A stretch of 64,000 nt of DNA from a bacterium (GTDB lineage Bacteria > CAYTYR01 > UBA6262), in assembly GCA_028712895.1 (NCBI GenBank), contig JAQTPL010000003.1, forward strand, positions 17,332-81,331. The letters run 5' to 3'. Shown here in pieces: positions 1 to 64,000 of the stretch. Positions within the stretch are counted from its first letter, which is position 1. Every line of letters begins with the position of its first letter. The notes under the pieces were generated by a model that ran no database searches, was not told the origin of the DNA, and worked only from the letters and a program-made list of their open reading frames with translations. A program made the translations under genes and the position numbers.

Positions 1-517
1 TAAATCCTTTATAAGTGCCAGCGATGGCTATCGTGCAATGGAGACCCAGGTCTTCAGAAACCCGCAATTCACCGAAGGCCCCGGTAGTTGCGTCCAGCGA
101 GTCACTATCCCCTTGCGGGAAAAATGACAAGCCGCCGTTTTGCCCTTCTTTATGGATACCGATCAACTTGAACGGCGCCCACCAAATACCAGGACGGGTA
201 GATTTAATTAGAAAATAGACATTCTTAGCATCATACGTTACCCTGAATTCCAGCAGGTCAGCACCCCTGGCCAATTCCTGGTTCGCCGGATAGTAGTATT
301 TACCATTGCCAGTGTCATCGCCTTTGACGTCTTTCCAGATAAATTCACTATTGGAAACACACGAGGTGTTTTCATCTACCGGCGGAGTACCGGTCCAGTC
401 ATTGATATTCTTGTCAACCTTAATTGTTTTTGGTTTGACCATATCCAAACCATAAACTGCCTGCGCCGCGAGGATTACAGCTAGTAACACCAGGAATACC
501 ACTTTTGCTTTGCGCAT
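1..517 (-). CDS. Secreted DOMON/glucodextranase-C-like module protein, truncated by left window edge
   Basis: Read from the minus strand: MRKAKVVFLVLLAVILAAQAVYGLDMVKPKTIKVDKNINDWTGTPPVDENTS...SEFIWKDVKGDDTGNGKYYYP...; signal peptide; paralogous to 1981-2904 and to the C-terminus of 3051-7520. Confidence 0.8.
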   Translation of the reverse strand, partial: MRKAKVVFLVLLAVILAAQAVYGLDMVKPKTIKVDKNINDWTGTPPVDENTSCVSNSEFIWKDVKGDDTGNGKYYYPANQELARGADLLEFRVTYDAKNVYFLIKSTRPGIWWAPFKLIGIHKEGQNGGLSFFPQGDSDSLDATTGAFGELRVSEDLGLHCTIAIAGTYKGF

Positions 518-532
518 AAAGCCTCCTTTTTT

Positions 533-621
533 GTCTTCGGGTCCCGAGTCCCGGGTCTGCGGGTCAAGGTTCATAATTAATAATTCCAGACTCGAAGACT
601 CGCGACTCGCTAACTCGTGAC
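533..621. repeat. Degenerate GGGTC/CGACTCG word repeat with inverted arms (family A, copy 1)
   Basis: gtcttcgggtcccgagtcccgggtctgcgggtcaagg - loop - ccagactcgaagactcgcgactcgctaactcgtgac; near-copy at 42072-42162. Confidence 0.75.
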
Positions 622-625
622 TTTT

Positions 626-1840
626 TTATTGCTTTTCTTCAGCTAAGATAGCATCGCAATCTTTAGCCGCTTTATTAAAAGCCTCGGCTACGCTCAGCCG
701 TTTATTCAAGGCCTCGTCAATAGCTTTGGCAATAATTTCATCGTTAATTTTGGTCCAGGATTCAATTGTCGGCTTGCTCACCGCATATTGAATCTGATCC
801 ATGAACATTCTTTTGTCCGGGTCATCCTTGAACTGGGGATGATCGATGAGCGTCTTTTTAACGGGGAAATTACCAGATATCTCACTCATCACTACCTGGT
901 TTTCATCGAGCATCAGATAACGGATAAAATCCCAGACCGCAGGCGGATCTTTGGCATTCTGGTAGATAACCAGGCTTTCGCCGCCAATATTTGTGGCATA
1001 CTGCACTTTTTTCGGGATCAGGGCTATCCCGTATTTTAGTTTAGGGAAATTGGTCTTAATACCCTCGATAGCCCAGGGCCCGTTCAACACCATGGCCACC
1101 CGGCCCAGTTCAAAAGCATTGGCGCTGTCAGTGATCAAGCGCGGGGAATACAGCAGGAGCTGGGCCCAGAGATCCATAGCTGCCAATCCTGGCGGCTGGT
1201 TAAATATGGCTTTAGTTTCAGAATCATTGAGCATCGCTCCACCTGCGCTGGCGACAAATGCCGGGAACATCCAACCGCCATAGCCATCACCTTTGGGCAC
1301 GGCAAAAGCAGCGACCTTACCCGGCACATAGACTTCTTTGGCTGTCTGCAGCAGTTCATCCCAGGTCGTAGGAACTTTTTTTATCAGTTCCTTGTTATAA
1401 AACAGGGCTATGCATGTCTGGTTCAAGGGAATACCATAATATTTCTGGTCATACTTGACCATCTTCATGGCGCCGGGATAAAAATCTTTCAGGTCAAGAT
1501 CGCCGCCATTGACAAAATCATCCAGGCAGAACAGGATATTATCCTTGGCAAAACGGGACACCAATCCGCTGTCCAGGTAAGAACAGTCAGGATTGGCGCC
1601 CACAGCAATAGAAGTATTGATCTTGGTATTAAAATCATCTTTGGGTACAAAAAATATTTTAACGCGGATGCCAGGATGCTCCTGGTTATATTTATTCACC
1701 AGAGCTTCAACCTGTTGTGTCCGGACCTGGTCGCCGGGAGCATAAGCCCAGAAAGTGATCTCTCTTCCTGCCGGCTGTTTGCTCCCGCACCCAGTGAGTA
1801 GTAACAATCCCAGTGTAATTATGGTTAATACTTGTCTCAA
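626..1840 (-). CDS. ABC transporter extracellular solute (sugar)-binding lipoprotein, family 1
   Basis: Lipobox LLLLTGCGS; REITFWAYAPGDQVRTQQVEALVNKYNQEHPGIRVKIFFVP; typical SBP family 1 layout. Confidence 0.9.
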   Translation of the reverse strand: MRQVLTIITLGLLLLTGCGSKQPAGREITFWAYAPGDQVRTQQVEALVNKYNQEHPGIRVKIFFVPKDDFNTKINTSIAVGANPDCSYLDSGLVSRFAKDNILFCLDDFVNGGDLDLKDFYPGAMKMVKYDQKYYGIPLNQTCIALFYNKELIKKVPTTWDELLQTAKEVYVPGKVAAFAVPKGDGYGGWMFPAFVASAGGAMLNDSETKAIFNQPPGLAAMDLWAQLLLYSPRLITDSANAFELGRVAMVLNGPWAIEGIKTNFPKLKYGIALIPKKVQYATNIGGESLVIYQNAKDPPAVWDFIRYLMLDENQVVMSEISGNFPVKKTLIDHPQFKDDPDKRMFMDQIQYAVSKPTIESWTKINDEIIAKAIDEALNKRLSVAEAFNKAAKDCDAILAEEKQ

Positions 1841-1874
1841 ACTGGCCTCTTTTTTTATCAGTAACAGTTGTTAG

Positions 1875-1970
1875 GTGTAAGTTTTGGAAGTAAGTTTAGT
1901 TTAAAGTCTAAGGGTTTAAGTTTCAAACCGAAGACTTATAACCTACTTCCATACCTACTTCTACAACCTT
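1875..1970. repeat. Intergenic word repeat (family B, copy 1)
   Basis: gtgtaagttttggaagtaag...acttccatacctacttctacaac, shared with 52108-52160. Confidence 0.65.
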
Positions 1971-1980
1971 CACCCTTTTA

Positions 1981-2904
1981 CTATTTTGCAAACGTTACCG
2001 TCACATATGAATCTTTAATAGTGCAAAAGCCATCCGGGTCTCCGGCATGGGCTGAGGCTTTGTAGCTACCTAACTCCTGTTCTTGTATTTCCATGCTTGG
2101 GCTGGCCAGATCATAAATATCCGGATCACTGCCACTCTCATCTTCATCACCTTCGCCGCCACCGCCATGCCATTCAGTGGCTTCTTCATATACTTCGCGG
2201 AAATGGTCAGCATCCTGCATACCAGTGCCAACTACGATCTTCCAGGTTTGTCCGGCAGGATTGCCGATCAATTCTATCGGTATAGCTATTTCCACAGCAT
2301 TCCAATTATCATCTGCCACTAAGAAACCAGGAGTATCAGTGCTCTTTTCACCTGTCGCCCGGGCGATAGTTTTCCCTTTGGCATCCCACATCCACATTTT
2401 ATAAGTACTGGCAATACCAATGACATATTGGCAAGCTAATGATTCATCAACTTTGATCTCACCAAAGCATCCGCCCTCAGGATCCATCTCATCCGGGTCT
2501 CCCTGGCCCAACACCGTCATACCATCTTTTTCCCCTTCTTTGTGGATGCCGATGATACGATACGGAGCCCACCAATTGCCTGGCCTGGCGCACTTGATCA
2601 GAAAATACACATTATACTTATCCCAGGTGACCCTGAATTCTCTCAGGTCAGCACCCTTAGCTACATCTTTGCTGGTAGGATACGTGTACTTGCCAGGACC
2701 AGTATCATCGCCTTTGGCATCTTTCCAGATAAATTCGCCGCTGGAAATGATGGCGGTATTTTCCTGTTCAGCCGGGGTCCCGATCCAGTCATTGTCATTC
2801 TTATCAACTTTGATCGAATGACCTTTCAATCCTTCAGCTGCAAAAACTATGCTGCTGATCGCCAGCATTACTGCCAGTGTTACCAAACCAACTCTCAATT
2901 TCAT
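1981..2904 (-). CDS. Secreted DOMON/glucodextranase-C-like protein
   Basis: Signal peptide; GHSIKVDKNDNDWIGTPAEQENTAIISSGEFIWKDAKGDDTGPGKYTYPTS...WWAPYRIIGIHKEG; paralogous to neighbours. Confidence 0.8.
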   Translation of the reverse strand: MKLRVGLVTLAVMLAISSIVFAAEGLKGHSIKVDKNDNDWIGTPAEQENTAIISSGEFIWKDAKGDDTGPGKYTYPTSKDVAKGADLREFRVTWDKYNVYFLIKCARPGNWWAPYRIIGIHKEGEKDGMTVLGQGDPDEMDPEGGCFGEIKVDESLACQYVIGIASTYKMWMWDAKGKTIARATGEKSTDTPGFLVADDNWNAVEIAIPIELIGNPAGQTWKIVVGTGMQDADHFREVYEEATEWHGGGGEGDEDESGSDPDIYDLASPSMEIQEQELGSYKASAHAGDPDGFCTIKDSYVTVTFAK

Positions 2905-3050
2905 GGTTCTTTACCTCCCCCTTTTTAGAATATGATTACACAGATTTCTAAGAGAGATTACACTGATTAGAGCAAGATGATTACACCGATTACAAGCTTT
3001 TGATCTAATCTGTGCCGCGCCCGCCGGCGCTTTAGTGGCGGGTAATCGCT

Positions 3051-6000
3051 TTACTCAAAGGTCACGGGAACGAACGACCGTTCTATAATAGCATAGCTGG
3101 CAGCATCGTTCTTTGGCCCCGCAGCTTTATAACTGCTTAGTTCTTTCTGCTGGATTTCACTGGATGGGCTGGCCAGATCGTAGATATCTGGATCTGAGCC
3201 GGTTTCTCCTTCATTGCCCTCACCACCACCACCATGCCATTCAGAGGCAAATTCATTTACTTCCCGGAAGTGGTCATTATCCTGTTGACCGATACCGACA
3301 ATAAAACGCCAGGTCTTGCCTGGCGGCTGGCCGCCCAGCATTTGCCAGGGGATTGCCACTTCTACATTGTTCCAGTTGTAATCATCAATTAAAAAGCCGG
3401 CAGTGTCACTATCCTTGCCTTCTTTCCTGGCAATAACCTTGCCTTCTCCATCCCAGACAAATCCTTTATAGGTACTGGAAATACCCACAGCATATTCACA
3501 AGCCAGGCCGGGTGCCACATTGACCTCTCCCAGGCCAGGCAGAGTAACCTCTCCCTGTTTTTCCAATCCCCCTTCAACCCCGTTGGTATCAATACCGATC
3601 AAGCGGAATGGCGCCCACCAGTCACCAGGACGTGAACATTTAATGAGAAAATAAAGATTGTGGTCATCATAGGTGACCCGGAATTCCCTCAGGTCAGAAG
3701 ATTTGGTAAATACTTTGCTGGTCGGATAAGTATATGTCCCGGAGCCGTTATCATCACCTTTGGCATCAGTCCAGATAAACTCATCCGCGCTAATGGCCCA
3801 GCTGTTCTCAGCAGGAGCAGTGCCGACCCAATCCCTGACGTCTTTATTTACCTTGATGTTATGCCCATGTAAGGGTGTGCCAATGGCCACCGGAATGGAA
3901 CAGGATTCCTTTTTGCCTTTCTTATCCACTTGGATAACAGTAATGGTGTGTTCAGAACCTGGTTTGAATTTTTCCGATACCAGCCACACTGCTTCATAAA
4001 AACCTTTATCCGTGGCAGTCAGCGGCGCTTCTTTCATTTTATCTATCTTATACAGCATTTTATCGACTTGGCTGTGCGCTTTGGGAATAGCCATTATCTT
4101 GCATGATTTATAGACCGGAGCATTGGGTATGGGACCGACAATGTTTACCCGGTTAAAGACATTGATCTTTTTTTCCGCGGTGCCGATCTGGTCATATTTG
4201 TCAAACGCCCTGACAGAAAGTGTATATGGCCCGTCTTTTAGTGTCGTCGTATCCAGGGTCCCGATATAGGCATCATTGCCGTAAGGCTTCAATCTGATCC
4301 AGGTGTTAGCGTTCAGCGCATATTCAGCTTTCGTGATAGTTTCGCCTTTGATCACGAAGTCTAATGTTTCTTTGCCGCCATAAATATTCCCGGCAGGACT
4401 TTGGAAGGCGATCTCCGGAACATTAAAATCGATCTTTTCGCCTTCCAGGGAAATTGCGAAAATATGCACCCTGGGATCATTGGGCGTGCCCAACCCGTTC
4501 ATTATTTTCTTGGGATCAATAATAATGGTCTGGGAAAAGATCGCGACTCCCGGTTGGCGGATGCCTTCTTTTTCATGATGATAGGAAGTGACAACAGCCG
4601 GCTCATCATCAAAAACAGGCTTGCCTCCCCACCAGTCAGAAAAGGCGGTCTTTTTCACTTCAGTGGTACCGTCAGTGTAGCACAAAGTAAAATCTACTTT
4701 GCTGCTGCCATTATGCATCGTCGCCAAGATATGCACTTTAGTATACCGGCCATTAGGCACTTTGAGGACCTGGCCAATACATTCGACATTGTTATTTTGC
4801 CCGTCTTCTTTCGGACCGAATTTATATTTTATTTTTTCCTTGCCCATAAAAATAAAATCACGGTTAGAATCAGGCAGTTCTTCAGCCGGGAAATCCCAAC
4901 CAGTACCATCAGCGAGACTTGCCTCGGTAGAGATCATATCTGTATCAAAAGGCAGATCCACGTACAGGCCTGGTGAGTTATCAATAATAACTTTGGTTAG
5001 ATTTTCGACTACATTCTTGCCCGTATCTTCGATGCGGAATTTAATGCCATGCACAGAACCGTCGTTGAGAGCAGAAGCATCCCACCTGGCCTGGTAGTTC
5101 CCTTTGCTCTTGTCAGCCATATCGACTAACGGTCCGGCATCGATAGCATATTTGACCGAGGCGATACCGCGGTCATCCTCGGCATGGACGCTCAAAATCA
5201 CATTATTCATCACATATGAGCCGTCTTTGGGGCCAAACTGTACAAGCGGCGGCTCGTCAATATTATCCACTACCACGTTGAACGCCTCGGATACAGCAGT
5301 GCCGGACGAGCTCCAGGCTTTGAAAACGAGAGAATGCATGCCCTCTCCTAGCAGCTTGGTGTCCAGGTCGTAGCTGTAATAGCTGTTGCCTAATGCCTTC
5401 ATGGCATATTTTTTCTCATTATCAATGACGATCTCTTTGGTCGGCCAGTCTTTGCCTACCATAAAAGCTGCTTTGACCGGGACTTTACCGGCCAGCTTCT
5501 CTTCCTGCTTGGGACTGACCACCTGGATATTGCCCGTGGTCTGCCCATATTCTTTCTGCAAAGAAGAGAAAACTTTCTTATACAATTTCCGGTCCATGGT
5601 CATCACTCCCATGGTACCCGGATCATTGATCATAGTGTGCCAGTCAAATGCAGTCCACCAAACCGTACCAGCCAGTGCCGGGACTTTATTGAAAGCATTC
5701 ATGGTTTCCTTGAACAACTCTACTTGTTTCAACTGCATTGTGTCTTCTTTATAAGGCGCCCAGACACCAAACTCAGTGGCTATGATCGGCTTATCCGGGA
5801 ATGTCTTATGCATGGTTTCCAAGGCAGCCAGGGTATCTTCAAAATAATCCTTGCCGTAAAATACACCGTAATACATGGTAAACCCAAGCACATCCATATC
5901 TTTCTGGCTGGGATCCTTGTCGTCACTGCCAGACGCAGATTGCGCCACAAACCTGGTCCCGTCGATCTGGTAGGCGATATCGCGCAGTTCTTTGACGAAC

Positions 6001-7520
6001 AGGGCCCGCTCGGTCTGCCAGCTACATTCATTACAAGTGCCCCAAATACCTACAGAGGCGCGGTTATAATCCTGGTAGATCATTTCCTGCCACATCTGCC
6101 GGGCAATACCCCGCTCCTTGCGCTGGATATCAAACTCCGGCCCGCCGAACCAGTAAACCGGTATTTCTTCCCAGACCACCAGTCCCAGGCGGTCAGCCAT
6201 GACCTGAGTAAAAGGATGATTAGGATAATGCGCGGTCCGGATGAAATTACAATTTGCTTCCTTGATCAGCATCAGATCATTATAAATGATCTGTTGGGGT
6301 GATTTCTTCCCCGGGACTTCCTCGCTGCCTGGGTACACTTCATGCCTGGCCAGGCCATTTAGCTTGAGCGGCTCACCGTTAAGCAGGATAGCAGCTTTTT
6401 CTTTGTTAATGGTGAATTCCCTGATACCGAATTGGGTATAATATTTATCCACCAGCTGTTTATTCTTAAGATCATAGATCTTGACCTGCAGAACATACAG
6501 ATTCGGCTGGGCCGGGGTCCAGAGCTCGGGCCAATCAGCAGAGAGAGTGAAAGTGCAGGCCACTGTATCTTTGCCCAGGGCAGTCAATTCAGTATTCTGT
6601 TCGCCCCATACGGACAGGGGCCGGGACAGGTCTATTATGTCTTTGGCGCTTTCCGCCATAATATTTTTTTCAGTCAGTTTCGCTTTGTAGATGAACACTT
6701 CCACTTTTAGCGTGACATCAATTTCCGAACGGTTATCGATCACTACATTAGCCGAGAGCTGCGCTTTTTCCGGGCTGACTGGTTTTGTCCTGATATCCGT
6801 CCGCACAATATTTATGGCCGGGCAAATTTCAATATAGACATCTCTCTTGATGCCGCCATAATTCCACCAGTCCCCGATATAACAAGGTACGGTTAAGTTT
6901 CGCTGGTCACGGTTACCGGACGGTACCCAGGGGATATTATCCACCCGGACAGCCAGGGAATTTTTTTCCCCGAATTTGACATACGGGGTCAGATCCAGGA
7001 CAAAAGGAGTATAGCCGCCTTCATGGCAGCCGATCCATGTGCCGTTGACCCAGACATCGGTGAAATAGTTGGCAGCCAGGAAAACCAGTCGCAGGTGTTT
7101 CCCCTCGTTTTCCTTGCTTATCTCAAAATTCCTCCGGTACCAGACTCCGCTTTCATAACGGTCAGGAGCAGGATTTTCAACTCCGGGGATCACTTTGTTT
7201 TCCCAAGCGCTATCATCAAAGGCCGCCAGATGCCGTCCCTTGCTCTCTTGCTCTAACGCGGCAATAGTTTCTGCTGTTCTTTTTTGCAGGGTTAATTCCT
7301 GGTTCATCACCAGCCGTTCTTTCTTCCAGGTGCCGGCCAGGCTGAGCTGTGTCTGGTCCTGCTTTTCAAAACCAGGCAAAGGCAGATCATTCTGGAACGG
7401 GACGGTAATACTGTTAATAGTTCTTAATTCGAAAGTAGGCGGCTGTAATTCCGCGGCAGCCATATTAACGGCCCAGCTTATCGCTACCAGGAAAAAAATT
7501 TCTGCCCATCTACGCTTCAT
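3051..7520 (-). CDS. Glycoside hydrolase family 2 enzyme with Ig-like domains and C-terminal DOMON/glucodextranase-C-like module
   Basis: GH2 hallmarks VWVNGTWIGCHEGGYTPF, NFIRTAHYPNHP, WGTCNECSW (acid/base E), IIATEFGVWAP (nucleophile E). Start placed at MKRRWAEIFF (7520) because the longer ORF overlaps the upstream pilin gene. Confidence 0.9.
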   Translation of the reverse strand: MKRRWAEIFFLVAISWAVNMAAAELQPPTFELRTINSITVPFQNDLPLPGFEKQDQTQLSLAGTWKKERLVMNQELTLQKRTAETIAALEQESKGRHLAAFDDSAWENKVIPGVENPAPDRYESGVWYRRNFEISKENEGKHLRLVFLAANYFTDVWVNGTWIGCHEGGYTPFVLDLTPYVKFGEKNSLAVRVDNIPWVPSGNRDQRNLTVPCYIGDWWNYGGIKRDVYIEICPAINIVRTDIRTKPVSPEKAQLSANVVIDNRSEIDVTLKVEVFIYKAKLTEKNIMAESAKDIIDLSRPLSVWGEQNTELTALGKDTVACTFTLSADWPELWTPAQPNLYVLQVKIYDLKNKQLVDKYYTQFGIREFTINKEKAAILLNGEPLKLNGLARHEVYPGSEEVPGKKSPQQIIYNDLMLIKEANCNFIRTAHYPNHPFTQVMADRLGLVVWEEIPVYWFGGPEFDIQRKERGIARQMWQEMIYQDYNRASVGIWGTCNECSWQTERALFVKELRDIAYQIDGTRFVAQSASGSDDKDPSQKDMDVLGFTMYYGVFYGKDYFEDTLAALETMHKTFPDKPIIATEFGVWAPYKEDTMQLKQVELFKETMNAFNKVPALAGTVWWTAFDWHTMINDPGTMGVMTMDRKLYKKVFSSLQKEYGQTTGNIQVVSPKQEEKLAGKVPVKAAFMVGKDWPTKEIVIDNEKKYAMKALGNSYYSYDLDTKLLGEGMHSLVFKAWSSSGTAVSEAFNVVVDNIDEPPLVQFGPKDGSYVMNNVILSVHAEDDRGIASVKYAIDAGPLVDMADKSKGNYQARWDASALNDGSVHGIKFRIEDTGKNVVENLTKVIIDNSPGLYVDLPFDTDMISTEASLADGTGWDFPAEELPDSNRDFIFMGKEKIKYKFGPKEDGQNNNVECIGQVLKVPNGRYTKVHILATMHNGSSKVDFTLCYTDGTTEVKKTAFSDWWGGKPVFDDEPAVVTSYHHEKEGIRQPGVAIFSQTIIIDPKKIMNGLGTPNDPRVHIFAISLEGEKIDFNVPEIAFQSPAGNIYGGKETLDFVIKGETITKAEYALNANTWIRLKPYGNDAYIGTLDTTTLKDGPYTLSVRAFDKYDQIGTAEKKINVFNRVNIVGPIPNAPVYKSCKIMAIPKAHSQVDKMLYKIDKMKEAPLTATDKGFYEAVWLVSEKFKPGSEHTITVIQVDKKGKKESCSIPVAIGTPLHGHNIKVNKDVRDWVGTAPAENSWAISADEFIWTDAKGDDNGSGTYTYPTSKVFTKSSDLREFRVTYDDHNLYFLIKCSRPGDWWAPFRLIGIDTNGVEGGLEKQGEVTLPGLGEVNVAPGLACEYAVGISSTYKGFVWDGEGKVIARKEGKDSDTAGFLIDDYNWNNVEVAIPWQMLGGQPPGKTWRFIVGIGQQDNDHFREVNEFASEWHGGGGEGNEGETGSDPDIYDLASPSSEIQQKELSSYKAAGPKNDAASYAIIERSFVPVTFE

Positions 7521-7530
7521 AAAATCTCCT

Positions 7531-8067
7531 TTACCATGAAGTATAATATTCTCCCCTGCGGTCACTGCCAAAAACATTAATATGTATTCTGCCTCCAACA
7601 GCCAATCCACTCACCGTATCAGTAGAACGGCAATACCACCAGCCCACATCGTCATCGTGCGGCTCTGGAAACGGTGTATAGCCAGTTAACCCTTTGTGAT
7701 AAACGTTTCTTCTGGTTTTCATCCAGGCATTAGGCGCAGGGCCAAGGGTGCAATTAGGAATATCTTCAATATAATTTTTAAAATCATCTTGTATTTGAAA
7801 GGCATACCCATCAGCACCATCCAGAGATCCCGGGTTATCAGGATCAATAGCTATGACCAGCGGGAAATGCTGAGCATCTGCATAGTATATGCTTATCGCT
7901 GACCGTATTATCCCTAGATTTCCCTTCGTGTTTGCTTCTTTGGAACGTTGTATAAAACTAATATAGCGGGGTACGGCGATACCTGCTATGATGCCAATGA
8001 TAGCCACAACGATCATTAACTCCACTAATGTAAATCCTGTTCTTTTTTTAAATTTTAAAAAGGCCAT
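7531..8067 (-). CDS. Prepilin-type N-terminal methylation (type IV pilin / pseudopilin-like) protein
   Basis: TGFTLVELMIVVAIIGIIAGIAVPRYISFIQRSKEANTKGNLG; start set at MAFLKFKKRT. Confidence 0.85.
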   Translation of the reverse strand: MAFLKFKKRTGFTLVELMIVVAIIGIIAGIAVPRYISFIQRSKEANTKGNLGIIRSAISIYYADAQHFPLVIAIDPDNPGSLDGADGYAFQIQDDFKNYIEDIPNCTLGPAPNAWMKTRRNVYHKGLTGYTPFPEPHDDDVGWWYCRSTDTVSGLAVGGRIHINVFGSDRRGEYYTSW

Positions 8068-8098
8068 ATTTATGCTCGACTTTCTTATATATTCTCTT

Positions 8099-8635
8099 TT
8101 ACCATGAACTATAATACGTCCCTGTATTATCTGTCCCCTCGACATAAACAAAAAACTTGCCCAGGTAAGCAAGTCCTCTTATTGTATCAGTGGAACGAAA
8201 ATACAACCAGCCAACATTATTAGAACCGGGATCGATCGGGCCAGGGGAAGCTATCCCCAGGTGGTAAACATCAGACCGGGTGTGCTGCCAGGGCAGTGAC
8301 GGTTCAGGGCCGATCTTACATTCGGGAAGCTCGTACACATATTGCTGGAAATCGTTGTGTATCTCCCAGCCTAAACCGTCATTAGTGTATAAACTCTGTG
8401 CGTTAGCAGGGTCGCAGGAAATAAACAAGGGATAGGATTCCGTATCTGCATAGTAAAGGCCTAACGTTGAACGTAACACACCCAGGGTACCCTTAGTAGC
8501 CCCTTCTTTGGCCCGTTTGGTGAAACTAATATAGCGGGGTATGCCAATACTTGCCAGTATACCGATAATGGTTACGACGATCATCAGTTCAATCAAGGTC
8601 AGGCCGTTTTTGTTTTTTACTTCTGAAAATGCCAT
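8099..8635 (-). CDS. Prepilin-type pseudopilin-like protein, paralogue of 7531-8067
   Basis: NGLTLIELMIVVTIIGILASIGIPRYISFTKRAKEGATKGTLGVLRSTLGLYYAD; same Y(S/T)SW C-terminus. Confidence 0.85.
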   Translation of the reverse strand: MAFSEVKNKNGLTLIELMIVVTIIGILASIGIPRYISFTKRAKEGATKGTLGVLRSTLGLYYADTESYPLFISCDPANAQSLYTNDGLGWEIHNDFQQYVYELPECKIGPEPSLPWQHTRSDVYHLGIASPGPIDPGSNNVGWLYFRSTDTIRGLAYLGKFFVYVEGTDNTGTYYSSW

Positions 8636-9654
8636 ATCCGGACACTCGACTCTCTTATGATCAGCTCTGTGGGCAACACTAAATGCAATGGCTTATTTTC
8701 TTCCGGGTTCTGCTCGATCAGGAAACTGGCAGCTTCTGTTCCCAGCCTGAACATCGGCTGTTTCACCGTGGTCAAAGGAGGAACCAGATGAGCCGCTATG
8801 TCAATATCATCAAACCCGACCAGGGAAATATCTTTAGGCACCTGGAGGTTGCTTTCCTTGACTGCCATCAGCGCGCCTTTGGCCATGAGATCGTTAGCAG
8901 CAAATACCGCGGTTGGCCTGGTGGGCTGGATCAATAAATGCAGCATCGCCTGGTAACCGAGGTCTTCCTTATAATGGCCACAGACAACCAGGTTCTCGGA
9001 AATAGGTATCTTTTTATCAGCCAGCGCCTGGCGAAATCCAGCTTCGCGTTCGCGAGCGTCACCGCGTTCCGGCGGCCCGGCGATGAAACCGATATGCTTA
9101 TGACCCAGGTCAATCAGGTATTTGGCTGCTTTATAGGCCCCGGTATAATTCTCGACATCCACAAAACTACTGCCTTTAAAGCCCCTGCTGGCGCCGATCA
9201 GCACGAAAGGCACATCAGCTTCCCTCATCTTTTTGACCAGCACAGAGTTCTCCGGCGGAGCCAGCACCAGGAATCCCTTGACGAACTTGCCGAAATACCA
9301 ACTGGTGATCCTTTCCACAGCATCTTCTTCCTGGGAAGTGACATTCAGGATAACCAGGTTATAAGAACATTCATCCACTATTTTCTCTATGCCCTGCAGT
9401 ATCTCGATAAAATAATAGGTAGTAAATAAATGTTCATACTGGATGACCAGGGCAATGGTTTGGGGAGATTGACGGGAAAGATTAACCGCGGTAAGATTCG
9501 GATGGTATTTAAATTTCTTGATCAGGTTGAGTATTTTGGAACGGGTTTCGGATTTGACATACGGATGGTTATTAATGACCCGGGAGACTGTCATCTTGGA
9601 AGTCCCGGCCTTTTCTGCGATCGTATCGATGGTAATATTTTCTGGTTTGTTCAT
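8617..9654 (-). CDS. LacI-family transcriptional regulator
   Basis: ITIDTIAEKAGTSKMTVSRVINNHPYVKSETRSKILNLIKKF HTH plus periplasmic-binding-like sensor domain; start at MNKPEN. Confidence 0.93.
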   Translation of the reverse strand: MNKPENITIDTIAEKAGTSKMTVSRVINNHPYVKSETRSKILNLIKKFKYHPNLTAVNLSRQSPQTIALVIQYEHLFTTYYFIEILQGIEKIVDECSYNLVILNVTSQEEDAVERITSWYFGKFVKGFLVLAPPENSVLVKKMREADVPFVLIGASRGFKGSSFVDVENYTGAYKAAKYLIDLGHKHIGFIAGPPERGDAREREAGFRQALADKKIPISENLVVCGHYKEDLGYQAMLHLLIQPTRPTAVFAANDLMAKGALMAVKESNLQVPKDISLVGFDDIDIAAHLVPPLTTVKQPMFRLGTEAASFLIEQNPEENKPLHLVLPTELIIRESSVRIWHFQK

Positions 9655-9694
9655 ACGCCACCCTTTATGATACCGGTAACATATTACTAGCACA

Positions 9695-9722
9695 AATATA
9701 CCACAAATGCTGTTTTTGTCAA
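9695..9722 (-). promoter_or_regulatory. Sigma70-like promoter upstream of lacI-type regulator
   Basis: Minus strand TTGACA - 16 nt - TATATT. Confidence 0.6.
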
Positions 9723-9798
9723 GGATTATTACGGAAGGAGGGACTTAAGTAGTTTACCATAAGAACTGTTGCCAGTCAATGTTAAGAACAGTTCCAGA

Positions 9799-9933
9799 TC
9801 AGATCGTGAATCCATAATATGCGGCACTGGACGCACCTTGAGAGAATGGCTGCGCTTCTTCTAAGGCCAAACACTCAGCTGAACACAGCAAAACGAGAAA
9901 GACACAAAAAAAATGGGCAAGCTTGCGGCGCAT
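9799..9933 (-). CDS. Small secreted peptide, 44 aa
   Basis: Strong SD (GGAGG) then MRRKLAHFFCVFLVLLCSAECLALEEAQPFSQGASSAAYYGFTI*; signal-peptide-like N-terminus; absent from supplied ORF track because it is short. Confidence 0.45.
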   Translation of the reverse strand: MRRKLAHFFCVFLVLLCSAECLALEEAQPFSQGASSAAYYGFTI

Positions 9934-9938
9934 AATGT

Positions 9939-11438
9939 TTACAACCTCCTTCCGTAATTTTTTAATTCTTTTTTCATAGTGACCCGCATTTTGGGCGCGG
10001 TTTGCCGTAATCTCCCGATGCTTCTTTGTTCTTTAACGAGGGGATTGAATCCGCTAAAACCAAAAACCCGCCAGATCGTGCTGGAGAGAGCTGTTACCCA
10101 TTGCCCATTCTTGCCGCGGGGAATTTCCCAGCCAAAGAAAAACGTATTGATTACTTCACGGTCGCCGGGCTGGATGCTGGTATACGGCAATACTCCTTTG
10201 GGCATGCCGGCCAAGTCATTCATCTTATTCATTTCTGCCAAGTAGCGGAAAGCTTTCTCCTCGTATTCTTCCGCTTGCTCAGGAGCCTGGTTACGCCGGC
10301 AAAAATCCGCCATCACCCGGTAAGTGATGACCATTTGTCCCGTCCCTTCCCACCAGATCAGCCGGGACCGTTTTGGATCTTTGCCCTTTTCATCAGTAAA
10401 ATCAAAACCAGAGACAGCGATATTGTTAATGTCGTGCTGTACGAAAAAGTTGTCTTCGGCAGATTTAATCATTTTGACCGGGTCTAAGCCCCACTTGACC
10501 AATTCCTCCGGCCCGATGGCGGCAATGCCCCAGGTAACGGTATCCAACGCTTTGGTAGAATCAACACCAGACTCGTTATAACCGCAATGAAAGATCTGAT
10601 TTTGGCGGCTATAAACAATCTCCAGCAGCCATTTCTTGATGCAGGATTTTTCGTACCTGATCTTTTTCAAGCTAAATTTGCGTTGCTTAAACAACTGCTG
10701 GTATTGGCCCGGATCTTGCTGGTATATCTGTTCTAAAATAGTAAGCACGGCATAGTTATCGATCACATTTTCCGTAGAATAGACTTTACTCCAGTTAGCC
10801 CCCCAGCCGCTGCCCATACTAACTGCTCCGCGGCTCCCGTCAGGGAATTTAAAATGCGGCAAGTCATAGGCCCAGCGGGCAATATCAAGCGCAAATTTAA
10901 GGTATTTATGAGTATGATTGATCTGGTCATATTGCAGCGCCGCCAGGGCCACCCACATATTCGGCCCGACATGTATCCTGTCGCCGTCAATACCGGCTAA
11001 AAGAGTACCTTCCCCCCAATCATCAAAACCAGTGACGCGGTAGGAATTAAGTAGTCCGTTATAGCCGTTTTTGACCGTATAAAAATTGTTCTTCAAGATC
11101 TGCAGGATCTGGTCAGCCTTACTTTTTTGATTATTGATGGTGTACATGATCACGGCCAAAGCCAGATCATAAGTAAAAGCCTGCTGGTCCAGCAGGCCTT
11201 CGTTTTGCTGATAATATCTCTGGGTAGCGTCATCAAAATAGCAACCGGATGTACCACGAAAACTTTCCACTAATCCGGTATCCGGATTACTTTGCTGATC
11301 TAAATGCAGCAGTACCGACTTGCTTAGATCAAGCAATGATTGCTGATATATATTGGCTTCTTGCGAATAAACCTGAGATAAGGACGTAGCCAGATAAAGC
11401 GATATTATAAAGATAATGAAATATATTTTGTTTACCAT
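9939..11438 (-). CDS. Secreted alpha/alpha-barrel (six-hairpin glycosidase-like) protein
   Basis: Signal peptide; LDQQAFTYDLALAVIMY, DGDRIHVGPNMWVALAALQY, YSTENVIDNYAVL motifs resembling six-hairpin glycosidases; exact GH family not assigned. Confidence 0.65.
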   Translation of the reverse strand: MVNKIYFIIFIISLYLATSLSQVYSQEANIYQQSLLDLSKSVLLHLDQQSNPDTGLVESFRGTSGCYFDDATQRYYQQNEGLLDQQAFTYDLALAVIMYTINNQKSKADQILQILKNNFYTVKNGYNGLLNSYRVTGFDDWGEGTLLAGIDGDRIHVGPNMWVALAALQYDQINHTHKYLKFALDIARWAYDLPHFKFPDGSRGAVSMGSGWGANWSKVYSTENVIDNYAVLTILEQIYQQDPGQYQQLFKQRKFSLKKIRYEKSCIKKWLLEIVYSRQNQIFHCGYNESGVDSTKALDTVTWGIAAIGPEELVKWGLDPVKMIKSAEDNFFVQHDINNIAVSGFDFTDEKGKDPKRSRLIWWEGTGQMVITYRVMADFCRRNQAPEQAEEYEEKAFRYLAEMNKMNDLAGMPKGVLPYTSIQPGDREVINTFFFGWEIPRGKNGQWVTALSSTIWRVFGFSGFNPLVKEQRSIGRLRQTAPKMRVTMKKELKNYGRRL

Positions 11439-12367
11439 TTATATCCTACTGATATGCGGTGGGTATCGCCGAGGATCCCGTACGGCATCCAGGCATAATG
11501 TAAATTAAAACCAGCTATCTGGAAACCCAGCCCGGCAGTAATGCCGTTAAAATTGTCAATATCGGAAATGTTCGCCGTATCGTAACCGGCACGGACAGCC
11601 AGGTTTTGATTGATCCAATATTCCAGCCCTACATTCTCGCTGATCTTGCTGTCTTCCTTGGGTTGGTATTTCACATCCGCAGACAAGGTCAGTGTGTCGG
11701 CTACAAAAATATAGGCAGCTCCGGCCTTGATGGTTAAAGGCAAGGGATCTGTTTCCTGCACAAATTTTACCCCAGGACCCAGGTTCTGCACATTAACACC
11801 GGTAGAGAAGCGCGGCCAGAATTTATATATGACGCCAAGATCCATAGCATAACCATTAGCCTTTTCCTGCTCTATTTTCTGCTGAAATACTTTCAAGTTG
11901 CTGCCCCAGGACATTTTTGACCCAAGAGTCCTGGCATACGTCATTAAAAGCAGGCTCTGGGTACTGGAAAAAGTCCCGATCGCGCTGCCAGCCAGGTCAG
12001 TTTGGTCAATTGAGCCTGAATCAAGATACGCCAGGGCCAGACCTAAGGTACTGCCGTTCGGCAGCGGGTGAATATAGCCGACATAGCCATAGCTAATGCC
12101 TTCCAGATAATCGATATAACTGGCTATCGCCTCTTTGTGCTTGGCCCAGGCAATACCGGCAGCATTATACTGCGGCCCGTTAGCATCATCAGCGATCGCA
12201 GTGAAAGCATTGCCCATAGCGACCGGACGGGCTCCGGCTCCGAGCCGCAAGAACTGGGCTCCGGTCGTGCCGGTTCCACTGGCTCCGGTATAGGAAGGCA
12301 TCGTGGTAAGGAAAGCCAGCGTAATTTCAATTGCTCTTATCAGTATGCTGATTCTTTTTCTGGTCAT
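11432..12367 (-). CDS. PorV/PorQ-family outer-membrane protein
   Basis: GAQFLRLGAGARPVAMGNAFTAIADDANGPQYNAAGIAW signature; C-terminal beta-strands. Confidence 0.88.
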   Translation of the reverse strand: MTRKRISILIRAIEITLAFLTTMPSYTGASGTGTTGAQFLRLGAGARPVAMGNAFTAIADDANGPQYNAAGIAWAKHKEAIASYIDYLEGISYGYVGYIHPLPNGSTLGLALAYLDSGSIDQTDLAGSAIGTFSSTQSLLLMTYARTLGSKMSWGSNLKVFQQKIEQEKANGYAMDLGVIYKFWPRFSTGVNVQNLGPGVKFVQETDPLPLTIKAGAAYIFVADTLTLSADVKYQPKEDSKISENVGLEYWINQNLAVRAGYDTANISDIDNFNGITAGLGFQIAGFNLHYAWMPYGILGDTHRISVGYKW

Positions 12368-12379
12368 TAACTTCCCCTC

Positions 12380-14884
12380 TTATTTAATGATCGCTAATTT
12401 GCCGGTCTTATGCTTACTGTTATTGCTTTCTACTAAGAAGATATACAGTCCACTGGCTACTTTCTGGCCAGTTTCATTGGTGGCATCCCAGCTAAGCTCC
12501 CCCCGAGCCAGGTCATCGCGCAAAGTGCGCACGAGTTCGCCGGTCAGGGTGTATATTTTAACTATTGATTCGTTCATGATGTTGGTAAAGGTGATCTGGG
12601 TATGACCTAAACCGCTATTGGGTTTGTAAGGATTAGGATAGACTTTCACTTCATCAAGGTTTTCCAGTGCGCCAGCTGGCGAGAAAAGACGATAGACCCG
12701 GCCAGCGGCTAATTCACTGCCGGCTATTTCTATGGCTACCGTATGATTGTTGCGAAGGACCAATTGGCTGCCCGGGACTTCTTCCCAGTTGGCAGATCTT
12801 TCATTTAGTTGATAGATCCGCAGATTTGATTCCTGCCAACCAGATATAGCGCTGGGATAGCTGAGATGAATAGTGAGCGGTCCGCTGATCACATCGCTGG
12901 TCTTGAACTCAACGATACTGGCATCAAGTTCTTCTTCAGAAGCCAGTTTCATAGCCTGGTATAATTTGGTATCAGCAGCGCTGACCAGGGAAGTTTTTCC
13001 CTGTTGCGGAATGGTGATATTCAATATTTTGTTATTATTTTCAGGATTCTGCGGGATCACAGCCCTGGTTTGCCAATCCTGGTCCCAGGAGATGGCATCA
13101 GCACTGGTATTGCTTCTTATAATATTGTGCACGGGATATACTGGCTTGCTGGCAGAGAGCAAATTGGTATTTGAAGTTGATGTTACATAAGCTTTATTAT
13201 CTGAATCCAGCGTGGCAACTACAGCTATATAATAGCCAGTACCTTCCTGTAAGCCGGAAATAGTGCAGTTCTTAGCCTGTGGATCGTTCACCGGTGAATC
13301 TGTTGCAAACTGCACTCCATCGTCTGAAATACCGGCAAATGGCGCCGTCGCATAATATATGGAAAAACCTTCGACCGTCATGACCGAAGAAGCAGTCCAG
13401 GTAACATCTAAACTGTCACCATCGTCGCTGGGAGTATCAATAACATTAAAATCAGTGACCCTAACCTGCTCTCCCTTGCCCAGGACCATGGCTTGGGCGG
13501 CATTTATCCGGCCGTAACCGTAATAATCATCCTTGCCGCTGGAACCAAGATCTTCACAAGAAGCAATGATTTTTGCTTCAATTTCCAGATTGGTCAGGCT
13601 GCGGTCACTGGCTATAATTAAGGCAGCCAAACCGGAAACAAATGGGGTAGCCATGCTGGTCCCGCTGGCACGATAATACTCGCCGCCAACAATATTAACC
13701 TCCGTACGGCACATATCCGTTCCCTTCGCCTTAAGGGAAAGGATGTCAACGCCAGGGGCGGTAACATCCACATTAGGACCGTAATTTGAAAAAGAGGCTC
13801 GGACATCGTTGGCATTGCAAGCAGCGACTGTGATCGCTTGACTGTAGTTGCCGGGGAAGAACTTTTCAGCATTGGTGTTGTTGTTTCCGGCGGCTGCCAC
13901 TATGACACAATTATGATCGTAAGCATACATCAGGGCATCCTGGATCAAAAGGGAAGTACCATACCCGCCCCAACTTAAATTAATGACTTTGGCTCCGTTG
14001 TCAACCGCGTACTTGATGGCCTGGGCTAATTGGTCAGAAGCACCGGTACCGCTGTCAGTCAGGCCTTTAATGACCATGATCTTGGCCTGCCAGCACACTC
14101 CGGTAATACCCTGCCCATTGTTCCCGACTGCGGCAATGATCCCGCTGAGATGCGTACCATGACCATGCGTATCCATAGGATCATTGTTATTATCAATAAA
14201 ATCCCAACCCATAGTGTCATCGATATAACCATTGTTATCGTCATCGATCCCGTTGCCGGGGATTTCACCAGGATTAGACCAGATATTGGCACTCAGGTCA
14301 GGATGTGTAGAGTCAACGCCGGTATCTATTACCGCTACAATAGCATCACTATTACCGCGGGAGATGTTCCAGGCTCTTTCTGATTGGATATTCTTTAATC
14401 CCCACTGGTCATCATACTGCTGGCCCCAGGTGCCGGAAGAACTATAATACGGATCATTAGGAACAGCGGCTATACTATATATATAAATCGGTTCTGCATA
14501 TTCCACCAGGCTGCTGCCAGTGCAGGCGTCCAAGGTGTCCTGCAGATCCTGGCCATCTTTAACGGAAACAGTGAACCACCGTGAAAGTCCTTCGTCCAGA
14601 GGGGAATTCTGGGGACTCAATTGCTTTTGGCTTGAACCGCTACTTTGGGGGGCGGCGGAGAAAACCGGTTGCATTTCCTTGAGCATCGTTGCGCTTATGG
14701 AATCAATACTTGAAGAAACGTTTTGCCGGTGGCTGGAACCACTAGCTCTTAACTTGACCAGGATCTCCCCTGCCTTCCGCGGTGGTTCATTCACTGCTTG
14801 ATCAGCGGCTATAGAGAACGTCGGGCTGTTTACCAGTCCCATCAGTATCGCTATTCCTATCAGTCCTCTCTTCAAGCCGCTCAT
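12380..14884 (-). CDS. S8 (subtilisin-like) peptidase with C-terminal FlgD-Ig/Por-secretion-like domain
   Basis: VAVIDTGVDSTHPDL, HGHGTHLSGIIAA, GTSMATPFVSGLAAL triad motifs; C-terminus VYPNPYKPNSG...VKIYTLTGELVRTL...WDATNETGQKVASGLYIFLV. Confidence 0.93.
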   Translation of the reverse strand: MSGLKRGLIGIAILMGLVNSPTFSIAADQAVNEPPRKAGEILVKLRASGSSHRQNVSSSIDSISATMLKEMQPVFSAAPQSSGSSQKQLSPQNSPLDEGLSRWFTVSVKDGQDLQDTLDACTGSSLVEYAEPIYIYSIAAVPNDPYYSSSGTWGQQYDDQWGLKNIQSERAWNISRGNSDAIVAVIDTGVDSTHPDLSANIWSNPGEIPGNGIDDDNNGYIDDTMGWDFIDNNNDPMDTHGHGTHLSGIIAAVGNNGQGITGVCWQAKIMVIKGLTDSGTGASDQLAQAIKYAVDNGAKVINLSWGGYGTSLLIQDALMYAYDHNCVIVAAAGNNNTNAEKFFPGNYSQAITVAACNANDVRASFSNYGPNVDVTAPGVDILSLKAKGTDMCRTEVNIVGGEYYRASGTSMATPFVSGLAALIIASDRSLTNLEIEAKIIASCEDLGSSGKDDYYGYGRINAAQAMVLGKGEQVRVTDFNVIDTPSDDGDSLDVTWTASSVMTVEGFSIYYATAPFAGISDDGVQFATDSPVNDPQAKNCTISGLQEGTGYYIAVVATLDSDNKAYVTSTSNTNLLSASKPVYPVHNIIRSNTSADAISWDQDWQTRAVIPQNPENNNKILNITIPQQGKTSLVSAADTKLYQAMKLASEEELDASIVEFKTSDVISGPLTIHLSYPSAISGWQESNLRIYQLNERSANWEEVPGSQLVLRNNHTVAIEIAGSELAAGRVYRLFSPAGALENLDEVKVYPNPYKPNSGLGHTQITFTNIMNESIVKIYTLTGELVRTLRDDLARGELSWDATNETGQKVASGLYIFLVESNNSKHKTGKLAIIK

Positions 14885-14909
14885 TTCTGTTTCCTTCTTT
14901 CTTAAAATG

Positions 14910-14949
14910 AAAAACCGAGCTTTCCTGGATCTTCGATCCGAAAGCCCGG
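14910..14949 (-). terminator. Intrinsic terminator of proximal riboswitch
   Basis: Minus strand CCGGGCUUUCGGAUCGAAGAUCCAGGAAAGCUCGGUUUUU. Confidence 0.8.
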
Positions 14950-14974
14950 CTGGCTTGAACAGAGGTATAGCATA

Positions 14975-15067
14975 CGATCTTCGGTAGCAACGGCTGGCTT
15001 AGAATACTGTCTTTAGCCCCTTTGGCTTTGCGTCCCCGCCTTTCGGCGGGTTTGCCTTTATCGGATC
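14975..15067 (-). ncRNA. GEMM / cyclic-di-GMP-I riboswitch aptamer (proximal of tandem pair)
   Basis: Minus strand AAGGCAAACCCGCCGAAAGGCGGGGACGCAAAGCCAAAGGGGCU...AAGCCAGCCGUUGCUACCGAAG with P1 CGAU/AUCG; matches remembered GEMM core GGCAAACC-hairpin-GGGACGCAAAGCC. Confidence 0.9.
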
Positions 15068-15116
15068 CTATTTAATTGTATGCTCGGTTTTCCTCCCTTT
15101 CTCTTAAGCTTGCCCT

Positions 15117-15168
15117 AAAAAACTAATGCCGACCTGTCTCTATAATATCCGACAGCTCGGCTGGCATT
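15117..15168 (-). terminator. Intrinsic terminator of distal riboswitch
   Basis: Minus strand AAUGCCAGCCGAGCUGUCGGAUAUUAUAGAGACAGGUCGGCAUUAGUUUUUU. Confidence 0.8.
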
Positions 15169-15181
15169 GATAAGTCGTGTC

Positions 15182-15283
15182 CATATTTCGGCGGCATGCG
15201 GCTGGCTTAAATAAGCTTGGCTTATTCTTAGCCCCTTTGGCTTTGCGTCCCCTGATTTCTCAGGGTTTGCGTTTTCGGATATG
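15182..15283 (-). ncRNA. GEMM / cyclic-di-GMP-I riboswitch aptamer (distal of tandem pair)
   Basis: Minus strand CAUAUCCGAAAACGCAAACCCUGAGAAAUCAGGGGACGCAAAGCCAAAGGGGCU...AAGCCAGCCGCAUGCCGCCGAAAUAUG, P1 CAUAU/AUAUG. Confidence 0.88.
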
Positions 15284-15335
15284 TGCATTAGTTTTGAAAG
15301 AACCGTAACAAACGTACTTCAACTACCCCACTATA

Positions 15336-15363
15336 AACTTAGCACGGATCAACAGTTTGTCAA
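15336..15363 (-). promoter_or_regulatory. Promoter for riboswitch-S8 protease transcript
   Basis: Minus strand TTGACA - 16 nt - (TGC)TAAGTT extended -10, immediately downstream of gspD stop. Confidence 0.5.
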
Positions 15364-15372
15364 GCGATTTTT

Positions 15373-17715
15373 TTATTTTTCCGGCGAAGGATTATTCCTC
15401 TGCTTATCCAGCTGATTTTGAGCTTTTTTGATATACTTTTGCGATTTTTTCGTTAATACTTCATCTGTCCCAATATCGATCACTTCTTGCCAATTATCGA
15501 TGGCTTCCTGGTATTGGTCCTTTTTGTAATTAGACAAGCCCAGTAGGAATGATTCCTTCGCGGCGGTCCGATAAGGGGTATTCTTAATTTTAATCTTGGA
15601 TTCTTCGGTCTTGGTTATATCTTCCGCTTCCTGATAGTTTGTTACCACATACGGTGTTATAAACACCATTAATTCCGTCTTTTCCTTGGTATTGCCTTGT
15701 TTTTTAAACAACCATCCTACCAGGGGAATATCTCCTAATAATGGGATCTTACTGTCAGAAACGGAATTATCATCTTTCATCAATCCACCAATCACGATGG
15801 TTTGCCCATCTTTGACCACGACGCTGGTTTTGGCTTCGCGGCTGGCCAGTATGGGAGCATTCAAGTCGACATTGGTGCCGAGGATATTCTTGATGGTCAA
15901 GAGTACATCCAGCGCTACGTCTTTTTCCATATTAATACGGGGCGTTACGACCAGTTCTATGGCTACGGTCTTATAGTCATAGCTCTTGACGATCTCGCCG
16001 CTGACGGAAGCATCTGTTTTGACAAAGCTCACGTCTTTTAAAACAGGGATCTCTTCGCCTACCCTGATCGTCGCCTGCTGGTTGTTACTGGCCAGCACTT
16101 GGGGGGTGGACAGGATGTTCGTTTTTTGGTCGGTGGCCAGCATTTGTATTAAGGCGGATAGCGTTTTTGCGCTGTTAACCACCGAATATTTAATCCCGTC
16201 GCCGACAAAACTGGACAAGCCGAACCCTTGTGTAAGTGTTCCGGTTATATTTGGATTGTGCTCTCCCCAGCCCTGGATATAACTCCATTCCAGACCGAAT
16301 CTATTTTCTTTGTTCAGGGTTACTTCCACTAATAAAGCCTTGATCAGCACTTGCGGGGTCCGCACATCCAATTGATCCAGCAAACGCTTAATACGCGCAA
16401 AATTCTGGGTGGCAGTGGTGATGATCAAAGCATTCGTCCGGTTATCAGTGACCATGTTAATATTACCGTCGATCAGGGAATTAGCCCCAGGCTTGAGCAT
16501 TTCCCCTAAGATCTTGGCCATATCTTCGACCTTGGAATTCTGTAAAAAAAAGACCTTGGTATTATCACCGCTTTTAGTCGATTCCTTATCCAGCCGGCTG
16601 ACCAGTTCTCGTACGACGTCTATATTACTCTGGTTAGTTATTACGATCAAAGCGTGTAAGCGGGCATCGGGAACAATTTCCAGGTAATTTACGAGGCGGG
16701 GTTTGCTGCCCATGAGAATATTTTTAATTTTAGCGGCTAAAGCGGTCTCTTCAGCATTGTGCAGGCTGATTATCTCTACTTTAATTTTGCCGCCATAAAC
16801 CTGTACATCCAACTGCTCCAAGACTTTCATTATTTTCCTGATATTGGAAGCTACATCGGTCAAGATCAGAGCATTGGTGCGGTCGTCGGTCATCATGTTG
16901 CCGGAACGCGAGATCAAAGGCTGGAGATCATTTTTGACCTCCGAAGCTAAGATATACCGCAGAGGAATGATCTGGGTAATCACCCGGTCGCCATCCGCCA
17001 AATTGGTACTTCCAGTCCTGATCTCTATGCTCTTCTGCGTGGCTTCAGTCTGCGTTACGATCTTGATTACCTTATCATAACGCACCATGGCATAACCCTT
17101 GATCTCCAAAATGGATTGTAACATATCCAAGGCTTCATCCACGGGTATTTTTTTGTTGCTGATCACGGTTACGGGACCACGCACATTATCACCCAGGATG
17201 AAAGTCAAACCAGTTACATCACTGAAAAAATTAATTACCAGGTTGATATCAGTGTTCTGGAAATTAAGGGAAATCAAGTTACTGCCGTCTTCCGCAGTAA
17301 TAGTTGAACTGGAGGTTTCGATCCCCTTAGATCCATCACCCGGGATAACAACGCCAGTATCCGGGGTGCTCGCTATTCCCAGCGAAGGAGTAGCCTCAAG
17401 CGCTGGAGATACAGCCGGGGCTTCCTGAGGAATGATTACCTCCTCCCCCAAAGGTGCTGCTGTTTTATCTGTAGAAGGAGTCGGGACCGCCGAGGTGTTT
17501 TTAACCGGCTGCACCGGTTGGCTCGGGTTTTTCCGGCGCGACGGTGGTCCAGATGACCCAGGCTGATGCGGTGGGAGGGCCTCAACAAAATTCACTCCCA
17601 TAGGTTGGTTCCAAAGATCCTGGTCAGGCACCGGGTTCTCCGCCCAACCGATACTACTCATACCTAAGACCAAGCTGCCAATAGCCATTATTTTAATGAG
17701 CTTATTTGTTTCCAA
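15373..17715 (-). CDS. gspD: Type II secretion system secretin GspD
   Basis: N0/N1 domains and secretin core (VPVDEALDMLQSILEIKGYAMVRYDKVIKIV; LLDQLDVRTPQVLIKALLVEV; VVKDGQTIVIGGLMKDDNS); TPR-like C-terminal tail. Confidence 0.93.
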   Translation of the reverse strand: METNKLIKIMAIGSLVLGMSSIGWAENPVPDQDLWNQPMGVNFVEALPPHQPGSSGPPSRRKNPSQPVQPVKNTSAVPTPSTDKTAAPLGEEVIIPQEAPAVSPALEATPSLGIASTPDTGVVIPGDGSKGIETSSSTITAEDGSNLISLNFQNTDINLVINFFSDVTGLTFILGDNVRGPVTVISNKKIPVDEALDMLQSILEIKGYAMVRYDKVIKIVTQTEATQKSIEIRTGSTNLADGDRVITQIIPLRYILASEVKNDLQPLISRSGNMMTDDRTNALILTDVASNIRKIMKVLEQLDVQVYGGKIKVEIISLHNAEETALAAKIKNILMGSKPRLVNYLEIVPDARLHALIVITNQSNIDVVRELVSRLDKESTKSGDNTKVFFLQNSKVEDMAKILGEMLKPGANSLIDGNINMVTDNRTNALIITTATQNFARIKRLLDQLDVRTPQVLIKALLVEVTLNKENRFGLEWSYIQGWGEHNPNITGTLTQGFGLSSFVGDGIKYSVVNSAKTLSALIQMLATDQKTNILSTPQVLASNNQQATIRVGEEIPVLKDVSFVKTDASVSGEIVKSYDYKTVAIELVVTPRINMEKDVALDVLLTIKNILGTNVDLNAPILASREAKTSVVVKDGQTIVIGGLMKDDNSVSDSKIPLLGDIPLVGWLFKKQGNTKEKTELMVFITPYVVTNYQEAEDITKTEESKIKIKNTPYRTAAKESFLLGLSNYKKDQYQEAIDNWQEVIDIGTDEVLTKKSQKYIKKAQNQLDKQRNNPSPEK

Positions 17716-17732
17716 TGCTTCCTCCTAAGTAT

Positions 17733-18203
17733 TTACGGATTGACCCCTACTTTCAGAGTAATGTTGAATTTCCCTTCGTCGCTTAAAGTGACTGTCTTAT
17801 TATCGGCATCTATAACCGTAACCTTGATATCGCTGATGATATCACCGACCTGGTAGTTTCCTCCTAAACTGGTGCGTCGGTCAGTGATCAGAGCGCTGTA
17901 TTTTTTACCATTATACACTATCCCGCTAAGAAATAGTACTTTTTGTAGTTCCTGTTTTTTGGCTTCCAGCTGCTTTTGCTCATCGGCGGCTTTCAACTCT
18001 GCCTGCCTTTGTTCTTCAGCTAAGCGGGCTTTTTCCAATTCCGCCGCACTGCCGCCAAGGCCTTTAATATCCCATAATGGTTTGAAGATATTGCGCTGGA
18101 TTATAGGCTGGTAATAAGCAATGGACTCAGCCTGGCCCAGGCGCGGGACCAGTATACTTAATCCTATCATTAAACACGCCAGGAGCAGTCTTTTTAGGCT
18201 CAT
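17733..18203 (-). CDS. GspC/PilP-like T2SS inner-membrane protein
   Basis: Short N-terminal TM; YNGKKYSALITDRRTSLGGNYQVGDIISDIKVTVIDADNKTVTL; position in operon. Confidence 0.65.
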   Translation of the reverse strand: MSLKRLLLACLMIGLSILVPRLGQAESIAYYQPIIQRNIFKPLWDIKGLGGSAAELEKARLAEEQRQAELKAADEQKQLEAKKQELQKVLFLSGIVYNGKKYSALITDRRTSLGGNYQVGDIISDIKVTVIDADNKTVTLSDEGKFNITLKVGVNP

Positions 18204-18766
18204 TTTTTCTCTCCCGATGTCATAAAAACAGTGGAGACCAGGACCTGGTTTTTCAGGACAGCCGGCGTATCAAAATTGTTATCTATCTGTAATCTTTCTA
18301 TATTCAATAAATAGCCGGTTTTGGTTAAATTATAAACAAATTTTACCAGCCCGTTGATACTGGAGTCAAAATTGACCTGGATCTCTAATATCTGATAATC
18401 TTTTTCATCCTTGACCGGTAAGGGGGTGAAACTGGTGATCTGCACACCTTCCACTTTTTGGCTCAGTTTTTCCAATTGCCATAAAACTTTAGCCGCATAT
18501 TGTTCTATGTTACCATAATTCGCGGTGGCGCTTTGCAGGCGGGTTAAATCCTTCTGTAAAACCTCTTTTTTCCGGAGTAAAGCGCGGCTTTTTTCCAGTA
18601 ATAATTTCTTGGCATTGATCTCTTCATTAACGACAGACCATTTTTTGTACGCTGGCTCCAGAATCAGGTTATAAAGGGTCGCGGCAACCACCGTCGCCAA
18701 ACAAATGACCGATATTACTTTTTCCCTCTTTTTTAAAATCATAATGTCCTTATGGATTCCTGACAC
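18200..18766 (-). CDS. GspM/PilO-like T2SS protein
   Basis: N-terminal TM then coiled coil and ferredoxin-like region; operon position. Confidence 0.65.
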   Translation of the reverse strand: MSGIHKDIMILKKREKVISVICLATVVAATLYNLILEPAYKKWSVVNEEINAKKLLLEKSRALLRKKEVLQKDLTRLQSATANYGNIEQYAAKVLWQLEKLSQKVEGVQITSFTPLPVKDEKDYQILEIQVNFDSSINGLVKFVYNLTKTGYLLNIERLQIDNNFDTPAVLKNQVLVSTVFMTSGEKK

Positions 18767-20303
18767 TGCATTCTATCTCAAATTCTACCAGCTTGATATT
18801 CCCCAGCTTATTCTCCCGTGATCCTTTGTTGACCACATTCTGAAAATATGGCGATTTCTCCATCGCCATGACTAAAGTCGCAACCGGCGCGTAATGTTCG
18901 GTTTTGCCGCGCAAATTAACCTGGCCTTGCCGGGCAAACACTAAGTGTTCAATATAGACATTAGCGGGAGCCAGCAGGCTTAACTGCCGTAAGGCGTCCA
19001 GGAAGAACTCTGCCCCCTGGCTCCTTTCCTGCAGGAGTTGTATCTTGGCCTGTAATTCCCTGGCCACTGTTACATCAGGCTTAATAGCCGCGAGCTCACG
19101 ATCCAAAGCCGCTGCCTCCAACTGTTTTTTCTCCATATTCGAGTAACCCTTTAAGCCAAAAACCAATAGCGTTAAAACTGCTCCCAACGCGGCTGATAGC
19201 AGGATTTTTTTCCGCTGTTGCTGTTTTTTGGCCAGGGTAAATTTCTTGGGCAAAAGGCTTAAATCCAACTTGGCCTGGCCACTGCCCTGACTGGTCAATC
19301 CAGCTGCTACCGGAAAATAATATCCCGGGATCCCGTCACTCTTTATTGTATTGACACCAGGCAATGGAAAAGGATCAAAATATTCTACTGGCAGGCTCAG
19401 TTTGCGGCCCAGGTATTCGGCCAGCCCGGCCAGCCGGCTGCCGCCACCGCTTAAGAGCACTTTTTCTACTTTTTCTTGCTGCCGTTCAGCATGGAACGTT
19501 TCGAAAGTATGGCTAATCTCCGTGCGTAATAGCCTGCCCCATTCTTCTCCGATCACGCGTAAATCGTTTTTTTCAAAAAGCTGTCCGTTAAACTTCAGTT
19601 GCTCAATTTCGGTCAGGCTCAGATTTAGCTCATCCTGCAGCATATGATCCAGAGTGAGACCACCGACCGGGGCACTACGCGAAAATTTAAGCAAACCATT
19701 TACCAGGATATTGATCTCTGTACTTTGACTGCCAATATCCAGCAGAGCCAGAGTGCTCTTATCCGCAGGATATTTTTGGACAAAAGCATTGTAGAGGGCT
19801 ACGGCGCTGAGGTTAATGCAATCCGGCTCCCAGCCCAACTCGCAAAAAAACTGCATTTGACGGTCAATGATGTCCTTCTTGACCACCACAGCCAGAATCT
19901 CGCTCAGGTGATCTTCCCCCTGCTCCTTAGTGTCGAGCACTTGGTAATCCAGATGCACTTGGTCCAGGGCAAGCGGAATCAGTTTTTCTATTTCAAACGG
20001 CAGCATATGGCTGATCTCGTCCTGGTCCAGCGAAGGCAAAAACAAGTATTTAAAGATGGCTACGTTTCGCGGGATAGCAATGAAAAGTTTGCCGGTCTTG
20101 AGCGACGGGTCATTTTTCAGAGCATTAACGATGAATTCCTTAATGAAAGCGGCCCGGCTTTCTTCATTAAAGGCGATCTCCAGCGGGATCTTTTCAAGAA
20201 TAACTCCCTGGAGATACCAGCGAGCCCAAGATCTCTTTAGCACTACTAATTTTATATTTTGTGTCCCCAGGTCCAAGCCTGTTATTACGTTGTGCCTAAG
20301 CAT
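18750..20303 (-). CDS. GspL-like protein: PilM (SHS2/actin-like) domain fused to PilN-like domain
   Basis: ITGLDLGTQNIKLVVLKR; LALLDIGSQSTEINILVNG; GGGSRLAGLAEYLGRKL; central TM then PilN-like C-terminus. Confidence 0.8.
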   Translation of the reverse strand: MLRHNVITGLDLGTQNIKLVVLKRSWARWYLQGVILEKIPLEIAFNEESRAAFIKEFIVNALKNDPSLKTGKLFIAIPRNVAIFKYLFLPSLDQDEISHMLPFEIEKLIPLALDQVHLDYQVLDTKEQGEDHLSEILAVVVKKDIIDRQMQFFCELGWEPDCINLSAVALYNAFVQKYPADKSTLALLDIGSQSTEINILVNGLLKFSRSAPVGGLTLDHMLQDELNLSLTEIEQLKFNGQLFEKNDLRVIGEEWGRLLRTEISHTFETFHAERQQEKVEKVLLSGGGSRLAGLAEYLGRKLSLPVEYFDPFPLPGVNTIKSDGIPGYYFPVAAGLTSQGSGQAKLDLSLLPKKFTLAKKQQQRKKILLSAALGAVLTLLVFGLKGYSNMEKKQLEAAALDRELAAIKPDVTVARELQAKIQLLQERSQGAEFFLDALRQLSLLAPANVYIEHLVFARQGQVNLRGKTEHYAPVATLVMAMEKSPYFQNVVNKGSRENKLGNIKLVEFEIECSVRNP

Positions 20304-20309
20304 AAGAGT

Positions 20310-21170
20310 TTAATTTTCTTTCCAATACTTTATTTTAACTACTTTTTTGATCGGGTCATAATGCAGAAAAACAGTGATCTGCCTGGCATTGTTCGTTAAG
20401 CTGCCGACCGCGGTTATTTTATAAGACTCGCCGCGATAACAAATTCTATCCCTTAAGACCGACAGGACCCTGGAACCAAGCATATCAGCGATATTGTTTG
20501 AATCCAAAAACTGGTCATCGGCGGTCCCGGCCAGGCAGTCATTCCCCAACCGGAAACTGTTTATTTCCTTGATCTTATTTTCAGTCATGCCGGGTAGAAG
20601 CCGCAGCACCTCCGGGGGAGCTGCATTGATGTTGATCTTACCACTGCTGTACACAGTAGCCCAGGCCGCCAATTTGGTTAGGCTTACCTGGTCCAGTCCT
20701 GCCAGCATCAATTCCTGCAGAGTGTCTAAACCGCCGCGCTTATCCCGCCAATTGAAAATAAAATCAGCCAGGTTGCCCACAGTGTTAATCCCGTTATTAT
20801 TCAATAATTGATGCAACTGCTCTCGCGAACAGGTATTAATATTCAATTTTCCTTCTTCGTTATCAAGGACCACTCTATATGAGCCTTCACCCAGGTCCCC
20901 AGTCAGGGTCACGGGGAAAGTTTCCGGCGTATTCTCCTTGAGCAAGATTGTTTTTTTCAGGTTATCTATATAATTTATCCCTTGTGCCACGCCGCCCCGG
21001 GCCAAGGCAAAAGCTTTCAAAGTTTCCACTTGGTAACCAGCGATCTTGGTCTGCAGGCGGGAAACATATATGAACCCGCCTACGATTGATTCCAGGATCA
21101 ACACCACCCATAAGACCAAGATCAGAGCGATGCCTTTATTATTCTTGCGTCGCTGGGATTTATTTAACAT
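20310..21170 (-). CDS. gspK: T2SS minor pseudopilin GspK
   Basis: KGIALILVLWVVLILESIVGGFIYVSRLQTKIAGYQ; INTCSREQLHQLL; KININAAPPEVLRLLPGM. Confidence 0.88.
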   Translation of the reverse strand: MLNKSQRRKNNKGIALILVLWVVLILESIVGGFIYVSRLQTKIAGYQVETLKAFALARGGVAQGINYIDNLKKTILLKENTPETFPVTLTGDLGEGSYRVVLDNEEGKLNINTCSREQLHQLLNNNGINTVGNLADFIFNWRDKRGGLDTLQELMLAGLDQVSLTKLAAWATVYSSGKININAAPPEVLRLLPGMTENKIKEINSFRLGNDCLAGTADDQFLDSNNIADMLGSRVLSVLRDRICYRGESYKITAVGSLTNNARQITVFLHYDPIKKVVKIKYWKEN

Positions 21171-21786
21171 CTTCTGACCATATGGTTTCATTAGCAAAAA
21201 TCGGGACTACGGCGCTGAAAGTTCTTTCTGACAAGGATTTCTCTTCCGGCCCCTTGACTTTTATAGTCACTGCCACAGCTTGCGGCAGTTTCTTGAACAC
21301 CGTCATATCCCAGGTGTCCAACCATTGTTGTCCATCATAATATTTAAGCTTCAGCCCGCTAACTAAAGGCGCTAGTTTAGTGCTGGTTTCCTTTTCACTA
21401 TCCGCGTCTGGCCACGGTACTATTTCCGACCGGTTAAGCCCGTTCTCAAGGTAGTATTTTACTTCGATCGCGCCATAATCCTTGCCTGCCGGCCTTAATT
21501 GGGCATTACTGGTGATAAAACTAAAGTCGTCTTTCCCGGTAGTCAGCCGGCCAAAAGCCCCGCGCAAATCAGCGCTGATCCTTTCCAAGCTTACTAAACC
21601 GTTTTGATACATTTCTAACTGCCGGTAAGCCTTGCGGGAGTTACCAATAGCCGCCGAAGACGTAAAATATACCGTAGTTATGACCAGCGCTATTATCACG
21701 CTGGTGATCATCAACTCTATCAAGGTAAACCCAGCCTCAATAGATTGCCCGTAAGGTATCGATCTGTAATTCTTTTTTTGAGCCAT
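21160..21786 (-). CDS. gspJ: T2SS pseudopilin GspJ
   Basis: AGFTLIELMITSVIIALVITTVYF; operon order. Confidence 0.8.
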   Translation of the reverse strand: MAQKKNYRSIPYGQSIEAGFTLIELMITSVIIALVITTVYFTSSAAIGNSRKAYRQLEMYQNGLVSLERISADLRGAFGRLTTGKDDFSFITSNAQLRPAGKDYGAIEVKYYLENGLNRSEIVPWPDADSEKETSTKLAPLVSGLKLKYYDGQQWLDTWDMTVFKKLPQAVAVTIKVKGPEEKSLSERTFSAVVPIFANETIWSEDVK

Positions 21787-22090
21787 GTTCTGTCCAAGAA
21801 ATTATTATTACTTTTTTTTCCAAATCAGCGCTTACGGCCTGTGCCTCCACATTAACCTGGAATTTATCGGAACTGATCTCATCGTTTTCTGCTGTAAAAT
21901 CAGGCAGCACTTCCAGGTAATAATAGCCTTTCAGAGACGCCAAGCTAAGATTACGCGCTGTTTCATTATGGCGCAGTGCCGCGGCCTGCGACTGGATCAA
22001 GACCACCAGTCCGATGGAAAAGATAGACACTGCCAGTAAAACTTCTATCAATAAAAATCCACTATTGGATTTAATCCTCGGCATGGTCAA
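21737..22090 (-). CDS. gspI: T2SS pseudopilin GspI-like
   Basis: SGFLLIEVLLAVSIFSIGLVVLIQSQAAALRHNETARN. Confidence 0.8.
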   Translation of the reverse strand: MTMPRIKSNSGFLLIEVLLAVSIFSIGLVVLIQSQAAALRHNETARNLSLASLKGYYYLEVLPDFTAENDEISSDKFQVNVEAQAVSADLEKKVIIISWTEHGSKKELQIDTLRAIY

Positions 22091-22565
22091 ACACCTCCAC
22101 CCGCCCGGTCAACCCGTTGAACTTGATAGTGTATATATCTCCCACCTCATTCGCCAGCTGGACGTCCATATTATCGGCCGAACCATTGGGGTAAACGAAA
22201 AAATATGGCCGGCTTAGCTTTTTAAAATAAACCCCGTTAGACAGTATTCGGTCCTTGATCAGCGAGGTTTTGATCTCCTGGAATCCTATTCCCGGCAATT
22301 CTTGTTCCAGCCGGTAACTACCGCTTGACTGGTCACAATATATCTTGTATTTATTCTGCCGGTTTACCGCCGCCTGGTAAGCATAGCGCAATGTTTCCGC
22401 CAAATCCTGCGTATCTGTTCTGAGCTGGGTCCCGGCGTACATCTTGCTTAAGGTCGGCATGGCCACCACCAACAGTATCGCTATTATCGTGACCACTATA
22501 GATATCTCGATCAGGGTAAAGCCAGCCAGTTTATTTAGGTTTTTCCGTCCAGTTGCCAATATCAT
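22071..22565 (-). CDS. gspH: T2SS pseudopilin GspH-like
   Basis: AGFTLIEISIVVTIIAILLVVAMPTLSKMY; start placed near MILATGRKN. Confidence 0.75.
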   Translation of the reverse strand: MILATGRKNLNKLAGFTLIEISIVVTIIAILLVVAMPTLSKMYAGTQLRTDTQDLAETLRYAYQAAVNRQNKYKIYCDQSSGSYRLEQELPGIGFQEIKTSLIKDRILSNGVYFKKLSRPYFFVYPNGSADNMDVQLANEVGDIYTIKFNGLTGRVEVFDHAED

Positions 22566-22953
22566 CCCCGCCGCCTTCCGCGCCATTCGGCCCATATGAA
22601 TACAGGTCATAATCAGTATTATGAGTGCCAGGGCAGACGTACACATAATTATTTCCCCAAGGATCCTGTGGAACGTCTTTTTTCAGGTAAGGGCCGGTCC
22701 ACTTTTTTAAGTTTCCCGGGTTACTGCGCAGACCCTGTAATCCTTCGGCATTAGTGGGATAACGCCCATTATCTAGTTCATAGGAATCCAGGGCCATGCC
22801 AATAGTCTCGATCTGCAGCCTGGCGGCGGAATTACGGGCTTGTTCGGTTTTGCCGGTAAAACGCGGCAGGACCACAGTCACTAATATGCTGATGATCACC
22901 ACCACGAGCATAATCTCTATCAAGGTAAACCCCTGTTTATTATTTAGTTTCAT
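22531..22953 (-). CDS. gspG: T2SS major pseudopilin GspG
   Basis: QGFTLIEIMLVVVIISILVTVVLPRF; YELDNGRYPTNAEGLQGL; WGNNYVYVCPGTHNTDYDLYSYGPNG. Confidence 0.95.
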   Translation of the reverse strand: MKLNNKQGFTLIEIMLVVVIISILVTVVLPRFTGKTEQARNSAARLQIETIGMALDSYELDNGRYPTNAEGLQGLRSNPGNLKKWTGPYLKKDVPQDPWGNNYVYVCPGTHNTDYDLYSYGPNGAEGGGDDIGNWTEKPK

Positions 22954-22985
22954 CTTAACTCCTTAATGATCAACTCAAACTCGCT

Positions 22986-24188
22986 TTATTTTATCGCCCC
23001 GCTGATCTCAAAGATCGGCAGCAGCATCGCTAAAACAATAAAACCGACAACCAATCCCATGCCCAAGATCACCAGGGGTTCCATTAAACTGGTAGCGATC
23101 TTCACGGTGTTTTCCACTTTTGTTTCATAGGCATCGGCAGCTTTTAGCAAAGAATTCTCCATGCTGCCCACTTCTTGCCCGGCGGCCACCAGATCGCTTA
23201 ACACGGTCGGAAATACCTTGCTCTTGCTTAGCGGTTCAACTAATCCTTTGCCCACTTTGATCTCTTCATAAATACGGTCGATCTCTTCCGTAATGACCGT
23301 ATTACCTACCACTTTCTTCACCATCTCCAGGGCATTGATGAGCGGGATGCCGTTGGCCAACAATATTCCCAATGTCCTGGTAAAACGCACGACCATTTCT
23401 TGTTGCATGATCTTACCGATAATAAATATTTTTAATTTAAACCGGTCAAACTTCTTGCGGCCGGCAGCCGTGTCCAGGTACCGTTTGACCAGGATGAAGG
23501 AGAAGATGATCACCAAAAGGAAAAGCCACCACCAATGTTGCAAAGCACTGCTCAAAAAGATCAATATCCTGGTCGGCAAGGGTAAAAGCTGTTCCATGTC
23601 CTGAAAAATCACGGCAAAACGGGGTATCACGAAAACCAGCAGGAAGGTAACTGTCGCTAATCCCACCAATAACATGGCCGCTGGATAGGCCAGGGCAGCT
23701 TTGATCTTGTTCATTAAATCCTGTTCTTTCTCTTGATACTGCGTGACCCGTTCCAGGCTGGTTTCCAGTAAACCGCTAGATTCACCGGCCTTGATCAAAC
23801 CAATATACAGCGAATTAAAAACCTGGGGATATTTACTGAGCGCTTCAGAGAAAGAAGTCCCTTTGTGCAACTGGTTGTTTAGGTCTAAAATGATCTCTTT
23901 CAGGTTTTGGTTTTCCGTCTGCTTAAAAGCTAATTCCACGGCCTTGGCAATAGGCAACCCGCCTTTCAGCAGGTCAGTCAGCTGGCGGGTAAAGATCAAC
24001 AGGTCCGAGGCGCCGATCCTTTTCCTGAGCATGAAGCTCTTGCTTCTGCTTTTTTCCTCGGTTACGCTAACGGGATAAAAACCCCGGCTGTGAATATGCT
24101 CCACCACTATTTTGTCATTATCAGCTTCGATTATATCGCTGATCAATTCTCCGGAAATACTTTTGGCGCTATATTTGAAATATGGCAT
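22986..24188 (-). CDS. gspF: T2SS inner-membrane platform protein GspF
   Basis: MPYFKYSAKSISGELISDIIEADN; FTRQLTDLLKGGLPIAKAVELAF; ESSGLLETSLERV. Confidence 0.95.
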   Translation of the reverse strand: MPYFKYSAKSISGELISDIIEADNDKIVVEHIHSRGFYPVSVTEEKSRSKSFMLRKRIGASDLLIFTRQLTDLLKGGLPIAKAVELAFKQTENQNLKEIILDLNNQLHKGTSFSEALSKYPQVFNSLYIGLIKAGESSGLLETSLERVTQYQEKEQDLMNKIKAALAYPAAMLLVGLATVTFLLVFVIPRFAVIFQDMEQLLPLPTRILIFLSSALQHWWWLFLLVIIFSFILVKRYLDTAAGRKKFDRFKLKIFIIGKIMQQEMVVRFTRTLGILLANGIPLINALEMVKKVVGNTVITEEIDRIYEEIKVGKGLVEPLSKSKVFPTVLSDLVAAGQEVGSMENSLLKAADAYETKVENTVKIATSLMEPLVILGMGLVVGFIVLAMLLPIFEISGAIK

Positions 24189-24190
24189 AT

Positions 24191-25906
24191 TTAGGTTACC
24201 CTAAGCACTTCGTCCAGGCTGGTGACTCCCTGCAACACTTTGCTCCATCCATCCATGCGCAGGGTTTTCATCCCCAGCGCAATTCCCTTTTCCCTGATAG
24301 TGCTGACTGCTCCCCGTTCCAGGATCACTCTTCTAATATCGTCGTTGATCATCAATAATTCATAAATACCGGTACGCCTCTTGTATCCCATATGATTACA
24401 GTGATCACAGCCGTCTTCAGCGGCCCGATAAATAGTCAAGTTTTGAGAATTAGCAGCGTTTACTTCCATTTCGTCCAGGATCTGCTGGTCAGGATGGTAC
24501 GCTATCTTACAGTGGGGGCATAATACCCGGACCAGCCTCTGCGCCAAAGCCGCTTCCACTGAAGAAGAAACCAGGTATGGAGCGATACCCATATCGATCA
24601 AGCGGGTGATCGCGCCGCAGGCATCATTGGTATGCAGCGTGCTGAAAACCAGATGCCCAGTCAGGGAAGCACGGATAGCGATCTCCGCTGTTTCCGGATC
24701 CCGGATCTCTCCGACCATGATTATATTGGGATCCTGCCTTAGGATCGAACGCAACCCTTCGGCAAACGTCAGGCCGATCTTGGGCTTGACCTGGATCTGG
24801 TTTATGCCTCCTAATTGATACTCTACGGGATCCTCGATGGTAACGATCATTTTCTCCTGCGAGTTGATCTTATTCAAGCACGCATAAAGTGTGGTTGTTT
24901 TCCCGCTGCCTGTCGGCCCGGTCACCAGGACTATGCCATGCGGTATCTTGATCAATTTTTCGATGTTCTTCAGATCGCTCTCCTGCACCCCCAGCTGTTC
25001 CAACCCCAGCAACACCCGGTTGCGCGGCAATATTCTCAGGTCCACGCTCTCGCCCCAAATGGTCGGAATGGTGGAGATGCGGATATCGATCTCTTCTTCC
25101 TCGAGGCGTAGTTTTATGCGGCCATCCTGCGGCAGTCTTTTTTCCGCGATATTTAATTCAGCCATGATCTTGATCCGGGAAACTATCGCGGCCTCAAATT
25201 GTTTGATGGCTGCCGGAGCAGAGATTCTATGCAAGACACCGTCTATGCGATAGCGAACTCGCAGTTCGCCTTCAAAAGGTTCAATATGAATGTCGGTGGC
25301 GCGGCTGTGATAAGCATCGACGATCAACTGATTAACAAATTTAATGATCGAGGCTTCATCGCCTTCTGCCTTCTTTTCCAGTTCCGCCAATTCCGCAGTA
25401 GTAGCAGTATGGATAATCGTTTCTGTCCCCTGGGTCCGGGCGATATCCTCCATAGTGTCTGCGCCAATACCGTAATATTCTTCTATCGCTTCTTCAATCT
25501 CCTTGCTGTTGGCCAAATAGATCTTGATGTTCTGCCCTATCAACAGCCTTAATTCATCTTGTAATTGAATATCCAAAGGATCAGAGACAGCAATCAGAAT
25601 AGTGCCTTTCTCTTCCCGTAAAGGGATGATCTTATGATGAGTCGCGTATTTCACGGATACTTTTCTCACTATGGCCAGATCCAGTTTTTCTTCACTAATC
25701 TTGATATAGGGTATATTAAAGATCTGGGAGAAAGCTTTAAATATCTGTTCTTCCTTGACAAAATTAAGGCGGAGCAAAATACGGTCTATCCGCTCGCCTT
25801 CTTCTTTCTGGATTTCCTTGGCATAGAGCCACTGCTCATCTTCAATAAACTTGTCTTTTAGGAGAAAACTTTGCAGGCTGTTTTCCCAATTAGTAGGCAT
25901 TATCAC
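24191..25906 (-). CDS. gspE: T2SS ATPase GspE
   Basis: Walker A GPTGSGKTTTLYACL; RSILRQDPNIIMVGEIRDPETAEIAIRASLTGHLVFSTLHTNDA; CPHC/CDHC zinc motif. Confidence 0.96.
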   Translation of the reverse strand: MIMPTNWENSLQSFLLKDKFIEDEQWLYAKEIQKEEGERIDRILLRLNFVKEEQIFKAFSQIFNIPYIKISEEKLDLAIVRKVSVKYATHHKIIPLREEKGTILIAVSDPLDIQLQDELRLLIGQNIKIYLANSKEIEEAIEEYYGIGADTMEDIARTQGTETIIHTATTAELAELEKKAEGDEASIIKFVNQLIVDAYHSRATDIHIEPFEGELRVRYRIDGVLHRISAPAAIKQFEAAIVSRIKIMAELNIAEKRLPQDGRIKLRLEEEEIDIRISTIPTIWGESVDLRILPRNRVLLGLEQLGVQESDLKNIEKLIKIPHGIVLVTGPTGSGKTTTLYACLNKINSQEKMIVTIEDPVEYQLGGINQIQVKPKIGLTFAEGLRSILRQDPNIIMVGEIRDPETAEIAIRASLTGHLVFSTLHTNDACGAITRLIDMGIAPYLVSSSVEAALAQRLVRVLCPHCKIAYHPDQQILDEMEVNAANSQNLTIYRAAEDGCDHCNHMGYKRRTGIYELLMINDDIRRVILERGAVSTIREKGIALGMKTLRMDGWSKVLQGVTSLDEVLRVT

Positions 25907-25936
25907 CTCAGGCTCAGTACTTGATATTATTATTTC

Positions 25937-25966
25937 ATTATAAGGATTCTATAAGCATAAAGTCAA
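25937..25966 (-). promoter_or_regulatory. Sigma70-like promoter for T2SS operon
   Basis: Minus strand TTGACT - 18 nt - TATAAT about 30 nt upstream of gspE. Confidence 0.65.
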
Positions 25967-26001
25967 GTAAAATAAAGTCGAGAAAACAACCAATAAATCC
26001 T

Positions 26002-27498
26002 TTATTTTTTCAGGTTAGCCAGCAGTCTCAGATTGGCTATCGCTACTTCGCTATATGGATCAAGAGCTAATTCATTCTGGAATTCTTTTTCAGCCTGAAC
26101 TAAATTCCCTTGGCGCAGATAGATCAAACCTAAATTATTATGCACCAGTTTTTCCTGGTGATTGAGGGCCAGAGCTTGGCGCCATGCTGCTTCTGCCCCG
26201 GCCAGGTTCCCAGCCAGGTAATACATGGCTCCCAGATTATTAAGATTAAAAGCAGACGAAGGCGAAGTTTGCGCTGCGTTGCGCCAAAAAGCAGTTTTGT
26301 CCTGAAAAACCCGGTTATGTTGAATGTTCAGGCCAGCCAAAAGCACTAGGGTCAGACCAGCGCAAATGGGTTTCCATTTGACCACAGCAAAATCCCTGAA
26401 CCAGTCGAGCTCCAGGCAGACCATAAGTATACCGATAAAAGCCAGGTATATTCTATGCTCGGAGAAATTGGCTGTTTGCGAGCTGCTCTGTATGAGCGAC
26501 GGTGATAAATAAAAGAGGAACCAGGCCGCGCCGAATAATATATACTTGTTCCGCCTGTGTTTTGACCAGGATAGCGCTATGACCAGGAGCGACAGGCTCA
26601 ATAGACCTGGCCAAAGAGGCAGGTCCCGCATGACCGGCAGGACAGATAGCCTGAACGGGATGAATATTTTGCCGAAATAGGAAAGAAGCGCGGGGCAATT
26701 CTGCCATAAAGAGCGGAAGATCTGGAAATCGGCTGTGCCGACCAGGGCGCCCAGGACTGCGGCCCGGATAAAGAGCCAGGGTAATATCACTGCACCCCAA
26801 AGAATAACAAAATAAATTTTAGCCATTAAGGACGTGCTCTTCCGGTAGATGAATTGCAGGTATAATAAAATAAGCAGAGGCGTTACGATCGCATTCTCTT
26901 TAGTAAACAGGGCCAAAGCCAGCAGCAGCAAATGAGCCAGCAGAAACAGCCATTTCCTGTAGGTTAAGTAGCGTAGGAAAGCCAGGAAAGATAACAAAAC
27001 GAAAATGGTCAACAGAGAATCATTGCGGCCAGGCACCCAGGCAACTGCCTGGGCCAATAGCGGATGCGCGATAAAGACCAATGAACATAACAAGGCTAAG
27101 TTCCGCCGGTACCCGAGCCTGGCCAGGAACAAAAATAAAAGGACCCCAGCTAAAAGATGTAAAATTAAATTATCCAGGTGATAGACGAAAGGGACTGTGC
27201 CTCCCAGTAAAGCATCAATCATAAAAGAGGTCGTCAATAGGGGACGGTAATAAGAGCCCCTCAACGGCGTGTGAAAAACATCTTCTTGGAAAAACTTGGG
27301 GAGGTTGTCGGGATTACTAATATGATCATAATGATCAATAATAAGGACATTATCATCTAAATAATTAAAATCAAAAAACAAGGCCGGTAAATAAATAAAA
27401 AAACCGACCGCTATTATCCACGCGTATGGTCGCCAGGATCGCAAAAATAACCTGGACAGCCAATTCTGTTCATTTTTTTCATCATCTTTATGTTTCAT
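26002..27498 (-). CDS. Multi-pass membrane (mannosyltransferase-like) protein with C-terminal TPRs
   Basis: YLDDNVLIIDHYDHI lumenal-type motif, many TM helices, C-terminal TPRs (AFNLNNLGAMYYLAGNLAGAEAAWRQALAL). Confidence 0.75.
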   Translation of the reverse strand: MKHKDDEKNEQNWLSRLFLRSWRPYAWIIAVGFFIYLPALFFDFNYLDDNVLIIDHYDHISNPDNLPKFFQEDVFHTPLRGSYYRPLLTTSFMIDALLGGTVPFVYHLDNLILHLLAGVLLFLFLARLGYRRNLALLCSLVFIAHPLLAQAVAWVPGRNDSLLTIFVLLSFLAFLRYLTYRKWLFLLAHLLLLALALFTKENAIVTPLLILLYLQFIYRKSTSLMAKIYFVILWGAVILPWLFIRAAVLGALVGTADFQIFRSLWQNCPALLSYFGKIFIPFRLSVLPVMRDLPLWPGLLSLSLLVIALSWSKHRRNKYILFGAAWFLFYLSPSLIQSSSQTANFSEHRIYLAFIGILMVCLELDWFRDFAVVKWKPICAGLTLVLLAGLNIQHNRVFQDKTAFWRNAAQTSPSSAFNLNNLGAMYYLAGNLAGAEAAWRQALALNHQEKLVHNNLGLIYLRQGNLVQAEKEFQNELALDPYSEVAIANLRLLANLKK

Positions 27499-27524
27499 AT
27501 CGCTTTTAATATACCATAATTATG

Positions 27525-27561
27525 GAAAAACTACAGGGGGCAGTGTTAACTGCCCCCTGTA
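27525..27561 (-). terminator. Intrinsic terminator downstream of 27604-28848
   Basis: 13-bp perfect stem TACAGGGGGCAGT/ACTGCCCCCTGTA, T-run on minus strand (GTTTTTCC). Confidence 0.85.
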
Positions 27562-27603
27562 ATATCGCGCTTCTTATTGTATCGTTGTAGGAGTGTCCTA
27601 CGT

Positions 27604-28848
27604 TTACCAATATTCCAAGGTACTGCCCGTCTTAACCACTATGCCGTTAGCAGTGGCTGTTTCCGGCGCAAACCGTAAGATAACTGTGCCGCTGGCAGAC
27701 GGAGTGATCACTCCTTTGATAACGGCAATATTACCGCCAGTCTCTGCCGAGTTCAAATTCGTGGCTGTGCCATTGTACGTGGTAGCATAGTCGACACTGG
27801 TATTATCTGTACCCATTGTTCCTGAAAGAGCAGCTTCAGTGCGATATGCCAGTGAGGTAAGAGCAGGTCCATTTAGCGACCAGCGCGAACCTATCGTGGT
27901 GGCCGAGCAGGTATACCTGATCAAAGCTTCAAATCTGTAGGTCTGTCCTGCGGTCACTGCAAAAGACATCCCGGTAATATCTTGGAAAGATGTCGACGCA
28001 GTGCTGGCTACATCACTGCCTAAGACAACCAAATTCCGGTAGCTGCCGCCGCCACCGGCGGCCGTAGTCTGCGTTGTGCCATCAGGGAATTTGAATCCGC
28101 CGGTCGTAGATTCGATCGTGCCGGCAACGCTGAGCTTTTGGGCTGGGGCAGTCGTGCCTATACCGACATTACCGTTTGAACTTAAGCGCAGTAATTCGGT
28201 AGTCGGGGTCTGGGTATCTACCCCATACTTAAATACCAATGAGCCAACCGGATTGGCAGAACCAGCCGCGGCTGACAGGAATACGTTCCAACATAGATAT
28301 CTGCTGCTGCTATCACTGCTCTTCCAACCTTTTCCCTTAAAAAATATATAGGGAGAGAATTGATCGTAGGAAGCCGTGGCATCTGCATCGTTACCAAGAG
28401 AGAAAGCTTCTTGTTCAGTTTCTCTCGCGTCGTAGTAAGCATAGCGCACCGGGCTTTCAAATTGTCCGGCAGAATCCATGCTTTGTACCGGTTCCCAACT
28501 GCCGCCAGCCCTACGCAGGAAAAATCTTAAGGTTGGATTGTTCCAGGTAGTCGGGTCATTAACTATACGCCATTCCACTGTCTGGTCGGCAGAACCGGTC
28601 CAGCCATGGCCGAACAAATTGATTGACGGCGCATATTGACGAGTGCCGGAAGTCGCAGCAGTGTTGTTTTTCAGTATTAAGCCATCAGTGATCGTCTCCC
28701 CGGTAGCATCTTTCCTGATTTCCGCGCTGGCGCTTGGCGCAGTGGTGCCGACGCCGAGTTTGCCGTCGATCAACATGTCTCCTGCTGCAAACACTTGCGT
28801 GGCTATTGCGCATAGCATCATTGCCAGTACTAAACTTTTCTTCTTCAC
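27604..28848 (-). CDS. Secreted tail-fibre-like protein
   Basis: Signal peptide; GKLGVGTTAPSASAEIRK, GNVGIGTTAPAQKLSVAGTI, FPDGTTQTTAA motifs typical of tail-fibre/collar-like proteins; C-terminal beta-rich domain. Confidence 0.7.
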   Translation of the reverse strand: MKKKSLVLAMMLCAIATQVFAAGDMLIDGKLGVGTTAPSASAEIRKDATGETITDGLILKNNTAATSGTRQYAPSINLFGHGWTGSADQTVEWRIVNDPTTWNNPTLRFFLRRAGGSWEPVQSMDSAGQFESPVRYAYYDARETEQEAFSLGNDADATASYDQFSPYIFFKGKGWKSSDSSSRYLCWNVFLSAAAGSANPVGSLVFKYGVDTQTPTTELLRLSSNGNVGIGTTAPAQKLSVAGTIESTTGGFKFPDGTTQTTAAGGGGSYRNLVVLGSDVASTASTSFQDITGMSFAVTAGQTYRFEALIRYTCSATTIGSRWSLNGPALTSLAYRTEAALSGTMGTDNTSVDYATTYNGTATNLNSAETGGNIAVIKGVITPSASGTVILRFAPETATANGIVVKTGSTLEYW

Positions 28849-28929
28849 GTTTTCCTCCTTTGTTTTATTGGTACTCTTTTAACCTCTATAATTAATCTAT
28901 CACCTCCTAATAATCCTATTTTAACTATC

Positions 28930-31900
28930 TTATGGCTTCATCCTGAATCCGCCAGTCTTGGTATTAACACTGCCTGCGGTCAAGCTTAACGTGCCGGTAT
29001 TAGCCGTAACACCGGTAGTAGTAGCCCAGGAACTATCATACCCAGCCTCAATGTTCACGTTGATCGCCCGGTTGAAGGTCAAGGTTTCAGTAAAGTCCCC
29101 TTGTTGTACCTGGATCGTCTGTCCGGTCGTGGCCGCGTTGTAAGCAGCCTGGATCGTGCTGTAATACGTACTGCCGATCCGTACTTTATCACTGCTGCCA
29201 CCACTGCTCATGGTCACATAGACATCTTTCTGCACTCCGTTGTCATAGGTGATGGTCACCTTACCTGTCTGGTCCGTAGTGTAGCCAGTGTGGTCTACCG
29301 TAACTGTGATGGTATCAGACTCAGTTGTAGTCGTCCCGCTATTAGGCGAAATATTGGTGATCCACGGCTCATTTTCAGTGATCGTCCAGTTCATGGTGCC
29401 GCCGCCGATGTTGGTGATATCTACCGTGCCTGTCGTGCCTGATATTACCACATGTTCAGGAGCAGTACTACATATTGGTTTGATATCTTTTCCTACCAGC
29501 AAGGTCACCTTGACTTTATGACTATAATTACTAGAGGTAAAAGTAATATAATCAGTGTAAATACCATTGGCCAGATTGTTCCGGCTGATATTTACCGTAA
29601 TCTGAGTGCTGGATCCTGCTGACAACCCGTTGCCACTGCTGGGTGACACGCTGGTGATCCAGGAAGCATTCTTAGCCGCTGACCAGTTGATCGCTGTGCC
29701 ATCCAGTGACACATTTTTAATATAGAAGGTTTTACTAGTCTCGCTGTCGACATTGAAAAGCACTTCATTAGTACTGGTCAAGAATCTCTTGCCCAAGATG
29801 ATATACGATTGCCCGCCTAAGGCTATTCCTTCGTTATTATTCTCCATAACTATGGCTAGATCGCCATATCCGTCACCATTGAAATCGCCTGAATCGACAG
29901 GCTGGTACCAATCACAATCGCCGCCCTTCTCAGCCAAGAAGCTGGCATTGGCATCTGTATCCATATACACATTAGACGGGAAAGAACTCCGGCCTAGGTA
30001 GATATAGTTCTCGGAAATAGCATATGCATTACCGGCCCCGGCAATCACTACTTCATCATACCCGTCACCATTCATATCTTTGGCAATATGATGCCAAATT
30101 CCACACTCCTGGTAATATGTATAAGGTATATACTTTTCCGGGAAGGAGAAAGTCACATTAGCGTCAGCCGGTAGATTCTTGGCTGCGGTCCATTTGGTGG
30201 TAGAACCAAAAAGCGCGAAGCTGGTGCCGCCGCCACTGGATATAAGAATATCATAACAGCCATCGCCATTGATATCACCCTCTGTTCCCGGCCATGAAGG
30301 ATTAGTTTCCACGCCATTACAAATTATCGGAATTGCCACATTCAGATTGTTATATACATCCAAATCTGATCCCCAGGTAGATTCTTTGCCAGCTTTACCG
30401 TAAATAACATAGCTATAGACCTTGCCATTCCAATCACCTGTATCTTGGTTATAACCCATCCAGATATCATCATAACCGTCATTATCAAAGTCACCAACTT
30501 TTACTTTATCCACCCACGTATTAGATGGATTAAGCTGGCCGCTATTGTAGAACTTAGTCACATCTGGCAATATAATATCTCCTGGACTATCAACATGCGG
30601 AGTAGTGGATGTCAACGTACAATTTTCCTGCAGATAATCGTGCCAATCAGTATCAGAACGGCCGAAAATAACATACGCTGCCCGAATCTGGTTATCACTG
30701 CCTACGACCAGGTCATCATAACCGTCGTTGTTAAAGTCACCGGCAGCTACCACATCACCAAAATCAGCCCAAGAAATTTCAGGAGCCAGGATCACGATAT
30801 CCGCATCCATAATCGTGTATTGCTGTTTCCAGCCCTCTTCTTTGCCTAAGAAGATGAAGACCGCACCAGCAGGGCTGTCTGACTGCTCATATCCAGGGAA
30901 ATCCCCAGTTATGTACGCGCACTTATCGCCGATGACCACATCCTGCCGGCCATCGCCGTTGACGTCGGCCATAGCCACACCAGTGCCAAGAAACCCGGTA
31001 TTATCTTCTGGTCGGCCGACACCGAAGAACCTGGTGGCGGAGGCTACGGTATCATCCATATGCCAGCCGTCTTTCTTGCCCCAGATAATATAGGCCTTAC
31101 CTTTTGTATTCTGGTCCCAGGATAAAGCGCCGATGAGGATATCATCATAGCCATCGCCGTTTAAATCTCCGGTATCAATGGCTTCACATTGTTCATAATC
31201 ATATTTTTCCAGACCTATATAAGAAGCGTCTACATCACTTATAGTAGCGTCTAGACAATAACGGTTATGTTGATAAGCATTAACCTTGATGTACTTCACC
31301 CCGGCTGTTCCGCCGTCTACTTTGACTATGGTTGACGTATCTGCAGTTAAACCAGTCCAATTTACAGTCAAGTCGATAAGATCAGTTTCCGTAGTCGCTG
31401 AACCATTGGTAGGATCGATCGTCAACCAACTAACTGGCATGGTTTGGGATAACGAATAACTTAATGTGGCAGTACCGCTATTCTCGACATATATTTTGCT
31501 GTCAGTATCAGGTGTTTTTATATCAATATTCTCTGGATAGGCTTTCAGCTCCGGCGCGATCGGTACGCTGACATTGATCACCTGACTACCCGAAGCAGAG
31601 CCATCATCATCATTGGCTGTGATCGTTACCGTACCAGAGTAGGTCTGTGCCGTAGTCATAGTGGATGTGTCTACCAGCACCTGTAGGACATAGTCGTCCA
31701 AGTCCTTGTACAGGTACGAACCGGTTGTGACTGCGGTCCAGGCTTCATTACTAGCATGGTTGCGGTACTTTATTGTCAGCCAACCACTACCGTTGGTGTA
31801 ATTAATGTCCACTTTATATGAAAGGTATTCCCCACCATCATTTTCGATATAGAGATAACGGTCTTTACCTGACTGGATCTCACTGTTGCTGTAAGCCAGT

Positions 31901-34644
31901 ACCTGCGGCTTAACGATCAGTTTAGCCTGGGTATCAGTGGACAGTACTTTGCTGTCCGGATTCCGGGCATTGGTATTGTTGGTCACTTCAGTCGAGTCGC
32001 TGTAGGTATCAGCATCAGTGTCAGCATTCAATGGGTCTGTACCATAACGGAGCTCTTGCGCGTTGGTCAGACCATCCCCGTCAGAATCAGTATCATTGAC
32101 ATTGGTAACCCCGTCATTGTCAGTGTCCAGGTCTATGGCCAGGGATACTTCAGCCAGGGAATTGGCGCCAATACTCTCTTTCTTGGCTGTGCTGCTGCCA
32201 TTGACTACATGTGTAACAAAAACCCATGGATCACCGCTGCCAGCAGTGGTGTACATAGTAGAGCCTATGGTCCCCAGCTTGGTACAACTGCTCAGGAACC
32301 CTACATTGTTGAACTTAGTAAAACTTAGCACATAATCATCATCATTGTTGTCGTATTGGTCTACCCAATTGTTAAGGCTGGTATAGTCTGTAAAAGTGCC
32401 TGTTGATATCGTACGACCGGTTTTCGGATTGAGTGCTACAGATAGGATACAGGGATTGGAAACTGTATCAGTAGAGGTCAGGATGCTGTAGTTCTTGGTT
32501 AGCCGGGCATATTTAGGCGTGCCCATATAGGAAACAGCCCCACTCTCAAATACTGTCTTGAGGTAAGAGAAATTGTTGAACTTATTACGGTAATCTATTA
32601 GTGCTGGCCGGGCGGTACGGTTATACACTGTGGTAGCATTGTCCCAACGCACGTTATCTACCCAGAACTGGGTATTAGTTTCCCCTGTTCCGAGTTTAGG
32701 ACCGGTGAAGGAAAAGACCATTTTCATCCTGGCTAAATTTAAGCTAGCTATATGACTGCCATCAGCGGCTACCTTAGTATTATTAGCATCCAACCAGGAA
32801 AATGAATGCCCATCAGATAGAGCGCTGATAGGGATAGTGATCTCTTGCCACGCTGTACTGGTAGCGTCAAATTCACTACAATAGCTCTCATCTAAAAAGA
32901 TCAAAACAGCCTTTTCCGGACCGTTTTCATCCTCAAATTTAATACTATAGTTAGCTTTCGCCGTATCGCCAATAGCGGTCGGCGGGGTGCCGGCTTTTTG
33001 CAGCTTCAACCAGAATTTTAAATTACCACTGGCAAATTGGGATAAGTTAATAGTATCATTAGTCCTAAATAAGCCCCAACCTCCACCCCAACTGGTGCTC
33101 CAGAGTTCAGTATACATACAACGGTGGCCTTCAGGAATAGTATTACCAGTCCCAGTCCCTCCTGTATATGAATATTCGGGATAGGGGCTGTAGGTCTTCC
33201 TGACCCCGTAATCCGGGGAACCAGAGGCTACATAATCCGATTGGGCATTGATCTTGCCATAGCCATCACCGCCAATCGGCAATCCCCAGGTATAAATATC
33301 CCAGGATTGAGACCCATACCTGGTTTCGCCGATCAGTCCACAGTCTGCGAAAAAAACCTGATTGATATTTCTTGTGTCTTGTTGATTTATACCCCACCAT
33401 TCTTCTTGCATACAACCGTCAGGCCAGAGATATGAATTGGCTTGGCCTTCGGTATTCACCGGATAGCCGGGAGTGTTCTCATGGAGTAAAGGAGTACCAC
33501 CTTTTAATTTCCACCATTCATCAACCCATTCAAACAAACAACTGCCTAATAACATATCATTGGAGTTGTTGGCTGATAGCCGAGAATGGATCTCATCCCA
33601 CTGCCACGCTTCCCCTTCTTTTTGGCTGGCAATGTCTTCAAATTCTTTAGTCGAATCAGTATTATAGCGCCAGGCATCTACCCCATATTCACTGAAGAAT
33701 ATCGGTTTAGTCCAAGTCACGGTATCCGCGTACATTTCATAGACATTACCAAAACTCCTGCCCCGGTATGAGTTCTCTCCGATAATATCGATATCGGTTA
33801 GATTGGCTACTCCTGCCTTATAAACCTCATAACTTGGATAATGCGGTTCACCCAGGCAGGCCACTACCGGGTGATTGGAATCATTGTTCTTGATCCAGTA
33901 CGCTATGTCATTGACCGCCGTACAAGCTTCTTGGAAGGTATCATAGCGCCACATATATAATTCCTGGTCGTTGAAGTTGTAATTGAATTCATTGCCGAGC
34001 ATCCACATCAGTATCGCGGGATGGTTCTTGTAGGTGGCAACGATCTTCTGGGCCAGGGCAGAATTAGCATTAAAACCATCGACTATCATGATAACTTTGA
34101 GACCATTCTTATAAGCTTCATCTAGTACTGCCAGGCCATGGGTAACTGACTGCGAATTTAGGTCCCCGACCGTGGCCATGCCTTCCAGCCAATCTTCCTG
34201 GTTGTCATTGTCATCATCCTGCGCCGTACCGTCAGCGTTCCAGATCACCCCGTTGGTGTCTTCGTCAAAGTACAGACTACTGTCAGTGTCTAATCCCAGG
34301 TCAGAATACAGTCTGATCGTATTGAAGCCAGCTTCCTTGATCCGGGGAAAATCGTATTGCGCCATTTCCCAGGAGCGCCGCCGGTCATCGTTTTCAAAAG
34401 GCCCTCCAGGCGGATACGTCTCTACCGGCCAGACAGTGGCTACGCTATAACACACTCCTTTAATAACATAGTTCACTGCGGCTTTTAGGGTATTGTCTTC
34501 CCGACGGTGCTGTACCCTCATCTGCTTCCCGTTCATAGTCACTACGCTCGGACTCGCAGGCACTGTGGCCATTGCTTCCACTACCATCAGCAGAACTATC
34601 AGCATGCTAAGCGCTAACCATACGTATTTCTTCATCTGCTTCAT
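28930..34644 (-). CDS. Giant (1904 aa) secreted multidomain protein: GH2/GH5-like TIM barrel, thrombospondin type 3-like Ca-binding repeats, FG-GAP repeats, BACON-like domains
   Basis: IKEAGFNTIRLYSDLGL, NHPAILMWMLGNEFN, PIFFSEYGVDAW (TIM barrel); DTDNDGVTNVNDTDSDGDGLTNAQELRYGTDPLNADTD; GDLNGDGYDDILIGA; WITSVSPSSGNGLSAGSSTQITVNISR. Confidence 0.85.
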   Translation of the reverse strand: MKQMKKYVWLALSMLIVLLMVVEAMATVPASPSVVTMNGKQMRVQHRREDNTLKAAVNYVIKGVCYSVATVWPVETYPPGGPFENDDRRRSWEMAQYDFPRIKEAGFNTIRLYSDLGLDTDSSLYFDEDTNGVIWNADGTAQDDDNDNQEDWLEGMATVGDLNSQSVTHGLAVLDEAYKNGLKVIMIVDGFNANSALAQKIVATYKNHPAILMWMLGNEFNYNFNDQELYMWRYDTFQEACTAVNDIAYWIKNNDSNHPVVACLGEPHYPSYEVYKAGVANLTDIDIIGENSYRGRSFGNVYEMYADTVTWTKPIFFSEYGVDAWRYNTDSTKEFEDIASQKEGEAWQWDEIHSRLSANNSNDMLLGSCLFEWVDEWWKLKGGTPLLHENTPGYPVNTEGQANSYLWPDGCMQEEWWGINQQDTRNINQVFFADCGLIGETRYGSQSWDIYTWGLPIGGDGYGKINAQSDYVASGSPDYGVRKTYSPYPEYSYTGGTGTGNTIPEGHRCMYTELWSTSWGGGWGLFRTNDTINLSQFASGNLKFWLKLQKAGTPPTAIGDTAKANYSIKFEDENGPEKAVLIFLDESYCSEFDATSTAWQEITIPISALSDGHSFSWLDANNTKVAADGSHIASLNLARMKMVFSFTGPKLGTGETNTQFWVDNVRWDNATTVYNRTARPALIDYRNKFNNFSYLKTVFESGAVSYMGTPKYARLTKNYSILTSTDTVSNPCILSVALNPKTGRTISTGTFTDYTSLNNWVDQYDNNDDDYVLSFTKFNNVGFLSSCTKLGTIGSTMYTTAGSGDPWVFVTHVVNGSSTAKKESIGANSLAEVSLAIDLDTDNDGVTNVNDTDSDGDGLTNAQELRYGTDPLNADTDADTYSDSTEVTNNTNARNPDSKVLSTDTQAKLIVKPQVLAYSNSEIQSGKDRYLYIENDGGEYLSYKVDINYTNGSGWLTIKYRNHASNEAWTAVTTGSYLYKDLDDYVLQVLVDTSTMTTAQTYSGTVTITANDDDGSASGSQVINVSVPIAPELKAYPENIDIKTPDTDSKIYVENSGTATLSYSLSQTMPVSWLTIDPTNGSATTETDLIDLTVNWTGLTADTSTIVKVDGGTAGVKYIKVNAYQHNRYCLDATISDVDASYIGLEKYDYEQCEAIDTGDLNGDGYDDILIGALSWDQNTKGKAYIIWGKKDGWHMDDTVASATRFFGVGRPEDNTGFLGTGVAMADVNGDGRQDVVIGDKCAYITGDFPGYEQSDSPAGAVFIFLGKEEGWKQQYTIMDADIVILAPEISWADFGDVVAAGDFNNDGYDDLVVGSDNQIRAAYVIFGRSDTDWHDYLQENCTLTSTTPHVDSPGDIILPDVTKFYNSGQLNPSNTWVDKVKVGDFDNDGYDDIWMGYNQDTGDWNGKVYSYVIYGKAGKESTWGSDLDVYNNLNVAIPIICNGVETNPSWPGTEGDINGDGCYDILISSGGGTSFALFGSTTKWTAAKNLPADANVTFSFPEKYIPYTYYQECGIWHHIAKDMNGDGYDEVVIAGAGNAYAISENYIYLGRSSFPSNVYMDTDANASFLAEKGGDCDWYQPVDSGDFNGDGYGDLAIVMENNNEGIALGGQSYIILGKRFLTSTNEVLFNVDSETSKTFYIKNVSLDGTAINWSAAKNASWITSVSPSSGNGLSAGSSTQITVNISRNNLANGIYTDYITFTSSNYSHKVKVTLLVGKDIKPICSTAPEHVVISGTTGTVDITNIGGGTMNWTITENEPWITNISPNSGTTTTESDTITVTVDHTGYTTDQTGKVTITYDNGVQKDVYVTMSSGGSSDKVRIGSTYYSTIQAAYNAATTGQTIQVQQGDFTETLTFNRAINVNIEAGYDSSWATTTGVTANTGTLSLTAGSVNTKTGGFRMKP

Positions 34645-34850
34645 TACTCAGTATCCTCCCTTGGATTATTTGTTCTTTCCTATCTTCATTATATAAAAGA
34701 AACGGCCAATACCGTTTTCATGGTACCAGCCGTTCTGATGGTTAATCCTGTTCATGAGTTCCCTTAAAACTCTTCTCTTCACCCAAGCATCCTTAGAATA
34801 AACCAAATAATTAAATTCAACTAATTGCTATTTGTATCCCCAAATAAAAT

Positions 34851-34881
34851 AAAAAAGGTTACCCTGATTAAGAGTAACCTT
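34851..34881 (-). terminator. Terminator-like hairpin in 5-prime leader of the 1904-aa gene
   Basis: Minus strand AAGGTTAC-loop-GTAACCTTTTTT, between predicted promoter and the CDS. Confidence 0.6.
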
Positions 34882-35012
34882 AAAAATATGGATCCTGTGC
34901 GCGCAACTAATTATTATATTGCTTTCTACTTTTTGTTTCATTTTTCCTTTCCGGAAAAACAAAGCACAAAATATAAATCAATAAAAATTATTTTATTTAT
35001 TAAAACATTAAT

Positions 35013-35041
35013 TATATATAATAAATATGAAAAGATGTCAA
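35013..35041 (-). promoter_or_regulatory. Sigma70-like promoter for 1904-aa gene
   Basis: Minus strand TTGACA - 17 nt - TATATA in a very AT-rich divergent spacer. Confidence 0.45.
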
Positions 35042-35107
35042 GAAATATTTTCCTTTCCCATAGAGATTTTTAACTTGCCGGCATCGGGCTTTTAGGGTAT
35101 ACTTATC

Positions 35108-37066
35108 TTGCTTATGCTTATTATATTACCCACAGCAATTATCATAGCAGGCGTAATTAATTTTGTGCTTGGTTTCTTTATCCATTACCAGGCCAGACCT
35201 GGTTCATTCAATCGGGCTTTAGAAATTTTTACTTTTACAACCTCAGCTTGGTGCTTCAGCAATTATTTCCTATCCAAGTTTCCTTCCCTTTTCTGGTTCC
35301 AAACTTCTTATGCTCTGGGCGCGCTGGTTATGGCAATTGCTTTGATCTGGGTTTCAGGTTTTGCCGACCGGACCATCCATAAAAAAGACATATTTGTTTT
35401 TGGCGGATTAGGCTTGCTTTTTACCGTACTCTGCTACCGCAGCAACCTGCTTATTAATCACTTTGCCAAAACCGGGCTGGGACACAAGGGAGAACCAGGC
35501 GTCTTGATGGGCTGGTATGGCATCTATATGACGGCTGTCTTCGTCTTTTTGATTTTCAAAATATTGCGGCATCACCGGAAAGTAATGGACTTGTCTGAAA
35601 AAAAGAGAAGTTATTATATGTTTTGGGGCTCTTTCATCTTCACCGCCACTTTTTTTATTTTCGCTATTCTCCTGCCATTATTGAAGATCCCTGAGTATTC
35701 GATGCTAGCGAGCCCCTTTTCTTTATTTTTTGTAATCGCGATGATAGTCGCGATCTTTCGTTACCAGCTCATGGATATCAAGATCGTGCTAAGAAAAGGG
35801 TTCATCCATGCTATCCTGAGTGGCGTTATTACCGCTCTCTGGGTGCTTATCGTTATTGCCATAGAACGTACCGTACGCATGTATACCGGCCATGCATCGC
35901 TCTTAACCGTGGTCATAGCCGCCATCACCATTACCATCACTTTCCAGCCGCTCAAGCACAAAGTGGAAATGTTCGTCGATAAAATATTTTTCCGGGGCCG
36001 GTATGATTACCAGGAAGCCCTGGCTGATTTCACCCGTACCCTGGTCTCTATCCTTGACTTGCGGGAATTGCTGAACCTAATCGTATCCATGAGCGGTATT
36101 CTCGGTACCAAACAGATATCGATCATGATGTACGATGACGAAACAAGCCATTTCAAGATCATGTCCTCTATTAATCTGGAGAAAGAGACTAAGGCTATTG
36201 AACTTAATCTGCAGAGCGATCTGGTCAACCTGCTGAAAAAAACCAAAAGCGTGGTTATAAAAGAAGAAATTGAAAAACTATCAGAACATTCTACCTACCA
36301 GATCATCAAGAAAGAAATGGATTCCCTTCAAGCTGAAATTTCTATCCCAATATTTATCAAAGGGGAGTTATACGGTATCTTATCCCTAGGACCTAAATTA
36401 TCAGGGGAAATTTATAACCGGGAAGATGTCAATTTGCTGCAAACTCTGGCTGATGAGGCAGGGATCGCTATTGAAAACGCCAGGCTATACGGCGATTTAA
36501 AACGGACCTATTTTGAAACTGTCCAGGCTTTAGCGCAGGCGATCGAAGCCAGCGACAAATATACCCGCGGCCACTCTGACCGGGTCACCCATATAGCCAT
36601 GGAAATCGCTAAACGCTTAAAACTAAGCCGGGCAGATATAGATACGCTCAAATACGCCTGTATTTTGCATGACGTGGGGAAAATAGGGATCTTGAAAGAA
36701 ATCTTGAACAAGCCGGGTGCGTTGACCCCGGAAGAATTCGAGCAGATCAAAAGACACCCGGCCCTGGGAGAAGAGATCATTTCCCCGGTAGCCTTCCTGG
36801 AAAACATTAAGCCCATCATCCGGCATCATCACGAACGATATGACGGCACCGGCTATCCGGATCAAATAAAAAGTGACCATATCCCTTTTCTTTCCAGGAT
36901 CATCGCCGTTGCCGATACGTATGACTCCATGACCAGCCAAAGACCCTACCGGCCAGCCTTGGCCGTCGAATTAGCCATTGCCGAAATAAGAAAATGCTCC
37001 GGAACACAATTCGACCCAGAGGTAGTAAAAGCTTTCCTGGAAATACACCCAAAATTACAACTGTAG
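35108..37066 (+). CDS. Membrane sensor - GAF - HD-GYP c-di-GMP phosphodiesterase
   Basis: Multi-TM N-terminus, GAF (LADEAGIAIENARLY), HD-GYP motifs CILHDVGKIGI, HHERYDGTGYPD. Confidence 0.92.
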   Translation: MLMLIILPTAIIIAGVINFVLGFFIHYQARPGSFNRALEIFTFTTSAWCFSNYFLSKFPSLFWFQTSYALGALVMAIALIWVSGFADRTIHKKDIFVFGGLGLLFTVLCYRSNLLINHFAKTGLGHKGEPGVLMGWYGIYMTAVFVFLIFKILRHHRKVMDLSEKKRSYYMFWGSFIFTATFFIFAILLPLLKIPEYSMLASPFSLFFVIAMIVAIFRYQLMDIKIVLRKGFIHAILSGVITALWVLIVIAIERTVRMYTGHASLLTVVIAAITITITFQPLKHKVEMFVDKIFFRGRYDYQEALADFTRTLVSILDLRELLNLIVSMSGILGTKQISIMMYDDETSHFKIMSSINLEKETKAIELNLQSDLVNLLKKTKSVVIKEEIEKLSEHSTYQIIKKEMDSLQAEISIPIFIKGELYGILSLGPKLSGEIYNREDVNLLQTLADEAGIAIENARLYGDLKRTYFETVQALAQAIEASDKYTRGHSDRVTHIAMEIAKRLKLSRADIDTLKYACILHDVGKIGILKEILNKPGALTPEEFEQIKRHPALGEEIISPVAFLENIKPIIRHHHERYDGTGYPDQIKSDHIPFLSRIIAVADTYDSMTSQRPYRPALAVELAIAEIRKCSGTQFDPEVVKAFLEIHPKLQL

Positions 37067-37080
37067 AAAACACAATTTAC

Positions 37081-37109
37081 TTTACAATTATACATTATTT
37101 CGTTATAAT
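37081..37109 (+). promoter_or_regulatory. Sigma70-like promoter upstream of PilZ-oxoamine synthase gene
   Basis: TTTACA - 17 nt - TATAAT. Confidence 0.7.
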
Positions 37110-37208
37110 GATCGTGTCTTTATAAAACTACAAATTAGCATGGGGTGCCTTTTTTTATGAAATCAATGTGCGGAGCAGCAGTTGATTTTATAAAAGGAGG
37201 TACATACG

Positions 37209-37298
37209 ATGAGAATCAAGCTTTTTATATTTCAGATCATTTCGTTATCCATCCTCGCAAACCCCGCAAGTAAGAAATTCCTTTTACCAGATACTTAG
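37209..37298 (+). CDS. Possible 29-aa leader peptide
   Basis: SD AAAGGAGG then MRIKLFIFQIISLSILANPASKKFLLPDT*; very short. Confidence 0.25.
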   Translation: MRIKLFIFQIISLSILANPASKKFLLPDT

Positions 37299-37356
37299 CT
37301 TTAATTTTCTCTGAAACTCCTATTCATAAAGTTCAATCCCAAATCAAGGAGAAATT

Positions 37357-39078
37357 ATGTCAGAGAAAAACCTATCTTTACAACGCAGTATCCAACAAAA
37401 CGATCTTTCATCATCTACTATCTCTTCCGATCAAAACGCCGAAATTGGTTTTAAGGCGGAACTATCGTTATTAAGAAGAACCCTTCCTCGTTTTTTACCA
37501 ACAAAACAAATTCCCATTAAATTCAATGTAGTATCAGGAATGAACCTAAGAGATAGTCTAATCTCAGGGAAGATTGAAAATATTAGCGCCACAGGCTTGC
37601 TCATAAGTACTAACAAATATTTTCCGATTTCCATGAATGTAAAAATTAAAATTATGCTATCACAAGATGTTTTTATTTTTGGGAAACTAGTCTGGCATTA
37701 TGAAATGTCTTCACACAAATCTCTTTATGGAGTAAAGACAACAGCAAACTCCACCAAAGATAACCTTGCGCTATTAAATTTCATAGACACCAATTTATCC
37801 GCAAAAAACGCTATAGACCGCAGAAAGGGTAACCGTCGCTTGAATGATAAATTTAAAATTATCGTTGATAAAAGAAGTTTTGATCGAAGATTAAAAAATA
37901 ATTTATTCGGTAAATGTATTAAATTTAGTCATTGGTACAATTATATAAAGCAAAATAACTATTTTTTGCTAAGAGAAACCTCTTCAGCTTCAGCGGCACG
38001 GGTAATTGTTAAAAAGAAAAAAATGCTCATGCTAGGATCAAATAATTATTTAGGTTTATCAACACATCCAAAAGTAAAGGAAGCGGCTATTAAAGCAATA
38101 AAAAAGTATGGACTTGGTTCTGGAGGATCCAGATTACTAAGCGGAACAACGGATTTGCATAATGCTCTGGAGGAGAAGCTTGCTAAATTCAAAGGAGTAG
38201 AAGCAGGTATCGTTTTTACAGCAGGATACATGACTAATGTTGGCGTTATATCAACTTTAGTTAATGAAGGAGAATTTGTTATAGTTGATGAAAAAAGTCA
38301 TGCCAGCATAATTGACGGGACATCATTGTGTAATGGTAATTTACGCATTTTTAGGCACAATGATATGGAAAGCTTAGAAAAAGAACTCAAGTTTTGCGGC
38401 AAGGAAAGCAATAAACTTGTTGTAACAGATGGTATTTTTAGTATGGATGGAGATATGTGCAAATTGGATTTGATTTATGAATTGACACAAAAATATAATG
38501 CTGCTATTATGATAGACGATGCTCATGCCACTGGTGTTATTGGAGAAAGAGGATCGGGGACCGCAGAGCATTTTGGGTTAGCAGGAAAAATAGATTTAGA
38601 AATAGGCACGTTAAGTAAATCACTAGGGAGCATAGGTGGTTTTGCTGTAGCCTCTAAAAGAATAATTTTTTACTTGAAACACGTTGCCAGATCTTTCTTA
38701 TTTGCTACGAGCCAGCCACCAGCAATATGTGCAGCAGTTATCGCAGCGATTAAAGTAATTGAAGAAGAGCCTCAATTAAAACTAAACTTATGGAGAAATA
38801 TAAATTTTCTCAGAGAAGGTCTTATAGACATAGGTTATAATTTGCAGGAAAGTCAATCTGCTATTTTACCCATTATTTTAGGAGATGAAGGAATAACTTA
38901 TAAACTTGCTAAAATGCTTGAAGAGCAAGAAATTTTTACAAATGCCGTTGCCTATCCAGCAGTACGAAAAAGAGAAGCTCGCATAAGATTAACTCCGATG
39001 GCGACACACACCTTGGAAGATATGGAAACAACTATTTCGGCTTTTAAACAAGCCGGAAGAAAACTAAGAGTTATTTAA
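37357..39078 (+). CDS. PilZ domain fused to alpha-oxoamine synthase (8-amino-7-oxononanoate synthase / KBL / serine palmitoyltransferase-like PLP enzyme)
   Basis: N-terminal PilZ-like RRTLPRF...KIENISATGLLIST (NxSxxG); linker DRRKGNRRL...DKRSFDRR; C-terminal LGSNNYLGLSTHPKV, GSGGSRLLSGT, DDAHATGVIGERGSG, TLSKSLGSIGGF (PLP lysine). Confidence 0.88.
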   Translation: MSEKNLSLQRSIQQNDLSSSTISSDQNAEIGFKAELSLLRRTLPRFLPTKQIPIKFNVVSGMNLRDSLISGKIENISATGLLISTNKYFPISMNVKIKIMLSQDVFIFGKLVWHYEMSSHKSLYGVKTTANSTKDNLALLNFIDTNLSAKNAIDRRKGNRRLNDKFKIIVDKRSFDRRLKNNLFGKCIKFSHWYNYIKQNNYFLLRETSSASAARVIVKKKKMLMLGSNNYLGLSTHPKVKEAAIKAIKKYGLGSGGSRLLSGTTDLHNALEEKLAKFKGVEAGIVFTAGYMTNVGVISTLVNEGEFVIVDEKSHASIIDGTSLCNGNLRIFRHNDMESLEKELKFCGKESNKLVVTDGIFSMDGDMCKLDLIYELTQKYNAAIMIDDAHATGVIGERGSGTAEHFGLAGKIDLEIGTLSKSLGSIGGFAVASKRIIFYLKHVARSFLFATSQPPAICAAVIAAIKVIEEEPQLKLNLWRNINFLREGLIDIGYNLQESQSAILPIILGDEGITYKLAKMLEEQEIFTNAVAYPAVRKREARIRLTPMATHTLEDMETTISAFKQAGRKLRVI

Positions 39079-39114
39079 TAATACCTTTTGTTTTAATAAC
39101 CTACAAAGGGAATC

Positions 39115-41058
39115 ATGTATAATTGGTACTTACCTACTACAATTATAGCGGCAATATCTTGTATCCTTATTGGAGTCTTCGTATATTTAAATAATAAAAG
39201 GAAATTAATCAATAAATATTTTTTCCTGCTAAATATAAGTATTGCTATTTGGGCTATCGAAGATTTATTGGCTTATTCTAGCCTTGGCTTGTTGTGGAGC
39301 AGGATTTGTTACATGGGAGGTTCTTTTATCCCTTCCTTTTTTTTAGCATTAACTTACTCCTTAATAAAAACTGAGAAGGAACAACAGTCTAAAAGAATAT
39401 TAAATATTGCTTATATAGCATCAACTATTTTTTTAATACTTTCTCTAAGTCCCTTCATTGTAAAAAGCTTACCCGCTACAAACCAATATAATGAAGTCCC
39501 GGGAATTCTTTATCCTGTATTAGTCTTGTTCTTTGTTCTGTGCTTAGGTTATAGCCTATACCTTTTAATACGAGCCTTTATTAAAACTAAAGGCCTTATA
39601 CATCAGCAATTAAAATATGTATTTATAGCTATAGCCGTAGGATTAGTTGCTGTAGTAATCTTTTTCCTTTCTTTAATAAATTCTCATGTTCCTCCTATCC
39701 ATTATATTGTTGAAACACTTTATGTATTATTTTTTGCCTATGCCATCCTTCGTTATCAATTAATGGATATAAATATAATTATTAAAAAAACAGCTGTCTA
39801 TACTATTCTAAGTACTTCTATAATTGGTATATATATAGCCACCATATTAGTATTTGAATCTCTTTTTCATAACTTAACCGGCATTACCTCGCTAACAATA
39901 AGAATAGTTGCCGGTTTCTTAATCACCGCTACCTTCCAGCCTTTGCGTAGCCGGATCGAGATCATTATCGATAAATTATTTTTCCGGGGCAAGCTTGATT
40001 ATCAAGAGGCGATCTCCGAATTCACCCGCTCATTGGTCACTGTTCTGGACTTACGGGAATTATTAAATTTAATTGTTTCTATGTCAGGTTTATTGAATAC
40101 CAGGCAAGTTGTGATATTTTTATTTGATGAAACTTCTGCTCAATATAAAATAAGAGCTTCAACCGGGCTGGATCGAATAGCAAAAGAAATAGCCTTCAAC
40201 ACGGAAAGTGACCTGGTTAAATTATTAACCACTACCAGGAAAGTCGCTCTAAGGAGTACTATAGACAGCTCCCCTGCTTATAGCGGCTATACTATATTAC
40301 GGACTGAACTAGATTCACTGCAAGCAGTGATCGCGATCCCGATCTTGGTTAAAGATATGTTGAAAGGTATTTTATTACTCGGAGAGAAATTATCAGAAGA
40401 ACCTTATAGTAAGGAAGATATTAATATGCTGACGACTCTGGCTGATGAAGCAAGTATCGCCATTGATAACGCGCAATTGTACGAAGAGCAGAAAAGGACT
40501 TATCTGGAAACCGTACAAGCTCTCGCCCAGGCGATCGAAGCCAGTGATGAATATACCCGCGGCCATTCTGACCGGGTTACAAAATTCGCTATTCAAATTG
40601 CCCGGCAGCTTCAACTTGGACGGACATTTATTGATACTTTGAAAATTGCCTGCATTTTGCATGATGTCGGCAAGATCGGCATCATCAAAGAGGTATTAAA
40701 CAAACCAGGTAAATTAAATGACGCGGAATTCGATATAATTAAAATGCATCCAGTGCTAGGAGAACAGATAATAGCGCCTGTGGCATTTTTAGCACCGATC
40801 AAGCCGATCGTCAGGCACCATCATGAACGTTTTGACGGACGTGGCTATCCTGACGGACTCAAAGGAGAAATTATCCCCTATTTATCCAGGATAATTGCAG
40901 TTGCTGATACTTATGACGCCATGACCAGTGAACGCCCCTACCGTCCGGCACTTAGCACTGAAATTGCTTTAGCGGAAATAAGAAAATGCTCCGGGACACA
41001 ATTCGACCCGGAGGTGGTAAAAGCCTTCCTGGAAATACACCCGACATTACAATTGTAA
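39115..41058 (+). CDS. Membrane sensor - GAF - HD-GYP c-di-GMP phosphodiesterase (paralogue of 35108-37066)
   Basis: ACILHDVGKIGIIKEVLNKPG; HHERFDGRGYPDGL; GAF LADEASIAIDNAQLY. Confidence 0.92.
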   Translation: MYNWYLPTTIIAAISCILIGVFVYLNNKRKLINKYFFLLNISIAIWAIEDLLAYSSLGLLWSRICYMGGSFIPSFFLALTYSLIKTEKEQQSKRILNIAYIASTIFLILSLSPFIVKSLPATNQYNEVPGILYPVLVLFFVLCLGYSLYLLIRAFIKTKGLIHQQLKYVFIAIAVGLVAVVIFFLSLINSHVPPIHYIVETLYVLFFAYAILRYQLMDINIIIKKTAVYTILSTSIIGIYIATILVFESLFHNLTGITSLTIRIVAGFLITATFQPLRSRIEIIIDKLFFRGKLDYQEAISEFTRSLVTVLDLRELLNLIVSMSGLLNTRQVVIFLFDETSAQYKIRASTGLDRIAKEIAFNTESDLVKLLTTTRKVALRSTIDSSPAYSGYTILRTELDSLQAVIAIPILVKDMLKGILLLGEKLSEEPYSKEDINMLTTLADEASIAIDNAQLYEEQKRTYLETVQALAQAIEASDEYTRGHSDRVTKFAIQIARQLQLGRTFIDTLKIACILHDVGKIGIIKEVLNKPGKLNDAEFDIIKMHPVLGEQIIAPVAFLAPIKPIVRHHHERFDGRGYPDGLKGEIIPYLSRIIAVADTYDAMTSERPYRPALSTEIALAEIRKCSGTQFDPEVVKAFLEIHPTLQL

Positions 41059-42054
41059 ATTAGGCTCAGCTTTGAAAGTCAGCATTTTCTGATGGTATTT
41101 TAATTTCTTTTTTCTAAACCGGTAATAGGCTGCACACCCGATCATAGCCGCGTTATCAGTGCATAGTATGGGACTGGGATAATATAATTTTATCCCGGTC
41201 TTTTCTATTTTTGCGGCAAAAAGGCTGCGGAGCGCTGAATTCGCTGCCACTCCGCCGGCGAGGACTATCTTCTTCATTTTTAGTTTTTGCGCCGTCTGGA
41301 TCGTCTTATTAACTAAAACCTCTATCACTGATTGTTGGAAAGAGGCGACGATATCTTTAGTACGCGGATGGCGGACGGCGGATGGCAGTTTGGAAACATA
41401 ATTAACAACGGCGGTTTTCAAACCGGAGAAACTGAAATCATAGGTGCCAGGCAAATACGGCCGGGGGAATTTTACAAAATACGGATCCCCTTGTTTTGCT
41501 AACCGGTCTATGACCGGGCCGCCAGGATAGCCAAGATCAAGTAATTTAGCCACTTTATCATAAGCCTCGCCGACCGCATCATCCCTGGTACGGCCTAATA
41601 TCCGATAATGAGCCAGATCGCGCTGGATGATCAATTCGGTATGGCCGCCGGAAATAACTAAAGCCAGAAATGGTGGTTTGAGCTGATGCTCGATGAAATT
41701 GGCATAGATATGTCCTTCAATATGATTCACCGGCAATAAGGGCAACCGGTAGATCAAGGCTAATGTTTTGGCCGCCATTATACCAGCCAGCAATGAACCG
41801 ACCAGGCCTGGCCCTTGCGTCACGGCCAGGGCATCAATATCCGTCATCCGCAGATGCGCTTTTTTCAGGGCTGCGGCAATAACGAAATTAATATTCTCCA
41901 GATGATGCCGTGATGCCAGCTCCGGCACTACCCCGCCATATTTGGAATGGATCTCGATCTGGGAGGAAATAACATTAGAAAGGATGCTTCTGCCGTTCTG
42001 TATTACGCCGGCACTGGTATCATCACAGGAAGTCTCAATAGCAAGAATGTTCAT
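41047..42054 (-). CDS. tsaD: tRNA N6-adenosine threonylcarbamoyltransferase TsaD
   Basis: MNILAIETSCDDTSAGVI; VTQGPGLVGSLLAGIMAAKTLA; NHIEGHIYANF; FSFSGLKTAV. Confidence 0.97.
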   Translation of the reverse strand: MNILAIETSCDDTSAGVIQNGRSILSNVISSQIEIHSKYGGVVPELASRHHLENINFVIAAALKKAHLRMTDIDALAVTQGPGLVGSLLAGIMAAKTLALIYRLPLLPVNHIEGHIYANFIEHQLKPPFLALVISGGHTELIIQRDLAHYRILGRTRDDAVGEAYDKVAKLLDLGYPGGPVIDRLAKQGDPYFVKFPRPYLPGTYDFSFSGLKTAVVNYVSKLPSAVRHPRTKDIVASFQQSVIEVLVNKTIQTAQKLKMKKIVLAGGVAANSALRSLFAAKIEKTGIKLYYPSPILCTDNAAMIGCAAYYRFRKKKLKYHQKMLTFKAEPNLQL

Positions 42055-42071
42055 AAAATCCTTTAAAAGAA

Positions 42072-42162
42072 GTCCCGGGTCTCGGGTCCATCGAGTCCGC
42101 GGGTCATGGTTAAAAAGATTTATCCAGATTCGAAGACTCGCGACTCGTGACTCGCAGACTGG
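42072..42162. repeat. Degenerate word repeat with inverted arms (family A, copy 2)
   Basis: gtcccgggtctcgggtccatcgagtccgcgggtcatgg - loop - ccagattcgaagactcgcgactcgtgactcgcagact. Confidence 0.75.
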
Positions 42163-42164
42163 AT

Positions 42165-43265
42165 TTATTCTACTAACTGCGATACCGGCACGATAGCTAT
42201 ACCTAATTTCCTAAATTCAGGAAGTTTTTCCTGCAGGGCCAGTATGGTTTCTTTCCGTTGGCAATGACCGATCGCCACCACCTGACCGTTCTTCATAGCT
42301 ATTTTTGCCACCAGATCAAGCTGCTTTTTAATATAATCCAGATCATTCTCATTATCTAAAAAAACCTGGTTATAGGCTGTTTTTAAACCGATTTTCTTAG
42401 CTGTTTGATAAGCTACTGACTTAGCGCTGGTACGGCTATCGACAAAAAGCAACTTTTGCTCTTTCAGGATATTCATGATCTCTTGCATTTTAGGTCCATT
42501 CTCAGTTAGTTTTGAGCCCATATGATTATTGACACCATTGGCAAACGGAACATCGCTAATGTTCTTGAGCAGCATAGCTTTAACTTCCGTTGCGGTCATT
42601 GTCAGCAAAATAGCCCGTTTGCCGGGATTGTCTTTAGGATAACCCAAAGGCTCCATAGGTTGATGCAGGAACACTTCATATCCTGCTTTAGTCACTTGTT
42701 CAGCTATAGCCTTGCTATAACGCTCCCCTGGTAAGACAGCAAAGGTCAATGGTTCATGCAAAGACATTAATTGGGTAGCTACCTTCAGATCATAACCCAG
42801 GTCATCAATTATGATCGCCGCCCGGTATTTAGGCGCAGCAGATTTGCGGCGCAATACCAGTATCTCCATGACAATATTTTTTACCCCGGCCTTCAGGTTC
42901 AGTATACTTTCAGCAGGATCCAGTGTCAATGATATGACCCTGGCTCCTTGGTCTTCAATAACTTCTTCTAAAGCTTTGCCAGCCTCTTTTAAGTCGATAG
43001 TCTCCGCTAACCTGATCTCCTTGGTAGTCTGGATCCAGGTAATTTTACCCAGTTCTTTTTCTTCTTTAAAAACCTTAATAATATTTAAGTTACTGGCTCC
43101 ATAGGATACCAGCACCTGGTCGATCGCCTGATCCACCTTATTGCTGATCCCGTCATAATCCACAACTGGGGGATTGATATACGTCAGGTAAACGTAATAA
43201 ACTCCCAATCCCAGAATAGACAGGATGATCAGCGCTCTTAAAAAAGCTTTGGCTTTTTTCTTCAC
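42165..43265 (-). CDS. Divergent polysaccharide deacetylase family protein (PF04748-like)
   Basis: AAIIIDDLGYDLKVATQLMSLHEPLTFAVLPG; NGVNNHMGSKLTE; FVDSRTSAKSVA. Confidence 0.88.
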   Translation of the reverse strand: MKKKAKAFLRALIILSILGLGVYYVYLTYINPPVVDYDGISNKVDQAIDQVLVSYGASNLNIIKVFKEEKELGKITWIQTTKEIRLAETIDLKEAGKALEEVIEDQGARVISLTLDPAESILNLKAGVKNIVMEILVLRRKSAAPKYRAAIIIDDLGYDLKVATQLMSLHEPLTFAVLPGERYSKAIAEQVTKAGYEVFLHQPMEPLGYPKDNPGKRAILLTMTATEVKAMLLKNISDVPFANGVNNHMGSKLTENGPKMQEIMNILKEQKLLFVDSRTSAKSVAYQTAKKIGLKTAYNQVFLDNENDLDYIKKQLDLVAKIAMKNGQVVAIGHCQRKETILALQEKLPEFRKLGIAIVPVSQLVE

Positions 43266-44485
43266 TATTTACCTTTTTTCGCGGTGTTAGGATCTTTCAC
43301 TGGTTGTAATAATTCTATAGCCTTTTCCAAAATAAGATCTTTAACCGGTTTCTCCCCGGCTTTCAGCGGGATCCCTTCATGCTGCATCATGAGCTTGACT
43401 TCATCTTCGCGGGGTATTTCCACAATTATATCCGGAGTGACACCGATCTCGTGGATCGAACGCCCGCTGGGCAGGTAATACTTGGCCGTAGTCAAACGCA
43501 GACCGCTGCCATCGCTCATCGGCATTACGGTCTGAACACTTCCTTTGCCAAAAGTCTTAGCGCCCAATATCCTGCCGCGTTTATAATCCTGGACTACGCC
43601 GGATAATATTTCGCTGGCACTGGCACTGCCCTTATTGACGAGGATCACCATTGGCCATTTTTTATGTTTCGCGTCCTTATCAGCAATAAACTGCTGGTTC
43701 ATCTTAGTATCACGGCCCCGGATCGAAAGCAGGAGCTTGTTATCGCCGATAAATTGCTTACAGACTTCGATACAGGTATTGAGCAATCCGCCGGGATTAT
43801 TGCGGAGGTCCAGTATCAGTTTTTCAGCGTTTTGTTTTTCCAGCGCGGTGAGTGCTTTATCCAAGTCCAAAGCGGTTTTTTCGGTAAATTCATTGATCTT
43901 GATATATCCCAGTTTTTCATTGAGCATCTTATATTTTACGCTTTCGATCTTAATCATATCCCGGACAATGGTAAATTCAAGCAGGTCCTTGGCACCTTCC
44001 CGGTAAATAGTAATACTGACTTTGGTCCCTTTAGCGCCGCGCAGCCGCTTGACTGATTCCAGCAAGCTCAATCCCTTAGTTTCTTTGCCGTCAATTTTGG
44101 TGATACGGTCACCGGGCAGAACACCCTGCTTGTAAGCCGGAGTTCCTTCTATCGGCGCCACCACGGTGAGAATTTCATCCTTGATCTCGATCCTGAGACC
44201 TAAGCCGCCAAACTCACCTTCAGTTTCCACTTTGGTTTCATTATACATATCCGGTTCCATAAACTGCGAATATGGATCAAGTGACCTGGCCATCCCGCTT
44301 AAAGCGCCATAGATCAGCTTCTTGGGATCGACTTCCTCCACATAATTACTCTGGATCCGCTCCAGTCCTTCGCTAAATAGCTTTAGCTCGTCATACATTT
44401 TAGTGGTAGTACCGGTAAAGCTGACCATGCCAAATACGACAATGAATAAAACCATGAAGATGTATCTTTTGCTCAAGTTACGCAT
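43265..44485 (-). CDS. S41-family C-terminal processing peptidase
   Basis: PDZ GGLGLRIE...GTPAYKQGVLPGDRITKIDGKE; LRNNPGGLLN; GSASASEILSGVVQDYKRGRILGAKTFGKGSVQT. Confidence 0.95.
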   Translation of the reverse strand: MRNLSKRYIFMVLFIVVFGMVSFTGTTTKMYDELKLFSEGLERIQSNYVEEVDPKKLIYGALSGMARSLDPYSQFMEPDMYNETKVETEGEFGGLGLRIEIKDEILTVVAPIEGTPAYKQGVLPGDRITKIDGKETKGLSLLESVKRLRGAKGTKVSITIYREGAKDLLEFTIVRDMIKIESVKYKMLNEKLGYIKINEFTEKTALDLDKALTALEKQNAEKLILDLRNNPGGLLNTCIEVCKQFIGDNKLLLSIRGRDTKMNQQFIADKDAKHKKWPMVILVNKGSASASEILSGVVQDYKRGRILGAKTFGKGSVQTVMPMSDGSGLRLTTAKYYLPSGRSIHEIGVTPDIIVEIPREDEVKLMMQHEGIPLKAGEKPVKDLILEKAIELLQPVKDPNTAKKGK

Positions 44486-44504
44486 TTCTCCTCCCGGTAA
44501 AGCA

Positions 44505-44588
44505 GTTTTGAATTTTGAATTATGAGTTTTGAATTATGGTAAAAGTTCTTTACCTAAACTCAAAACTTAAAACTTATAACTTAAAACT
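44505..44588. repeat. Intergenic word repeat with inverted arms (family C, copy 1)
   Basis: gttttgaattttgaattatgagttttgaattatgg...cctaaactcaaaacttaaaacttataacttaaaac. Confidence 0.6.
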
Positions 44589-44592
44589 ATTT

Positions 44593-45801
44593 TCATTTTA
44601 GCCACAAAAGTGGGTCTTCAGGCTTACCGTTCTGCCTGACTTCAAAATAGACATTAGCACTGCCATTGCGGCTGTTCTTCCCATAACCAGTGTCCCCAAT
44701 AGCCTGCCCTTTGATCACGATGGCCCCTTCTTTGACCAAGACTTTGCTCAGATGGGCATAGACAGTGTAGAAATCATCATCATGGTCAACAATGACCATT
44801 TGGCCATATCCTTTAAACTCTCCAGCGTATAATATTTTCCCTTTTTCAATGACCGAGACCGGGGTCCCTTCATCGGCCTTGATCTCGATCCCGTTATTGA
44901 CCACGATGGTATTCAAGGTAGCATGCTTTTGCTTGCCAAATTTACTGACCACATTACCTTTGGCCGGCCAGTCATACGAACCTTTTTTAGCGGCTTGGAT
45001 CTTTTGCCGCTGTTTAATTTTCTGTTTTTCCAGTTTACTGATCCGGGAGCGGAATTTATCCACCAGGTTCTGCAGGTCAACAGCTTCTTTCTTTAATTGG
45101 GAGATCTCGTCATCAGTATTCCGCCGTTGCTTCTTTACCTTGGATAATAATTCGTTTTTCAGGGTTTTCTGCTTAACCGCTACTTCTTCCTGTCCTTTGA
45201 CCTGGGCTTGCAGCACTTCCAGTTGTTTTTCCTGCGTTTCCAGCTCTTTTTTGATCGCGCTGATCTCTGCTTCCTGCCCTTTTAATTGCTGGAATAATTT
45301 TAAGTTTTTCTGGGTAATGATTTTCAGGTATTTTTCGCTTTTTACCAACTGATCATAGGGAACATTGGCCAGCACTGCCGGCACGTACCCCAAGCTGCTT
45401 TGCTGGTATTTGTAAAGTACCCGCAGATGCTTGCTGAGCAGTTTGCGGGTCTGGTCAGCCGCGACCCGTTTTTCTACAATCTTAGCCTGGGTAGCATTTA
45501 TTTTTTGCTGGGTTTGCGCGATCTTCTTATTTAAACGATTTATTTCGCCTTGGATCTTGGCCAGTTCCCGGTTGATCCGCCGCAGTTCCGCAGTGATATC
45601 AATTTCCTGCCCTTTCAGCTTTTCTGAGTAAACGCTCTTTTCTTTTATCTTATTTTTGATCTCAGCGAGATTTTTATTATTCTCCTGTACTTCTTTCTTG
45701 GCCTTGTTAAGGCTGGCATCAATACCGGCCGCGGCACCAATCCTGCCCGTAAAAGTAAATATGAGCATTACACTGCCTAAAAAGAATACTTTATTTTTCA
45801 T
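44593..45801 (-). CDS. EnvC-like murein hydrolase activator / M23 peptidase domain protein
   Basis: Long coiled coil; C-terminal GIEIKADEGTPVSVIEKGKILYAGEFKGYGQMVIVDHDDDFYTVYAHLS. Confidence 0.9.
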   Translation of the reverse strand: MKNKVFFLGSVMLIFTFTGRIGAAAGIDASLNKAKKEVQENNKNLAEIKNKIKEKSVYSEKLKGQEIDITAELRRINRELAKIQGEINRLNKKIAQTQQKINATQAKIVEKRVAADQTRKLLSKHLRVLYKYQQSSLGYVPAVLANVPYDQLVKSEKYLKIITQKNLKLFQQLKGQEAEISAIKKELETQEKQLEVLQAQVKGQEEVAVKQKTLKNELLSKVKKQRRNTDDEISQLKKEAVDLQNLVDKFRSRISKLEKQKIKQRQKIQAAKKGSYDWPAKGNVVSKFGKQKHATLNTIVVNNGIEIKADEGTPVSVIEKGKILYAGEFKGYGQMVIVDHDDDFYTVYAHLSKVLVKEGAIVIKGQAIGDTGYGKNSRNGSANVYFEVRQNGKPEDPLLWLK

Positions 45802-45813
45802 GGGCCCTTATCT

Positions 45814-46566
45814 TTAGTTTGTGACTTTGGGATGTCTTGTGGCCGCAGCCAGGCTGACAGCCTGCAGGATCAGGCACCAGAGAGCAAAATACAAGCTTTG
45901 TTCCAGACTAAAAAAGGCAAACCGGCCAATTTTAGCAATAGTAAGCTTAAACAAACCCAGGAGAAACACATAAGCCCCGGCATTGCTGGCCAGGTACAGC
46001 CATAAACTCTCGTTCAGTATTTTCCCCCGGGCTAAAGACGTGGCCGTAGCCAGGTCAAAACTATAGACATAGAATAAGAGCAGGAAACAACACAGGAAAA
46101 TAATGCCACCCACAATATTCCTGGCCTGAAAAAGATTGGCGATGATGCCCTGGACCTTGGCAGCTTCCTGTTCCCCGAATTTAATTTCGTCAATGCCCGG
46201 CATTTCCTTGATCCGGGCCACCAGCGGCCGCACCCTGGCCAATTGAGAGTTATTGACTTTGATGGTAAAAGAGCCGGGTAAAGGATTTTCCCCTACCACC
46301 TGCACTTGCTGGGCAATAGCCGCATCCAAAGAAAAATCAGCCAGCGCTTGGTCTGGTGAAATATAATCAACGCTTTCGACATTGGCCAGGACTTTTACCT
46401 GTTCCAGTAACGACGCAACCTGCTGGGCCGGAAAATCAGTTTTAAGGAATACTACGACTGACAGTTTTTTTTCCAGCCGGCCAATAAGGCTGTTCAGATT
46501 AGCTGCTCCCAACAGGAATAAACCAATAATAATAAAAACCAAACCAGTAATCCATTTATTGAACAT
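45814..46566 (-). CDS. ftsX: FtsX-like cell-division permease
   Basis: LEKKLSVVVFLKTDFPAQQVASLLEQVKVLANVESVDYISPDQALADF; PLPGSFTIKV; adjacent to envC-like gene. Confidence 0.8.
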   Translation of the reverse strand: MFNKWITGLVFIIIGLFLLGAANLNSLIGRLEKKLSVVVFLKTDFPAQQVASLLEQVKVLANVESVDYISPDQALADFSLDAAIAQQVQVVGENPLPGSFTIKVNNSQLARVRPLVARIKEMPGIDEIKFGEQEAAKVQGIIANLFQARNIVGGIIFLCCFLLLFYVYSFDLATATSLARGKILNESLWLYLASNAGAYVFLLGLFKLTIAKIGRFAFFSLEQSLYFALWCLILQAVSLAAATRHPKVTN

Positions 46567-46581
46567 GTTAGCTCCAAATTC

Positions 46582-46669
46582 AGTGTCAAAGTGTCAGAGT
46601 GTCAAGGGGTCAAAGATTTTCCGATGACCCTTTTTAGTTTTTAGTGACCCTCTTTTTTGATACTTTTCA
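46582..46669. repeat. Word repeat GTGTCAAAG / TGACCCT with inverted arms
   Basis: gtgtcaaagtgtcagagtgtcaaggggtcaaag...tgaccctttttagtttttagtgaccctc. Confidence 0.6.
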
Positions 46670-47725
46670 TTGACCCTGTTCTTTTATCAGATTCATCGCC
46701 AGCCGTGCGTTCTCCCTGGCGTACTCTTGTAATTTTAACAGCACTGCATTTTGTTCGGTGGCTATGTTTTTCTGTCGGACTACCAGATCTTCCAGTTTTT
46801 GAACTATTTTATCACTGGTTACAGCTTGTTGTCCGAACAAGCGTAAGAAGCTATCGATCTTAGGGTCGTAATTAATTCCCAGCATCGGCTTCCCGTAAAC
46901 CGCAGCCAGGATCAAGGCATGCAGCCGCATAGAAATGAGGATATCCACGTTTTCATAAAAAGTAAAAATATCCTCCAGGGTGTCCCAATTCTTAAGGTCT
47001 ACTTTTCCTTTCATGCTTTCTTTAATGGCCCGGCTTAAGTTCACGTCATTAGGATCCTGGAAGGGAAGCAGCAGGATCCGGGCATTATAGGTATTTTTGA
47101 CGCTGTTCAATATCTCGCACCAGCGGGGGACAGACCGCAGCTTATCCTGGTCCTGCCGCAAGACTACCCCGATGCATAAGGGATGCTTCGCAACAGGATT
47201 GCAATTCTTCAACGTTATTCCCAGTACCGGGTCGGCAGTTATTTTGATCATAGTTTCCGGTACACGCAATTCCCGTAGTAATTGCAGGGACTTGTCTTCG
47301 CGCAGGGTGATTAAATCCATCTTGCCGATCCAGGCGTTCACCAGGAAGCGGGAAAGCCCCTTGTGCAAAGGACCGATGCCTTGGGCATAGAGCATAACTT
47401 TTTTGCGGAATATTTTCTTGGCAATGATCCCCCACCCCAGGTAATACAAAACGCTGCCCTGGCCGGTAGTATCCTGCAAGAGCCCTCCGCCGCCGCTGAT
47501 AAATAACCGGCACTGACGTAAAGCTTTAAAAATGCCAAAGACGTTTTTTCTTGATACTGCTTCGATCGCAGGGTGCAAATTGACCGTGCGCCAGGGATTG
47601 CTGCTGATCACCGTGATATCCAAAGCCGGATCAAGGCTCCGGAGATGTTCAATAATAGCTTTTAAGATAAGCTCGTCACCAAGGTTATCATAACCATAAT
47701 AACCGGAAATCAGAACTTTAGACAA
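46667..47725 (-). CDS. csaB: Polysaccharide pyruvyl transferase CsaB-like
   Basis: KVLISGYYGYDNLGDELILKAII; LFISGGGGLLQDTTGQGSVLYYL; DILISMRLHALILAAVYGKPMLGINYDPK. Confidence 0.92.
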   Translation of the reverse strand: MSKVLISGYYGYDNLGDELILKAIIEHLRSLDPALDITVISSNPWRTVNLHPAIEAVSRKNVFGIFKALRQCRLFISGGGGLLQDTTGQGSVLYYLGWGIIAKKIFRKKVMLYAQGIGPLHKGLSRFLVNAWIGKMDLITLREDKSLQLLRELRVPETMIKITADPVLGITLKNCNPVAKHPLCIGVVLRQDQDKLRSVPRWCEILNSVKNTYNARILLLPFQDPNDVNLSRAIKESMKGKVDLKNWDTLEDIFTFYENVDILISMRLHALILAAVYGKPMLGINYDPKIDSFLRLFGQQAVTSDKIVQKLEDLVVRQKNIATEQNAVLLKLQEYARENARLAMNLIKEQGQ

Positions 47726-49599
47726 AGTTGCTCACCTTTTTTGTCAGTCTTTAAGTACTTCTGGTAGCACCAGGTCAGTATCCAACCGGTCAGGAGTCCC
47801 AGCCACCAGCCGTTAAATACCCGCCAAAAAGAAACAACAAGCGGCGTATGTACATGACAAAAAGTATTAACCAGGGAAAGTTGTCCGACAAAACCAGCTA
47901 CCAGGGCCAGGAAGTTACGGCACTTTTTCAAGCCTAAGTAAATTCCCAGCATTAAGAACGGATGCCCAAAAAATATTTCTTTGGTCCGGGGCCTGACCAA
48001 AAGAAGCTGATCTAACAATAGGCGCGTCTTTTCTTCCGTAGTAGTAACCAGAAGAGCGCCATTATTACCGCTGCGCCATAAATACAGGAGCATACCGGAA
48101 GCAACCAAGGTCACTAATATTAGATGCTTATAGGTGATCGTTTGTTCCCAGAATTTAGCCCAGTGATAATCCCGCTCCTGACGCAGGCTATGCCACAAAA
48201 TCGCCAACAGCGGTAAGACCAAGGCTATTTTAATACCCGAGAAAGACCCGATCTTTTGCCAAAAATAACTGCCAAACAAAAGAGCTGCCACAGTGACTGC
48301 TCCCCCGAAACTGATCAGCGAGGTCAGGCTGAAAATCCTGGCGGTCTTGAAATAACCAGGGCCCAGATCACGTCCTATTTCATTTTGCAGCCAAAGATAA
48401 GCCCAAAACGGGAACAGCAGGCTGGCGGCTAAGGCCAGTACCTTGGCATACCACAGAATTGGCGTTAAAAAAACCAGCAGGCTATGCAAGATCATAAAAA
48501 CAGGGAAGAGGTATTTGTATTTTAATCCAAGGAGCGCAGCCAGGGCCCATACTCCCAAACCAACCAGGCCGATATTCAATTTATTCGTAGTCACAGAGGG
48601 CAGTTCGGCTAACCCATCAAGCTGGTAGCCAGACCTGACCAGGCGTGCGGCAATGCCCTGGATATAGGAAAGGTTGAAATTAAAGACTGTTTCGCTGATC
48701 CCATTAAAATTCCGGGGGAACAACTGGATATATAGCAGCCGGACATTACGTTCTTTGACGGCGCGAGCCCACCGGTCAATCAGGGTCCTTATGGATACTT
48801 TACGTTTTTCGTCTACAATATCCTGGATCTCTTTTCCACTCAGGCTGTGCACCCGCACCACTTTCTGCTGCAACCCGGCGATAGCGGTCAGTTGTGCCAT
48901 GCCCGCCTGGCTGGCAAATTCGACCGAACCGATCTTGGCAGGTATGGACGCAAGAACAGCTGCTGTTTTAAGAATATCATGCGGGTACCCGCTTACTTTT
49001 TTACCGGCAAAAACAATAGCCTGGATATTGGTCCATTCCTTGATCTGGCTTAAGCCGTATAAACCATAGGGACGTAAAACAATATAAAGGCCATGCCGTT
49101 GCGCGCTTTCTAACATCCCCGGGGAAAAGCCCAAACCAAAGGTTTCCTCCACTTCCGGATCAATGACGGTTAGCCTGACGATCCAAAGGCCAGAGTCGGA
49201 AAAAAGAGTAACCTGATCAGCCCTGAGGAAGAGCGAAAATCTGGCGGCAATATTCCCGGCCAGATTTTTTTCAGGGCAAACCACATAGGTGCAACGCGGA
49301 CTGGAATAGACACGGCTATTTTTGTTGCCATATTCTATCCTGATCAGCCCCCGATACTGTAATGAAGCAAGAGTGTCTTCCGTCACACCCAGAGCAGTCC
49401 CGCCCGCTGTTTTGACCGCAGCCAGCGCTTGCTCGAAAGTCATGCCCTGGCTCAACGCCATGGCATACAGCCCGTCAGCATCAATGACCATGGCCACGTT
49501 CTTATTATTTTTTTCCCAGCCATACCGCCGGGCCACCAAGAGCAGGGACCAGAGCAGGCTAATGGCGATAAGAAAGAAGAGAATATATTTTTTGGACAA
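47710..49599 (-). CDS. DUF5693-like multi-pass membrane protein
   Basis: MVIDADGLYAMALSQGMTFEQALAAVKTAGGTALGVTEDTLA...; many TM helices; adjacent to csaB. Confidence 0.7.
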   Translation of the reverse strand: MSKKYILFFLIAISLLWSLLLVARRYGWEKNNKNVAMVIDADGLYAMALSQGMTFEQALAAVKTAGGTALGVTEDTLASLQYRGLIRIEYGNKNSRVYSSPRCTYVVCPEKNLAGNIAARFSLFLRADQVTLFSDSGLWIVRLTVIDPEVEETFGLGFSPGMLESAQRHGLYIVLRPYGLYGLSQIKEWTNIQAIVFAGKKVSGYPHDILKTAAVLASIPAKIGSVEFASQAGMAQLTAIAGLQQKVVRVHSLSGKEIQDIVDEKRKVSIRTLIDRWARAVKERNVRLLYIQLFPRNFNGISETVFNFNLSYIQGIAARLVRSGYQLDGLAELPSVTTNKLNIGLVGLGVWALAALLGLKYKYLFPVFMILHSLLVFLTPILWYAKVLALAASLLFPFWAYLWLQNEIGRDLGPGYFKTARIFSLTSLISFGGAVTVAALLFGSYFWQKIGSFSGIKIALVLPLLAILWHSLRQERDYHWAKFWEQTITYKHLILVTLVASGMLLYLWRSGNNGALLVTTTEEKTRLLLDQLLLVRPRTKEIFFGHPFLMLGIYLGLKKCRNFLALVAGFVGQLSLVNTFCHVHTPLVVSFWRVFNGWWLGLLTGWILTWCYQKYLKTDKKGEQLCLKF

Positions 49600-51060
49600 T
49601 TATGAATTTTCCTTTTTAGCCGCGGCTTTTTTATACAGGTCAATATATTCAGGAATAACTTTTTCCCAGGAGAAATCGCTTTTCAACCCGTTCGCGACTA
49701 CTTTATTCCAATCAGCCTTTTTTTGGTACAACGCCAACGCCCTTTTGACCGCCTGGATCAAACTTGACGCATTATAATCCTTGAACGAAATACCATTGCC
49801 TTTCCCGGTTGAGGAACTGAATTCCTTTATAGTATCAGCCAAACCGCCTGTTTCATGGACTATAGGCACAGTCCCATATTTGAGCGAGATCAACTGCCCC
49901 AAGCCGCAGGGCTCAAAATAAGACGGCATCAGGAACATATCACAGCCAGCGTAGATCTGATGCGCCACCTTATTATCAAAACCGATGTTAATGAAGGTCT
50001 TCTTAGGATATTTCCTGCCGATCGTAGTAAACAATCCCTGCAGGTCAGCATCGCCTTTTCCCAGCAGCACGAACTGGAAATCAAGTTTCATCAATTCGTT
50101 CATAGCTTCGCCCAGTATATCAAATCCTTTTTGCGGATCCAGCCGGGAGACAATGCCGATCACCGGGGTTTTGCTGTTATATGGCAATTTGCAGCTTTCC
50201 AGGAATAGCTTTTTGCCTTCTTCTTTTTTGGCTATGGTTTTAAGGTCATAATTCACCGGCACGAATTTATCGGTTTTAGGATCCCATTCATCATAGTCGA
50301 TGCCGTTGATGATGCCATACAAATCTGCCTGCCGGTTCAGTAATACGCCATCCAGTCCGCGGCCAAATTCCGGGGTCAGTATCTCTTGGGCATATTTTTT
50401 ACTGACCGTGGTCACAATATCACTGTACACAATGCCGCCCTTCAGGATGCACATATTGCCGTAAAACTCCAGTTTCTCCGGCGTAAACTCTTCGACTGAA
50501 ACACCGGTCAGGAACATGGCTTCACGCGGGTAAGAACCCTGGTAGGCAAGATTATGAATAGTGAAGACCGTCGCTGTTTTAGCGAAAAAAGCATCATATT
50601 TATAGCTGGTCTTCAGATAGGTCGGAACCATGCCGACCTGCCAGTCATGCGCGTGGATGATATCCGGCTGGAAATCGATCGCTTTTAAGGCTTCCAGCAC
50701 GGCATGAGAGAAAAAGATAAATCTTTCGCCATTATCTTCATAATCGCCGTTAGCGGTACGGTATAATTCATCCCGGTCAAAATAGCCGGGGTTATCAATG
50801 AAATAGACTGGAATGCCTTCTACTTTAGTGGAAACCTGGATATTCGCTTTTTCGATCTTTTCCCCGACCGGTACCTGGAGGTCCTGATAAACAGTCTTGA
50901 GAGCATATGTTTTGGCGTCCACTTTTTTATACTTAGGCAAAAAGACAACTACCTTGTGTCCTTCTTTTTTCAAGATCTTGGCTAAAGCTCCGGCTACATC
51001 GGCCAGTCCGCCAGTCTTGACAAAAGGCACGCATTCTGAAGCGGTAATGACGATCTTCAT
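49600..51060 (-). CDS. glgA: Glycogen synthase GlgA
   Basis: MKIVITASECVPFVKTGGLADVAGALAK; DIIHAHDWQ; FLMPSYFEPCGLGQLISLKYGTVPIVHETGGLADTI. Confidence 0.97.
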   Translation of the reverse strand: MKIVITASECVPFVKTGGLADVAGALAKILKKEGHKVVVFLPKYKKVDAKTYALKTVYQDLQVPVGEKIEKANIQVSTKVEGIPVYFIDNPGYFDRDELYRTANGDYEDNGERFIFFSHAVLEALKAIDFQPDIIHAHDWQVGMVPTYLKTSYKYDAFFAKTATVFTIHNLAYQGSYPREAMFLTGVSVEEFTPEKLEFYGNMCILKGGIVYSDIVTTVSKKYAQEILTPEFGRGLDGVLLNRQADLYGIINGIDYDEWDPKTDKFVPVNYDLKTIAKKEEGKKLFLESCKLPYNSKTPVIGIVSRLDPQKGFDILGEAMNELMKLDFQFVLLGKGDADLQGLFTTIGRKYPKKTFINIGFDNKVAHQIYAGCDMFLMPSYFEPCGLGQLISLKYGTVPIVHETGGLADTIKEFSSSTGKGNGISFKDYNASSLIQAVKRALALYQKKADWNKVVANGLKSDFSWEKVIPEYIDLYKKAAAKKENS

Positions 51061-51077
51061 CCCGTTAGACCTCCTTG

Positions 51078-52076
51078 TTATAGTTCAGCTTCTCTTAAGT
51101 ATTTGGTAGCATCTTCCGGCAGAGTCGGATTAATATGGAACCCGGTGCCCCATTCAAAACCAGCAACCTTGGTCAGTTTAGGGATGATCTCGATGTGCCA
51201 GTGATAATAAGGTAAATTATTCATGTTGCAGGGAGAATTATGTAAAATAAAATTATAGGCCGGGTTAACCAGCACTTTATCCATCCGCAGCAGGATATCT
51301 TTCAAGATCGAGGCCAGGGAAGTAACTTCCTTTTTCTGGATGTCTTCAAAACAGCAAGAGTGTTTTTTGGGCATAATCCAGGTCTCAAAAGGGAACCGCG
51401 ACGCAAAAGGAGCAATGGCGATATGCGCGTCATTCTCGCCGACCAGGCGCACTTTAGAGCCAATTTCCTGTTTGACGATGTCGCAATAGACGCAGCGTTC
51501 TTTATAATCATAATATTTTTTACTGCCGGCAACTTCCTCATTAACCCGCTTTGGGATAATTGGGGTGGCGATCAGCTGGGAATGGGAATGCAATAATGTG
51601 GCTCCAGCCGAAAAACCGTGATTCTTAAAGATCAGGATATATTCAAAACGGGAATCCTTTTTTAAATCAACGATCCGGTCGCGATAGACCCACAAGATCT
51701 CTTCAATATGATTATTCTCCAGCTGGGCCAGAGATTTAGTATGGTCCGGAGTTTCAATAATGACCTCGTGGGCTCCTAAGCCATTCATCTTATCATACAT
51801 ACCTTCGCCGGTCCGGTTCAGCGCACCCTCTATCTGCAGAGCAGGATATTTATTAGGAACCACCCTGACCCACCAACCAGGTTCATTGGGTTTAGACCCA
51901 TTGGACCGATACGCTAATATTTCCGGCGGTGTTTTGCTTTCGTTACCAGTGCAGAATGGGCAATGCTTAAAATCAGCCTGCTCTTCCTGTTTTTCAAACT
52001 CCATTGGTCTCTTTGACCGCTCTGTAGCAATAATAACCCAGCGCCCGATGATCGGGTCTTTTCTCAATTCTGGCAT
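51078..52076 (-). CDS. galT: Galactose-1-phosphate uridylyltransferase
   Basis: ELRKDPIIGRWVIIATERSKRP; FKNHGFSAGATLLHSHSQLIATP; start placed at MPELRK because the upstream ORF extension lies in a repeat. Confidence 0.93.
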   Translation of the reverse strand: MPELRKDPIIGRWVIIATERSKRPMEFEKQEEQADFKHCPFCTGNESKTPPEILAYRSNGSKPNEPGWWVRVVPNKYPALQIEGALNRTGEGMYDKMNGLGAHEVIIETPDHTKSLAQLENNHIEEILWVYRDRIVDLKKDSRFEYILIFKNHGFSAGATLLHSHSQLIATPIIPKRVNEEVAGSKKYYDYKERCVYCDIVKQEIGSKVRLVGENDAHIAIAPFASRFPFETWIMPKKHSCCFEDIQKKEVTSLASILKDILLRMDKVLVNPAYNFILHNSPCNMNNLPYYHWHIEIIPKLTKVAGFEWGTGFHINPTLPEDATKYLREAEL

Positions 52077-52107
52077 TTTTACTCCTATTGTTTTAGTAAG
52101 TTCAAGG

Positions 52108-52160
52108 GTGTAAGTTTTAGAAGTAACTTCCATACTTACTTCCACAACTTATAGCCTATT
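52108..52160. repeat. Intergenic word repeat (family B, copy 2)
   Basis: gtgtaagttttagaagtaacttccatacttacttccacaac. Confidence 0.65.
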
Positions 52161-52209
52161 ACCTATTTAACAATGATATAGAAATCAAGACGGGATTGTC
52201 AAGTGCTAT

Positions 52210-53994
52210 TTAGTTGGTTAAATTAGCCAAAGCCGCCTTAACCGGTACAGAATTTGGATTCAAGGTCAAGGCCTGCCGTAAAGCCTGCTCTGCTGCGGCC
52301 AGCCGGCCATCCTCCAGCAATGCTATTCCCAGCAGATAAAACATTTCTGCATAGCTGAAATCAAGCTCGATCGCGCGGGTATAAGCTACGATGGCCTGGT
52401 CTTTTTCACCCAGACGGAAATAGATGCCTCCCAGGTCATAAGCAACCTCTTTATTCCAGGGATAGAGTTGCAGGGACTGCAGCAGTTCCTGTTCACCAGA
52501 AAGCAAGAGGGAATATTTTTGCTGTTGTTCTGCCGGCGGCGTTTTTTCACTGGCCGCGGCATAATTCATGCCCTTGAAATGATGCCGGGCGGCCTGCAGA
52601 TGCAAGACACTGATCCCGATACACAGGAGCATGAAAGGAATAAGCACTACAGCCCCTGCCCGCCAAAAACCGGAAGCAACCGGCCTGGCCGGATCAGGTA
52701 ACGGCTGCAGGCCAGTGAGCAGCCCGACCAGGCACCAGAAAACCAGGGCTGGTGCAGGAATATGGAATGATACATTAAACATACTATCCACGATCATACC
52801 CATGATCCCGGAAAAAATCCCCAAGGCTAGCAGTTGTTGTGCGCGTGTTATCTTGCTGGTTAACAGTCTTTTTACTTGTCTCGTGAGCACAGAGATAAAA
52901 TATAGACTTAATAGGATACCAGCGGTGCCCAATTCTGCGGCAATCTGCAGTAATTCATTATGGGCATGGTTAGCATGGGTCTGATATAAGGCATAAGCTG
53001 GATCTTTAAGATATGATGCCTGGTAATAAGGATAAAAAAGCTCAAATAAACCCCACCCTTGCCCGGTTAAAGGATGTTGATAAAACATTTCCAGGGAACA
53101 ACACCAAATAAGAAAACGCTGCTGCAAGGAAGTGCCTAAAGCCTGTGGGTTTACTACTGCTTCCAACCTGGAACGCAACAAGTCTTTTTGGCCGGCAAAG
53201 TATACGACAGAACCAGCCAGCACGGCTAACACCAGTAAAGAGATGCTGAATACTTTGATCTCTCGCCGATATCCCAATTTATACAGGTATAGGATAAAGA
53301 GTATAAAAGCCGCAACCAGCCCGGCCAGCGCGCTCCTGGCAGAAGCAGCCAGCAACGTTGTGAACATTAATAAGAATAAGACCGATAAGATGACCTTGCT
53401 GGTTTTAGTTTGCGTATTGAGCCAAAGAGCAGCCACTATGGGAATGATCATGACCAGGAAACTGGACAGGAAAGCCGGATTGCCAAAGGTAGATACTATC
53501 CGGCCTTCAAAATATCTCACCTGTTGTGACCACAATGGTTCAAACCCGAAATATTGCACCAGGCCATACGTGCAAGCTATGACTGCTACGGTTACTAAAA
53601 CATATATAGCTGCCCGCAAAAAACCCTTAACCTGGGAAAAAATAAAAGCCAGGTAATAGACTGACAGGCCGTTCAGGGCCAGGAACACAATATTTTCCAG
53701 CCCCATAACCATGATCGCTGTTCTCCGCCCTTGATTCTGGAACAAAGCCGACAAAAAAGATACCCCGGCCAGAGCCAGCCAACCGATCCAGAAACGATCG
53801 AAAGGAGAGCGGGGAAAAGCTGTACCCTTAAGGCAGATACGGACCAGCGCAAAAAGCAGGATCAGGGCAATACCGCAATTCACGAAAATGCTCTGGACCA
53901 AAAAAGGATTTTTAGTTTGATCGATCAGGAATATCAGCGGGGTGAAAAGTAAAATTGCCAAAAAGAGGACAGCCAGGAAATTATTAAGCTTCAT
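52210..53994 (-). CDS. O-antigen ligase-like membrane protein with C-terminal TPRs
   Basis: RIVSTFGNPAFLSSFLVMIIPI; GWGLFELFYPYYQ; HAHNELLQIAAELGTAGILLSL; TPRs. Confidence 0.85.
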   Translation of the reverse strand: MKLNNFLAVLFLAILLFTPLIFLIDQTKNPFLVQSIFVNCGIALILLFALVRICLKGTAFPRSPFDRFWIGWLALAGVSFLSALFQNQGRRTAIMVMGLENIVFLALNGLSVYYLAFIFSQVKGFLRAAIYVLVTVAVIACTYGLVQYFGFEPLWSQQVRYFEGRIVSTFGNPAFLSSFLVMIIPIVAALWLNTQTKTSKVILSVLFLLMFTTLLAASARSALAGLVAAFILFILYLYKLGYRREIKVFSISLLVLAVLAGSVVYFAGQKDLLRSRLEAVVNPQALGTSLQQRFLIWCCSLEMFYQHPLTGQGWGLFELFYPYYQASYLKDPAYALYQTHANHAHNELLQIAAELGTAGILLSLYFISVLTRQVKRLLTSKITRAQQLLALGIFSGIMGMIVDSMFNVSFHIPAPALVFWCLVGLLTGLQPLPDPARPVASGFWRAGAVVLIPFMLLCIGISVLHLQAARHHFKGMNYAAASEKTPPAEQQQKYSLLLSGEQELLQSLQLYPWNKEVAYDLGGIYFRLGEKDQAIVAYTRAIELDFSYAEMFYLLGIALLEDGRLAAAEQALRQALTLNPNSVPVKAALANLTN

Positions 53995-56078
53995 GGGACG
54001 AGATTCTTGATCACTTTATTGATCTCCGGGTCATTAGGCATAGCTTGCTGCAGTACCCTCAATTCCCGCAGGGCTTCTGTTTTCCTGTTTTGCCGCAGCA
54101 GGACAATGGAAAGATTACGATGGGCATTCAGATTGGCGGCATCAAGCTTGAGCGCCTGGCGATAATAGTTTTCCGCGGCGGGAATCAGGTTTTTCATAAG
54201 ATAAATATTACCAATATTAACGTAGATATCAGAGGCTTGAGGATTAAGCCTGGCAGCTTGTTCAAAATTTTCCAGGGCTTTATCCAGGTTATTCAATTGG
54301 ATAAAAATCATACCGATCCGGTAATAGGTTGATGGATAGACCGGATCCAATTTCAAGGCTTCGCCAAACTCCCGCAAGCTTTCCTGATAGTTTTTTGTCT
54401 TCATATGTACTATGCCGCGCTGGTAATTCACCATGACATAATGCGGCGCCCGGGCAATAACCTCATCATAGCATTGCAAAGCGCGCTGGTCATCTCCCGG
54501 CAACCAACGGTCATTATAGATATTGCCTAAAAAATAGCGACTCATCACGAAAAATGGATTAAGATCAATACTGGTTTGAAATTCATGCATAGCTTCATCC
54601 CAGGCGCGCATTTTCGCATAACCGATACCGTAATTATGACGCACATCAGCCAGCAGGAAGCGGCTATAGATAATGATCGAACCGACCGTGATAACAATGA
54701 TCAAGATCTTGAAAGAAAACAGCCAGGGAGCGGATGAGCTTTTTTTATCCTGGACCGGCAGAACTTTATTCTCTTTCGGGATAGGGATATAGGCCCCGCC
54801 AATAAGGCCTAAAAACAGCCAGAAATAAAAGCCACTGGAAACAAATCTTAAATTAACGCAGAAGAGGTTATGCGCCAGTAATCCTGCCAGCCCAGCCATA
54901 TATCCGGTCAGATAATATACTTCAGGTTTGAGCTGGTATCTGGCCTTGGTCTGTTTCTTAATGACTATAGTCTGGGATAAATATCCTTTGATGCGCTTTA
55001 GTCCCCGGGAAAAAACTGTATAAAGCAGCCAGAGGTATAATCCGATACCAATAAGTCCCTGGTCATTGATGATCTCCAGGTATTCGTTTTCCGGGTGCTG
55101 AGTCTCGGTCTGATGCTTACCTTCGATACGGAATATTTCCCGGTCACGATACGCCGGGTAAAGCAGCCGGAAAGTACCCAACCCATTACCGGTAACAGGA
55201 TTAAGCTTGATCATGTTGATGGTACTACGCCAGGTCAAGAGCCGGAAATGGAGAGAATCTTTTCTTTGCATCGAATACCGGTATACCCCAAAAGCGCTGA
55301 CCAGAATAGCAGTCAGGGTAAACGTAACCAGGTATACCTTTAACCGGCGGCTATGGACGACATACCTCACCATCAGCATGGTAAAAATAGAAATGGACCC
55401 GGCGATGCCCAACCAACCACCCTTGCTGCCGGTGATAAAAAGGCTGACTGTATTAGCGGTAAAAAGCAGACCGTACAGTACCCGGGCTGTTTTATTTTGC
55501 GTGGTAAAAAAATAACTAAGGATCAGCGGACCGGTTAAAACCAGGAAAGCAGCATAAAAATTAGGATTGCCAAATGTGGAAAATACCCGGGTGTTGAACG
55601 CCCCACTCCAGTTAAAAGGATCTTTCCCGAAAAGCTGCATGAAACCATAGATTATAGCGCAGCTAACAGTCACCAATAAGAAATTTGCCAGCACCTTCAT
55701 TTTCCGGTCCTGGCTGAAATAATCACTGACCGCCAGGTAGATACCAGTATAATAGACCAGGCGGATAAACTCATCAATGGCAGACATGGAGCTTTTAAAC
55801 GGGGTTTTAATAAAGACAATAATTCCCCAGAGCAGGTAAAGCAGTACCGGCAAGTCCCAAAACAGGCGTTGTTTGGTAAACCTGCCGTCTTGCAGCGCCC
55901 GGAATAGCCACGTGGCCAGGATAATGGCGCCGCCTATTTGGAAAATGGTGATTTTGATCTGGCAGGAATCGTAGGAAGTCAGGTAAAAGGCCAGGACAAT
56001 AGCCATAACGCAGAAATACATAGTGAAATTCATGATTTTTGCGGCAAATGGAAAGTTTGACTCTTTGGCCAATCCCAT
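53991..56078 (-). CDS. O-antigen ligase-like membrane protein with C-terminal TPRs
   Basis: RVFSTFGNPNFYAAFLVL; GNGLGTFRLLYPAYR; HPENEYLEIINDQGLIGIGLYL; TPRs. Confidence 0.87.
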   Translation of the reverse strand: MGLAKESNFPFAAKIMNFTMYFCVMAIVLAFYLTSYDSCQIKITIFQIGGAIILATWLFRALQDGRFTKQRLFWDLPVLLYLLWGIIVFIKTPFKSSMSAIDEFIRLVYYTGIYLAVSDYFSQDRKMKVLANFLLVTVSCAIIYGFMQLFGKDPFNWSGAFNTRVFSTFGNPNFYAAFLVLTGPLILSYFFTTQNKTARVLYGLLFTANTVSLFITGSKGGWLGIAGSISIFTMLMVRYVVHSRRLKVYLVTFTLTAILVSAFGVYRYSMQRKDSLHFRLLTWRSTINMIKLNPVTGNGLGTFRLLYPAYRDREIFRIEGKHQTETQHPENEYLEIINDQGLIGIGLYLWLLYTVFSRGLKRIKGYLSQTIVIKKQTKARYQLKPEVYYLTGYMAGLAGLLAHNLFCVNLRFVSSGFYFWLFLGLIGGAYIPIPKENKVLPVQDKKSSSAPWLFSFKILIIVITVGSIIIYSRFLLADVRHNYGIGYAKMRAWDEAMHEFQTSIDLNPFFVMSRYFLGNIYNDRWLPGDDQRALQCYDEVIARAPHYVMVNYQRGIVHMKTKNYQESLREFGEALKLDPVYPSTYYRIGMIFIQLNNLDKALENFEQAARLNPQASDIYVNIGNIYLMKNLIPAAENYYRQALKLDAANLNAHRNLSIVLLRQNRKTEALRELRVLQQAMPNDPEINKVIKNLVP

Positions 56079-56107
56079 ACGAATTTACTCCTTCAGCTAA
56101 AAACAAA

Positions 56108-56179
56108 GCCCACGGTCAGGATTGAACTGACGACCTAGCGCTTACGAAGCGCTTGCTCTACCAGCTGAGCTACGTGGGC
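56108..56179 (-). tRNA. tRNA-Thr (CGT anticodon)
   Basis: GCCCACGTAGCTCAGCTGGTAGAGCAAGCGCTTCGTAAGCGCTAGGTCGTCAGTTCAATCCTGACCGTGGGC; cloverleaf closes, anticodon loop TTCGTAA. Confidence 0.95.
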
Positions 56180-56183
56180 ATGC

Positions 56184-56293
56184 AAACACCCCAAACCCCG
56201 CTCAAAGGGGCTCTTGCCCCTATTGCGTTCGGTTGGCGATTTTACTCCGTAAAATCTAAAGCATCAACCTCACTATTACCCCTTGGGGTGTTT
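56184..56293. repeat. About 110-bp element bounded by 11-bp inverted repeats AAACACCCCAA/TTGGGGTGTTT
   Basis: Perfect 11-bp terminal inverted repeats; internal hairpins AAGGGGctcttgCCCCT and GATTTTACtccGTAAAATC. Confidence 0.55.
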
Positions 56294-56302
56294 CCGAAAT
56301 CC

Positions 56303-58441
56303 TTATTCGAATTTATAGCCTTTTTCCCTGAATAATTTTGTGCATGTATCGACAACCTGGTTGTCGTAAAGCTGGCCCTTTTTCTCATTGACCTCAGCTA
56401 AGGCGATATCGACCCCCAAAGCCGGGCGATACGGCCGGTCCGAAGCCATGGCTTCTACGACATCAGCTACACTGATTATTCTTGATTCCAGCAGGATATC
56501 CCCATCGCTAATTCTACCCGGGTAACCAGAACCATTTATTCTTTCATGATGTTGTAAAACGATTTTAGCTATCGGCCAGTTAAATTCAATGTCTTTCAAT
56601 ATATCATACCCTACCTGGCTATGACCCTGGATCAAAGTAAATTCAGCCTCACTCAACTTGCCTGGTTTGTTCAAAATTTCCAGTGGTATGGAAATTTTGC
56701 CGATATCATGGATCAAACCGGCTAATTTCAGTCCCTGTACTTGCTCTTCAGTCAGGCCCAGCTCCCGGCCAATATGAAAAGCCAAGTCAGCTACCCGCCG
56801 CTGATGGCCGGCTGTATAAGGATCCCTGCTCTCGGTAGTCACGGCCAAGGCATTGATCGTGCCTTCCAGAGTTTTTTGCAGTTTTACATAATGCTGCTGG
56901 ACTGCTTCTTCTGCCTGTTTCTGTTCGGTGATATCCATAGCGAATCCGATAATCCCGATAACCTGGCCTTGTCCATCGAAATAAGGGATTTTATCGGTGC
57001 GTACTGAACGCAAACCATCTTTGGTTTCCATCGGCTCAATGATATTAAGCATTGGGTTGCCGGTATTCATTACTTGCCTATCGTCAAGCCAGTATTTCTC
57101 CGCATTCGCCGGAAATAGTTCAGCAGCTGATTTTCCTTCGATTTCCGATTTGTCTAATTTCAGGGCTTTGGCATAAGCTGTATTTACGCGCAACATAACG
57201 TTATTTCTGTCTTTATAGAAAGCCAGGGCCGGAGAAGAATCAAATATGGTTTGTAATTCATCCTGGGTATTTTTTAATTTTTCGTCAGCTATTTTACGGT
57301 CAGTCACATCATCATATACCGCTACGATCTCACCAGACGGCAGTTTGTAAACATAATTATCCTTCCAGCCGGATATCCGGCTGTCTTTATATAAAGAAAG
57401 GGGGAAATGTTCCGGAACAGCCGTTTGATATACCTTCTTCAATACGTCAAACAAACCAAAATCTTTTACTCCCGGGAATACAGTCAATATACTTTTATTG
57501 ATACTATCTTCTTTTTTTATTTTTTCTACGCGTTCCAAACTTTTATTAACGTCTTTTATTATGAAATCAGCGCCATTATTAACAGCTTCGTACACTGCTA
57601 CGCAGGTGCCCATATTATCAAATAGCTCGCGGAACCTGGCTTCACTCAGCTTGAGCGCTGCCTCAGCGTTTTTCAACTCTGTTATATCTGAATTGGTACC
57701 CAGGAAGCCGGTGATCTTTCCCTGCTCTTCATGCAGGGGAGTAACTAAACTATGGACCCAGGTTGCCTTGGCGGTTTGATCGCGGAAACGGAACTCCGCA
57801 ACCCATTTGCCATCAGTCTGTACAAACTGGGCCCAGGATGCCCTGATCCGCTCACGATCATCAGGATGTAATCCCCTAAGCCAACCTTCGCCTGATGCTT
57901 CCAGGGGACAAAGTCCGGCTATTTCACACCAGCGTTTGTTTACATACTGGTAACGGCCCTGGGTATCAGCTAAAAAAATCCCTACCGGAGACAAGAGCGC
58001 AAAATTACGAAAGCGTTCTTCGCTTTCTCGCAGCTCATTTTCCATTTTTTTTCTCTCGGTAATATCGCGGGAAAAACCCATGATCATTTTTTCATTACCG
58101 ACTTCAATGATCGACGAATGCACTTCAGTAATGAATTCAGATCCGTCTTTGCGCTTCTGAGGAATTTCAAATTCAGCAAAACCTTTATTTTTTACAGTCT
58201 CAACCTGCTGCCTGGCAAAATCAATATGTCCCGGAGCGATCAGGTCGACCAGGGGCAGACTAAATATTTCTTCCCGAGAATAACCGCGCATCCGGCAACC
58301 GGCATTGTTTATATAAACAATTTCACTATTAAAATTATAGACTATCACTGAATCAGAGGTCATATCAAGCAGCTTAACTTTAAGAGCTAAATCTTTTTCG
58401 AACTTTTCCCTTTGTTCGTGTACGTCGTTTTTATCTTTCAA
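56303..58441 (-). CDS. Multi-PAS HD-GYP domain protein
   Basis: Serial PAS/PAC domains; GLIHDIGKISIPLEILNKPGKL; HHERINGSGYPG. Confidence 0.93.
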   Translation of the reverse strand: MKDKNDVHEQREKFEKDLALKVKLLDMTSDSVIVYNFNSEIVYINNAGCRMRGYSREEIFSLPLVDLIAPGHIDFARQQVETVKNKGFAEFEIPQKRKDGSEFITEVHSSIIEVGNEKMIMGFSRDITERKKMENELRESEERFRNFALLSPVGIFLADTQGRYQYVNKRWCEIAGLCPLEASGEGWLRGLHPDDRERIRASWAQFVQTDGKWVAEFRFRDQTAKATWVHSLVTPLHEEQGKITGFLGTNSDITELKNAEAALKLSEARFRELFDNMGTCVAVYEAVNNGADFIIKDVNKSLERVEKIKKEDSINKSILTVFPGVKDFGLFDVLKKVYQTAVPEHFPLSLYKDSRISGWKDNYVYKLPSGEIVAVYDDVTDRKIADEKLKNTQDELQTIFDSSPALAFYKDRNNVMLRVNTAYAKALKLDKSEIEGKSAAELFPANAEKYWLDDRQVMNTGNPMLNIIEPMETKDGLRSVRTDKIPYFDGQGQVIGIIGFAMDITEQKQAEEAVQQHYVKLQKTLEGTINALAVTTESRDPYTAGHQRRVADLAFHIGRELGLTEEQVQGLKLAGLIHDIGKISIPLEILNKPGKLSEAEFTLIQGHSQVGYDILKDIEFNWPIAKIVLQHHERINGSGYPGRISDGDILLESRIISVADVVEAMASDRPYRPALGVDIALAEVNEKKGQLYDNQVVDTCTKLFREKGYKFE

Positions 58442-58560
58442 ACTGACCTCCTTAAAAATGACACTAACGGAGTGTAGCGCAACTTTTCAATATCGGACCC
58501 GCCACCAAAACGTCGGTGGGTGCAGTGCTCGATAGCGCGAGCGCCATCTTTAGGCGCGAA

Positions 58561-58586
58561 GTCCGCCAGCGCTTATTGGCGGAGAC
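58561..58586. repeat. REP-like hairpin (copy 1)
   Basis: gtccgccagcgcttattggcggagac followed by tacacc. Confidence 0.5.
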
Positions 58587-58647
58587 TACACCAAACCTAT
58601 ATCGGGGTGTAGCTTAATTTGTCAATATCGGGGTGGTCAGATTAAAT

Positions 58648-58721
58648 CGGGGCGGTCAGATTTGAACTGACGGCCTTACGGTCCCAAACCGTACGCTCTA
58701 AACCAGCTGAGCTACGCCCCG
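58648..58721 (-). tRNA. tRNA-Pro (TGG anticodon)
   Basis: CGGGGCGTAGCTCAGCTGGTTTAGAGCGTACGGTTTGGGACCGTAAGGCCGTCAGTTCAAATCTGACCGCCCCG. Confidence 0.95.
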
Positions 58722-58731
58722 TTTTCCATTC

Positions 58732-59037
58732 CTATTCATCCCGCAGGTGTCCGCCAAAGTTCGTTGGCGGACTACACCCCGAATTTATTAATCTTTTTAA
58801 TACATCTCTTCCCTTACCTGATTTAAAAAATCTTTCTCTTTTAAGAACTGCTGTTTTTGTTTTATGCTCTTCGCTATAAACTAATATATACGGAAGCCAT
58901 TTCTTAGTATGTCTTTGTAAACCTAAATTATGATATTCCACCCTTTTTCTGACATCCTCGGTGCTTCCCACATATAACTTTCCGTTTTTTTCACTTTTCA
59001 AAATATATACGAAATAAATATTATCCTTTTTAATCAA
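58732..59037 (-). CDS. GIY-YIG nuclease superfamily protein
   Basis: YFVYILKSEKNGKLYVGSTEDVRKRVEYHN. Confidence 0.9.
   Translation of the reverse strand: MIKKDNIYFVYILKSEKNGKLYVGSTEDVRKRVEYHNLGLQRHTKKWLPYILVYSEEHKTKTAVLKRERFFKSGKGRDVLKRLINSGCSPPTNFGGHLRDE
58749..58772. repeat. REP-like hairpin (copy 2), inside 3-prime end of GIY-YIG ORF
   Basis: gtccgccaaagttcgttggcggac, 9-bp perfect stem, followed by tacacc. Confidence 0.55.
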
Positions 59038-59626
59038 CTATCATCCTCTGGATCACTTTTTTTATCTTCTCTAATGCCTTACTGCGGTGGCTGATCTGAT
59101 TCTTGGTTTTCAGCCCCAGTTGGGCAAAGGTTTTGCCGTATTCCGGTACCATGAAGACCGGGTCATAGCCAAAACCATGCCGCCCTTTTATTTCAGTCCC
59201 AATATAGCCATTGATCAAACCGGAGACAGTATGGACTTTTCCCCCAGGTTCAGCCAAAGCAATAACACACTTAAATTGCGCTTTGCGCTTATTTAATGGC
59301 AAGTCACCTAATAGTTGCAGCAACTTCTTATTATTATCAATGTATTTACATCCCGGACCGGCAAAACGAGCAGAATAAACTCCCGGGGCCCCATCCAGGG
59401 ATGCCACTGCCAATCCAGTATCGTCCGCCAGGGCCCATTTCCCGGTATACTTAGCAATGGTCACTGCTTTCTTGATGGCATTATCACGTAAGGTGTCGCC
59501 GTCTTCGCGTACTTCCGGCAAATCAGGATAATCTTTGATACTTAATACTTTAACCTCGATACCGCGTAATAAGTGCTTGATCTCTTTGATCTTATCCCTG
59601 TTCTTGGTAGCCAGCACCAGTTCCAT
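59030..59626 (-). CDS. rdgB: XTP/dITP diphosphatase (RdgB/HAM1)
   Basis: ELVLATKNRDKIKEIKHLL; ADDTGLAVASLDGAPGVYSARFAG; GFGYDPVF; SHRSKAL. Confidence 0.96.
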   Translation of the reverse strand: MELVLATKNRDKIKEIKHLLRGIEVKVLSIKDYPDLPEVREDGDTLRDNAIKKAVTIAKYTGKWALADDTGLAVASLDGAPGVYSARFAGPGCKYIDNNKKLLQLLGDLPLNKRKAQFKCVIALAEPGGKVHTVSGLINGYIGTEIKGRHGFGYDPVFMVPEYGKTFAQLGLKTKNQISHRSKALEKIKKVIQRMIVD

Positions 59627-59680
59627 TAAGTTAAGCTCCACTCTGTTCCGCTAACTGATTACACAGATTACTTAAAGAAT

Positions 59681-60277
59681 CTATTCCCAGGTAATGGAAT
59701 AGGAACACTGGACACTGCCATCAGCCCGGCAGGCAGTTTCAATGATTTTAACATTCTTGCCGCCAGCCAGTTCCAGCATTTTTTCAAAATACCCCAGCAA
59801 TTTCCAGCAGTATGCTTTATGCATATCAACAAAACCGGTGATGCTCACGGTTACAATATTTTTAGTCTCATGCTGAGTGGTTAAAGTCCCCGTATCATAC
59901 ATATGGGTCCAGAAATTCGGCAAACGATTGATAGCAAACATCGGGTCAGCGGTAGTGACAAAAACACGGTACAATTTTGGGATGCCTTCTTCGGCTACAT
60001 ACTGCCCTATTTTACGGCATATCAGGTAGTTCCCCTTGCCTAAATGCTCGTCAGCCACCCGGATAAGATCAATATATGGCTTTACGGGGACCATTTGGCC
60101 ATACATGATATTGCCATCAATAACCTTCCTGGAAACAGCGCTCATTTTATTCAAGACTGCTGAATAGTTTTCCTCGCCAAACACAGTTTTAAGATATTTT
60201 ATAGTCGAGATTACCATTTGACCTTTAAGATTACCCATTAAAAACCCCAATGTTTTTTCATTAAATATCGCTTGCAC
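59681..60277 (-). CDS. Conserved hypothetical protein, V4R/DUF2378-like fold suspected
   Basis: VTTADPMFAINRLPNFWTHMYDTGTLT...; GTG or internal ATG start; family call weak. Confidence 0.55.
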   Translation of the reverse strand: MQAIFNEKTLGFLMGNLKGQMVISTIKYLKTVFGEENYSAVLNKMSAVSRKVIDGNIMYGQMVPVKPYIDLIRVADEHLGKGNYLICRKIGQYVAEEGIPKLYRVFVTTADPMFAINRLPNFWTHMYDTGTLTTQHETKNIVTVSITGFVDMHKAYCWKLLGYFEKMLELAGGKNVKIIETACRADGSVQCSYSITWE

Positions 60278-60300
60278 AGAACAATAAACCGCGCTATATT
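60272..60300 (+). promoter_or_regulatory. Sigma70-like promoter for the candidate ncRNA
   Basis: TTGCAC - 17 nt - TATATT, 7 nt before the terminal stem of the predicted RNA. Confidence 0.6.
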
Positions 60301-60306
60301 TGTCCT

Positions 60307-60493
60307 AAGGGAAGTTGCAAGAGATGAAAGAACTCTAATCGAGTTCTGTAAGTCTCGACCCCGGAATCAGGCGCCGTAGATGCCTATATACAGGCTCACT
60401 GGCAGCCACAAAATCTTGGGATCGCAATTTACCAGAAGGAATAAAAAGAACCACAACCAAATAGCAAGGATTAAAATCCCTTGCACTTCCCTA
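60307..60493 (+). ncRNA. Candidate 6S-like RNA (about 187 nt)
   Basis: Ends pair (GGGAAGuuGCAAG / CTTGCaCTTCCC), internal hairpin AGAACTCtaatcGAGTTCT, inner stem CGACCCC/GGGATCG, own promoter, intergenic. Confidence 0.45.
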
Positions 60494-60509
60494 TTAAAAT
60501 TCAAAGACA

Positions 60510-60574
60510 GTTTTGAGTGTTGAGTTTTTAAGTTTTGAATTAAGGATTAATCCCTTAACTCAAAACTCAAATTT
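60510..60574. repeat. Intergenic word repeat / inverted repeat (family C, copy 2)
   Basis: ttttgagtgttgagtttttaagttttgaattaaggattaatcccttaactcaaaactcaaa. Confidence 0.65.
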
Positions 60575-61285
60575 TTACTTTAGGGCGTCTTTCTGTGCCT
60601 TCAATAATTCACTGATGCCCCGTCGGGCTATTTGGAGCAGGCTATCCAGATCGTCTTTGGAAAAAGTACTATTTTCACCGGTCCCCTGCACTTCAATGAA
60701 TCCCCCATCACCGGTCATTACTACATTCATATCCACATCAGCTTTGGAATCCTCTTCATAGCAAAGATCAACCAGTATTTCCCTGTTGACCAGGCCTACA
60801 CTTACTGCCGCCACCTGGTTTTTTATCGGCAGGGTGTTGATCAGTCCTTTGTCTTTCATGGCGCGCAAAGCTTTTACCAGGGCTATATAAGCACCGGTAA
60901 TAGAAGCCACCCTGGTTCCGCCATCAGCCTGGATCACATCGCAATCCAGGATAACTGTTTTTTCGCCTAATTGCTTTAAGTCCACGCAGGCACGCATAGA
61001 CCGGCCGATCAAACGTTGTATTTCAAAGGTGCGTCCAGACAGCTTGGCGCGTTCACGCTGGTTACGCGTATTGGTAGCCCTGGGAAGCATGGAATACTCA
61101 GCTGTAACCCACCCAGTCCCGGTGTCTTTCAGGTGCGGCGGAACTTTGTTATCCACGCTGGCAGTACAAATCACCTTGGTTTGGCCCAGCTCGATCAAAC
61201 AGGAACCTTCAGCATGCCTGATATAATCTGTTGTGATCCTCACCGGTCGAATCTCTTTATTACTTCTACCGTCACTACGAACCAT
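60575..61285 (-). CDS. rph: Ribonuclease PH
   Basis: [75 protein letters not shown]. Confidence 0.97.
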
Positions 61286-61304
61286 TATTAACCCCTTAGA
61301 ATAC

Positions 61305-61409
61305 AAATTCTAATATCTAACTTCTAAATCCTAAATCCAAATTTTCAAAATACTGCAATATTTGATTTTTGAACATTTGAAATTGTTTAGAGTTTAGATA
61401 TTAGGATTT
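61305..61409. repeat. Long inverted repeat of word type between rph and valS
   Basis: aaattctaatatctaacttc versus reverse complement of gagtttagatattaggattt (about 17/20). Confidence 0.55.
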
Positions 61410-61414
61410 CGGAT

Positions 61415-64000
61415 CTAGCTTAGCGACTGTAAATTATCTGCCAATTTTTGCTTATTCCCTTTAATTTCCATTGCTTTCCCTTTGACCCGGTCTATTTCCG
61501 CTAGAGGCGCCTTACGCATGAATTCTTTGTTGTTGAGTTTTACTTCCACTTTTTTAAGTTCTTCACCCAGCCGGGCAATTTCTTTTTCCAGGCGTTGCTG
61601 TTCCTTACTGACATCAATAATATCGGCCAGGGGAATATATATTTCCATGCCGGCGACTACCGCTGTGGCTGCGCTTGACGGTTTGGCTGTATCTCCTCCC
61701 AAACTCAGAGTTTCAAGCCTCGCCAGCGAAGAAAGGTATTGTATATTGCCGGCCAGTATTTCCTTTTGCACGCCGGAAACTTTGATCAAAGCCTTGATCT
61801 TCTGGGCAGGATTTATCCGCATTTCGCCGCGGATATTACGGATAGCAGACACAGTATCCATCACCAGGCTCATCCTGGAGATAGCTTGTTCATCGATATA
61901 TTTTTTATCTGCTTCCGGCCACTTCTGTGTCATTATGCTTTCTTTTCCCAGCGACCAGCTACTAGCGACCAGCGACTGCTTATTCTGCCATATCTCTTCG
62001 GTAATAAAGGGCATCAAAGGATGCAATAGTTTCAGGATACCGTCTAAAACATAGATCAATACAGCTTGGGCGATCTTCTTCGTTTCCGGTTCTTCCTCTA
62101 TATAGAGCCTGGATTTAACTACTTCCAAGTACCAGTCGCAGTATTTACTCCAGGTAAACTCATAGAGCAAACGCGAGGCTTGGCTAACATCATAATTCTC
62201 CAGAGCCTCATTAACCGCGCCAATTAATTTCTGGAATTCGCTTAAGATCCATTTATCTGATAGCTCCAAATGGGCAGCAACTATATTATCTAAACTGACA
62301 AAAGTGCCTTCTTTCAGGTTCATTAAGACAAAACGTGACGCATTCCAGAGCTTATTGCAAAAATATCGCGCTGCCTGGAAAGATTCATTCCCCAGCTGCA
62401 GGTCACGGCCCCGGATACCGTTATAAGCGAGGGTAAAACGCACAGCGTCTACGCCAAATTGCGCGCTAATGTCCAATGGATCAATGACATTCCCCAGGGA
62501 TTTGCTCATTTTTTTACCATGGCTGTCGCGTACAATACCATGTATAAAGATATCACTGAATGGAGTCTTGCCCATCAAAGTCAAGCCCATCATGATCATG
62601 CGGGCGACCCAAAGATAGATGATCTCATGGCCAGTCACCAGGACAGCTGTCGGATAAAAATAATCCAGGTCAGGATTTTTTGTTGGCCAGCCCAAGGTAG
62701 AGAACGGCCACAAGGCACTGGAAAACCAGGTATCCAGCACATCAGGATCCTGAACTAGCTCTGTACCACCGCACCTAGGACACTTTTCCGGTGGATTAAT
62801 ACCTACATAATCTGGTTTGATGCCGGATCGTAATATATAGTTATCTTTGCTGTCATCTTTAAAAATAATCTTATCTTTATTACATTTTAAGCAATACCAG
62901 GCAGGAATACGATGTCCCCACCAGATCTGCCGGGATAGGCACCAGTCATGCAGATTTTTCATCCAGAGCAAATATGGCTTCGCCCAATTGTCCGGAACAA
63001 ACTTGGTCTTTCCTTCCTCTACGACTTTCAGGCCAGCATCAGCCATTTCCCTGGTTTTCAAATACCATTGTTCGCTGACCAGCGGTTCTGTGGCGCTATT
63101 GCAGCGATAGCAACGGGTAATAGGTAATGTATAATCTTCTTCCTTCTGCAGGAACTCTTTAGCCTTGAGATCAGCCACGACTTTCTCCCTGGCTTTATAC
63201 CGGTCCTGGCCGATATATTCTTTGACCTCAGACTGGGAGATAACCCGGCCGTTCGTATCTACCTCAGCCTGAGGGGTAATTTTACCTTCTTTGTCTATGA
63301 CTTGGATCGAGGCCAAATTATGGCGCTTGGCTATTTCCCAGTCATTGGGATCATGAGCCGGAGTCACCTTGACTGCGCCAGTACCAAAACTCATCTCTAC
63401 CACATCGTCAGCTACCACTGGTATTTCCCTGTTCACCAGGGGTAAGACTAGCACTTTACCGATCAAATCCTTATATCGTTCATCTTGAGGATTGACTGCG
63501 ACAGCCGTGTCCCCCAGCATTGTTTCAGGCCTAGTGGTGGCGACAACTATATAGTCGCGAGTCTCGGGTCCGCGAGTCTGCGGGTCAGAGGTTTTTAAGA
63601 AATACTTTATATACCAGAGATGGCCTTTTTCTTGTTCGTGTTCCACTTCACTTTCATTAAGCGCAGTGCCGCATCGCGGGCACCAGTCTACAATATGCTC
63701 GCCGCGATAGATCCAGCCTTTGGCAAACAGTTGGCTGAAAGCAGTCCTGACAGCTAGTGAACATTGCTCATCCATGGTAAAACGGGTGCGTTCCCAATCG
63801 CAGGAACAGCCAAGTATCTGTAACTGCTTTAATATTGTATCCCCGGTTTCCTGGCGCCACTTCCACATTTTTTCCAGAAACTTTTCCCGACCCAGGTCAA
63901 AGCGGGTCTTACCTTCCTGTTTGAGCAGTTTCTCTACCACATTCTGGGTAGCAATACCGCCATGGTCTGTCCCCGGGATCCAACAGATCGGAAGACCGTC
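61415..64000 (-). CDS. valS: Valyl-tRNA synthetase, N-terminus beyond right window edge
   Basis: ICWIPGTDHGGIATQNVVEKLL read past the ORF-track start; VVATTRPETMLGDTAVAVNP; KMSKSLGNVIDP; C-terminal coiled coil. Confidence 0.97.
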   Translation of the reverse strand, partial: DGLPICWIPGTDHGGIATQNVVEKLLKQEGKTRFDLGREKFLEKMWKWRQETGDTILKQLQILGCSCDWERTRFTMDEQCSLAVRTAFSQLFAKGWIYRGEHIVDWCPRCGTALNESEVEHEQEKGHLWYIKYFLKTSDPQTRGPETRDYIVVATTRPETMLGDTAVAVNPQDERYKDLIGKVLVLPLVNREIPVVADDVVEMSFGTGAVKVTPAHDPNDWEIAKRHNLASIQVIDKEGKITPQAEVDTNGRVISQSEVKEYIGQDRYKAREKVVADLKAKEFLQKEEDYTLPITRCYRCNSATEPLVSEQWYLKTREMADAGLKVVEEGKTKFVPDNWAKPYLLWMKNLHDWCLSRQIWWGHRIPAWYCLKCNKDKIIFKDDSKDNYILRSGIKPDYVGINPPEKCPRCGGTELVQDPDVLDTWFSSALWPFSTLGWPTKNPDLDYFYPTAVLVTGHEIIYLWVARMIMMGLTLMGKTPFSDIFIHGIVRDSHGKKMSKSLGNVIDPLDISAQFGVDAVRFTLAYNGIRGRDLQLGNESFQAARYFCNKLWNASRFVLMNLKEGTFVSLDNIVAAHLELSDKWILSEFQKLIGAVNEALENYDVSQASRLLYEFTWSKYCDWYLEVVKSRLYIEEEPETKKIAQAVLIYVLDGILKLLHPLMPFITEEIWQNKQSLVASSWSLGKESIMTQKWPEADKKYIDEQAISRMSLVMDTVSAIRNIRGEMRINPAQKIKALIKVSGVQKEILAGNIQYLSSLARLETLSLGGDTAKPSSAATAVVAGMEIYIPLADIIDVSKEQQRLEKEIARLGEELKKVEVKLNNKEFMRKAPLAEIDRVKGKAMEIKGNKQKLADNLQSLS
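63554..63592. repeat. Half copy of family A repeat inside valS
   Basis: gtcgcgagtctcgggtccgcgagtctgcgggtcagagg, encodes DPQTRGPETRD. Confidence 0.7.

Follow-up and report, generated by a model that had tools for sequence, protein, structure and literature searches.

The in-frame segment at 63554..63592 of valS is best read as one single tandem array of short words (7–8 nt units) that belongs to a genome-wide class comprising hundreds of such arrays, and the same codons carry arrays of different words in two congeners. The most probable account, to which we assign a probability of about 0.7, is that old insertions have been tolerated in protein loops, that homogenisation and drift alter their units in place, and that new words occasionally spread. 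Positions are those of the window, i.e. the whole 64,000 nt stretch that was analyzed, and comparisons were made between its own genome (G000), two congeners (G001 and G002), a member of the same family (G003) and a member of the same class (G004).

The valS gene (61418..64000, minus strand) lacks its 5′ part, which is cut off at the window end, but the remaining reading frame of 861 aa is stop-free and its product matches the valine--tRNA ligase family PRK05729 of NCBIfam (1053 bits). The closest ValS proteins from named organisms are about 50% identical. On the coding strand, the insert (minus strand of the window, residues ~138–149, TSDPQTRGPETRD) reads GACCCGCA, GACTCGCG, GACCCGA, GACTCGC and a final GAC, a degenerate in-frame array of GACYCGC heptamers and octamers repeated in tandem with a period of 7–8 nt. 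The sequence-only reading had placed half a copy of an intergenic repeat word here, in frame, and the sequence, frame and gene are all as it claimed. The half-copy relationship is also borne out, as the array aligns over 36–41 nt with the left arms of the two intergenic repeats at 533..621 and 42072..42162, and both matches extend into the spacer step (GGGTCA-R-GGTT). Four or more GACYCG words are found together within 32 nt at exactly three places in the window, namely these two repeats and valS array 1, and in none of 200 first-order Markov simulations. The idea of a unique word shared with intergenic loci therefore stands as to the sharing, but the element itself is really a tandem array of period 7–8.

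At the same valS codons, the array word is GACYCGC in G000, (GACCAAC)n in G001 and (GACCGGC)4 in G002; in G003 and G004 the loop is short and array-free. The length, frame and apparent frameshift of the G001 array cannot be judged, because a scaffold gap (NN) lies within it. The peptides specified in the three congeners (TSDPQTRGPETRD, DDQRPTTND and TGDRRPATGD) are not conserved. The invasion of an essential gene by a repeat shared with intergenic sites is thus supported, and the valS genes of G003 and G004, together with the loop comparison of 71 proteins given below, restrict it to one lineage. What has to be given up is the view of a lineage-specific copy of one repeat word, since the congeners carry different heptamers at these positions. 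As far as these alignments go, the valS insert is not species-specific, and the presence of other heptamers in the congeners suggests that the insertion is older than the species and that its word has been rewritten since.

A short loop had been stated to be usual in ValS proteins, and this was found to be correct: of 71 ValS compared, taken from relatives and from bacteria of many kinds, 65 have 6–9 residues at this site, compared with 16 in the query. The remaining loops are 12–13 residues long; these include G002, which is represented by two of the 71 loci and carries heptamers, and two array-free proteins. An identical loop sequence in distant ValS proteins, which would have spoken against a lineage-specific insertion, was not seen among the proteins compared. 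Relative to the Thermus thermophilus ValRS structure (PDB 1gax), array 1 corresponds to an insertion of 10 residues. In the AlphaFold model it is placed at the turn of a beta-hairpin immediately ahead of the editing-domain motif ATTRPET, with residues 140–142 (pLDDT <50) lying between strands 119–135 and 150–155. A second array in the same gene (61948..61982, minus strand, residues ~676–686, SLVASSWSLGK) consists of in-frame, GACCAGC-type heptamers, a word also used by G001; residues 680–684 again have pLDDT <50, in a segment that comes after a helix end. Neither insert is present in the T. thermophilus enzyme, and they are two of the few segments of the model with pLDDT <50, so that both are predicted to be disordered loop segments. 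The valS gene of G002 contains a third array (L118:2950-2982) of the octamer TTTACCAC, with the peptide ILPLYHFTTLPLT, and no array was found at that site in the valS genes of G000 or G001.

All short periods were scanned in unbiased samples of 0.29–0.63 Mb from each of G000–G003, corresponding to ~15–35% of each genome. Periods 7 and 8, with their doubles 14 and 16, alone stand out in the four samples. At a strict threshold the counts for periods 7/8 were 13/3, 55/17, 8/3 and 34/1 in the four genomes, most other short periods gave 0–2 arrays, and local shuffles of the samples gave none at periods 7 and 8; a looser threshold yielded 75–205 arrays per Mb. The numbers of distinct canonical words were 31, 81, 27 and 22, and several words recur at many sites (in the G001 sample, ACGCTAT forms 14 arms and AACTCGC 11 arms). 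Arrays occur alone or as inverted pairs flanking a short spacer, with 10/34, 64/142, 6/23 and 26/49 arms in inverted pairs in the four samples. Between 68 and 82% of arrays per sample lie outside called ORFs. Of the 18–32% that lie within long ORFs, a few are protein repeats of the usual kind and the majority are in-frame, stop-free inserts in familiar enzymes; the proteins concerned (NCBIfam) are ValS (two arrays), ArgJ, PurL, PurQ, HisH, MiaB, TsaD, PrmC, NadC and a phosphohexomutase-like protein. A search of G004 with the pattern GACNNNC found no arrays, the backward-read control of that search being unclean because it also describes heptamer arrays. In 608 kb of loci drawn from a range of named bacteria, among them MAGs of Atribacteria, Nitrospirae and Chloroflexi, arrays of this kind are less frequent but present, indicating that the class extends beyond the lineage studied here. 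One such locus (L046, Candidatus Atribacteria 4572_76) has three multi-word arrays of period 7, two of them inverted pairs, within 6.5 kb. Contigs 8 and 58 of G001 (L169 and L245) terminate within or at heptamer arrays, which suggests that arrays break assemblies and may explain the breaks at these sites.

Several members of the class are found within the window itself. The two intergenic repeats that match valS array 1 (533..621 and 42072..42162) are inverted pairs of GACYCGC arrays, and both are predicted to form stable RNA hairpins (fold z-scores of -4.3 and -4.9; the two intergenic pairs tested gave z of -2.8 to -4.9). The G001 site orthologous to the second is an inverted pair of AACTCGC arrays. 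An in-frame GCCATCC array lies in tsaD (41354..41388, minus strand, SKLPSAVRHPRTKD). Further intergenic examples are an inverted pair of AAGTTTT arrays (44506..44588), a family that is multi-copy in G001 and G003; an octamer array, AGTGTCAA, with a degenerate inverted partner (46582..46700), where the orthologous G001 site has ATCAGGAT octamers; an inverted pair of AAGTTTT-type arrays downstream of rph (60509..60571), for which the G001 counterpart is an AACTCGC array; and an A+T-rich inverted pair of CTAAATC arrays in the gap between valS and rph (61300..61414). The window also carries tandem c-di-GMP-I riboswitch aptamers on the minus strand (14979-15065 and 15190-15281; Rfam RF03167, 63.5 bits, and RF01051, 60.2 bits).

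The change of word at a retained site is not confined to valS. For example, the argJ word is GCCATCC in G000, GGCCAAC in G001 and GACCAAC in G003, and the same tsaD codons carry GCCATCC in G000, CATCCAG in G001 and ATCAACT in G002. In purQ, the word is GACCCGC in G000 and GACGCAC, on the opposite strand, in G001, and G003 is array-free. G001 and G003 use different words in nadC and in prmC, and in hisH and the phosphohexomutase gene the array site is kept and the word is changed. For purL the word is GCAGATG in G000, GCTGGAA in G001 and GCAGATG in G003, and its occurrence in G000 and the more distant G003, rather than in the closer G001, points to a change in G001. Two paralogous phosphohexomutase families (L124, L179 and L243) have arrays at the corresponding loop, with differing words, in three species; either the insertion predates the duplication or one loop has been used repeatedly.

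Across orthologous coding comparisons an array was also present in 30 of 44, against 1–2% for a random 60-nt interval, a count in which valS site 1 is scored as a miss in some comparisons because its own array is degenerate. By manual reading of the comparisons, 9 of 10 coding sites are common within the genus, to within a few codons. Within the genus, 44 unique sites are shared and 7 of them have identical words; of the 34 sites shared with G003, where sites corresponding to arrays are frequently empty, none does. Word similarity at shared sites averaged 0.687 within the genus and 0.588 against G003, compared with 0.504 and 0.493, respectively, for permuted pairs, and the excess survives permutation within G+C classes. 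The likeness within the genus is strand-specific (0.687 on the same strand versus 0.497 for the reverse complement, p = 7e-6). This decay of similarity with divergence, together with the memory of strand, favors inheritance of arrays followed by drift and homogenisation in place. At about half of the shared sites, however, word likeness is at chance level, and some show a change of period (7 to 8) or of strand, indicating that replacement of whole arrays happens too. The octamer sites of G001 found an array in none of 13 comparisons with G000 and G003, and the near-lack of counterparts for these arrays in relatives points to recent spread.

The favored scheme can be set out as follows. A dispersal event in the ancestor of the genus would have placed an array, or half of an element, in the valS loop, where it may have survived because the loop tolerates added residues and the insert left the reading frame intact. 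Slippage during replication, or unequal exchange between units, would then keep the array homogeneous, and a mutated unit that replaces its neighbors would shift the word at a fixed site from one species to the next. Occasionally, a word would spread to new sites, as the octamer families of G001 may have done. The inserts are probably near-neutral for the host protein. Slippage by itself leaves the choice of a 7–8 nt unit unaccounted for.

An alternative that we consider unlikely is that the arrays are mobile palindromes of the RPE or REPIN type, moved by a Y1/RAYT-type transposase and inserted repeatedly and independently at the same tolerant sites. The recurrence of words at many sites per genome, the resemblance of the spacer-separated inverted pairs to REPIN or MITE elements and the look of recent arrival of the G001 octamer families would all fit, and Y1 transposase genes are present in all four genomes examined (none in G004). 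Array starts also prefer a C ahead of AGT (37/73, or 51%, against a background of 34%, p = 0.002). Independent insertions are difficult to reconcile with the 9 of 10 coding sites held in common and with the residual same-strand likeness of their words, and no target-site duplications were seen at the empty sites that were aligned. Of the six Y1 loci examined, five lack a nearby array and a single one has an array less than 1.5 kb away, and the Y1 gene of G000 bears direct repeats of its own, so that RAYT as the neighbor of the arrays is unsupported. A conserved array terminus, AAARC/AGT, was considered and found to be weak, given the size of the C excess at the first AGT. The G000 gene (contig 13, L275:859-1917, minus strand) specifies a RAYT-like Y1 transposase and is flanked by the 31-nt direct repeat AATATCTTGNCATCTTGACAACGTCCCTAAG, which contains two copies of an octamer-like word; gene and repeats are possibly a mobile unit separate from the heptamer vocabulary.

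Somewhat less likely still is a dedicated machinery of this lineage that writes and rewrites arrays of 7–8 nt words at fixed addresses, its enzyme setting the length of the unit and its words being copied from a changing vocabulary, the diversification of loops in essential enzymes being a by-product. A search for a reverse transcriptase as the candidate writer found none. It is doubtful that the arrays are functional sites (for mRNA or protein binding, or DNA structure) under selection for presence at fixed places rather than for an exact word, even though sites are conserved far beyond chance while the word is free, intergenic pairs fold into stable predicted hairpins, and comparable proposals have been made for the arrays of Geobacter (PMC2700814) and Beggiatoaceae (PMC4679880). 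Word, period, strand and G+C vary per site, leaving no sequence-specific target, arrays lie inside coding loops of many unrelated enzymes, and empty sites are frequent in G003. Ordinary slippage, in which each array would have grown on the spot out of the loop's native sequence and owed nothing to a dispersed element, is very improbable. Tandem repeats are known to arise by slippage, the number of units varies and the arrays lie in disordered loops, but the valS array 1 match to two distant intergenic elements includes the spacer edge, the same words recur genome-wide, and enrichment is seen only at periods 7 and 8, where slippage would be expected to give many periods, and multiples of three in genes.

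These arrays show that enzymes on which the cell depends can hold loop peptides of no apparent meaning and go on exchanging them, and they account for spurious differences between the loops of homologous enzymes in lineages of this kind.

The cyanobacterial STRR are among the closest known systems. Many bacteria have an excess of heptamer repeats, for which we know of no accepted origin. The repeats of Xanthomonas (GGGAATC) and Nostoc (GGGGA(T/C)T) are, like the arrays described here, dispersed 7-nt tandem arrays that are mainly intergenic and sometimes intragenic; in Xanthomonas inverted pairs are common and 83% of sites are common to two species, with the word kept (PMC4692102). They differ in having one G-rich word per genome that is maintained between species, whereas here there are dozens, mostly changed at shared sites, with periods of both 7 and 8 and many arrays in frame within essential enzymes. 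The hepta- and octanucleotide tandem elements of Geobacter metallireducens (GGACCGG x4, MTYCTGA and GTTGCTYN; PMC2700814) likewise fall into several families of words, with periods of 7 or 8, in and between genes and with some inverted pairs, but the available part of that account presents them as regulator binding sites with a fixed consensus and reports no word turnover at fixed sites. The TAACTGA direct repeats of marine Beggiatoaceae (2–6 copies, some in ORFs; PMC4679880) are also heptamer arrays, but of a single word found upstream of start codons, and the cases in ORFs are mostly at protein ends rather than in essential-enzyme loops with changed words.

A likeness to Rickettsia palindromic elements (~150 bp, inserted in frame in genes, with a peptide conserved per family; PMC10969869) had been suggested from the DNA alone. 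It holds for the in-frame invasion of unrelated metabolic genes, tolerated by the proteins, by a repeat that is also found at intergenic sites. It fails for the rest, as the arrays are short-word arrays of ~25–55 nt and not palindromes of ~150 bp, and the peptide varies even between congeners; membership of this family was rejected for the valS insert, a single array of ~39 nt without an inverted partner. REP/REPIN-RAYT systems (PMC2817692, PMC8049555) share the short dispersed inverted elements and the presence of a Y1 transposase gene in the genome, but 5 of the 6 Y1 loci examined here have no array beside them, single arrays are common, and the Y1 gene of G000 is flanked by unrelated direct repeats where the transposase gene of such a system would be flanked by copies of its own repeat. 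As for MITE features, inverted pairs are present, single arrays lack them, and no duplication is visible at aligned empty sites.

The searchable open-licence literature yielded no many-word vocabulary, no arrays in loops of many essential enzymes and no case of close relatives that keep a site but change its word, and the diverse vocabulary and the turnover of words at fixed sites appear to be undescribed there. The arrays belong to the bacterial class of heptamer/octamer tandem repeats (SSR/STRR-like), with units of 7 (or 8) nt in several copies, dispersed, mostly intergenic and sometimes in inverted pairs. One word per genome, a trait of Xanthomonas, Nostoc and Beggiatoaceae that does not define the class, is replaced here by 22–81 words per sample, and because the addresses are the same, the words differ and the alignment is pinned exactly by the reading frame of the protein, it becomes possible to measure directly how fast and in what way arrays are rewritten.
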